Of a stretch of 43,577 nucleotides of DNA, positions 1 through 43,577 are shown piece by piece. The stretch lies in the NCBI GenBank assembly GCA_946415525.1, contig CAMKSZ010000002.1:1-43577 (forward strand). The letters are read 5' to 3'. The DNA is from an uncultured Prevotellaceae bacterium. Lineage in GTDB: Bacteria; Bacteroidota; Bacteroidia; Bacteroidales; Bacteroidaceae. A model generated the notes under the pieces. It was not told the DNA's origin. It saw only the letters and a program-made list of their open reading frames with translations, and ran no database searches. Positions within the stretch are counted from its first letter, which is position 1, and each line of letters begins with the position of its first letter. Position numbers and translations under genes: made by a program.

Positions 1-381
1 TTCTTTCCCGGACTTCCTTTGTTCTTTCCTTTGTTTACGTGTTTCGTCGTTCTCCCAAAGATCGACGGCAATGTCTGTCAGTTCCGAGGACATGACATTC
101 CCGCTTTTCTGAATGACGGCCCACGAACAGAGAGTGGCATAGTTTTCGTCAATGACCATGTCGGTTGGCGGTCCGATGGGACTGTCTTGACTATGATAGA
201 GATGTCGTCCGGAGTGAATCAGTTCATCTGCATATACGCCAGGTTCATCAAGTTGGTTGTAGATTTCCGCATTGATCTCATAGAGGTCGAAATCCCCTCT
301 CCACGACGTTTTTGCCGTATAGAGGTTCCTCTCGTCGTCATAACAGGCCTTCCAGCCGATTCCTGTTTTGAAATGTAACAT
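1..381 (-). CDS. Hypothetical protein, N-terminal part; C-terminus lies beyond the window edge
   Basis: Reverse-complement reading from CAT at 379-381 gives an uninterrupted frame MLHFKTGIGWKACYDDERNLYTAKTSWRGDFDLYEINAEIYNQLDEPGVYADELIHSGRHLY... with no stop before position 1. Composition looks coding. It is missing from the ORF track because it is open-ended. Confidence 0.7.
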   Translation of the reverse strand, partial: MLHFKTGIGWKACYDDERNLYTAKTSWRGDFDLYEINAEIYNQLDEPGVYADELIHSGRHLYHSQDSPIGPPTDMVIDENYATLCSWAVIQKSGNVMSSELTDIAVDLWENDETRKQRKEQRKSGKE

Positions 382-620
382 ATCTTCTGTTTTTTGCTAT
401 GTAGGTGATAAAAATGAGGTGACGGTATTATATGTATTTGTTGATGTCGTTGCCCAAGTTGTATTGCTCATGCAAAATTACGCATTTTTTCGGATATTTC
501 GTGGCAAGGTTATTGCAAATTTGCAGTATTGTTTTTTTGCACCATCATTTTTCAGAAAGTGACTTCTTCTCATCAGACGCGACGATATTCTGCGAGTGGG
601 AGCACATTCGGGTGATGTTT

Positions 621-652
621 TTTGCATAAACCATATTTTTGCACTACCTTTG
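621..652 (+). promoter_or_regulatory. Bacteroidetes-type promoter for truA (TTTG-N20-TACCTTTG)
   Basis: TTTG at 621-624 and TACCTTTG at 645-652, 20-bp spacer, just upstream of the ATG at 666/687. Confidence 0.65.
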
Positions 653-686
653 CGCGCTGAGAACGATGGCAACTTGCAACCGGTTT

Positions 687-1463
687 ATGAACAGATACTT
701 CATTGTCTTCCAATACGACGGCACAGCCTACCATGGTTGGCAGGCACAGCCCAACGCCCACTCCGTGCAGGCAGAACTGCAACGGGCGCTTGCACTCCTC
801 CTCCGCACCGACTGCGAAGTGGTGGGGGCGGGGCGTACCGACGCTGGCGTCCATGCCTCGAAGATGGTCGCACATTTTGATGTGGAAGTTCCCATCGACG
901 CCCCGCAGGTGGCCTATCGGCTCAACAAAATCTTGCCGCGCGACATCGCCGTCATCGCCGTCGTGCCGGTCGATGGCTCGATGCATGCCCGCTTCAGTGC
1001 CACGTCGCGCACCTATCATTATTATATCCATACCCGCAAGGACCCCTTCGTGGGGCGATACTCCTGCCTGTTGCATTATCGACTCGACTTCGAAAAGATG
1101 AACGAGGCGGGACGCATGCTCACCACCTACGACGACTTCGGGGCGTTCTGCAAGAGCCATACCGACGTGAAAACCACCATTTGTCGGGTGACGGAGGCGC
1201 GATGGGAGCAAACTGGCGACCACACCTACCGGTTTGTCATCACTGCCAACCGCTTCTTGCGCAACATGGTCAGGGCCGTGGTGGGGACGCTCGTCGATGT
1301 CGGGCGGGGGCGATTGTCGCTTGACGATTTCCAGGCGGTGGTGGAAAGCCGAAAACGAACGCAAGCAGGCGAGAGCATGCCGGCTCACGCCCTCTTCCTC
1401 CACGATGTCGCCTACGAGGGCCTCTCACTTGACAATCAAACAACAACAATAACCGACAAATAG
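687..1463 (+). CDS. truA: tRNA pseudouridine(38-40) synthase TruA
   Basis: MNRYFIVFQYDGTAYHGWQAQPN...VVGAGRTDAGVHASKMVAHF...NRFLRNMVRAVVGTLVDVGRG: TruA motifs including the catalytic GRTDAGVHA. An alternative start is 666. Confidence 0.95.
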   Translation: MNRYFIVFQYDGTAYHGWQAQPNAHSVQAELQRALALLLRTDCEVVGAGRTDAGVHASKMVAHFDVEVPIDAPQVAYRLNKILPRDIAVIAVVPVDGSMHARFSATSRTYHYYIHTRKDPFVGRYSCLLHYRLDFEKMNEAGRMLTTYDDFGAFCKSHTDVKTTICRVTEARWEQTGDHTYRFVITANRFLRNMVRAVVGTLVDVGRGRLSLDDFQAVVESRKRTQAGESMPAHALFLHDVAYEGLSLDNQTTTITDK

Positions 1464-1467
1464 ACTT

Positions 1468-2385
1468 ATGTGGCTGATTTTGGCTTTTATGTCTGCGGTG
1501 CTCCTCGGATGCTACGACTCCTTCAAAAAGGAGGCTCTCGATAGCAATGCCGTCGTCCCCGTACTCTTCCTCAACACCCTCTTTTGCTCCCTCATTTTCC
1601 TGCCTTTCATCCTGCTGAGCACCCATACCGGCGTGCTCGACGGCACACCCTTCCACGTGGCGCAGGGGGGATGGGAGAGCCATCGCTATATCGTGGTGAA
1701 AAGCGTCATTGTCCTCTCGTCGTGGCTGTTCGGCTATTTCGGCATGAAGCATCTCCCGCTCACCATCGTAGGACCCATCAATGCCACGAGGCCTGTCATG
1801 GTGCTCTTCGGTGCCATGCTCGTCTTCGGCGAGCATCTCAACGTGTGGCAGTGGATTGGTGTCACGCTCGCGGTGATGTCCTTCTTCATGCTCAGCCACA
1901 GCGGACGGAAGGAGGGCATCGACTTCAAGCACGACAAGTGGATTTACTTCATCGTGCTGTCGGCGTTCCTCGGCGCTGTCAGCGGACTCTACGACAAGTA
2001 CCTCATGGCGGGGGTGGCCGACGGTGGCGTCGGACTCGACAGAATGCTGGTGCAAAGTTGGTACAACATCTATCAATCCGGCATGATGCTGGTCGCCGTC
2101 TTGTTCATCTGGTGGCCCTACAGGCACCACACCACGCCGTTCCACTGGCATTGGAGCATCATCTTCGTCAGCATCTTCCTCAGCGCTGCCGATTTCATCT
2201 ATTTCTATGCGCTCAGTCTGCCAGGGGCAATGATTTCCATCGTCTCCATGGTGCGAAGGGGCAGTGTCGTGGTGTCGTTCCTGTTCGGCGCCCTCTTTTT
2301 CCGCGAGCACAACCTCAAGAGCAAGGCCATCGACCTCGCGCTCGTACTCATTGGAATGGTGTTCCTATACATCGGGTCGAAATAA
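1468..2385 (+). CDS. DMT superfamily (EamA-like) transporter
   Basis: 305 aa, about 10 hydrophobic segments, EamA-like duplicated topology (GPINATRPVMVLFGAMLVFGEHLNVWQWIGVTLAVMSFFML; SMVRRGSVVVSFLFGALFFREHNLKSKAIDLALVLIGMVFLYI). Confidence 0.85.
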   Translation: MWLILAFMSAVLLGCYDSFKKEALDSNAVVPVLFLNTLFCSLIFLPFILLSTHTGVLDGTPFHVAQGGWESHRYIVVKSVIVLSSWLFGYFGMKHLPLTIVGPINATRPVMVLFGAMLVFGEHLNVWQWIGVTLAVMSFFMLSHSGRKEGIDFKHDKWIYFIVLSAFLGAVSGLYDKYLMAGVADGGVGLDRMLVQSWYNIYQSGMMLVAVLFIWWPYRHHTTPFHWHWSIIFVSIFLSAADFIYFYALSLPGAMISIVSMVRRGSVVVSFLFGALFFREHNLKSKAIDLALVLIGMVFLYIGSK

Positions 2386-2454
2386 ATTTATAAAAACTGC
2401 ATTTTCCTTTTAAACTTTTGTGAAAAACATTCGTCATAAAGAAAAACTACTGAA

Positions 2455-2829
2455 ATGAATAAGGACACAGACAACTTGACTACAAGACCTGAGAACCCCT
2501 TCAAGGTGCCGGAAGGATATTTCGAAAGCCTCACCGAAAGGGTGATGGCCCGCATTCCGGCCAACGAGGTGCGGATGGTGCCCGAGAAGAAAAAGTCGCC
2601 CATGCGATGGAGGCCTTACGCTGCCGCCGCTGCTATCGTGGCTGTACTCTTCGGAGTGGGCGCCTATATCCACAAGGCTGAGGTGGAAGCCCCCATGCCT
2701 GCAGAGAAGAGCCTCGCCGTCAAGACCTCTGCCGTCAAGGCGCATGCCGACGACAGCGATTTCGAGGCCGTGGCCGACTATATCATGTGCGACGATTATG
2801 ACTTGTATGCTTACATATCAAATGAATGA
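2455..2829 (+). CDS. Small single-TM protein with NPFKVPEGYFESL N-terminus, resembling Bacteroidetes proteins encoded beside ECF sigma factors
   Basis: 124-aa ORF; N-terminal NPFKVPEGYFESLTERVM, then one TM segment (WRPYAAAAAIVAVLFGVGAYI). Confidence 0.7.
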   Translation: MNKDTDNLTTRPENPFKVPEGYFESLTERVMARIPANEVRMVPEKKKSPMRWRPYAAAAAIVAVLFGVGAYIHKAEVEAPMPAEKSLAVKTSAVKAHADDSDFEAVADYIMCDDYDLYAYISNE

Positions 2830-3283
2830 AATGAGGAATAATATTATAAAAAGGTGGAGCGTTTCCGCCTTGTTGGCCATCCTGATGACCGTCCCCATGG
2901 TGGCGCAGGACAGGCACGGGTTCAATCCCGAGAAATTCAAGGCCGACCTTGAGAAATTCATCACCGTGGAGGCTTGCCTCACACCAGCAGAGGCTGCCAA
3001 GTTCTTCCCGCTCTACGACGAGATGAATGCCAAGCAGCGGTCTCTCTTCGGCAAGATGCGCGAACTCAAGAGGATGAAGCCTGCCGACGAGGAGAGTTGC
3101 CGGAGGGTCATCTCCGACATCGACCGGCTGGAACTTGAAATCAAGCAGGTGCAGGCCAACTACCATTCGCGGTTCCTCACCGTCATCTCCGCCACCAAAC
3201 TCTTCGATGTCATCAGGGCAGAGGGGAAATTCCACAGGGAGGCGGTCAAGAACGCTGCCAAGAGGCCTCGTTTCAGGCCATAG
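2822..3283 (+). CDS. Secreted coiled protein (Spy/LTXXQ-like size and layout), hypothetical
   Basis: Signal peptide (SVSALLAILMTVPMVAQD) then a charged helical region. The start overlaps the stop of the previous ORF (ATGAATGA), suggesting translational coupling. An alternative start is 2831. Confidence 0.7.
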   Translation: MNEMRNNIIKRWSVSALLAILMTVPMVAQDRHGFNPEKFKADLEKFITVEACLTPAEAAKFFPLYDEMNAKQRSLFGKMRELKRMKPADEESCRRVISDIDRLELEIKQVQANYHSRFLTVISATKLFDVIRAEGKFHREAVKNAAKRPRFRP

Positions 3284-3319
3284 GCAAGACATCAAAACAC
3301 CCTATTGACATTATGGCAT

Positions 3320-3355
3320 AAGTGCGGCATCATTGGTGCCGCACTTGCTTTTTTT
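3320..3355 (+). terminator. Rho-independent terminator
   Basis: AAGTGCGGCA - TCATTGG - TGCCGCACTT stem followed by GC and a T-run (TTTTTTT). Confidence 0.85.
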
Positions 3356-3555
3356 GCGCCAACAATGGGTTGCCAATGCCAAGTTTTGATAATTATCTTT
3401 AATTTTCTAAAGTTTTTCTCCCTTTTGTTTTACCAAGTCCGAAAATAGTCGTAATTTTACACCTTGAAATGGAGGCAAAAGGGCTTAAAACGCACGAAAA
3501 TGCCGTTTAAGGCGATTTTATGCACGCCCAGCAAACATAAACCTGACACACTATA

Positions 3556-6285
3556 ATGGACGAAAATCAAACTTTTGACCAGGACAGGATTATTCGGATC
3601 AACATTGAGGAGGAAATGAAGAAATCCTACATCGACTATTCCATGTCGGTGATAGTTGCCCGTGCCCTGCCTGATGTGAGAGATGGTTTCAAGCCCGTGC
3701 ATCGTAGAATCCTCTACGGAATGATGGGCATTGGAAACACAAGCGACAAACCTTACAAGAAATGTGCGCGCGTCGTGGGCGAGGTGCTCGGAAAATACCA
3801 CCCCCATGGCGATAGTTCCGTCTATGGCGCATTGGTGAGAATGGCGCAGTCGTGGAACATGCGCTACACCCTCGTTGACGGACAGGGCAACTTCGGTAGC
3901 GTCGATGGCGACTCTCCCGCCGCCATGCGTTACACCGAGTGCCGACTCTCCAAGATGGGAGAGCACATCATGGACGACCTCGACAAAGACACCGTCGATA
4001 TGGTCAACAACTTCGACGACTCCCTCACGGAGCCGGCGGTCATGCCTACCAAGGTGCCCAACTTGCTCGTCAACGGCGGCAACGGCATCGCCGTGGGTAT
4101 GGCTACCAACATTCCCACCCACAACCTCGGCGAGGTCATCGACGGATGCTGCGCTTATATCGACAATCCCGACATCGACACCGACGGGTTGATGGAGTAT
4201 ATCAAGGCCCCAGACTTCCCGACAGGTGCCTACATCTATGGCATACAGGGCGTCAAGGACGCTTACGAGACCGGGCGCGGAAGAATCGTGATGAGGGCGA
4301 AGGCCGAAATAGAGGGTGGCGAAAGCCACGACAAGATTGTCGTGCACGAAATCCCCTACGGCGTCAACAAAGCCCAACTCATCGAGTATATCGCCGACCT
4401 TGTCAAGGAAGGCAAGATTGAAGGCATCTCGAATGTCAACGACGAGTCGGGAAGGCAGGGCATGCGCATCGTGGTCGATGTGAAAAAGGATGCCAACGCC
4501 AACGTCATCCTCAACAAACTCTTCAAGATGACCGCCCTGCAAAGTTCGTTCTCCGTCAACTGCATCGCATTGGTGAAGGGAAGGCCACGCCTGCTCTCCC
4601 TCAAGGAGTGTGTGGGCTATTTCGTGGAGCACCGCCATGACGTCACCATCCGACGCACCAAGTTTGAACTGAAAAAGGCGCAGGAGAGGGCACATATCCT
4701 CGAAGGATTGATCATCGCTTGCGACAATATCGACGAGGTGGTGCACATCATCCGTGCCTCCAGCACGCCTGCCGACGCACAGCGCAACCTCGAAAAGAGG
4801 TTCAATATCGACGAACTGCAGTCGAAGGCCATCGTCGATATGCGACTCTCGCAACTCACCAGCCTGCGTGTTGACCAACTCCACGCAGAGTATGACGACT
4901 TGCAAAGGCAAATCGCTTACTTGCAGTCCATCCTCGACGATCCCGAACTGTGCAAGAAGGTGATGAAGGACGAACTCCTTGAGGTGAAGGCCAAGTATGG
5001 CGACGAGCGCCGGACGGAAATCAAATACTCTTCCGAGGAGTTCAACCCCGAGGACTTCTATCCCAACGACCCCGTGGTGATCACCGTCAGCCACTTGGGA
5101 TATATCAAGCGCACGCCGCTCAGCGAGTTCCGCGGACAGGCGCGTGGAGGCGTGGGCAGCAAGGGCGCCCGCACACGCGAGCAGGACTTCACCGAGTTCA
5201 TCTATCCCGCCACCATGCACAACACCATGCTCTTCTTCACCAAGAAAGGGCGCTGCTATTGGCTCAAGTGCTATGAAATTCCCGAGGGTGGCAAGGACTC
5301 GAAGGGAAGGGCGATACAAAACATGCTCAACATCGACCCCGACGACTCCGTCAACGCATTCCTGAGGCTCAGGGGACTGAATGACGAGCGCTTCCTCAAC
5401 ACCCACTATGTGGTGTTCGCCACCAAGAAAGGCATCGTCAAGAAAACATGCCTCAAATACTACAGCAGGCCGAGAACCCTCGGACTGAACGCCATCAACA
5501 TCATGGAGGGCGACGAGGTGGTGGACGTCAGGCTCACCAACGGCCGCAACGAACTGGTGCTCGCCAACCGCAACGGACGTGCCGTGCGCTTCGAGGAGTC
5601 GAAGGTGAGAAGCATGGGCAGGGTTGCCACCGGCGTGAGAGGCATGAAACTCGATGGCGGCGACGACGAGGTGGTCGGCATGATTGTCGTCAACGACGCC
5701 GAGAAGGAGACCATCATGGTGGTGAGCGAAAACGGCTACGGAAAGCGCTCGCAGGTGGAGGACTACCGCAAGACGTCGAGGGGTGCCAAGGGTGTCAAGA
5801 CCCTCAATATCACCGAGAAAACGGGTAGGGTGGTGGCCATCAAGAACGTCACCGACGAGCACGACCTCATGATTATCAACAAGAGTGGCATCGTCATCCG
5901 ACTTGCGGTGGCTGAATGTCGCGTCATGGGACGTGCAACACAGGGCGTCAGGCTAATCAACCTCACCAAGAAGAACGACGTCATCGCCAGCGTGTGCAAG
6001 GTGATGGGCGCCGAACTGGAGGCGATGGTCGAACAGATGAGCCGCGCCGAGTGGACACAGAAGAGCGACTCCATCCGCAGGGACAACGAACCGGATGTCT
6101 TGGCAGGAGAACCTTTGGACGACATCGACGATGAAGGAGATGTGGAAGAACTCGACGAGGAACTGGACAACGAAAAATTCGCCGACGAGGAACTGGACTT
6201 CGATGACGACCTCGACGAGAACCTCTCGGAAAACCTCGACGACGAAGACAACGATGAAGAAAACGAAGAAGACAACTTGAATTAA
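3556..6285 (+). CDS. gyrA: DNA gyrase subunit A, with a long acidic C-terminal tail
   Basis: [77 protein letters not shown]; catalytic AAMRYTE; GyrA-box-like [10 protein letters not shown]; beta-pinwheel repeats. Confidence 0.97.
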
Positions 6286-6303
6286 ATAACCTTTTTAATA
6301 ATA

Positions 6304-7566
6304 ATGATTATGAAAAAAATGATGATTGTGGCTTTGATGGCAGCAACTGCCTCAACAGCCTTCGCAGGCGATTCGCCTGAACTAAAGTCTATCCTGAAGG
6401 CCAAAACCTATGCCGAGGCCGCCAGCCTTGTCAACTCAAGCCTGGGGCAACTCGCCAATGCCGCCGAAAAAGCATCTGCTTATAACAAACTCGTTGACCT
6501 CGCTATGGAGAAGGTCAGCAAGGAGTCGGCTGCCATGGACCAAAACCAGCAGGAGGCTATCTTGAAGACAGGAAAAGTGCATCCTGTCGATTCCATCGGT
6601 TTCTATACCGCTCTTGGACAGGCTTTCGAGGCTGCCGAAAAGTGCAATGAGTTTGACCAACAGCCCAATGAAAAGGGAAAGGTGAAGGTCAGGTTCCATG
6701 ACAAGAATGTGGAGAGGTTGGTCAACATGCGCCCGCATCTCATCAACGGCGGCATCTTCTTCCAGGGACAAGGCGACATGAAGAATGCGTTCAAGTATCT
6801 GGCTAAATATGTCGATACACACGACGCTCCTCTCTTCGCAGAGGCTGTGGCCAAGACACCCGACGAGAACCTCACCCAGATTGCCTACTATGCAGCCATC
6901 TATGCCTATCAGAACAAGGACATCGCCAACGTGGGCAAGTATTGCGACATCGCCATCAAGGACGAGAAATTCGCCAACGATGCCAACAACCTCAAACTCG
7001 CCGTCATCCAGGAGAGCCTCAAGACTCGTGAGGACTCCCTCAACTATGTGAAGGAACTGGAGGGCCAGTATGCTACCGATCCCAACAACGAGACCGTCTT
7101 CGGCACTCTCGTCAACATGTATTCGGCACTCAAGATGAACGAGCAACTCAACGCCGTCTTCGAGAAGAAACTCTCTGTGGACCCCAACAACTTCGTCGTG
7201 TGGGCTGTCAGAGGACAGAACGCCATGATCGACCAGAAACTCGACGAGGCCGTGGAGTACTTCAAGAAAGCACTTGCCGCACAGCCTGAGAACGCTCAAA
7301 TCCTGACCTACCTCGGCGCTTGCCAACTCGACAGGGGCTCGGCTGCCGAAAACCGTGCTGCCGGCAAGACCGGTCGCGTGCCCAAGGAGGCTATGGATCA
7401 GATTACTCCCATCTACGAGGAGGCCAAGGGCTATCTCGAGAAGGCCAAGCAACTGGATCCCAACAAGGAGAAGGCCAACTGGGGCTATCCTCTCTACCGC
7501 TGCTGCTATCAACTCTATGGTGCAGAAGACGCTCGCACCAAGGCTGCAGAGGCTGATACCAAGTAA
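6304..7566 (+). CDS. Secreted tetratricopeptide-repeat-type protein
   Basis: Signal peptide MKKMMIVALMAATASTAFAG; TPR-like segments (NNFVVWAVRGQNAMIDQKLDEAVEYFKKALAAQPENAQILTYLGACQ). Confidence 0.85.
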   Translation: MIMKKMMIVALMAATASTAFAGDSPELKSILKAKTYAEAASLVNSSLGQLANAAEKASAYNKLVDLAMEKVSKESAAMDQNQQEAILKTGKVHPVDSIGFYTALGQAFEAAEKCNEFDQQPNEKGKVKVRFHDKNVERLVNMRPHLINGGIFFQGQGDMKNAFKYLAKYVDTHDAPLFAEAVAKTPDENLTQIAYYAAIYAYQNKDIANVGKYCDIAIKDEKFANDANNLKLAVIQESLKTREDSLNYVKELEGQYATDPNNETVFGTLVNMYSALKMNEQLNAVFEKKLSVDPNNFVVWAVRGQNAMIDQKLDEAVEYFKKALAAQPENAQILTYLGACQLDRGSAAENRAAGKTGRVPKEAMDQITPIYEEAKGYLEKAKQLDPNKEKANWGYPLYRCCYQLYGAEDARTKAAEADTK

Positions 7567-7584
7567 GATTTCCCTACTTTGAAG

Positions 7585-7613
7585 GAGGGTGTGCCCCGGT
7601 GGGGCGCACCCTC
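7585..7613 (+). other. Intercistronic stem-loop between the two TPR-type genes
   Basis: GAGGGTGTGCCCC - GGT - GGGGCGCACCCTC, a 13-bp stem with one G.U pair and no strong T-run after it. Confidence 0.65.
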
Positions 7614-7632
7614 ACTATTTGATTGTTTAAGG

Positions 7633-8847
7633 ATGAAAAGATTGTTGTTTTGTTGCTTGCTCTTGGCATGCACGGCAGCGGCATTCGCGCAGAAAGCACA
7701 GAAAAAGGCGATAGAACAGGCGCGCACCTTTGTCAAAAGCGGCAAAAATCTCGATAAGGCGGAGAGCCTGATGACCAACTTGCTCAAAGATTCAGCCAAC
7801 CAGGAGAACGAGAAAATATGGTTGACGCTCCTCGAAGCAGTGAAGAAACAGTATGACCAGGGAAATGAGAAACTGTATCTCAAGCAGAAATACGATACCG
7901 CTTCTCTTTTCACTGTCACCCGGAAACTGTTCCTCATCTGCGAGGGCTTCGACAGCATCGAGGCAAGGCCGGATGCCAAAGGGAGGGTGAAACTCAATTA
8001 CAGGGCAAGGCACGCCGCCATGCTCAATGGACTGATGCCCAACCTCTTCAGCGGGGGGGCGTTCTTCCTTAGAAGGGCTGACTTCAAAAACTCATGGGCG
8101 TTCTACGATACCTATCTCGACTGCGCCAGACAACCGATTTTTGACAGTTATCCCCTCGTCAAGCGTGATTCCCTCGCTCCCACAGCAGCCTATTGGGCTT
8201 TGTATTCGGGCTATCGCTTGTCCGACTACGACAAGGTGATGAAATACCAGGCGATGGCTGAAAGGGATTCCACAAGGCTCGAGAACGTGCTTCAGTATGT
8301 GGCCACCACCCATCTACTCAAGGGCGACACCGCCAAGTATGTGCAAACGCTCAAAAGGGGATTCGAGTGCTCGCCTACCAACAGGTTCTTCTTCCCGCGC
8401 ATCGTCGATTACTACAATAGTCGGCTGCTCGCCGACTCCGCCAGGGCGTTCATCGACTCCGCCATCGCTTCCGACAGCACCAACGGATTGTTCCTCTTTG
8501 CCAAAAGTTCGGCACTGCTCAATGCCGGTGAGTACGAGGAGTGCATTCACGTCACCGAACGGCTCTTGGCTGTCGATGACAGTCTCGCCGAGGCGCATTG
8601 CAACATGGGACTCGCCTATTACAACCAGGCGGTGGAACTGGAAAGGACGATGAAGCGCACAAGGAAGAAAAAGGAGGCAGTCAACGAACTCTATCGGAAA
8701 AGCCTGCCTTATATGGAGACTTTCCGGAAAATGGCGCCCGAACAGCAGACCAAATGGGTGCCGGCGCTCTATGCCATCTACCTCAACCTCAATATGGGAA
8801 GGGAATTTGAGGAAATCGACAAAATGAGAGAGGCTCTCAAGCAATAG
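7633..8847 (+). CDS. Secreted TPR-type protein, paralogous to the upstream gene
   Basis: Signal peptide MKRLLFCCLLLACTAAAFAQ. GLMPNLFSGGAFFLRRADFKNSWAFYDTYLD aligns by eye with MRPHLINGGIFFQGQGDMKNAFKYLAKYVD of the upstream protein. Confidence 0.8.
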   Translation: MKRLLFCCLLLACTAAAFAQKAQKKAIEQARTFVKSGKNLDKAESLMTNLLKDSANQENEKIWLTLLEAVKKQYDQGNEKLYLKQKYDTASLFTVTRKLFLICEGFDSIEARPDAKGRVKLNYRARHAAMLNGLMPNLFSGGAFFLRRADFKNSWAFYDTYLDCARQPIFDSYPLVKRDSLAPTAAYWALYSGYRLSDYDKVMKYQAMAERDSTRLENVLQYVATTHLLKGDTAKYVQTLKRGFECSPTNRFFFPRIVDYYNSRLLADSARAFIDSAIASDSTNGLFLFAKSSALLNAGEYEECIHVTERLLAVDDSLAEAHCNMGLAYYNQAVELERTMKRTRKKKEAVNELYRKSLPYMETFRKMAPEQQTKWVPALYAIYLNLNMGREFEEIDKMREALKQ

Positions 8848-8959
8848 CCCGATTGCCACCTCGGTTTTGCAAAATGACATTCCAAGGGCGGGAGTTTGTT
8901 GCAAATTGTTGTTTTTCACCCATCAACAACCGATATTTTGGCAAAAACAAGAGCGAATA

Positions 8960-8991
8960 TTTGCTCCTTTCAGTAAAATCAAGTAACTTCG
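8960..8991 (+). promoter_or_regulatory. Candidate promoter for serC (TTTG-N20-TAACTTCG)
   Basis: TTTG at 8960-8963 and TAACTTCG at 8984-8991, 58 bp before the serC ATG. Confidence 0.5.
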
Positions 8992-9048
8992 CGCACGATT
9001 TGTGATACGGTCATAAATAGAAATTAAAAAACTTTAAACAACATTCAG

Positions 9049-10119
9049 ATGAAGAAGTACAACTTTAACGCTGGACCATCCATCCTCCCCAGAGAGGTCA
9101 TCGAGAAAACGGCTCAGCAAATTTTAGACTTCAACGGCAGCGGCCTGTCGCTTGCTGAAATTAGCCACAGGGCCAAAGATTTCCAACCTGTAGTCGATGA
9201 GGCGGTGGCTCTTATCAAAGAGTTGCTCCAAGTGCCAGAGGGCTACTCTGTTATCTTCCTCGGCGGCGGCGCTTCGCTCGAGTTCTGCATGGTTCCTTAC
9301 AATTTCCTCATCAAAAAGGCCGCTTATCTCAATACCGGCACATGGGCCAAGAAAGCCATGAAGGAAGCCAAACTCTTCGGCGAGGTCGTTGAGGTGGCTT
9401 CGTCGGCAGATGCCAACTACACCTTCATTCCGAAGGGATGGGAGTGCCCTGCCGATGCCGACTATCTGCATATCACTACCAACAATACCATCTATGGCAC
9501 GGAAATCCGCAAGGACCTGGATGTCAACGTGAGGCTCATCGCCGATATGTCGTCCGACATCTTCAGCCGTCCCATCGACGTGGCCAAGTATGACTGCATC
9601 TATGCCGGTGCACAGAAAAACCTTGCCATGGCTGGCGTCACCCTCATCATCCTCAAGGACGACACCTTAGGGAAGGCTCCTCGCCAGATTCCCACCATGC
9701 TCGACTACCGCACACACGTCGAGAAGGGCTCTATGTTCAACACACCGCCGGTGGTGCCCATCTACAGCGCCCTCGAGACGCTGCGCTGGTTGAAGGCCAA
9801 GGGTGGCGTCGAGGCTATGGACAAACTCGCCAAGCAGCGTGCTGAAATCGTCTATGGCGAAATCGACCGCAACAAACTCTTCCGTGGCACCGTCACCGAC
9901 GTCGAGGACCGTTCGCTCATGAACATCTGCTTCGTGATGGCCGACGAGTACAAGGAGTTGGAGAAACCGTTCCTCGAGTATGCCACCGCCCAGGGCATGG
10001 TGGGCATCAAGGGACACCGCTCCGTTGGCGGATTCCGCGCAAGTTGCTACAACGCACAGACCATCGAGGGCGTCGAGGCGCTCGTGAAGTGCATGAAGGA
10101 GTTTGAGGCTAAAAACTAA
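9049..10119 (+). CDS. serC: Phosphoserine aminotransferase
   Basis: [45 protein letters not shown]...[21 protein letters not shown] (PLP lysine)...[15 protein letters not shown]. Confidence 0.96.
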
Positions 10120-10125
10120 CGAGAC

Positions 10126-11043
10126 ATGAAAGTATTAGTCGCTACAGAGAAACCTTTCGCAGCCGCTGCTGTGGAGGGCATCCGCAAGGAAGTGGAAGCA
10201 GCAGGACACCAACTGATGCTGCTCGAGAAATACACTGAGAAGGCACAACTGCTGGAGGCCGTTGCCGATGCCGACGCGCTCATCATCCGTTCCGACAAGG
10301 TGGATGCCGAGGTGCTCGACGCTGCCAAGAACTTGAAAATCGTGGTGAGGGCAGGTGCCGGCTACGACAACATCGACCTTGCCGCCGCTACGGCACACAA
10401 GGTGGTGGCTGAGAACACGCCCGGACAGAATGCCAACGCCGTGGCTGAACTGGTGTTCGGACTCTTGGTGATGGCTGTCAGGGGATTCTACAACGGCAAG
10501 TCAGGCTCTGAACTCCTGGGCAAGAAATTGGGCATCCTCGCTTTCGGCAATGTCGGACGCAATGTCGCCCGCATCGCCAAGGGCTTCGGCATGGAGGTCT
10601 ATGCCTATGATGCCTATTGCCCTGCCGACGTTATCGAGGCTGCTGGCGTGCACGCTGTGGCTGGACAGGATGAACTCTTCGAGCAGTGCGACATCGTGTC
10701 GCTGCACATCCCCGCCACGCCCGAGACGAAGGAGAGCATCAACTACGCTCTCGTCGGAAAGATGAAGAAGGGTGGCATATTGGTCAACACTGCCCGCAAG
10801 GAGGTCATCGACGAACCGGGACTCCTCAAACTTATGGCTGAGCGCACCGACATCAAGTTCGTCACCGACATCAAGCCGGATGCCGACGCTGAATTTGCAC
10901 AGTTCGAGGGGCGTTATTTCTCCACACCCAAGAAGATGGGAGCGCAGACGGCTGAGGCGAACATCAATGCGGGCATTGCTGCTGCCAAGCAAATCAATGC
11001 CTTCTTCGCAGACGGATGCACAAAATTCCAAGTCAATAAGTAA
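10126..11043 (+). CDS. serA: D-3-phosphoglycerate dehydrogenase (short form, no obvious ACT domain)
   Basis: VRAGAGYDNIDLAAATAHKVVAENTPGQNANAVAELVFGLL...LGILAFGNVGRNVARIAKGFGMEV...LVNTARKEVIDEPGL: D-2-hydroxyacid dehydrogenase motifs, adjacent to serC; 305 aa. Confidence 0.9.
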   Translation: MKVLVATEKPFAAAAVEGIRKEVEAAGHQLMLLEKYTEKAQLLEAVADADALIIRSDKVDAEVLDAAKNLKIVVRAGAGYDNIDLAAATAHKVVAENTPGQNANAVAELVFGLLVMAVRGFYNGKSGSELLGKKLGILAFGNVGRNVARIAKGFGMEVYAYDAYCPADVIEAAGVHAVAGQDELFEQCDIVSLHIPATPETKESINYALVGKMKKGGILVNTARKEVIDEPGLLKLMAERTDIKFVTDIKPDADAEFAQFEGRYFSTPKKMGAQTAEANINAGIAAAKQINAFFADGCTKFQVNK

Positions 11044-11052
11044 AAAACTTCG

Positions 11053-11090
11053 TTCATGGAGACGCAATAAAATGCGTCTCCATGAATTTT
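11053..11090 (+). terminator. Strong stem-loop (terminator or attenuator) between serA and the DUF1015 gene
   Basis: TTCATGGAGACGCA - ATAAAA - TGCGTCTCCATGAA perfect 14-bp stem followed by TTTT. Confidence 0.75.
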
Positions 11091-11151
11091 CGTATGTATG
11101 GCAGGCCACTGCCGCTCAACACCAACCTGTTAACTAATTAATCTCCAAACT

Positions 11152-12399
11152 ATGGCTAAAGTTAAACCTTTCAAGGGCGTACGCCCGCCACGCGACTTAG
11201 TGGAAAAGGTGGAGTCGAGGCCCTACGACGTGCTCAATTCCGAGGAGGCACGCGAGGAGGCCGGCGACAATGAAATGAGTCTCTATCACATCATCAAACC
11301 CGAAATCGACTTCGAACCGGGCACAAGCGAATACGACCCCAAGGTGTATGTACGGGCTGCCGAGAATTTCAAGAAATTCCAGGAGAAGGGTTGGCTGGTG
11401 CAGGACGAGGAGGAGCACTACTACATCTATGCGCAGACCATGAACGGGAAAACGCAATACGGGCTCGTCGTGGCCGCCAACGTCGACGACTACATGCAGG
11501 GACGCATCCGCAAGCACGAACTGACGCGGCGCGACAAGGAGGAGGACCGTATGAAGCATGTGCGCGTCAACGACGCCAACATCGAACCGGTGTTCTTCGC
11601 CTATCCCGACAACGAAGTGCTCGACAGGGTCATCAGCCGATATGCCGAGACTGAGCCGGAATATGACTTCATCGCACCCATCGATGGCTTCCGTCATCAG
11701 TTCTGGGTGATTTCCGACCAAGACGACATGGATGTCATCACCAGGGAGTTTGCAAAAATGCCCTATCTCTATATCGCCGACGGGCATCACCGCTCTGCCG
11801 CCGCCGCTCTCGTGGGGGCTGAGAAGCAAAAGCAGAACCCAGGGCATAAAGGCGACGAGGAGTACAACTATTTCATGGCGGTGTGCTTCCAGGCTTCGCA
11901 ACTCACCATCCTCGACTACAACCGTGTGGTGAAGGACCTCAACGGACTTTCTTCGGAGGAGTTCCTGCAGGCTCTCCACAAGCATTTCACCGTCGATGAC
12001 ATGGGCACCGACATCTATAAGCCGCAGCAGTTGCATGAGTTTTCCTTGTATCTCGACGGGCATTGGTATCGGCTGAGGGCGCTGCCGGGGTCGTACGACA
12101 ATGAAGACCCCATCGGTGTACTCGATGTCGATATCTCTTCAAGGCTCATCCTCGACGAAATACTCGGCATCACCGACTTGCGTAGTTCCAAGCGCATCGA
12201 CTTCGTCGGCGGACTGCGCGGACTGGGTGAACTCAAAAGGAGGGTCGATAGCGGCGAGATGCGCATCGCGCTCGCTCTCTATCCCGTCTCGATGAAGCAA
12301 ATCATGGACATCGCAGATACGGGAAACATCATGCCGCCAAAGGCCACATGGTTTGAACCCAAACTCAGGTCCGGACTTGTCATCCACAAACTTTCCTGA
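11152..12399 (+). CDS. DUF1015-family protein
   Basis: MAKVKPFKGVRPPRDLVEKVESRPYDVLNSEEAREEA...YLYIADGHHRSAAAALVG...: N-terminal DUF1015 pattern and conserved (A)DGHHR motif. Confidence 0.9.
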   Translation: MAKVKPFKGVRPPRDLVEKVESRPYDVLNSEEAREEAGDNEMSLYHIIKPEIDFEPGTSEYDPKVYVRAAENFKKFQEKGWLVQDEEEHYYIYAQTMNGKTQYGLVVAANVDDYMQGRIRKHELTRRDKEEDRMKHVRVNDANIEPVFFAYPDNEVLDRVISRYAETEPEYDFIAPIDGFRHQFWVISDQDDMDVITREFAKMPYLYIADGHHRSAAAALVGAEKQKQNPGHKGDEEYNYFMAVCFQASQLTILDYNRVVKDLNGLSSEEFLQALHKHFTVDDMGTDIYKPQQLHEFSLYLDGHWYRLRALPGSYDNEDPIGVLDVDISSRLILDEILGITDLRSSKRIDFVGGLRGLGELKRRVDSGEMRIALALYPVSMKQIMDIADTGNIMPPKATWFEPKLRSGLVIHKLS

Positions 12400-12986
12400 T
12401 GGACGACGAGTTCTTGACCATCACCGACAGCGTAGGCGAGGGATACTATACCGAAAAAAGGAGCAAGTTTCTCGCCTACGCTCATCATGTCGCCTCGGTC
12501 GAGGAGGTGAAGGACATCGTGGCTGATTATCGCTCGCGCTACTACGACGCCCGCCATGTGTGCTATGCCTACATGCTCGGACCCGACCGTAAGGATTTCA
12601 GGGCCAACGATGACGGGGAGCCGAGCAGTACGGCGGGAAAGCCCATCCTCGGACAAATCAACAGCCTGGGACTCACCGACATACTCGTCGTGGTGGTGAG
12701 ATACTACGGTGGCGTCAATTTGGGGACCGGCGGACTGATTGTGGCCTACCGCACGGCGGCTGCCGATGCATTGGCGCACTGTAAGGTGGTGTCGCGCCTC
12801 GTGGAAGAAACCATCACCTACGATTTCCCTTATGTGATGATGAACGATGTCATGAGAGTGGTCAAGGAACTTTCCCCGCGCATCGTCGCGCAGACTTTCG
12901 ACAATGCCTGCTCCATCACCCTTGCCATCCGTCGCTCCGAAGCCGACAACCTGCGCAACAGACTGCAGAAACTTTCTTTTGAATAA
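12399..12986 (+). CDS. IMPACT/YigZ (UPF0029) family protein
   Basis: EKRSKFLAYAHHV...DDGEPSSTAGKPILGQINSLGLTDILVVVVRYYGGVNLGTGGLIVAYRTAAADAL is the family signature. Start overlaps the previous stop (TGATG). Confidence 0.93.
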   Translation: MDDEFLTITDSVGEGYYTEKRSKFLAYAHHVASVEEVKDIVADYRSRYYDARHVCYAYMLGPDRKDFRANDDGEPSSTAGKPILGQINSLGLTDILVVVVRYYGGVNLGTGGLIVAYRTAAADALAHCKVVSRLVEETITYDFPYVMMNDVMRVVKELSPRIVAQTFDNACSITLAIRRSEADNLRNRLQKLSFE

Positions 12987-13012
12987 GGGGGGCGTATTTC
13001 GAAAAAAATGGT

Positions 13013-13020
13013 TATATTTG
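13013..13020 (+). promoter_or_regulatory. -7 element TATATTTG upstream of the GH43 gene
   Basis: TATATTTG 33 bp before the ATG at 13054; the -33 element is only a weak match. Confidence 0.45.
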
Positions 13021-13053
13021 CAAGGAAAATTACATTTACTAAAGGAAATCGAC

Positions 13054-15045
13054 ATGGAAAAAGGAAAAATCTTGCTGATAACGCTTTTCGTGGCTTCACT
13101 CGCCATTCCGAGCATGGGGGGGGACAAGAAGAAAACAGCCACCCAAGTGCCACAAGATCCCAACGAGATGGTGGCGTATCTCTTCACTTATTTCAATAGC
13201 AACGACCCTAAAGACGAGCAAATCTGCTATGCGTTGAGCGACGATGGCTACAACTTCACGCCGCTCAACCATGGCGCTCCTGTCATTAGCAGCGATACCA
13301 TTGCGCTGACTCAGTGCGTGCGCGACCCTCACATCCTGAGATGTGAGGACGGCAAGACGTTCTACATGGTGGCCACCGACATGCGCTCCAGCCTCGGATG
13401 GTCGAGCAACAGGGGCATGGTGCTCCTCAAATCGACCGACCTCGTCAACTGGCAGCACTCGACGGTCAATTTCCCGACTCGCTATACCAAGGCGTGGAAG
13501 AACGTCATTCGGGTATGGGCGCCGGAGACCATCTACGACCACAAGGCGGGCAAATACATGGTGTTCTACTCGCTACGCACAAGCGACCCTGGTTCCTTCG
13601 ACAAAATCTACTACCAGTATGCCAACGAAGACTTCACCGACCTGGAGGGGGAACCGCGATGGCTCTTCGATGCGGGCAATGCCACCATCGACGGCGACAT
13701 CGTCTTCAACGACCAGGACCAACTCTACCACCTCTTCTATAAGCAGGAGTCGGGTAGGGGCATCTACCAGGCGGTGGCGAAGCAACTCACCGACAAATGG
13801 CAGATGCTGCCCGGAAATGTGGAGCAAACCAAGGAGGCGGTAGAGGGCGTAGGTGTCTGCAAGGCCATCGACGGGAAGTCGTGGATTATCATGTACGACT
13901 GCTATGGCAACGGACATTACCAGTTCTGCCGCTCGCAGGATTTGAAGTCTTTCCAGTTTGTACAGAACACGGAGACGAAGGGTAAGTTCACTCCGCGCCA
14001 TGGCACCATCATCCCCATCACAAGGGCGGAGAAGGAACGGCTGCTGCGTGAGTTCGGCAACCATCACCAGCCCATCCTCCCGGGATTCCATGCCGACCCT
14101 GAAGTGCTCTATTCAAAGCAGACCAAGAAATACTACATCTACAGCACCACCGACGGCACGCCGGGGTGGGGCGGGCACGATTTCAGTGTCTTCTCATCGA
14201 CCGACCTCATCAACTGGACCGACGAGGGCAAGATGCTTGACGTGAAGGGCGACCAGGTGAAATGGGCGACGGGCAATGCCTGGGCTCCTTGCATCGAAGA
14301 GGTTAAACAGAAAGATGGTTCCTATAAATACTATTTCTATTTCTCGGCTCACAACCCGAAGACCAACCGCAAGGAGATTGGGGTGGCGGTGAGCAACACG
14401 CCTACAGGACCTTTCGTCGATTCGGGGGCGCCCATCATCACCGATGCCGACCGACCGGCTGAGGCGCATGGCGGACAGGCCATCGACGTGGACGTGTTCA
14501 CCGACCCGCGCTCCGGCAAGCATTACCTCTACTGGGGCAATGGCTTCATGGCGGGAGCGGAACTCAACGACGACATGCTCAGCGTGAAAAAGGAGACCAT
14601 CACACACATGACGCCGAAAGGGGGCAACCTTCAAACATGGGCGTTCCGCGAGGGGGCGTACGTGTTCTACCGCAAGGGCACCTATTATTTCCTTTGGTCG
14701 GTGGACGACACGGGGTCGCCCAACTACCATGTGTGCTATGGCACCAGCAAGCATCCCTTGGGCCCCATACAGATAGACGAGCAAAACTACAGGGTTATCC
14801 AGCAGAAACCCGAGGACAAAATCTATGGCACTGCACACAACTCCATCCTGCAGATTCCCGGACGTGACGAATGGTATATCGTCTATCATCGCATCAACAA
14901 GAATTTTGTCGATAAGAAACTGGGTGGCGGCGTGCCGGGGACGCACCGTGAGGTGTGCATCGACCGTCTGACCTTCGACAAGCAGGGGCGCATCGTCCCT
15001 GTCACCCCCACGCTCGACGGGCCGGCTCCTCTGGGGACGAAATAA
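13054..15045 (+). CDS. Secreted protein with two tandem family-43 (GH43-like) five-bladed propeller domains
   Basis: Signal peptide MEKGKILLITLFVASLAIPSMG. First module: VRDPHILRCEDGKTFYMVATD...VWAPETIYDHKAGKYMVFYS. Second module: QPILPGFHADPEVLYSKQTKKYYIYSTTDG...NAWAPCIEEV...AIDVDVFTDPRSGKHYLYWGNG...GTAHNSILQIPGRDEWYIVYHR. Confidence 0.88.
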   Translation: MEKGKILLITLFVASLAIPSMGGDKKKTATQVPQDPNEMVAYLFTYFNSNDPKDEQICYALSDDGYNFTPLNHGAPVISSDTIALTQCVRDPHILRCEDGKTFYMVATDMRSSLGWSSNRGMVLLKSTDLVNWQHSTVNFPTRYTKAWKNVIRVWAPETIYDHKAGKYMVFYSLRTSDPGSFDKIYYQYANEDFTDLEGEPRWLFDAGNATIDGDIVFNDQDQLYHLFYKQESGRGIYQAVAKQLTDKWQMLPGNVEQTKEAVEGVGVCKAIDGKSWIIMYDCYGNGHYQFCRSQDLKSFQFVQNTETKGKFTPRHGTIIPITRAEKERLLREFGNHHQPILPGFHADPEVLYSKQTKKYYIYSTTDGTPGWGGHDFSVFSSTDLINWTDEGKMLDVKGDQVKWATGNAWAPCIEEVKQKDGSYKYYFYFSAHNPKTNRKEIGVAVSNTPTGPFVDSGAPIITDADRPAEAHGGQAIDVDVFTDPRSGKHYLYWGNGFMAGAELNDDMLSVKKETITHMTPKGGNLQTWAFREGAYVFYRKGTYYFLWSVDDTGSPNYHVCYGTSKHPLGPIQIDEQNYRVIQQKPEDKIYGTAHNSILQIPGRDEWYIVYHRINKNFVDKKLGGGVPGTHREVCIDRLTFDKQGRIVPVTPTLDGPAPLGTK

Positions 15046-15051
15046 GCGGAA

Positions 15052-17313
15052 ATGGAGAATTTGCGCATCTTACTCTACAAACTGTTCTCGATGGCCAGAC
15101 GGAGGACTGTCGGCTGGCGGGGCATGACAATGATGGCGATGATGGTCGCCATCATTTCGGCATGCTCTTCCACCAAGTACATCCCCGACAACCAGTACCT
15201 CCTCCAAGGGGTGACCATCACTACCGACGACAAGGAGTTTGATGCCGATGCCCTGAGGCAATATGTCCGCCAAAAAGGCAACTCCCGCTGGTTCTCCCTC
15301 TTCAAGATTCCTTTGGGACTGTATTCTCTGGCGGGCAACGACTCGGCGAAATGGATTAACCGCACCTTGCGTAATATCGGCGAAAAACCTGTGCTATACG
15401 ACACCCTGCAGGCACAACTCACCTGCAAAGACTTGCTCACTGCCATGCAGAACATGGGGTATATGAATGCGAGGGTGGACCACCAAGTAAAGGTGCACGG
15501 GAAAAAACTCAAGGCCATCTACAACCTTCATCCTGGCAAAACCTTTGTCATCCGCAACATGCGATACGACATACAGGACGAGGCCATCGCCAATATCCTC
15601 ACCGAGAACGACTCTGCCGCTCTCCGGCTCCATGGCGGGTCGCCCTTCACCATCAACGGACTCGACCGTGAGCGGGCGCGTATCACCGCTCTGTTGATGG
15701 ACAGGGGCTACTATCGGTTCCACAAGGAGTTCATCCGCTTCGAGGCGGACACCATGAAGGGCAGCCGGTTGGTCGATGTGACGATGCACTTGATGAAATA
15801 TCGCTCGCACGGCGGGGCGCCGGAGACGGAGCATCCATGCTATGTGGTGAGGGACGTGCGCTTCGTTTGCACCGACACGGCGACGGCGCACATCCGAAAA
15901 GGGGTGCTTGAGAACAACTGTGTCGTGGAGGAGGGGAAGCCTTACAAGGCTTCGGCTGTACAGCGTACCTACAACAATTTCAGTCGATTGCATGCTATCA
16001 AGTATGCCAACCTGAGGTTCACCGAACTCCCCGATTCGGGAATCCTGGACTGTATGTTGCAATATGGCGTCAACAAGCCGAGCACCATCATCTTCCAGCC
16101 TGAGGGTACCAATACGGCGGGCGACTTGGGGGCGGCGGTCTCGCTTACCTACCAGAACAGGAACATCTTCCACGGTTCGGAGATGCTGTCGGTGCAGTTG
16201 CGTGGCGCTTTCGAGGCCATCACAGGACTGGAGGGCTACCAGAACGAGGACTATATGGAATATGGCATTGAGTCGAAACTTTCTTTCCCAAGGTTCGTCG
16301 CTCCTTTCTTGTCGAGAGATTTCAAGCGCACCTCCAATGCCACTTCGGAACTTTCGGTGAGTTACAACATGCAGAACAGGCCGGAGTTCCATAGGCGCGT
16401 GTTCTCTGCCGGATGGCGCTATAGATGGGCAAAACCGGGGGGACGATGGACCTACAAGATTGACGCCATCGACCTCAACTACATCTACATGCCGTGGATG
16501 TCGGAAACATTCAAGCACGATTACATCGAAAGTGCCAGCAACCGAAATGCCATCCTCAGGTACAACTACGAGGACCTCTTCGTCTTGAGGTCGGGGGCGG
16601 GACTGACTTACAATGATGGCGAGAGTGCCGTCAAGGCTAATGTGGAAATGGGCGGCAACTTGCTCGAAGCCGCGGCGGCTTTGTTCAAGTTCAACAAAAA
16701 CAGCCAAGATCAGTACACCCTTTTCAATATCGCTTTCGCGCAGTATGTGAAGGGCGACTTCGACTTCACGCACGTCTTCACTTTCGACGAGCGCAACACC
16801 TTGGTGATGCACGCTGGTTTCGGACTGGCTTACCCCTATGGCAACAGCCGTGTGCTGCCTTTCGAGAAAAGGTATTTCTCGGGAGGTGCCAACTCGGTGA
16901 GGGGATGGAGCGTCAGGGGACTCGGACCGGGGTCTTACAAAGGGTACAACGGCGCCATCGACTTCATCAACCAGACGGGTGACATGAAACTCGACCTCAA
17001 TGTGGAATACCGCACCCACCTCTTCTGGAAATTGAACGGCGCTTTCTTCATCGATGCCGGAAATATCTGGACGCTCAGAAACTATGAGGAGCAACCGGGC
17101 GGACAGTTCAAACTCGACGAATTCTACAAGCAGTTGGCTGCGGCTTACGGACTGGGCGTACGCCTCAATTTCGACTATTTCATCCTCCGTTTCGACATGG
17201 GCATGAAGGCGGTCAATCCCGCATATACCAACAGCCGTGAGCATTTCCCCATCACCCACCCGCGCTTGGGGCGTGACTTCTCTTTCCATTTCGCGGTGGG
17301 TATGCCTTTCTAA
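15052..17313 (+). CDS. BamA/TamA-family (D15/surface antigen-like) outer membrane protein with lipobox-like N-terminus
   Basis: IISACSSTKYIPDNQYLLQGVTI, POTRA-like region, C-terminal barrel with YFSGGANSVRGWSVRGLGPGSYKG...LNVEYRTHLFWKLNGAFFIDAGNIW...GVRLNFDYFILRFDMGM...FHFAVGMPF. Confidence 0.9.
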   Translation: MENLRILLYKLFSMARRRTVGWRGMTMMAMMVAIISACSSTKYIPDNQYLLQGVTITTDDKEFDADALRQYVRQKGNSRWFSLFKIPLGLYSLAGNDSAKWINRTLRNIGEKPVLYDTLQAQLTCKDLLTAMQNMGYMNARVDHQVKVHGKKLKAIYNLHPGKTFVIRNMRYDIQDEAIANILTENDSAALRLHGGSPFTINGLDRERARITALLMDRGYYRFHKEFIRFEADTMKGSRLVDVTMHLMKYRSHGGAPETEHPCYVVRDVRFVCTDTATAHIRKGVLENNCVVEEGKPYKASAVQRTYNNFSRLHAIKYANLRFTELPDSGILDCMLQYGVNKPSTIIFQPEGTNTAGDLGAAVSLTYQNRNIFHGSEMLSVQLRGAFEAITGLEGYQNEDYMEYGIESKLSFPRFVAPFLSRDFKRTSNATSELSVSYNMQNRPEFHRRVFSAGWRYRWAKPGGRWTYKIDAIDLNYIYMPWMSETFKHDYIESASNRNAILRYNYEDLFVLRSGAGLTYNDGESAVKANVEMGGNLLEAAAALFKFNKNSQDQYTLFNIAFAQYVKGDFDFTHVFTFDERNTLVMHAGFGLAYPYGNSRVLPFEKRYFSGGANSVRGWSVRGLGPGSYKGYNGAIDFINQTGDMKLDLNVEYRTHLFWKLNGAFFIDAGNIWTLRNYEEQPGGQFKLDEFYKQLAAAYGLGVRLNFDYFILRFDMGMKAVNPAYTNSREHFPITHPRLGRDFSFHFAVGMPF

Positions 17314-17359
17314 TGATTCATCTGAAGATTGAGTTTTTTCTGATAAAGAAAGGAAAATA

Positions 17360-17391
17360 TTTGGGGAGCACGCCTTTTTTTGCTATATTTG
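17360..17391 (+). promoter_or_regulatory. Promoter TTTG-N20-TATATTTG, ending 5 bp before the start codon
   Basis: TTTG at 17360-17363, TATATTTG at 17384-17391, ATG at 17397. Confidence 0.65.
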
Positions 17392-17396
17392 CAGCC

Positions 17397-18200
17397 ATGA
17401 TGAACTTTATCTCTCTTGGAAGTGGGAGCAGTGGCAACTGCTATTGTATCTTTACGGAGAACACCGGCCTGATGATCGATGTGGGGCTGGGGGTGAGGAC
17501 ATTGAAGAAACTTTTCAATGAATATGGCCTCTCGTTCTCCAAGATTAATGCCGTGCTGCTCACACACGACCATGCCGACCATGTCAAGTCGGTGGGGAGT
17601 TTGAGTCATGACCTTTCCGTTCCTGTCTATTCCACCAAAAAGGTGCATGCCGGCGTGCGCAACAACTATTGCGTGAGGCAGAAGGTGGCGTCGGGTTACG
17701 AAAGGTATTTGGAAAAGAACAAGACCGTCGCTATTGGTGATTTGCAAATCACGCCTTTCGACGTGCCACACGATAGCGCCGACAACGTGGGTTATATGAT
17801 TACGCACGAAGGCGTCAATTTCTGCCTTATCACCGACGCCGGCCATGTCACCGACGAGATGAAGTCTTTCATTCAGAAGGCGAATTACTTGGTGTTGGAG
17901 GCGAATTACGACGAGGAAATGCTTAGGGTGGGCACCTATCCGGAGCATCTCAAGGTGAGAATCAGTGGGGAAAATGGCCATTTGAGCAACAAGATGTGCG
18001 GAATGGTGCTGGCCGAGAACGCCACGCCGGCACTCAAGCATGTATGGCTGTGCCACCTCAGCGAAGAGAACAACCACCCCGAGTTGGCGCGCATCACCGT
18101 GGAGCAGGTGCTCCGTCAGCATGGCATCGCACCCGGCAAGGATTTCCTGGTGGAAATCCTGAAACGGAAGACACCGTCGGGACTTTACGATTTGGAATAG
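17397..18200 (+). CDS. MBL-fold metallohydrolase (YycJ/WalJ-like)
   Basis: MMNFISLGSGSSGNCYCIFTENTGLMIDVGLGVRTLKKLF...VLLTHDHADHVKSVGSL, with later motif residues CLITDAGHV and WLCHLSEENNHP. Confidence 0.9.
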   Translation: MMNFISLGSGSSGNCYCIFTENTGLMIDVGLGVRTLKKLFNEYGLSFSKINAVLLTHDHADHVKSVGSLSHDLSVPVYSTKKVHAGVRNNYCVRQKVASGYERYLEKNKTVAIGDLQITPFDVPHDSADNVGYMITHEGVNFCLITDAGHVTDEMKSFIQKANYLVLEANYDEEMLRVGTYPEHLKVRISGENGHLSNKMCGMVLAENATPALKHVWLCHLSEENNHPELARITVEQVLRQHGIAPGKDFLVEILKRKTPSGLYDLE

Positions 18201-18664
18201 AGTTGCAGGGCCTGGCTGTATTCCGACGACCAATGCAGGCCTATCTTGTCAATCATGTTGGGAAAAGACTGGGCGATGCTGGCATACGCCAAGGCGGCTA
18301 ACATGTCGCCTTTGACAGGGATGCCGGGCATCGACGGCAGCGTGTAGGTCTGAAGCGGCTCTATGCCGCCTTGGATGAGGGCGGCCGTTTGCATCGCTAT
18401 CAACTGCACTTCTTGAGGGGAGTATTTGCCCAACAGGCATAGGGAGCGCAACAGCATCGTCGTCACGGAGTTGTCTGCCAAGGGCGAGTCCGATACCGCT
18501 GGTGCCGACGACGGGGAAGGGACGGACTGGCTAAGGCCGGTCATCTCTTCTTCTGTGAATAGCATCATTTGGTTGGGGTCGGTGTGGCGGCGTCCCTTGG
18601 TCTTTCTCATGGCTGACGGTTTGGTGAGAAATCCACCCCATGACACGGGACGTACCGGTGGCAT
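18185..18664 (-). CDS. Hypothetical protein downstream of glyA (start may be 18608, MRKTKGRRHTDPNQMMLF)
   Basis: ORF downstream of glyA on the same strand; patterned C-terminal half YSPQEVQLIAMQTAALIQGGIEPLQTYTLPSMPGIPVKGDMLAALAYASIAQSFP. Confidence 0.7.
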   Translation of the reverse strand: MPPVRPVSWGGFLTKPSAMRKTKGRRHTDPNQMMLFTEEEMTGLSQSVPSPSSAPAVSDSPLADNSVTTMLLRSLCLLGKYSPQEVQLIAMQTAALIQGGIEPLQTYTLPSMPGIPVKGDMLAALAYASIAQSFPNMIDKIGLHWSSEYSQALQLYSKS

Positions 18665-18693
18665 GAGGTGGATGTTATGTGTTGATGGATTGA

Positions 18694-19974
18694 TTAGTAA
18701 GCGAAGAGGGGATAGTCCTTCATCGTCTCGTTCACCTTCTCGCGGACGCGGGCAATCACCTTCTCGTCCTCGGGTGCGTTGAGCACTTCCTCTATCAGTT
18801 CGGCGATGAGCACCATCAGGTCTTCCTTGGCACCGCGTGTGGTGAGGGCGGGAGTGCCGAGGCGGATGCCGGAGGTCTGGAAGGCGCTGCGGCTGTCGAA
18901 CGGCACCATGTTCTTGTTCACCGTGATGTCGGCGGACACCAAGGCGTTTTCTGCCACCTTGCCGGTAAGGTCGGGATATTTCGTGCGAAGGTCAACGAGC
19001 ATGGAGTGGTTGTCCGTACCGCCGCTGACGATGCCGAAGCCGCGCTTCACCAGTTCGTCGGCAAGCACGCGGGCGTTCACCTGCACTTGTTTTGCCCATT
19101 CCTTGAACTCGGGCTGCAGTGCCTCGCCGAAGGCAACGGCCTTGGCGGCGATGACGTGCTCCAACGGACCGCCCTGGGTGCCGGGGAATACGGCGCTGTC
19201 GAGCAACTGGCTCATCATTTTCACCACACCCTTCGGTGTCTTCTTGCCCCAAGGATTCTCGAAGTCCTTGCCCAACAGGATGATGCCGCCACGCGGGCCG
19301 CGCAGTGTCTTGTGGGTGGTCGAGGTCACGATGTGGGCATATTCCAGCGGATTGTCGAGCAGTCCGGCGGCGATGAGACCGGCGGGGTGGGCCATGTCGA
19401 TCATCAGCAGGGCGCCTACCTTGTCGGCAATCTCGCGCATGCGCTTGTAGTCCCATTCACGGCTGTAGGCTGAACCGCCGCCAATGATGAGTTTCGGCTT
19501 GTGCTCCAAGGCCAGTTGTTCCATCTCGTCATAATCCACACGGCCGGTTTCCTTGTTGAGGTTGTAGCCGACGGGCTTGTAGAGGATGCCCGAGGTGTTG
19601 ACGAGGGAGCCGTGGGAGAGGTGACCGCCATGTGCCAGGTTGAGGCCCATGAAGGTGTCGCCGGGATTGAGAACGGTGAGCAGCACGGCGGCATTGGCTT
19701 GGGCGCCTGAGTGGGGCTGCACGTTGGCCCATTCTGCATTGAAGAGTTTCTTCACGCGCTCGCGGGCAAGGTCTTCTACTTGGTCCACCACCTGGCAACC
19801 GCCGTAATAGCGCTTGCCGGGAAGGCCCTCGGCGTATTTGTTGGTGAGGCAACTGCCCATGGCCTGCATCACCTCGTCGCTGACAAAGTTCTCCGATGCT
19901 ATCAGTTCCATTCCTTTCAGTTGTCGCTGGTGTTCTCTCTCAATGAGGTCGAAAATCTCTTGGTCTCTTTTCAT
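18694..19974 (-). CDS. glyA: Serine hydroxymethyltransferase
   Basis: [60 protein letters not shown]...[19 protein letters not shown]. Confidence 0.97.
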
Positions 19975-20028
19975 TTTCTTCTTTTTGTTGATGTTCCTTA
20001 TTGTTTGTTCTCTGGTTGCGTGATAGGG

Positions 20029-20487
20029 TTATTTCTGCAGTTCCACCTCGTTGATGTCCTGCTCCTTGTCGCAGTAGTGGCAGCGGAGGATGCCGCGTGC
20101 CTTATCCACTACGTGGAAGACGGTGTCCATCGGCTCGTTGTTGGTGATGCACTTGGGGTTGTTGCATTTCACGATGCCAATCAGTTCGTCGGGGGTGACG
20201 ACGGTCTTCTTCTCCACCACCTCATAGTTGTGGATGATGCTCAGCACCACGTTGGGGGCGACTACGGAGAGGCGGGAGATTTCGGCGTCGGTGAAGAATT
20301 TGTCGCTTACCTTGATGATGCCTTTCTGCCCGACTTTCGTCGAGGGGTAGTTGAAGCCGATGGTGACGGTGGCTGTGACATTGGCAAGACCCAATAGGTT
20401 CACCACCTCAAAGGTCTTGTCAGAGGGGATATGGTCGATGACGGTGCCGTTCTTGATGGCGGCGACAAGTCGTTCTTTCTTGTTCAT
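20029..20487 (-). CDS. pyrI: Aspartate carbamoyltransferase regulatory subunit
   Basis: [25 protein letters not shown]...[13 protein letters not shown]...[15 protein letters not shown]...[10 protein letters not shown], with the four-Cys zinc site. Start overlaps the pyrB stop by 4 nt. Confidence 0.95.
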
Positions 20488-21446
20488 TGGCGCTGAGGTT
20501 GTTGGATGATGGTGGGGTCGTTGCGGACTTCGTCGAGGCTGATGCCGAGCACGTCGCAGATGATGGCTTCGCGGGCATAGAGCCCGTTGCGGGCTTGTTG
20601 GATGTAGTAGGCCTGCGGGGTCTCGTCCACGTCGTAGGCAATCTCGTTTACGCGGGGCAGCGGATGGAGAATCTTCATGTTGGCCTTTGCCTTTCCTAAC
20701 ATGCTGGCCTTCAGCACGTAGGTGTTCTTCACACGCTCATATTCCATCAAGTCGGAGAAACGCTCTTTCTGCACGCGGGTCATGTAGATGATGTCGGCGT
20801 CGGCGATGATGTCTTCGCTGAGGGTGGTGTGCTCCTCGAAGCGGATGCCTTTCTCGTTGCAATACATCTTGTATTCGTTGGGCATCGACAGTTCGGTGGG
20901 GGCAATGAAGTGGAACGTGGGGTTGAAATGGCGCATCGCCATCAGCAGCGAGTGAACGGTGCGGCCGTATTTCAAGTCGCCAACCAGATAGATGTTCAGG
21001 TTTTCAAGTGTTCCCTGGGTCTGGTAGATGGTGTAGAGGTCGAGCATGCACTGCGAGGGATGCTGGTGGGCGCCGTCGCCGGCATTGATGATGGGCACGG
21101 GCGAGATCTCGCTGGCATATTGGGCGGCTCCCTCGATGTAGTGGCGCATCGCTATCACGTCGGCGTAGTTGGCGACCATCAGGATGGTGTCCTTTAGCGT
21201 CTCGCCTTTCGACACACTCGATGCCTTGGCATCGGAAAAGCCGATGACGCGGGCGCCGAGGCGGTTGGCGGCAGTTTCAAAACTCAGGCGGGTGCGGGTC
21301 GAGGGTTCATAAAATAAGGTGGCCACCACCTTGCCCTTGAGAATCTCGCGGTTGGGATGTTTCTCAAACTCTTTGGCCAATTCTATCATGTAGAGAATCT
21401 TCTCTTTCGACAAATTGGCAATCGTCACAAAGTTGCGTTTGTACAT
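20484..21446 (-). CDS. pyrB: Aspartate carbamoyltransferase catalytic subunit
   Basis: [33 protein letters not shown]...[23 protein letters not shown]...MTRVQKERF...[15 protein letters not shown]. Confidence 0.97.
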
Positions 21447-21503
21447 CTGTGGATATTGTTTGTTTCGATTTCGACCGCGAAGTTACGCATTATTTTTAAT
21501 TTA

Positions 21504-21536
21504 TTTGCCATAATTCAAAAGAAATATGTAAATTTG
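21504..21536 (+). promoter_or_regulatory. Promoter for the PBP gene (TTTG-N21-TAAATTTG)
   Basis: TTTG at 21504-21507 and TAAATTTG at 21529-21536, 36 bp upstream of the ATG at 21573. Confidence 0.6.
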
Positions 21537-21572
21537 CACCGCATATTTTTAAATGACCTTTATTTTCATACA

Positions 21573-23888
21573 ATGAGAAGAAAATTCGTGAATGTCCTCT
21601 GGGGAGTGCTCCTCGGGGTCGTCATCATAGTGGCACTGGGTGCTATCGCCATTTGGAACGGATGGATTGGATATATGCCTCCCATGGACGACTTGCAGAA
21701 TCCTATCAGCAAGTTCTCTTCACAGGTCTATTCCGCCGACGGAAAATTAATGGGTACCTATGCTTCCAGCAGGGAGAACCGCATCTCCACGCCTTACAAC
21801 AGCATTTCGCCCAACCTTGTCCACGCCCTTGTCTCCACCGAGGACGAAAGGTTCTATGAGCATTCGGGCATCGATTTCAAGGCTTTGTCGAGGGCGATTG
21901 TCAAGCGTGGCATCATGGGCAACGAGAGTGCGGGCGGTGGCTCCACCATCACGCAGCAGTTGGCGAAGCAACTCTATTCCGAGGTGGCTCATAGCAAACT
22001 CGAGCGTCTCTTCCAAAAACCTATCGAGTGGGTCATCGCTGTCAAACTCGAACGGACGTTCACCAAGGAGGAGATTATCACCATGTATCTCAACTACTTC
22101 GACTTCCTCTACAATGCCATTGGCGTGAAGAGTGCGGCGAAGACTTATTTCAACAAGGAACCGAAGGACCTCTCCGTCGTGGAGTCGGCGACACTGGTCG
22201 GACTGTGCAAGAACCCTTCTTACTTCAACCCCGTGCGCTATCCTAACCGCTGTCTGGAGCGCCGCAACATCATCTTGGCGCAGATGTACAAGGGGGGATA
22301 TATCACTGAGGATGAGTGCAGGAGGTATCTTGTGGAACCGCTCAAACTCGACTTCCAACGTTCGGGCGACAGGGACAACTTGATGGGCATCGCTCCTTAT
22401 TTCAGGGAATACCTAAAGCAATACATGATGGCGAAAAAGCCGGTGACCGACGACTACCCGTCATGGAAAAAGGCGCAGTTTTATATGGATTCCATCGCTT
22501 GGGAGAACGACCCACTCTATGGATGGTGCAACAAGAACACCAGAAGGGGAGGGCAGCCCTACAATATCAACACCGACGGCCTCCGCATCTATACGACCAT
22601 CGACACCCGTATGCAGAAGTATGCCGAGGAGGCGGTCATAGAGCATCTCTCGCAGACCCTTCAGCCGGCTTTTAACTCGCAGGTGAGGGGCAGCGCCCGT
22701 GGCCCGTTCTCGCGGAAAATGTCGCGTCAGGACTATGAAAGGGTGATGAACAGGGCCATCAAGCAGAGCCATCGCTACCTGCTGTTGAAGGAGAGTGGTG
22801 CCACCGAGGAGCAAATCAAGAAAAACTTCGACACACCGGTGGAGATGAGGCTCTTCACCTACAATGGGGAGATTACCAAGATGATGTCGCCGCTCGACTC
22901 CATCATCTATTACAAGACGTTCCTCAGGGCGGGATTCGTCAGCATGGATCCGCACGATGGTTCGGTGAAGGCGTATGTGGGCGGTCCCAACTATGAGTAT
23001 TTCCAATACGACATGGCCATGGTGGGCAGGCGACAGGTGGGTTCCACCATCAAGCCTTACCTTTATTCTTTGGCGATGGAGAATGGTTTCACGCCGTGCG
23101 ACCAAGCCCCCAACAGGGCACAGACCTATTACGAGAACGGCACAAGGTGGACACCGCGTAACGGCAGCCGTTCGAGATATGGCGCCATGGTGACGCTCAA
23201 ATGGGGACTGCAGCAGTCGAACAACTGGATTTCTGCCTACCTAATTAATAAGTTCACCCCGCTCGCGCTGAAGGAGTTGCTCAACAAGTATGGCATCAAC
23301 AATCCCAATATCAAGGCCACGATGGCGCTTTGCCTCGGACCATGTGAGGTCACTGTCGGCGAGATGGTCAGCGCCTATACCGCGTTCGTCAACAAGGGCA
23401 TCCGCTGCGCTCCTTACATGGTGACGCGTATCGAGGACAGTGAGGGCAATATCATCGCCAATTTCCTGCCGCAATACAATGAGGTCATCTCCGAGAGCAG
23501 TTCCTACAAAATGCTCGAACTGCTGAGGGCGGTGGTCGATGGCGGTACTGCCCGCCGCGTGAGGGGCAACGGCATCTCCGGAGAGATTGGTGGAAAGACC
23601 GGTACGACCAACGACAATGCCGACGCTTGGTTCATGGGCATCACGCCTCAGTTGGTCAGTGGCTGTTGGGTTGGCGGCGAGGATCGCGACATCCACTTCA
23701 TGTCAATGGCTTTGGGCCAGGGTGCCGCCGCCGCTCTGCCTATCTGGGCGAAGTACATGAGAAAGGTCTATTCCGATGCCAGCCTCGACTACACGCAGAG
23801 CGCCAAGTTTGATGTCCCGAAGGATTTCGACACTTGCAACGATAAAATCGACCAATACGAATACAGCATCGAGGATGTCTATGAATAG
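21573..23888 (+). CDS. Class A penicillin-binding protein (PBP1A-type, transglycosylase/transpeptidase)
   Basis: MRRKFVNVLWGVLLGVVIIVALGAIAI TM; VSTEDERFYEHSGIDFKALSRA...GGSTITQQLAKQLYSE; transpeptidase GSTIKPYLY, QQSNNW, GKTGTTND. Confidence 0.94.
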   Translation: MRRKFVNVLWGVLLGVVIIVALGAIAIWNGWIGYMPPMDDLQNPISKFSSQVYSADGKLMGTYASSRENRISTPYNSISPNLVHALVSTEDERFYEHSGIDFKALSRAIVKRGIMGNESAGGGSTITQQLAKQLYSEVAHSKLERLFQKPIEWVIAVKLERTFTKEEIITMYLNYFDFLYNAIGVKSAAKTYFNKEPKDLSVVESATLVGLCKNPSYFNPVRYPNRCLERRNIILAQMYKGGYITEDECRRYLVEPLKLDFQRSGDRDNLMGIAPYFREYLKQYMMAKKPVTDDYPSWKKAQFYMDSIAWENDPLYGWCNKNTRRGGQPYNINTDGLRIYTTIDTRMQKYAEEAVIEHLSQTLQPAFNSQVRGSARGPFSRKMSRQDYERVMNRAIKQSHRYLLLKESGATEEQIKKNFDTPVEMRLFTYNGEITKMMSPLDSIIYYKTFLRAGFVSMDPHDGSVKAYVGGPNYEYFQYDMAMVGRRQVGSTIKPYLYSLAMENGFTPCDQAPNRAQTYYENGTRWTPRNGSRSRYGAMVTLKWGLQQSNNWISAYLINKFTPLALKELLNKYGINNPNIKATMALCLGPCEVTVGEMVSAYTAFVNKGIRCAPYMVTRIEDSEGNIIANFLPQYNEVISESSSYKMLELLRAVVDGGTARRVRGNGISGEIGGKTGTTNDNADAWFMGITPQLVSGCWVGGEDRDIHFMSMALGQGAAAALPIWAKYMRKVYSDASLDYTQSAKFDVPKDFDTCNDKIDQYEYSIEDVYE

Positions 23889-23910
23889 CATCATCGCTGA
23901 ATAAGGGCTC

Positions 23911-23972
23911 TAAGGTCCTTAAAGTCCTTAAGGTCCTTAAAGTCCTTAAAGTCCTTAAAGACCTTAAAGTCT
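23911..23972. repeat. 9-bp tandem repeat (consensus TTAAAGTCC, about 7 imperfect copies)
   Basis: taaggtcc ttaaagtcc ttaaggtcc ttaaagtcc ttaaagtcc ttaaagacc ttaaagtct. Confidence 0.9.
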
Positions 23973-23982
23973 TCACCCCCTA

Positions 23983-24016
23983 ATAATCATCCTTGACACA
24001 GGTCAAGGATGATTAT
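23983..24016 (+). terminator. Stem-loop downstream of the PBP gene, likely terminator
   Basis: ATAATCATCCTTGAC - ACAG - GTCAAGGATGATTAT, 15-bp perfect stem, followed by GTTTTATG. Confidence 0.75.
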
Positions 24017-24066
24017 GTTTTATGCAAATTTCTTTCATTTTTCTTTCCTGTGTGCCCACACAGTAT

Positions 24067-24074
24067 TACCTTTG
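24067..24074 (+). promoter_or_regulatory. Candidate promoter -7 element TACCTTTG (with TTTC about 20 bp upstream)
   Basis: TACCTTTG at 24067-24074, TTTC near 24044-24047. Confidence 0.4.
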
Positions 24075-24254
24075 CATTGCATTTAGCAATAATAGGTTTA
24101 TATTTTAAGGTTATGGATATTTTTTTGATGACTGTCCGCTTCCTTGGTGTAGTGGCAGAAATGAAAGAGATGAAAGAAAGATTGTTGGGGTAATAACCCA
24201 ATGGATGATATGGTTTTTTAAGGGTATTTTTCATAAGAAAGATGGTTTTAGGTG

Positions 24255-24290
24255 ACTGCGGTGTCTTGCTCAAGACATCGCAGTTGTCTT
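24255..24290 (+). terminator. Stem-loop, candidate terminator or attenuator
   Basis: ACTGCGGTGTCTTG - CT - CAAGACATCGCAGT, 14-bp stem with one G.U pair, followed by TGTCTTTTGT. Confidence 0.65.
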
Positions 24291-24348
24291 TTGTACTGAT
24301 TTTGCAAATTTTGGAGGTCCAAAACTTGCGCTTTCGCAAATTTGTTGT

Positions 24349-24356
24349 TATCTTTG
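24349..24356 (+). promoter_or_regulatory. -7 element TATCTTTG for the 24396 gene
   Basis: TATCTTTG 40 bp upstream of the ATG; CTTG at 24325-24328 with a 20-bp spacer. Confidence 0.5.
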
Positions 24357-24395
24357 CATCGGAAGCGTGTCGCTTCTTCAAAAACACAATCCGTC

Positions 24396-26744
24396 ATGAC
24401 AGAACAGCAAATGAAATCCATTTCCGTGGATGACCTTTTTTCCAGCGGAAAAATATCAAGAAAGACCTACAACACTTTGGTGCGGGCGAGGATGCGCACC
24501 GTCTTCGACCTGAAGAGATATGAGAGTGGCTTGCCAAGACTTTTCCGGTCGGGGGCGAATGGAATCAGGGAAATAAAACACTTGCTCCAGGAACTCGACG
24601 CTTCTGAGAGCATGCCTGAGATGACCTCCATGCTCTTTGCCATGGACGAGCCCGAACCTTCCAAGGGGGAGACGCTGCTGTCTTCTCTCACCGACGAGGA
24701 ACTGGCACTGCTCGATGTTGTCTATAAGCGCCAAGTGGCGTCGTTGTTGGAGTCGCATGAGCGGTTGGCGACAAAAATCGCACATGCGCTGTCGCCGCTG
24801 TCGGTGACGACTTTCATCAGGGATTTCCTCTACGAGGACGACGACCGTATTCTCATGCTCAACGATGTCAACGAGAACTCGATGTCGTTTGTCGCTTCGG
24901 TCAAGGAGGCTGTCAAAAGTGCGGTGGAGTCGCTGCATACCAGCGAGGTGCCTCCCGCTTTCAGGATTTTGTGCTATCAGGCGGAAGGCTTACTCGACGG
25001 CGACGACTTCTTGCTCGAATACTTCAAGGAGCACCAGAGGCTGCCTGTTTTGTATGTGATACAGAAGGCGATTGTCAATTCCAAAGACACGCCCATGGTG
25101 AAGACTTTCTTGCAAAGGTACGACATCTTTGGAGGACAAGTCGAGATTGACCAAGAGAAAGTGAAAAAGTCGTCTTTCACGATCACCACCTATTCCAATA
25201 TTGTCTTCGACGCGTTGTTCGCGCCTGGGGCACCGGTGGAAGTGTTCGGCGACTTCTTGGTGAAGTTCTTGGGCAATGATGTCAACTTGGGCTACCTCGT
25301 GGACATGGTGAAGGGGGATTTCGTCACTGAGAGTGCTGATGTGGTGGCGGAAATCATCCACGACGAGCATTTGATGATGCAGCCGATATGTGTCGTGGCG
25401 GTATTGGGCAAATTGCTGGTTCGGACCATGGCTTGTTTCGGAGGCTATTCCAAGAGTTTCGGGGTTGCGAAGGACGAAAAGTGGCAGCACGCTTTCTTGG
25501 TCGAACGGTCGATGGCCAATGCCTTTGACTTCCAGAAAGAGTTGTGGAGGTTCCGCGATTTTGTTGTCAAGACTTCTACCGATGAATATGTGCTCGACTT
25601 CAACGAGTATGTTTCCGGGGTGGTCGAGGACAACGAAAAAGCCAAGGCTTCCCTTCCTCAAATCGCTGACTGCCTGAAGGAAATGGTGGTCGAGGAGTTG
25701 GGCATTGCTCTCGACGAGGAGGGGAAGGTAATCGTGCCGAGAAAGCGCGACAAACCGCTGGCGGACAGGCTCTACGACATCCTCGAAAAGGAAAAGCAGC
25801 CTATGATGCTCGACCATCTCACCGAGTGCATCAATTCGGGCGATGGGAGAAGGTATGTCAGGGCATCCGTCTCTTTGGCGTTGAACAGGGACCCTCGTTT
25901 TCAAGGAAGTGGCAAAAAAGGATGCTATGCGCTCCGTGAATGGCAACTGCCATTTTTCGGCAGCAATGCAGATATCGTCTATCAGGTGCTCAAGGAGAGT
26001 GACAAACCCATGAAGGGGGAGGAAATCGTGGAAATACTGGCGGCTCACAGTTACAACAGTCAGTTCTCCAAAAACGACCTCTCTTCTGTCGTCTCCCTGG
26101 GGAAGAATTTGTTCAGGAAGTTGGGCGGTGGATACTATGGCCTGGTGGACAGGGAGTATTCCGGCGATTTCGTCTTCCCCACGAAGCGCACCTTTGAGTC
26201 GGAGTTGGAGGCTTTCGGCGCATTCATCGAGCAGCATCGCCGTCCGCTCACCCTGAATGGCGACGAAGAGGAGGTCAGGCTGCGGGCATGGTTCATGCGC
26301 AAGCGTAATGAATGGGAAGGCAACAACACCTGGAGCGATGAAAAAAGGCAGGCTTTCGCCGCCCTCGTCGCCCGCTACGAGGAGATTATCAAGGAGAGTC
26401 AGCCCCAGCCGCTGCCCATCACCCCGGATATTCCGGGCATTCCGGGCTCTCCGGGCTCTCCGGATATTCCGGATATTCCGGATATTCCGGATTCTCCGGA
26501 TAATCCGGGCATTCCGTCTTCTCCGGATTCTCCGTCTTCTCCCGGCATTCCGTCCGATTGGCTGGCCATGCTGGAGAGGGTGCGCGATTTCATCACCCAG
26601 AATGCTCGCGAACCTCTGGCGATGTTTACTGTTGAGGTGCAACTGGCCAATTGGCTGGCAGCACAAAAGCGCGCGATGCACGAGGAGGGGATTTCTCCCG
26701 AGCAGACGGCAGCCTTGCTGCAACTGCGCGACCTGCTTTGGTGA
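24396..26744 (+). CDS. Multidomain putative nucleic-acid-binding protein: N-terminal RpoA-CTD-like HhH, unknown helical middle, two HARE-HTH-like modules, helicase-associated-like modules split by a (PXX)15 linker
   Basis: ISRKTYNTLVRARMRTVFDLKRYESGLPRLFRSGANGIREIKHLLQEL resembles the RNAP alpha CTD. PLADRLYDILEKEKQPMMLDHLTECINS...RDPRFQGSGKKGCYALREW and IVYQVLKESDKPMKGEEIVEILAA...LGGGYYGLVDRE resemble HARE-HTH. Family calls are by eye. Confidence 0.75.
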   Translation: MTEQQMKSISVDDLFSSGKISRKTYNTLVRARMRTVFDLKRYESGLPRLFRSGANGIREIKHLLQELDASESMPEMTSMLFAMDEPEPSKGETLLSSLTDEELALLDVVYKRQVASLLESHERLATKIAHALSPLSVTTFIRDFLYEDDDRILMLNDVNENSMSFVASVKEAVKSAVESLHTSEVPPAFRILCYQAEGLLDGDDFLLEYFKEHQRLPVLYVIQKAIVNSKDTPMVKTFLQRYDIFGGQVEIDQEKVKKSSFTITTYSNIVFDALFAPGAPVEVFGDFLVKFLGNDVNLGYLVDMVKGDFVTESADVVAEIIHDEHLMMQPICVVAVLGKLLVRTMACFGGYSKSFGVAKDEKWQHAFLVERSMANAFDFQKELWRFRDFVVKTSTDEYVLDFNEYVSGVVEDNEKAKASLPQIADCLKEMVVEELGIALDEEGKVIVPRKRDKPLADRLYDILEKEKQPMMLDHLTECINSGDGRRYVRASVSLALNRDPRFQGSGKKGCYALREWQLPFFGSNADIVYQVLKESDKPMKGEEIVEILAAHSYNSQFSKNDLSSVVSLGKNLFRKLGGGYYGLVDREYSGDFVFPTKRTFESELEAFGAFIEQHRRPLTLNGDEEEVRLRAWFMRKRNEWEGNNTWSDEKRQAFAALVARYEEIIKESQPQPLPITPDIPGIPGSPGSPDIPDIPDIPDSPDNPGIPSSPDSPSSPGIPSDWLAMLERVRDFITQNAREPLAMFTVEVQLANWLAAQKRAMHEEGISPEQTAALLQLRDLLW
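26424..26558 (+). repeat. In-frame 9-bp coding minisatellite, 15 units encoding (P-X-X)15
   Basis: ccggatatt ccgggcatt ccgggctct ccgggctct ccggatatt x3 ccggattct ccggataat ccgggcatt ccgtcttct ccggattct ccgtcttct cccggcatt ccgtccgat. Confidence 0.95.
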
Positions 26745-26780
26745 TGCGGACGACCACTACTCCAAAGGAATAAAAACAAA

Positions 26781-26811
26781 AAATCCACTATCAAAAGATA
26801 GTGGATTTTTT
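26781..26811. terminator. Bidirectional rho-independent terminator
   Basis: AAATCCACTATC - AAAA - GATAGTGGATTT, A-run on one side and T-run on the other; lies between the convergent 24396 gene and tRNA-Cys. Confidence 0.85.
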
Positions 26812-26885
26812 GGAGGTGCGTGGCGGATTCGAACCGCCGTAGACGGTTTTGCAGACCGTTGACTAAGCCACTCATCCAACGCACC
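26811..26885 (-). tRNA. tRNA-Cys (GCA), CCA apparently encoded
   Basis: Reverse complement GGTGCGTTGGATGAGTGGCTTAGTCAACGGTCTGCAAAACCGTCTACGGCGGTTCGAATCCGCCACGCACCTCCA: acceptor GGTGCGT/ACGCACC, anticodon loop CTGCAAA, TTCGAAT T-loop, discriminator T then CCA. Confidence 0.95.
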
Positions 26886-26922
26886 ATGTCTGAATGCGGG
26901 TGCAAAACTACTACATTTTTTT

Positions 26923-27135
26923 TTATTGACCAAATTTTTGACCATTTTTTTTGTCTTCACAAGGTGCTTTCTTGTGTTTGTGGCGCTTGGCGGTCTTTAT
27001 TTGTTCACGTAGTGCGCAGCCTTCGCAACCATAGCAGGGATCTGAGGCTTTTCGCAATGCCCGCCACACTCGATAGGCGGCATATCCTACCGAGAGGGCG
27101 ATGGCAAGGGCGACGAGGGCTGTCTGCATGTCCAT
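26923..27135 (-). CDS. FeoB-associated Cys-rich membrane protein-like peptide
   Basis: MDMQTALVALAIALSVGYAAYRVWRALRKASDPCYGCEGCALREQIK: one TM followed by CxxCxxC, basic tail. Confidence 0.8.
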   Translation of the reverse strand: MDMQTALVALAIALSVGYAAYRVWRALRKASDPCYGCEGCALREQIKTAKRHKHKKAPCEDKKNGQKFGQ

Positions 27136-27162
27136 GGGGAATGGTATGAAACAGCAGGTTGC

Positions 27163-28389
27163 TTACTTGAAGATCTTTTGGGCAAATTCCGTCAGATAGA
27201 CGCGCCAGTTGCGCCAGATATGGCCTCCTTCGGTTTCAAGATACTCGTATTTGTATTTCTTCTCGTCGAGGTAGCGGCGCAGGTCGGTGTTCTGCTGGTA
27301 GAGGAAATCTGTCTTGCCGATGGCAATCCAATAGAGGCGGGGCTTGCCTTGGAAAAGTTTTGCCAACTGCGCCTGCACGGTCTTGTCTTTTTGTAGGGCG
27401 TTGTAGAATGACTCTTGGTTGCCCTGCCCGATGTGCAAGCCAGCGGAGAAGAGTCCGACATAGTCAAACTGGTCGGGATAGCGCTTGGAGATGGAGAAGG
27501 AGTGGCCTCCGCCCATCGAGAGACCGCAGATGGCGCGCTGGCTCTTGCCCTTGCTCACCTTGTAATGGCTTTCCACGTAATTGATGATGTCGGGGAAACT
27601 TTCTTCCATCGAGGCGACGGGACGGTCTTGCGGCACAATGCTCTCCATGAAGGAGGGCTGGTACATGCCGCGACTCCATTCACCGGGGGCGGCCTGGCAG
27701 GCTGGGTTGCCGTTGGGCATCACCACAATCATGGGACGGGCTTTCCCCATGGCGATCAAATTGTCCATGATCTGCGCCGTACGGCCGAGGGTGGTCCAGG
27801 CATCTTCGTCGCCTCCTGCTCCGTGGAGGAGATAGAGCACGGGATAGTCCTTGCCTTTGTCATAGCCTGCTGGCGTGTAGATGGTCATTCGGCGATGGGT
27901 CTTCAGCGTAGGACTGTCATACCACACTTTGCTCACGTTGCCGTGGGGCACCTCGTTCACACGATAGAGGTCGCCACGGTCGCCCTTCGCGTCGCTCACG
28001 ATGAAGATGCTGGTCAGCGAGGCCACGTCGCGGTTGACATAGACATTGGCGGGGTCGAGGATGGACTGGCCGTAGGCGCTAAAAGTGTAACTGTAGAGTT
28101 CGGGGGCAAGGCGCTCGGTGGTATAACTCCACACACCATCGGCGCCTTGTTTCAGTTCGGCTCTGCCAGGCACTTCTGCTTTGCCTTGCGGGGTGTCTAT
28201 CTGCATGGGCTTGAGGAAGTCGCCGGTGACGGTCACATGGGCGTCGGCGGGGGCCTTCATGGCGAAGGTCACGGTGCCGTCGGGATTGACGACGGGGGAT
28301 TTCACTTGCGTTCCACTCCAAAGGGCTTCCTGTCCTTGAGCGGAAAAGATGCTGGCCATCAACGCGATGGCGGTCAATGTCTTTTTCAT
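27163..28389 (-). CDS. Secreted CE1-type esterase with N-terminal E-set/CBM48-like domain
   Basis: Signal peptide; VNPDGTVTFAMKAPADAHVTVTGDF...; YPVLYLLHGAGGDEDAWTTLGR; AICGLSMGGGHSF (GLSMGG nucleophile); ETEGGHIWRNWRVYL. Confidence 0.9.
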   Translation of the reverse strand: MKKTLTAIALMASIFSAQGQEALWSGTQVKSPVVNPDGTVTFAMKAPADAHVTVTGDFLKPMQIDTPQGKAEVPGRAELKQGADGVWSYTTERLAPELYSYTFSAYGQSILDPANVYVNRDVASLTSIFIVSDAKGDRGDLYRVNEVPHGNVSKVWYDSPTLKTHRRMTIYTPAGYDKGKDYPVLYLLHGAGGDEDAWTTLGRTAQIMDNLIAMGKARPMIVVMPNGNPACQAAPGEWSRGMYQPSFMESIVPQDRPVASMEESFPDIINYVESHYKVSKGKSQRAICGLSMGGGHSFSISKRYPDQFDYVGLFSAGLHIGQGNQESFYNALQKDKTVQAQLAKLFQGKPRLYWIAIGKTDFLYQQNTDLRRYLDEKKYKYEYLETEGGHIWRNWRVYLTEFAQKIFK

Positions 28390-28599
28390 GATGTTGTGGG
28401 TTAGGTGATGTTTGTTGCAAATTTAGACAAAAAATGCGAATTAGCCATCTCTCGGATAAAGAAAGTGTATTTTTCACTGGCGAAAAACAGCATTATTGGT
28501 TTTTTCAAAAAAACTATTGCCTAATATTAATCTCTACGGCCATTTTTACGTCAAATAGTTGCGAATCGCCTTTTGCGCGATTCACATTTCTATTATCAA

Positions 28600-31500
28600 A
28601 TGCTTAAGACTAAAACAAAGATGGTGAACTACAGGAATATCGTCCTATTGTTTTTATTCTTGATGGGCGTGTTTCCTGCAGCGGCCCAAAATGAGGCGTT
28701 GACGGGACGTGTCGTTGAAAAAGGGAGTAGAAAGGCGATGGACATGGCGACGGTGCAACTTTACAAAATCAGCACCTCGCACGGCAAAAGCGACACTACC
28801 TATGTCGCCGGCTCCTTTGCCGACCGCCAGGGGCATTTCGCTTTCCAAAACGTCGGTTTCGGCTCCTACTTGTTGAAAGTGACTTATTTGGGCTATAAGT
28901 TGCTGGCGCGCAACGTCACCAAACTCAATGGGCGTCCTGCCGCCGTGGGCGACCTCGTCATGGAGCCTGACGCTGTGGTGCTCGACGAGGCGGTGGTCAC
29001 CGCCAACATCCCCAAGATGGTCATCCGAGACGATACGCTCATCTTCAATGCCGACGCCTTCAGGGTGCCGGAGGGGTCGGTCATCGAGGCGCTGGTCGAA
29101 GCGCTGCCAGGGGCGAAAATAGACGACAACGGAGGCATCACCGTGAATGGCAAAAGCGTGAAACGTTTCAAGATGGACGGCCGCGACTTCATGACGGGCA
29201 ACAACAGCGCGGTGATGAAAAACCTGCCGTCGTATGTCATTGACCAGGTGAAGGCCTACGACGAGAAAAGCGACCTCTCCAAAATGACTGGCATCGACGA
29301 CGGCAACGACGATTTCGTCTTGGAGTTCGTCACGAAGAGGAGCGCACGCAGGGGGTTGCAGATGAACCCGGACGTGGGCTACGGAACAGACCACCGCTAC
29401 GGCATACGACTGACCGCCATGAAACCCTTTGGCGACATGCGCTACACCTTTATGGGAAATGCCAACAATGTCAACGACCGCAATTTCTCCGGACGAGGAG
29501 GGCGCGGCAGGGGCAATGGCAGCGGACAGCGCCACTCCAAGTCGTCTGCGCTCGACATCAGTTACGAGAATGGGAAAAACCTGAGGGTCAACGGCCGTGT
29601 CACCTGGAACCACAACACCGCCGACAACTGGAATAGGACGGGGTCGGAGAATTTCGTCAACACCAGGGGTGGGGCTTTCTCCAACAGCATCAGCCAAAAC
29701 TATTCACGGTCCAACGGATGGACGGGCAACATGAACCTGCAATGGGTCATCGACTCGGCGACGACGCTCTCCTTCCGGCCCGATGTCAATTTCTCCACCA
29801 ACGACGGGAGGGGGTTCTCGCATTCCGCATCGTTCAATGTCAACCCCTTCGATGTGGTTCGCGACCCGCTCGACAAGGAGTCGCTGGAGTTGATGGACGG
29901 GAAAGGATTGGTGGTCAACGGGCGTGACAACAAGTCGATGAGTTATGGCAGTAGCAAAAGTTTGTCTTCGCAGTTGCAAATCTTTAGGAGAATGGGGCGA
30001 AACGGGCGCAACGCAGCGTTCTCTTCCAACATCAGTTACCGCAGCGGGCGAAACAAAAACGCCAACCTCACGGCGGTCAGACTCTATCAGACGCAGGACC
30101 AGTGGGGCAACGACTCCACCTACCAGACCAACCGCTTTTCCATCTCACCTTCCGACAATTACAACTATTCCTTGGGACTGACCTACACCGAACCTCTCTA
30201 TATCTTCAAGGTGAAGGAAGCCGAGGAAGACGATGACGGCAGGCCCATGGCAATGCAGGGCAACCGAGGAAGAAGGGGGACAAGGGGAATACAAGGCATC
30301 TTCTTGCAACTCAGTTACCGATACAACTACAGCCACCAGAAGAGCGACCCTTCGACTTACGACTTCCCCGAATTTTCCGACGAGGCGCTCAGTCAAGTGC
30401 TCCAAGACTATCGCGACTGGACACGCCTCTTTGGTTTCCTCGACAATCCCTACGAGGACTATCTTTCCACACGTCTCAGCAGATATTCGGAGCGCACGGA
30501 GCATGGGCACAACGCGGAAATGCAACTGAGGGTGGTGCGCGACCAACTCAATTTGAATGTGGGCGTTAGCGTCCAACCGCAAAAGACGCATTTCATTCAG
30601 CAGTATCTCGGGACGCCCGTCGATACGGTGAGAAGCGTGGCCAACGTCTCGCCGACACTCAACCTGCGCTATCGGTTCAACCAGCAAACCAACCTTCAGG
30701 TGAGGTTCCGGGGCACTACGTCGCAACCGTCCCTCACACAGTTGCTGGATATCTACGACGATACCAACCCCTTGTCCATCTCCATGGGTAACCCGGGGCT
30801 GAAACCGGCGTTCTCTTCCAACCTGAATGTCAATTACCAAATGCAAAGGCGACCGAAACTCGTCACCGACAGTTTGGGCTTCTCCATTCCTAAGGCGCAG
30901 CGCCATTGGAGTTTCAGCGCGTATGGTGGATGGCAAAGCACCCGAAACTCCATCGGAAATGTCGTCACCTACAATGAGAAGACGGGCGGGCGCATCAGTA
31001 GGCCGGAAAACATCAACGGCAACTGGAGTGGCAATGCGGGCATGACTTTCAATGTCGCCCTTGACACGCTCAACAGATGGGACGTCAGCGGTTCTGTGGG
31101 GGGCAACTACAACCACCATGTAGGGTATGTCAACCTCAACCGAACGGCCATCCCCGACCGTAATGTCACGCATACCTATAGCCTCAACCCTTCGACGTCG
31201 ATAAGTTATCGCAACAAGTGGCTGAACGTTTCGCTCAACTCCAACCTCACCTACGCACGGACGAAAAACCGCTTGCAGGCTTCCAACAACCTCACCACAT
31301 GGAATTTCTCCTATGGGGGCAACACTCGCATCACCTTCCCATGGGGCACCAACCTTTCGACGGACTTCCATGTCTTCAGCAAGAGGGGCTACAGTGACCA
31401 GACTCTGAACACCAACGAACTGATTTGGAATGCGCAACTCTCTCAAAGTTTCCTGCGGGGCAAGAAACTGACAGTCATGCTGCAGTGGTACGACATCCTC

Positions 31501-31764
31501 CACGAGCAGTCCAACTTCTCTCGCACGGTGAATGCCAACGGATGGACCGACCGCGAGGTGAACGCCATCACTTCCTATGCCATGCTGCACGTCAGTTACA
31601 GGCTCAACTTCTTTGGCGGCGGGGAAGGCGGACGTGGCGAGGGCCGCGGCGAGCGGTTCGGGCGCAGGGGAGGAGATTTCGACGGTCCAAGAGGCAACCG
31701 CCCCGAAGGCCGCGGCTTTGGAGGCGGCGGCTTCGGGGGCGGTGGTTTCGGGGACAGAAGGTGA
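28600..31764 (+). CDS. Outer-membrane beta-barrel protein with N-terminal carboxypeptidase-regulatory-like domain (TonB-receptor-like) and RG/G-rich C-terminal tail
   Basis: AAAQNEALTGRVVEKGSRKAMDMATVQLYK...GHFAFQNVGFGSYLLKVTYLGYK; DALVEALPGAKIDDNGGITVNGKSVKRFKMDGRDF-type plug-like region; many aromatic-patterned strands. Start uncertain (28573 TTG, 28600 ATG, 28621 ATG). Confidence 0.88.
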   Translation: MLKTKTKMVNYRNIVLLFLFLMGVFPAAAQNEALTGRVVEKGSRKAMDMATVQLYKISTSHGKSDTTYVAGSFADRQGHFAFQNVGFGSYLLKVTYLGYKLLARNVTKLNGRPAAVGDLVMEPDAVVLDEAVVTANIPKMVIRDDTLIFNADAFRVPEGSVIEALVEALPGAKIDDNGGITVNGKSVKRFKMDGRDFMTGNNSAVMKNLPSYVIDQVKAYDEKSDLSKMTGIDDGNDDFVLEFVTKRSARRGLQMNPDVGYGTDHRYGIRLTAMKPFGDMRYTFMGNANNVNDRNFSGRGGRGRGNGSGQRHSKSSALDISYENGKNLRVNGRVTWNHNTADNWNRTGSENFVNTRGGAFSNSISQNYSRSNGWTGNMNLQWVIDSATTLSFRPDVNFSTNDGRGFSHSASFNVNPFDVVRDPLDKESLELMDGKGLVVNGRDNKSMSYGSSKSLSSQLQIFRRMGRNGRNAAFSSNISYRSGRNKNANLTAVRLYQTQDQWGNDSTYQTNRFSISPSDNYNYSLGLTYTEPLYIFKVKEAEEDDDGRPMAMQGNRGRRGTRGIQGIFLQLSYRYNYSHQKSDPSTYDFPEFSDEALSQVLQDYRDWTRLFGFLDNPYEDYLSTRLSRYSERTEHGHNAEMQLRVVRDQLNLNVGVSVQPQKTHFIQQYLGTPVDTVRSVANVSPTLNLRYRFNQQTNLQVRFRGTTSQPSLTQLLDIYDDTNPLSISMGNPGLKPAFSSNLNVNYQMQRRPKLVTDSLGFSIPKAQRHWSFSAYGGWQSTRNSIGNVVTYNEKTGGRISRPENINGNWSGNAGMTFNVALDTLNRWDVSGSVGGNYNHHVGYVNLNRTAIPDRNVTHTYSLNPSTSISYRNKWLNVSLNSNLTYARTKNRLQASNNLTTWNFSYGGNTRITFPWGTNLSTDFHVFSKRGYSDQTLNTNELIWNAQLSQSFLRGKKLTVMLQWYDILHEQSNFSRTVNANGWTDREVNAITSYAMLHVSYRLNFFGGGEGGRGEGRGERFGRRGGDFDGPRGNRPEGRGFGGGGFGGGGFGDRR

Positions 31765-31796
31765 GAACCCTCAGGTGGGGCCCTTTTCTTGTAAAA

Positions 31797-32567
31797 TTAC
31801 TGGAAATTCCTGATTCTTACTTCGATGCCGCTGCCGTCGAGTGCTTGGCGCATGGCATCCTCGTCGGTGTCGCCGAAATGATAGGGGTAGAGCACGCGGG
31901 GCTTCACCATGTCGGCGGCGTGACGCAGCTGCGCGGGTGTCATCGTGTAGGGCTGGTTGCAGGGCAGGAAGGCGACGTCGATGTCGTCGATGTCGTTCAT
32001 CTCTTCGATGTCCTCGGTGTCGCCGGCGATGTAGATGCGCAGGCCGTCGGCCACTAAGATGAAGCCGTTGTCACGGTTCTTGGGATGGAATTGCGTGTGC
32101 CCGGGAGTGATGTTGTAGGCGGGGACGGCATACACCATCAGGTTGTCGGCGAGACGGAGCGAGTCGCCGTTGGCCATCACCTTGCCTTCGCCGAGTTTCT
32201 TGGCGGAGTTGGCATTGGTGACAATCACGGTCGAGGCCTTCTTGAGGTCGGCGACGGCTTGTGGGTCGAGGTGGTCGTAGTGCTCATGGGTGATGAGGAT
32301 GAAGTCTGCCTTCGCCCACTGCTTGTAGTCGGTCTCGGGTTGGGCTCCCTTGATCACGGGATCCACCTGGATGATGCAACCGTCGAAGTTGATCTCCATG
32401 CTCGCATGTTTGATAGGGGTGAATTTCACGGTCTTGCCGTTCTTTGTCTTAAATGTATCCATGTCGTTAGTGTTTAGGTTGTTGTCGTTGTTGGCATTGG
32501 CTGTGCCGCCGTTGGTGCAGGAGATGAGCAGCATCGCCATGCACGAAAGTAATAATTTGGTTCCCAT
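31797..32567 (-). CDS. MBL-fold metal-dependent hydrolase (UlaG-like), putative lipoprotein
   Basis: MGTKLLLSCMAMLLISCTNGG; VKFTPIKHASMEINFDGCIIQVDPV; ADFILITHEHYDHLDPQAV; LRIYIAGDTEDIEEM. Confidence 0.9.
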   Translation of the reverse strand: MGTKLLLSCMAMLLISCTNGGTANANNDNNLNTNDMDTFKTKNGKTVKFTPIKHASMEINFDGCIIQVDPVIKGAQPETDYKQWAKADFILITHEHYDHLDPQAVADLKKASTVIVTNANSAKKLGEGKVMANGDSLRLADNLMVYAVPAYNITPGHTQFHPKNRDNGFILVADGLRIYIAGDTEDIEEMNDIDDIDVAFLPCNQPYTMTPAQLRHAADMVKPRVLYPYHFGDTDEDAMRQALDGSGIEVRIRNFQ

Positions 32568-32593
32568 GTTATGATTGATAAAAAGATGAACAA

Positions 32594-33973
32594 TCAGCGT
32601 TGCGATTCTGCCTCTTCCATCTCTTCCATCGGTTCGTCGAGACTGCCTTCCCACAAGTACTTGCGGGTCTCACCGACAATCACCTTGCTCAAGAAAAGAA
32701 GGGAGAGGAGGTTGGGGATGGCCATCAGGGCGTTGAAGCAGTCGGCCATGTTCCACACCATGGTGAGGCTGATGACGCTGCCGGCGAAGACGGCGATGAT
32801 GTAGATGATGCGATAGGACAGGGTGAGGCGCTTGCCGCCCAAATACTCCACGGCACGCTCGCCGTAATAACTCCATCCGAGGATGGTGCTGAAGGCGAAG
32901 GTGAACTGCCCGATGTTGAGCAGGGGGGCGCCCACGTAAGGAATCTTGGCGAAAGCGGACTTGGTGAGGATGGCGCCGTCGGTGAAGTTGATGTCGGGAT
33001 GGGCGATGGCGCTGCTGACAATCACCAGGCCGGTGATGGCGCAGATGACCACGGTGTCCCAGAAAGTGCCCGAACTGGAGACGAGCGCTTGGCGGACGGG
33101 GTTGCGGGTCTGTGCGGCGGCGGCGACGATGGGGGCGGAACCCATGCCCGACTCATTGGAGAACAGGCCGCGGGAGATGCCGTAGCGACAGGCTATCATG
33201 AATGTGCCGCCCACGAAACCGCCACCGGCGGCGGAGGGGTTGAACGCACATTCCACAATCAGTTTCAAGGCGGGCAACAGGTAGGCGGAGTTGACAAACA
33301 AGATGTAGAAACAGCCCACGACATAGAAGATGGCCATGAAGGGCACCAAGGCGGCGCAAACCCTCGCGATGCTGCGCACGCCGCCGATGATGACGGCTGC
33401 CGTGAGCAGGCAGATGATGATGCCCATCACGTAGGTGGGGATGTTGTAACTCTCGAAGGAGAGCGTCGAGATGGCGTTGGCTTGCACCGTGCAGCCGATG
33501 CCGAAAGAGGCCAAGGCACAGAAGAGGGCAAACAGCACGCCCATCCATTTCCACCCCAAGCCGCGCTCGAGGGCGTACATCGGACCGCCTAACATCTTGC
33601 CGTTGGAAGTCTTCACGCGGTACTTGATGGCGAGCAACCCTTCGGCATATTTCGTGGAGATGCCGAACACACCGGTGAGCCAGCACCAGAACACGGCGCC
33701 GGGACCGCCTAAGGCGATGGCGGTGCCCACACCCACGATGTTGCCGGTGCCGATGGTGGCGGCGAGGGCGGTGGCGAGGGCGCCGAATTGCGAGACGTCG
33801 CCTTCCGAACCGGGGTCTTTAGTCACCGAGAGTTTGATGGCCTTGAAGATTTTCCGTTGCGGAAAGCGTAGTATGATGGTCAGGTAGATATGGGTGCCCA
33901 ACAACAGGATGATCATGGGCCATCCCCATAATACCCCGTTGATGTCGCTGATGATTCCGTTGAAGAATTCCAT
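32594..33973 (-). CDS. AGCS-family sodium:amino-acid (alanine/glycine) symporter
   Basis: IGTGNIVGVGTAIALGGPGAVFWCWLTGVFGISTKYAEGLLAIKYR...GISRGLFSNESGMGSAPIVAAAAQTRNPVRQALVSSSGTFWDTVVICAITGLVI. Confidence 0.94.
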   Translation of the reverse strand: MEFFNGIISDINGVLWGWPMIILLLGTHIYLTIILRFPQRKIFKAIKLSVTKDPGSEGDVSQFGALATALAATIGTGNIVGVGTAIALGGPGAVFWCWLTGVFGISTKYAEGLLAIKYRVKTSNGKMLGGPMYALERGLGWKWMGVLFALFCALASFGIGCTVQANAISTLSFESYNIPTYVMGIIICLLTAAVIIGGVRSIARVCAALVPFMAIFYVVGCFYILFVNSAYLLPALKLIVECAFNPSAAGGGFVGGTFMIACRYGISRGLFSNESGMGSAPIVAAAAQTRNPVRQALVSSSGTFWDTVVICAITGLVIVSSAIAHPDINFTDGAILTKSAFAKIPYVGAPLLNIGQFTFAFSTILGWSYYGERAVEYLGGKRLTLSYRIIYIIAVFAGSVISLTMVWNMADCFNALMAIPNLLSLLFLSKVIVGETRKYLWEGSLDEPMEEMEEAESQR

Positions 33974-33991
33974 CGATTTGCTTGTTTCCTA

Positions 33992-34600
33992 TTAAAAATG
34001 AATGTCTATGTATTGGTAGCCCATCGACCGGAAGAGTTGCGACACTTCCTCCACGGCATGGACTTGGGCGATGTTGATGTTGTCTTCTGTCATGCAGCGG
34101 GCTTTCATCTGCCGCTTGGCTTTCTCGTAAAGGGCTTGGCGGGCTTGGTGGTCCCAACTCCCTTTCTCGAAGAACGACTGGGTGCGCGTCTCGTCGATGA
34201 AGTTGCTGTCCAACAATTCCACGGGGGGCAGTTTCACGTCGAGGGTGTCTTCGCGCATGCGGATGCCGCCATTGGCCAATTTCGAGAGGTCGATGCCCAA
34301 TCGGAGGGTGCCATAATAGATGCGGGTGATCTTCTTGTCGCTGCCGAGCAGGCGGCTCTCGGTGGAATCGACGAGTTCCTCGTCGCTCAGGGTGAGAAAT
34401 TCCCATTGGCCGATGTCGGTCACCGACTTTATTTCTATCGACCCTTCGCCTATCGACTGGCTGTCGGGACCGACTTGAAGGTCGTTGCGGGTGCCTTTCA
34501 CGGCAAGGGTCACGACCATCGTCACCAAGGCGACGAGGGTGGCGGCGCTGAGGATGAGGCGGAGCAGCGGATGCTCTTGGGTGGGGTTGTTGTCGTTCAT
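33992..34600 (-). CDS. DUF4230-type protein, single-TM
   Basis: N-terminal TM; IKSVTDIGQWEFLTLSDEELVDST...ARQALYEKAKRQMKARCMTEDNINIAQVHAVEEVSQLFRSMGY. Confidence 0.75.
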   Translation of the reverse strand: MNDNNPTQEHPLLRLILSAATLVALVTMVVTLAVKGTRNDLQVGPDSQSIGEGSIEIKSVTDIGQWEFLTLSDEELVDSTESRLLGSDKKITRIYYGTLRLGIDLSKLANGGIRMREDTLDVKLPPVELLDSNFIDETRTQSFFEKGSWDHQARQALYEKAKRQMKARCMTEDNINIAQVHAVEEVSQLFRSMGYQYIDIHF

Positions 34601-34604
34601 GGGC

Positions 34605-35279
34605 TTAGTCTGTAGTGGTGGTCAGTTGATGTTCGTCGAAATCCTTCCTGAATGTCACGACTATCTCGTCGTCGGTGAAGCCTAATTGCCGAATCATGGG
34701 AATCAGCAGGCGACTGGCGTTCTGACGTGTGCGCTCGGCTATTTTCAGGTCGGGCAGGGCGGCAAGGATGCTGTCGCGGCCCTGAATTTCGTAGGTGGAC
34801 AACTCTTGGTCGGTGAAGTCTGAGCGGAGCAGGGCCACATACGACTCTATCTCGGCGTGGTTGATTTTCGAACTTGTCAGTTCCACTTGGGGGTCGGGCA
34901 GCACGATTTCTATCTTCCCGTCGTCGAAAATCACGTTGTCGCCGTTGAAGGCATTGAAGTCGATGAAGCCTTTCACCGTGGCGTCGATGGGGATGGCGAT
35001 ACGGCGGCTGCCGGCGGGGATGTCGAACTTGTAGTCCATCCCGAGGATGCTGCCTTTCAACTTGAGGGCGTCGTTGTGGGTGATGATTTTGTGGATGTGG
35101 TATTCCGCCGTGTACATCTTGGAACTGCTGCGGACGGCGGTGACCAACATCCCCACGCTGTCGGCTTTCGTCTTGGCTTTCGAGGCGGCGTCGGATGGGG
35201 TGGGGGCGGAACCCTCACTATTGCCATGGCAACCGCATAAGAGCAGGAGGGCTGCCAACAAGGGCGTCAATTTTTTCAT
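34605..35279 (-). CDS. DUF4230-type putative lipoprotein
   Basis: MKKLTPLLAALLLLCGCHGNSEG lipobox; LVTAVRSSSKMYTAEYHIHKIITHND...RTRQNASRLLIPMIRQLGFTDDEIVVTF. Confidence 0.75.
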   Translation of the reverse strand: MKKLTPLLAALLLLCGCHGNSEGSAPTPSDAASKAKTKADSVGMLVTAVRSSSKMYTAEYHIHKIITHNDALKLKGSILGMDYKFDIPAGSRRIAIPIDATVKGFIDFNAFNGDNVIFDDGKIEIVLPDPQVELTSSKINHAEIESYVALLRSDFTDQELSTYEIQGRDSILAALPDLKIAERTRQNASRLLIPMIRQLGFTDDEIVVTFRKDFDEHQLTTTTD

Positions 35280-35438
35280 CTGTATTATCTTGTATTTCAT
35301 TCCAATTAGTCGCAAGCATTTGCAAACTTACAAAAATTCATCGACATAAAAGGAAAAATCGGCAGATTTAATGCTTTTTATGCTTGTTTTTCATATTCCT
35401 TCCCCTTTTCCAATTCCATCTCGCCGCTTTTTCCGCCC

Positions 35439-35480
35439 CCGTCCGTCCCGTATGTTGCCCCGTCTGTCCCGTATGTTGCG
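35439..35480. repeat. Two tandem copies of a 21-bp unit
   Basis: CCGTCCGTCCCGTATGTTGCC (35439-35459) and CCGTCTGTCCCGTATGTTGCG (35460-35480). Confidence 0.85.
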
Positions 35481-35497
35481 TTGCCAACGCAACATAC
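35471..35497. repeat. 27-bp perfect palindrome
   Basis: GTATGTTGCGTTG-C-CAACGCAACATAC. Confidence 0.9.
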
Positions 35498-35568
35498 ACA
35501 ACCCATGCTTCACTCTGTTTTCGCAAAGATAGGCTGCGCCTTGGACATAAAAATAAATCCGGATTTAT

Positions 35569-35599
35569 TTTGTATTCCGCTCGGCTTGCAGTACCTTTG
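35569..35599 (+). promoter_or_regulatory. Promoter for the riboswitch transcript (TTTG-N19-TACCTTTG)
   Basis: TTTG at 35569-35572, TACCTTTG at 35592-35599. Confidence 0.7.
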
Positions 35600-35775
35600 C
35601 AGGTGAAATAGAGGTTCGCCGTGCGCGATGAAATGGGAATGGGGTGCAAGTCCCCAACTGTCCCGCAGCTGTGAGGCCCTTTTATGGCTTCCAAGCATGA
35701 TCCACTGCCCGCTACATGCCGGGTGGGAAGGAGTTTGGAAGTAGGGCCATAGTCAGAAGACCTGCCTCTTGTGTT
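35600..35775 (+). ncRNA. Cobalamin (B12) riboswitch
   Basis: GGGAATGGGGTGCAAGTCCCCAACTGTCCCGCAGCTGTGAGG core, GATCCACTGCCCG...CGGGTGGGAAGG, and B12 box AGTCAGAAGACCTGCC at 35751-35766. Boundaries approximate. Confidence 0.95.
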
Positions 35776-35834
35776 TAACCTCATGCCCCGTTCTCGGTGT
35801 AAGGACGAAGGGTATATTTTCATTTTTTTATAAC

Positions 35835-36944
35835 ATGAAGAAAGTTTTTGCTTTTTGCATGATGTGCGTGGCCATGTATCTATGTGGCGCATGCCGTCAA
35901 GGTGGTGGTTCCGAAACTTCCGACGCTGTTGCCAACGACTCGCTTGTCTGTCCGCATTACGCTACGGGGTATCAAGTGAAAGACAGTGCCGGCGTAAGAC
36001 TTGTCGATGTGGGAAAGGACGGTCATTTCGCTTTGGTTTCCTCGGATGACGCCAACGTGCCGGATGGCTATACCAAGGTGAGAGTGCCCATCAAGGGCAC
36101 CATTTGCATGACGGCGCTGCAGTTGTCCAACTTCACGATTCTCGACGCACACGATGTGGTGAAGGGGGTGACGGGGACGAAGAACTTGTTCAACAAGGAC
36201 ATCCTCGAACGTGTAAAGGACGGACGTATCGTGAAAATCGGCATGGAGGGAAATTTCGACAACGAATTGGTGCTTGCCGCCAATCCTGACGTGATTTTCA
36301 TCTCTCCCTCGAAGCGCGGCGGCTACGACGCCATCAAGGAGACGGGCATAACCCTCGTCCCTCATCTCGGATATAAGGAACTTGACCCGCTGGGACAGGC
36401 CGAATGGGTGAAATTCGTCGGCATGTTCATTGGCAAGGAGAAGGAGGCTTATGACATTTTCGCGGGCATCGAGCGCCGGTACAACACCCTGAAGTCGCTG
36501 ACGCAAAAAGTAGAAAGGCGTCCTGTTGTCACGAGTGGCGAGATGCACTATGGCACATGGCATGCCGTTGGCGGGAAGAACTACCTGGCTCAAATCTTCC
36601 GGGATGCGGGCGCCGACTATGTCATCGACGACGAGGAGACTTCGGGCGAAGACCTGGAGTTTGAGAAGATGTACTCCTTGTCGGCGAATGCCGACTATTG
36701 GCGCATCCTCAACAGTTACCCGGGTGATTTCTCCTATGAGGCGCTGAAAGCCTCGGAGCCTCGCAATGAGTTGTTCAAGGCTTTCAAGGAGAGGAAGGTC
36801 ATCTACTGCAATATGAAGCAGACGCCTTATTATGAGATTGCCCCGGTGGAGCCTGACTTGTTGCTGAAAGACTTTGTGGCAATCTTCCATCCCGAATTGG
36901 TGGAGGAGGACTATCAGCCCACTTTCTATCATCTGCTCAAGTAG
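35835..36944 (+). CDS. btuF: Periplasmic substrate-binding lipoprotein of a cobalamin/corrinoid-type ABC transporter
   Basis: Lipobox LCGAC; PDVIFISPSKRGGYDAIKETGITLVPHLGYKELDPLGQAEWVKFVGMFIGKEKEA. BtuF/FecB-like, directly downstream of the B12 riboswitch. Confidence 0.85.
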   Translation: MKKVFAFCMMCVAMYLCGACRQGGGSETSDAVANDSLVCPHYATGYQVKDSAGVRLVDVGKDGHFALVSSDDANVPDGYTKVRVPIKGTICMTALQLSNFTILDAHDVVKGVTGTKNLFNKDILERVKDGRIVKIGMEGNFDNELVLAANPDVIFISPSKRGGYDAIKETGITLVPHLGYKELDPLGQAEWVKFVGMFIGKEKEAYDIFAGIERRYNTLKSLTQKVERRPVVTSGEMHYGTWHAVGGKNYLAQIFRDAGADYVIDDEETSGEDLEFEKMYSLSANADYWRILNSYPGDFSYEALKASEPRNELFKAFKERKVIYCNMKQTPYYEIAPVEPDLLLKDFVAIFHPELVEEDYQPTFYHLLK

Positions 36945-36945
36945 G

Positions 36946-37980
36946 ATGAGGAGGACGCTGTCGCTGATATTGTTGTTGCTGTTGGCAATCCTCGTACTGA
37001 CTGTCGTCAACTTGATGATAGGGTCGGTGGAAATCCCCGTGAAGGATGTCTGTCGCATCCTCCTCGGCAGCACCGATGTTTCGGAGATATGGCAGAACAT
37101 CATACTGAAATCCCGCCTCCCCCAGACGTTGACGGCCATCGTCGCGGGGGCGGGCCTTGCCGTCAGTGGCTTGCAGATGCAGACGGTATTCCGCAACCCG
37201 CTGGCTGGCCCGTCGGTGTTGGGCATTTCCAATGGTTCGGCGCTCGGCGTGGCTTTTGTCGTGCTCCTTTCGGGGCGGTTGGGGGGCGTGGCGCTCTCGC
37301 GGCTCGGTTATTTGGGCGATGCGGCCATTTCAGTTGCCGCCATCGTCGGGGCGCTGGCGGTGATGATGCTCATCGTGTGGGTGTCGCAAAGGGTGCGGGG
37401 AAACGTCACCTTGCTGATTATCGGTGTGATGATAGGCTATTTGGCGAATGCCGTCATCGGGGTGCTGAAATTCCTCAGTCCGGAGGAGGACGTAAAGGCT
37501 TTTGTGGTGTGGGGACTGGGTTCGTTCTCGCGGGTGAGTGGTGACGAGATGATGCTGTTCGTGACGATGATGCTGGTGCTCCTGCCTCTCAGTTGCCTTT
37601 TGTCCAAGTCCATGAACCTCCTTTTGTTGGGCGACCAATATGCTGCCAACTTAGGTATCAACATCCGCCGCACCCGATTGTTGGTCATCACTTGCAGCGG
37701 TGTCTTGGTGGCCATCGTCACTGCCTATTGCGGTCCCATCATGTTCATCGGCCTGGCGGTTCCCCATCTTGCCCGTTCCATTTTCCGCACCAGCAACCAC
37801 CGCGTCCTGCTGCCTTCGACCGCCCTTTGTGGCGCTGTCCTTGCCTTGGTTTGCAATTTCGTCGCCCGCATGCCTGGCTTCGAAGGGGCGCTGCCCGTGA
37901 ACAGCGTTACTGCTTTGGTGGGCGCTCCTGTCATTGCGGCGGTCATCTTCAGGCGCCACAAGGATGATATAGGGGAATGA
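36946..37980 (+). CDS. btuC: FecCD/BtuC-family ABC transporter permease
   Basis: GAGLAVSGLQMQTVFRNPLAGPSVLGISNGSALGVAFVVLL...LLLLGDQYAANLGINIRRTR...GPIMFIGLAVPHLARSIFRTSNHRVLLPSTALCGA. Confidence 0.92.
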   Translation: MRRTLSLILLLLLAILVLTVVNLMIGSVEIPVKDVCRILLGSTDVSEIWQNIILKSRLPQTLTAIVAGAGLAVSGLQMQTVFRNPLAGPSVLGISNGSALGVAFVVLLSGRLGGVALSRLGYLGDAAISVAAIVGALAVMMLIVWVSQRVRGNVTLLIIGVMIGYLANAVIGVLKFLSPEEDVKAFVVWGLGSFSRVSGDEMMLFVTMMLVLLPLSCLLSKSMNLLLLGDQYAANLGINIRRTRLLVITCSGVLVAIVTAYCGPIMFIGLAVPHLARSIFRTSNHRVLLPSTALCGAVLALVCNFVARMPGFEGALPVNSVTALVGAPVIAAVIFRRHKDDIGE

Positions 37981-37987
37981 CGCGGCT

Positions 37988-39760
37988 TTATTCGTAGATG
38001 GTGCCCTCGTCGTCTATCAGGAAGATGGTGAGGGTGCTTTTTTTGATGAGGGGGGAACAATGGTGGGCGCAATGACGGATGACCACCTTGGCGAAGTCGT
38101 TCACTTTCTCGGAGGGGATTTTCCCCCACAACTCACGGGCCAAGGCGATGTCGCCGATGTCGATGGGGCATCCGGCTTCCTCGAGCAAACTACCCACGAA
38201 CAATTTGTCCATCACCGATTTGCGGCTATGGGTGTCGAGGTGCCCTGCTGCCAATTTCACCGCTTTCCCAAGCATGACGCCTAAAACGACGTGTGGAAAA
38301 CCCATCTCTTCCGCGATTTTGAGGGTCTCGCCGATATAGTTGCCATATTCCACAAAAGCCTGACGGGGCAATTCTGGAAACCGGGCCTTCACATGCCGCT
38401 CACTTTTCGCACCGCTGTTGATGACCACGATTCCTGTTCCCGATGCCTTGGCTACTTCCATGCACTTGCGGATGGAACCGACGAAAGCCTCTTCGGAGAA
38501 GGGCTTGACAATTCCCGACACGCCGATGATGGAAATGCCTCCTTCGATGCCCAACCGAGGATTGAAGGTGCGGCGTGCGATTTCGGCGCCTTGGGGAACG
38601 GAGATGGTGACTTGGAATTTCTCTCCCAAAGGCTTCAGGTTGTCGTGAATCATTTGCCGGGGGGTCTTGTTGATGGCTGGACAACCTGGTGGGAAGTCGA
38701 AACCGGGGAGCGTGAACACACCCACGCCTTCGCCGCCAACTATGCGGAACGTGTCGGATGCCTCGACCGATGCGCGAATCTCCAGTCCGTCGGTGACGTC
38801 GGGGTCGTCGCCTGCCTCCTTCACCACGGCGGCATACCCTTCGCCATAGGCGACGGCAACGGTGATGGTTTCTCCGTCGGGCAGGCGCACAGGCACTTCC
38901 TTGGGGGTCTTGCCATGGAGCAGGCGCAGCGTGGCTGCCACAGAGGCGGCGGTGGCGCAGGTGCCTGTCGTCAATCCGCTGTGGAGGGGATAGAAGTCGG
39001 GCAGGAGACGCTCCACCATCCGGCGCAGACCATGGGGACCGTTTACGTACGCTATCCGTAATTGATGGTCGGGAAGGGTGATGGGGGGATAGGGGGGCCG
39101 TTGCACGGCATAGACCTTTACTCCCCTTGCCGTGGCTACCCGCACCTTTTCTTCGAAACCTCCACTCACGCCGCTCTCCTTCGTGAGGATGGCTTGTGGG
39201 TGCAGCCGTTCCAACAACCTGTCCGTTTCGGTTTCTTCATAGTACACCAGTCGCTCGGGGGGGAATCCTGCCTTGCGGGCCATTTCCCGGGATGCCTCTC
39301 TGTTGAGGATGCGCCACCAGCATTCATGCTTGTGCCAATAATTGCTGAGCAGGGGGAGGGTGTTGACGCCGGTGAGGGCCAAGAGGCGTTCCACGCCATG
39401 GGCCTCCAATTTCTGCACGGCGTCGGCATAGTCTTCGCACCACACGATGCTGTCGTCGCGTGGTGGATAGATTCGCTCGTACCTGACGACTGGGAGGTGT
39501 GTCTGTGCGGCTGCCATGAGCAGGTTGGCGTGCAACTGGGTGGCGAAGGGGTGGGCGGCGTCCACGAACAAACGGATGTCGTGCGTGTGGCAGAAAGTCG
39601 TCATTTCGCTCACGTCCATGCCTCCTGTGAGGTGGATGCCGTTCACAAGTTCCAACTGCTGTTCGTCGCTGCGCGTGGAATAGAAGAAGGGCGTTCCTGC
39701 CTCTTCAAGCGCCTCCACGGCCTTTCTGCCTTCTGTCGTCCCTCCGAATACTAAAATCAT
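37988..39760 (-). CDS. Fused precorrin-6A reductase (CbiJ) / cobalt-precorrin-5B C1-methyltransferase (CbiD)
   Basis: N-terminal MILVFGGTTEGRKAVEALEEAG...DAAHPFATQLHANLLMAAAQTHLPVVRYERI (CbiJ); C-terminal LHSGLTTGTCATAASVAATLRLL...VGVFTLPGFDFPPGCPAINKTPRQMI (CbiD). Confidence 0.94.
   Translation of the reverse strand: MILVFGGTTEGRKAVEALEEAGTPFFYSTRSDEQQLELVNGIHLTGGMDVSEMTTFCHTHDIRLFVDAAHPFATQLHANLLMAAAQTHLPVVRYERIYPPRDDSIVWCEDYADAVQKLEAHGVERLLALTGVNTLPLLSNYWHKHECWWRILNREASREMARKAGFPPERLVYYEETETDRLLERLHPQAILTKESGVSGGFEEKVRVATARGVKVYAVQRPPYPPITLPDHQLRIAYVNGPHGLRRMVERLLPDFYPLHSGLTTGTCATAASVAATLRLLHGKTPKEVPVRLPDGETITVAVAYGEGYAAVVKEAGDDPDVTDGLEIRASVEASDTFRIVGGEGVGVFTLPGFDFPPGCPAINKTPRQMIHDNLKPLGEKFQVTISVPQGAEIARRTFNPRLGIEGGISIIGVSGIVKPFSEEAFVGSIRKCMEVAKASGTGIVVINSGAKSERHVKARFPELPRQAFVEYGNYIGETLKIAEEMGFPHVVLGVMLGKAVKLAAGHLDTHSRKSVMDKLFVGSLLEEAGCPIDIGDIALARELWGKIPSEKVNDFAKVVIRHCAHHCSPLIKKSTLTIFLIDDEGTIYE
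38001..38044 (+). terminator. Candidate btuC terminator inside the 3' end of convergent cbiJ-cbiD
   Basis: GTGCCCTC ... GAGGGTGC (8 bp with two G.U) followed by TTTTTTT at 38038-38044; loop about 21 nt. Confidence 0.4.
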
Positions 39761-39785
39761 CGCTAATTGGGTTGGGTGACTGCCT

Positions 39786-41579
39786 TCATTGTGCCGATGG
39801 CGACGCTTCGTCTCCTTTCCTGAAAAGGTGGGTGAAGTGCGGGGAGTAGAGTTCGGAAAGCCCTTGGCGATTGTCTATCGCTTCTCCTACGACAATCATC
39901 GTCGTGAGGGTGAGGTGGTTGTCGTGGACGGTTTTCGCAAGGTCTTTCAGTTGGGCACGATAGATTCTCTGGTCAGGCCAGGTGAGGTGATAGCAGGCGG
40001 CGACGGGGGTGTCCTCGGGATATTCCATCAACAGTTCTTTCTGTACCTCATCGACGATGGCGGCGCTGAGGAAAATGCACATGGTGCTTTGGCTGCGCGC
40101 AAGCAGGTGGAGTTGCTCTTTCTCGGGCATGGGGGTGCGCCCTTCGCCACGGGTGAGGATGATGGTCTGTGTGCGCTGGGGTATCGTGAATTGTGAGCGC
40201 AACTCTGCGGCGGCGGCAAGAAAGGAGGAGATGCCGGGCGTGATGTGGTACGACATGCCGTGGGCGTCGAAGAAGGCCATCTGTTCCTGGATGGCGCCAA
40301 AGATGCAGGGGTCGCCGGTGTGGAGCCTGACGATGAGTTCGCCTCTGTCGTAGTGTTGCTTCATCAATTCGCATTGCTCTTCAAGATTCATGGAGGCGCT
40401 GCTCTGCACCACGGCTCCTGACTTGTGGCATTCGGTGAGTTCATGGGGTACCAGACTGCCGGCATAGAGGATGAGGTCGGCTTGTTCCAGCATCTTCCTG
40501 CCTTTGACGGAAATCAGGTCGGGGTTGCCGGGGCCGGCGCCGACAATCTCTACATGGCCACTCCGCTCCCGCAGGTGCTTTTTGTCGATGGCAAGGGCTG
40601 CCGTGAAATGCTTCCCTTTCACTTTGGCAACGATGAGTTTCCCGTTGTTGGACCCCAAGAGGGCGGCGGCCTCGCACACGCTGGGCGTTCCCACGTGTTT
40701 GGCGACTACCTCGCTGGGGTGGGGCACCTCGACGCTCGACAGTTGCGCTGCCGTGAAAAACTCCAATTCCTTGTCGTGCTGGGTCGCTATCAATTTGCAG
40801 AATGGTTCGTCGGCCTTCAAGTCGATGGTGCAATATCGGCGGGCGCAGGGTAAAACGCCTTGTTGGACGAATGCTTCGTTCATCTGGTCGTAGATGCTTT
40901 CGTAATCCTCGGGACAATGGGCGAGACCGAAACCGACGGTGCCTACCATGGGCACGAAATGCAGTTGCAACATGCCTTCTGGTGCATGGCGGACAAAAGG
41001 TGTCACCATGATTAGGAGTTTGAATCTCGTGGGATTGACTTCGCTGATGTCATCGACGATGGTCACGTGTTCGGGAAGGGTTTTTTCCAAATAGTCCGTG
41101 CCCTCGTCGCGCACCTCCATCAATAGTGCCGTTGGCTGGCGGTTGACGAAGGCGAAGATGCAGTTGTTCAGCACTTCGCTGCCGACGATGGTCCAACCGA
41201 AACGTTGTCCGAAGGTGTCGAGCGCCCACAGGCCGGCAAGGTCGCTTTGTGTCGTGACCACCTGATGGGCGCCGAGGATGCCGGCGATTTTTCCTGTCAG
41301 TTCGTTGGCTCCTCCGATATGTCCGGAGAGCACGGCCACGGCATTCAGGCCGAGACTGTCCACGCAGACTACGGCGGGGTCGGTATGCTTGTCTTTGACA
41401 TGGGGCGCGATGGTGCGAACGCAGATGCCCATGGCGCCGATGAAGACGAAGGCGTCGTAGTCGGTCCACCGCCTGCCTACGTCGGAACGTGTGATGGTGT
41501 CGCCTTTCAATTGTTTTGCCAATATGTTGGCAATGTGCTTGCCTTCTTTGCCGATGGGGATGATTCCTATTTTTTGCAT
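39786..41579 (-). CDS. Fused cobalt-precorrin-5A hydrolase (CbiG) / precorrin-4 C11-methyltransferase (CbiF/CobM)
   Basis: CbiG: GAMGICVRTIAPHVKDKHTDPAVVCVDSLGLNAVAVLSGHIGGANELTGKIA...; CbiF: VEIVGAGPGNPDLISVKGRKMLEQADLILYAGSLVPHELTE...LHTGDPCIFGAIQEQMAFFD. Confidence 0.95.
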   Translation of the reverse strand: MQKIGIIPIGKEGKHIANILAKQLKGDTITRSDVGRRWTDYDAFVFIGAMGICVRTIAPHVKDKHTDPAVVCVDSLGLNAVAVLSGHIGGANELTGKIAGILGAHQVVTTQSDLAGLWALDTFGQRFGWTIVGSEVLNNCIFAFVNRQPTALLMEVRDEGTDYLEKTLPEHVTIVDDISEVNPTRFKLLIMVTPFVRHAPEGMLQLHFVPMVGTVGFGLAHCPEDYESIYDQMNEAFVQQGVLPCARRYCTIDLKADEPFCKLIATQHDKELEFFTAAQLSSVEVPHPSEVVAKHVGTPSVCEAAALLGSNNGKLIVAKVKGKHFTAALAIDKKHLRERSGHVEIVGAGPGNPDLISVKGRKMLEQADLILYAGSLVPHELTECHKSGAVVQSSASMNLEEQCELMKQHYDRGELIVRLHTGDPCIFGAIQEQMAFFDAHGMSYHITPGISSFLAAAAELRSQFTIPQRTQTIILTRGEGRTPMPEKEQLHLLARSQSTMCIFLSAAIVDEVQKELLMEYPEDTPVAACYHLTWPDQRIYRAQLKDLAKTVHDNHLTLTTMIVVGEAIDNRQGLSELYSPHFTHLFRKGDEASPSAQ

Positions 41580-42793
41580 TTCAATATCTCAATGGGGTTG
41601 TGTTCGTCCAATACGATTCTCATGGCTTTCTCTTGTTTCAGTCCCAACGTGCTGCACGCCTCTTCGAAGAGCCGACGGCTGTCGGTGGCCACCACGGGCG
41701 AGGTGACGCTGTTGAAAACGATGATGCCGTCGTCGGACAGCACCGTTAGCACTTTCGACATGATGTCCTTTAGCCTTCCTCCATGACCGCCGATGAAAAC
41801 GGCATCGGGACGGGGAAGGGCGGTGATGTCGGTTTCCAAGAAGTCGCCCATGTGGACACCGATGCCGGGCGTCCCGAACCGGCGGGCGTTCTCTTGGATG
41901 ATGGCCTCACATTCCTGGCGAATCTCGAAAGCCTCCACATGCAGGTGGGGGAAGAGTTGTCGGGCCTCGATGCTGACACTGCCCGTGCAGAAACCGATGT
42001 CCCAGAACACTTTTTTACGGGATAGTTCAAGGGCATGCAGCGTCAGCAACCGGATGGGTGTTTTCGTTATCATTTTTTTCCTCCCGTCAAGGAGCGTGAA
42101 TTCCGCTTCGGGGATGCCAAACCACGGCTTTGGCGCATGCGATGAATAAAGTATCACGCAGTTGGGAGTGGAGAACGCCATCGAGAGGGCTTCGGGCAGT
42201 GTGAGCGTCGTCACCCGTTCTTGGAGTGGGTGCCCCAAGTGCTCGCCCACCGCCATCTTGTAATGGTCGTACCCATAGTCGAGCATCCGATGGGCGATGG
42301 CGGCAGGGGTATGCTCATGGTCGGTCAAGACGCCGATTTTCAGCACTCGCTCTATCAGCGCCTTGTCGAACTCATGCCACGGACGTCCCGTCAACGAGAC
42401 AATCCGCATGTCGTGATAGGGCATCACCAACCGATGGGCGAGCAACTGCAAGGAGTTGAACGTGGGGTAGGTGGTCACTTCTGCTTCGGGCATCTTCCTG
42501 CGTATGGTATTGGCAAAGCCGAAGAACAGCGGGTCGCCGCTGGCGAAGACAATGACCGTGGGGGTGCCTTCTTCCCACGACAAGGATTCGGCGAGGTGGA
42601 GGTATCGTTCGAAAACCGCATCCAACGGAGCGGTGATGTCCACCCAATAGGCGTCGTCGGGCAACAGATGGGACACAATCTCATGATGCCGTCTGCCGCC
42701 TGAGAACGCCTTGCCCTTGCGGATGGTTTCCATTACTTCGGGGGGGAAGAAGGGCTGGGGGTTGTCTGTAATGCCGATAACAATGAATTTCAT
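41567..42793 (-). CDS. Fused precorrin-6Y C5,15-methyltransferase CbiE-CbiT (CobL-type)
   Basis: MKFIVIGITDNPQPFFPPEVMETIRKGKAFSGGRRHHEIVSHLLP...VIVFASGDPLFFGFANTI (CbiE); VFWDIGFCTGSVSIEARQLFPHLHVEAFEIRQECEAIIQENARRFG...DAVFIGGHGG (CbiT). Confidence 0.95.
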   Translation of the reverse strand: MKFIVIGITDNPQPFFPPEVMETIRKGKAFSGGRRHHEIVSHLLPDDAYWVDITAPLDAVFERYLHLAESLSWEEGTPTVIVFASGDPLFFGFANTIRRKMPEAEVTTYPTFNSLQLLAHRLVMPYHDMRIVSLTGRPWHEFDKALIERVLKIGVLTDHEHTPAAIAHRMLDYGYDHYKMAVGEHLGHPLQERVTTLTLPEALSMAFSTPNCVILYSSHAPKPWFGIPEAEFTLLDGRKKMITKTPIRLLTLHALELSRKKVFWDIGFCTGSVSIEARQLFPHLHVEAFEIRQECEAIIQENARRFGTPGIGVHMGDFLETDITALPRPDAVFIGGHGGRLKDIMSKVLTVLSDDGIIVFNSVTSPVVATDSRRLFEEACSTLGLKQEKAMRIVLDEHNPIEILKCKK

Positions 42794-42818
42794 GGTCGTC
42801 TTCCAAACTGAATTACTT

Positions 42819-43577
42819 CTACAGGTCTCTGCCGGGTTTCAACAATTCCGCATCGTCGAATGTGAGAATGGCGTTGCACAACGTGGCGGCGAGGTTGGAA
42901 CCTCCCTTGCGCCCTTCGACGATGATTTTGGGAATGTCGCGGAAGGGCTTCACCATGTGCTTCGACTCCTTGACATGGACGAAGCCCACGGGGGCGGCGA
43001 TGATGCCTGCGGGATGGGCTTTCCCCTGACGGATGAGGGCGCAAAGTTCCATGAGGGCGGTGGGGGCGTTGCCGAAAACGAAGAGTGCGTCGGGGTGCTC
43101 CTCCACTGCCAGTCGGATGCCTGCCTGGGTGCGGGTGATGCCCAAGCGGGTGGCCATCTCTGCCGTCCTGCTGTCTCCAAGGTAACATTTGGCTTCCATG
43201 CCCAACCGTTGCAAGGCTCCCTTTCGTATGCCGCTGGTCACCATCGTCACGTCGGTCACGATGGTTTTGAGTTGGCCGTCCCTCACTTTCCCATAAAGGG
43301 TCTCTACCGCCTCGTCGTCGGTGTGCAGGATGCCTTCCATCTCGAAGTCGGCTGTTGTGTGGATGGCGTGCAAGAGTGCCCATTTGTGCCCGAGGGGCCA
43401 GTCCTTGCGCCGTAGTTCGCGTTGGATGGTTGCAAACGACTCCATCATGATTTGCTGGCCTGGTTTGATGGCTTTCTCCTCGTCTTGGTTGGTATGTGGG
43501 GACGGGTCTCGCGTTTCGGCGAAATACCCTCGGGGGGTGATGATTTTCCCGTTCTCCAAATAGGACTGTGAGTTGCC
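42819..43577 (-). CDS. Precorrin-8X methylmutase (CbiC) fused to the C-terminal end of what appears to be CbiH; N-terminus beyond the window
   Basis: Frame stays open to 43577 (GNSQSYLENGKIITPRGYFAET..., resembling the CbiH/CobJ C-terminus). CbiC: MMESFATIQREL...ALLHAIHTTADFEMEGILHTD...IVTDVTMVTSGIRKGALQRLG...VFGNAPTALMELCALI...PAGIIAAPVGFVHVKESK. Confidence 0.88.
   Translation of the reverse strand, partial: GNSQSYLENGKIITPRGYFAETRDPSPHTNQDEEKAIKPGQQIMMESFATIQRELRRKDWPLGHKWALLHAIHTTADFEMEGILHTDDEAVETLYGKVRDGQLKTIVTDVTMVTSGIRKGALQRLGMEAKCYLGDSRTAEMATRLGITRTQAGIRLAVEEHPDALFVFGNAPTALMELCALIRQGKAHPAGIIAAPVGFVHVKESKHMVKPFRDIPKIIVEGRKGGSNLAATLCNAILTFDDAELLKPGRDL

Follow-up and report, generated by a model that had tools for sequence, protein, structure and literature searches.

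The gene studied here occupies positions 24396..26744 on the forward strand of the window, by which we mean the whole stretch of 43,577 nucleotides that was analysed. Its open frame, singled out in an earlier note, starts with ATG and encodes 782 amino acids followed by a stop codon. It is a real gene on which purifying selection acts, as seen from a family alignment of 15 members and a dN/dS of ~0.09 for the pair of relatives L014 and L018. The word TATCTTTG (24349..24356, forward strand), a putative Bacteroidetes -7 element, is found upstream of the gene in 6/6 sequences compared, including L014-L018, which agrees with the proposal that the gene has its own promoter. What had been taken for an elaborate leader, at 24048-24289, is instead an independent microprotein gene. 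This unit, on the same strand, consists of a palindrome CTGTGTGCCCACACAG (24048..24063), a putative -7 element TACCTTTG (24067..24074), an ORF for the 26-aa microprotein MDIFLMTVRFLGVVAEMKEMKERLLG (24113..24193) and a terminator-like hairpin between the two genes (24250..24289) with an 18-pair stem and a T run. L014 and L018 have a hairpin and T run at the same place with a different sequence. Fourteen microprotein ORFs were compared and pairwise differences per codon position amount to 0.20/0.08/0.52; since they differ mostly at third codon positions, this is a coding gene. The microprotein matched no Pfam family. The palindrome shows few changes among relatives, and the 3.4-Mb assembly contains its core TGTGTGNNCACACA at a single place. 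No regulon can be read from a unique core, and the palindrome was therefore rejected as a regulon box of the 782-aa protein. A 9-bp tandem array, TAAAGTCCT, lies at 23911-23971 between the gene for a penicillin-binding protein (PBP) and the microprotein.

Full or near-full relatives of the 782-aa protein are found in Prevotella, where 11/398 sampled species of the genus show a strong match (> 700 bits), none of them with an internal stop codon. A family-wide sample of 251 genomes with a minimum completeness of 80 % yielded the window itself as sole full match and partial matches in three other genomes, two of which, when read out, carry what we refer to below as classical hybrids. The own genome contains no second significant copy, its other matches being weak or due to the low-complexity linker, and searches of phage, viral and plasmid sequences yielded no homologue. 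On a tree of the HARE region the window branch is monophyletic with a support of 100/100. Two sets of matches were discarded: GBS_IgA_bnd_BAC (NCBIfam, 29 bits vs 1700) is a linker artefact, and the matches of a direct PDB sequence search mainly concern the low-complexity linker. Other places in the own genome likewise give matches to linker-like Pro/Ile/Asp repeats. L019 shows a TPR-like N-terminus joined in frame to the hybrid (2592-3300); its GC content changes from ~0.63 to 0.50 past the join, hence this contig was treated as likely chimeric.

The protein is no isolated oddity, since the whole chain falls in one co-linear family that combines alpha-CTD, sigma-4, HARE and HA domains. The profile search of the genus also gave weaker matches (G318, G415, G387, G331, G065, G166 and G215). 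In the best of these proteins two Pfam domains exceed their cut-offs, RNA_pol_A_CTD with at most 49.8 bits and Sigma70_r4 with at most 30.3 bits, and HARE-HTH and HA stay under cut-off. Reference profiles of real RpoA matched segments 1-75 (E 3e-17) and 195-300 (E 1.5e-5, the second alpha-CTD) of these relatives, and a reference profile of real sigma factors matched segment 290-400, their sigma-4 region, with 7e-11. Profile-profile comparison aligned the window family with the hybrid family co-linearly from end to end over 641 columns (99.8 %, E 8e-30). In a segment matrix of the window family against the hybrid profile A2 the matches lie on the diagonal, the HARE and HA repeats cross-match, and nearly every other off-diagonal pair scores ~0. 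Two weaker stray matches were found, between residues 196-300 and the HA2 segment (E 7e-4) and between residues 715-782 and A2 290-400 (E 1.6e-3). The order shared with the classical alpha/sigma-hybrid HARE-HTH proteins is alpha-CTD, (second alpha-CTD), sigma-4 region, middle, two HAREs and two HAs. As judged by these profiles, the window protein represents a derived lineage within this little-studied hybrid family of Bacteroidota. Aravind and Iyer are said to have noted HARE-HTH in 2012 in bacterial proteins that combine alpha and sigma features. Later papers cite that work for HARE-HTH.

The first alpha-CTD-like HhH domain comprises residues 18-68 (24447..24599), as supported by hhalign and by the identity of L014 and L018. 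The RpoA-CTD-like character proposed earlier is upheld by an hhalign match of residues 19-66 with a profile built on the C-termini of 11 real RpoA proteins (E 4e-4, at a probability of only 35 %), and the match with the alpha-CTD of the hybrid family has an E-value of 4.5e-7; a Pfam search of the 782-aa protein gave no direct RpoA-CTD match. The own genome, G000, whose assembly is 85 % complete, has no RNA_pol_A_CTD match at all, so rpoA is probably absent from the assembly. Residues 121-182 (24756..24941) form a probable second, diverged alpha-CTD-like unit, as suggested by position and by the helix pattern of the AF2 model; its profile match is weak (E 2e-3). Residues 203-275 (25002..25220), identified by hhalign, correspond to the module of sigma-70 region 4 but have lost its HTH signature. 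They are followed by a fast-evolving middle domain at residues 301-445 (25296..25730), which matches A2 395-515 (E 1.7e-5). The earlier statement that the middle ~350 aa match nothing has to be corrected accordingly, for profile comparison shows that this part is a homologue of the central region in the hybrid family.

The C-terminal half had largely been read correctly. Two HARE-HTH modules, residues 446-518 (25731..25949) and 519-592 (25950..26171; Pfam HARE-HTH at 525-583), match separately with hhalign E-values of 5e-13 and 9e-11 and cross-match with 4e-6, and Pfam HARE-HTH (PF05066) scores 21.8 bits on the 782-aa protein with a cut-off of 25.9. Two helicase-associated-type modules are likewise indicated by Pfam HA (PF03457), which gives two stretches and 28.1 bits, slightly less than the cut-off of 28.4. 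HA module 1, residues 595-668 (26178..26399), matches A2's two HA-region segments (hhalign 3.6e-6 and 1.8e-6) and HA module 2 comprises residues 720-782 (26553..26741; Pfam HA at 721-775). Among eight aligned members, HARE-HTH was matched in 8/8 and HA in 7/8 (Pfam, E ≤ 1 for HA). The HA modules are separated by a P/I/S/D-rich linker (26400..26552) encoded by the proline minisatellite that had been described, for which TRF reports 9-bp units at 26420-26554. Members that have a linker show lengths of 37-210 aa and net charges of -6 to -56, that of the window protein being just -7. L009 and L029 stop after HARE2 and have neither linker nor HA modules.

The window branch differs from the classical hybrids in two losses, that of the HTH signature (TRERxRQ) in sigma-4 and that of the larger part of the 265 determinant in alpha-CTD. 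Residues 203-248 match A2 290-400 (E 5e-6) and leave the HTH half unaligned; in an ungapped reading of the HTH counterpart, LTRERCRQI of L031 corresponds with FTITTYSNI in the window protein. The real sigma profile gave no hhalign match with the sigma-4 equivalent of the window branch, and neither Pfam nor NCBIfam lists a sigma family for the window protein. In E. coli the 265 determinant of alpha-CTD, which serves UP-element binding, consists of R265, N268, C269, G296, K298, S299 and E302. It is kept 7/7 in L030 and 6/7 in L031, both classical relatives; the window protein has K N T G N G E at these positions. Compared with RpoA, the window protein thus shares the HhH core at residues 19-66 and retains N268, G296 and E302 but lacks the alpha-NTD, has R265 replaced by K, and C269, K298 and S299 by other residues. 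Judged from these alignments, the sigma-4 HTH has decayed and the DNA-contact set of alpha-CTD is mostly lost in the window branch. The loss of promoter-reading parts counts against a sigma-like role. The sigma-4 region of the classical relatives weakly matches MzaA (NF041931, E 7e-7, far below cut-off), the sigma-like factor of MZA, an anti-phage system; unlike MzaA, the window branch has no recognisable sigma-4, and MZA-type neighbours were not found.

Such losses would also be expected if the protein were a hybrid regulator in decay, a relic that retains little function, as would the sporadic occurrence among Prevotella species and a rate of evolution above that of the neighbouring genes. 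The pattern of substitution between L014 and L018 argues otherwise. Over the whole gene dN is 0.039, and the neighbours pyrB and PBP have values of 0.004-0.007, whereas it is 0.006 for each of alpha-CTD1, HARE1 and HARE2; the gene is therefore faster than its neighbours while its nucleic-acid or RNAP-type modules are tightly held. The segments lying between alpha-CTD1 and the HARE modules have a dN of 0.044-0.052, and that of the middle domain (residues 301-445) is highest or near-highest among segments. Residues 1-72 are identical at 72/72 positions. Given this purifying selection, with no internal stop in any strong match and a conserved promoter word, we consider a relic highly improbable.

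The AF2 model of the protein, made with seven sequences, has a mean pLDDT of 73, with the HARE and HA regions mostly at 65-90 and low values for alpha-CTD1; the N-terminal region of the models is of low confidence (pLDDT 43-58). Foldseek retrieved RNAP delta chains 8x6g_E (probability 1.00, TM 0.65), 6zca_D (0.99) and 7f75_L (0.98), albeit with poor E-values (0.4-1.1). A separate model of residues 1-305 yielded nothing credible, its top row being a chance match with probability 0.11, and the viral Foldseek search gave no significant match. The top PDB match, UFL1/DDRGK1 (E 0.007), was not accepted as homologous given an rmsd of 14.5, and plausibly reflects tandem winged-helix similarity. The NCBIfam RNAP delta model scores 17.3 bits on the window protein, below its cut-off of 42, and E 0.0038 on HARE1 of orthologue L014. 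With delta (RpoE, Firmicutes) the protein has the HARE-type winged helix in common, and the acidic linker of most relatives is comparable to delta's acidic tail (PMC7749165). The window protein differs in its 782 aa, extra domains, tandem HARE, Bacteroidota host and weakly acidic linker. HARE-HTH domains are also fused to nucleases and have been proposed as readers of modified DNA (PMC10853773), hence the fold alone implies no RNAP docking.

The best reading of the domain content is that of a putative DNA/RNAP-binding factor with no enzymatic domain. More specifically, we propose, with a probability of roughly 0.45, that it is a chromosomal, standalone, RNAP-associated putative regulator derived from alpha-CTD/sigma-4/HARE/HA hybrids, which acts in a delta-like manner and not in promoter specificity. 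It would dock on RNA polymerase by means of its delta-like HARE pair and alpha-CTD1, would have ceased choosing promoters, and would modulate the engagement of RNAP with DNA as delta does with its acidic tail. The HA modules may contribute extra nucleic-acid contacts.

The classical relatives suggest a different role, that of a domesticated defence component which reads invader or modified DNA via HARE and HA and serves in immunity, as a sensor or regulator, independently of RNAP. Among the classical relatives that were fetched, six are located within or next to defence-type operons (GHKL/HerA-like; DndD/DndE-HerA). L086, L087, L088 and L093 share a recurrent operon of a HerA/mad8-like protein, a GHKL-type ATPase, a 662-aa protein without Pfam match and a classical hybrid, with PDC-S27, PDC-S19 or pAgo-like genes nearby in some of these loci. 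In L091 (6750-12798) and L095 (6688-12522) the hybrid is followed by DndD and then a DndE-HerA fusion. L089 has helicase-type defence-model matches in the next gene only, the one neighbour scanned in L092 is metabolic, and the genes scanned in L090 and L094 gave no defence-model matches. As this is a small sample picked by profile matches, the linkage with defence is an association and not a census. The fast-evolving middle segment also fits a defence role. The window branch itself shows a different context, its hybrids being solitary amid housekeeping or metabolic genes. An upstream block of PBP, pyrB/pyrI and one further gene precedes the hybrid in L014, L015, L016 and L018, a partial PBP gene does so in L017, and other window-family members adjoin YidC, FTHFS, BrkB or glycosidases. 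Because the block is syntenic in these four, a horizontal or mobile origin of the window locus is unsupported. With no PADLOC anti-phage family matching the 782-aa protein at E ≤ 1 and no phage or plasmid homologue found, we regard a present role in defence as rather doubtful.

Besides its solitary position and the variable linker between its HA modules, the window branch is set apart from the classical hybrids by the accompanying microprotein. In eight members the microprotein lies upstream of the hybrid and shares its strand (window, L014, L017, L018, L024, L009, L029 and L028/L084), tandems that are spread across the family tree and occur in several chromosomal surroundings. In the genus sample the unit is present in 9/11 hybrid-bearing against 5/387 hybrid-lacking genomes (Fisher p ~2e-13, a test that ignores relatedness). 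The hybrid-lacking cases (G260, G400, G417, G093 and G379, the fifth, which was read by eye) were confirmed just where fetched, in a search not exhaustive for divergent promoters. The microprotein may be a target or modulator of the hybrid protein. Tandem and co-occurrence would also agree with a local regulator that binds CTGTGTGCCCACACAG in the microprotein promoter and forms with it a self-contained control module. We deem this unlikely, as those five genomes have the unit without the hybrid, G072 and G086 carry it on a different contig from the hybrid, genomes that lack the hybrid show a similar box ahead of other short ORFs, and Fisher's test does not control for relatedness. More speculative still, and with little probability, the two genes would form a module of rumen Prevotella, a domesticated offshoot of a defence-operon regulator, in which the hybrid, having given up promoter specificity, would act with or on the 26-aa microprotein and thereby retune RNAP.

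We found no description of the derived Prevotella branch, its loss of DNA-contact residues or its microprotein tandem in a limited literature search. The 782-aa protein is a lead on an unusual transcription regulator and not a new kind of fold. Bacteroidota are not known to have a delta subunit. If the RNAP-associated reading is true, one chain unites the parts by which alpha, sigma and delta dock, which would provide a test case both for the recombination of RNAP-binding modules and for defence-operon regulators turning chromosomal, as well as a route to the role of the conserved microprotein adjoining such a regulator. A related box, TGTGTGCGCAAACAG-N3-TANNTTTGCA, was observed ahead of other short ORFs such as MNMTIVLFFAVLITSGFLFENTIEKK (G000:C29:5798-5825 = L146; L144). 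It occurs one to two times per genome in ~50/398 Prevotella genomes and may be an operator that microprotein genes have in common.
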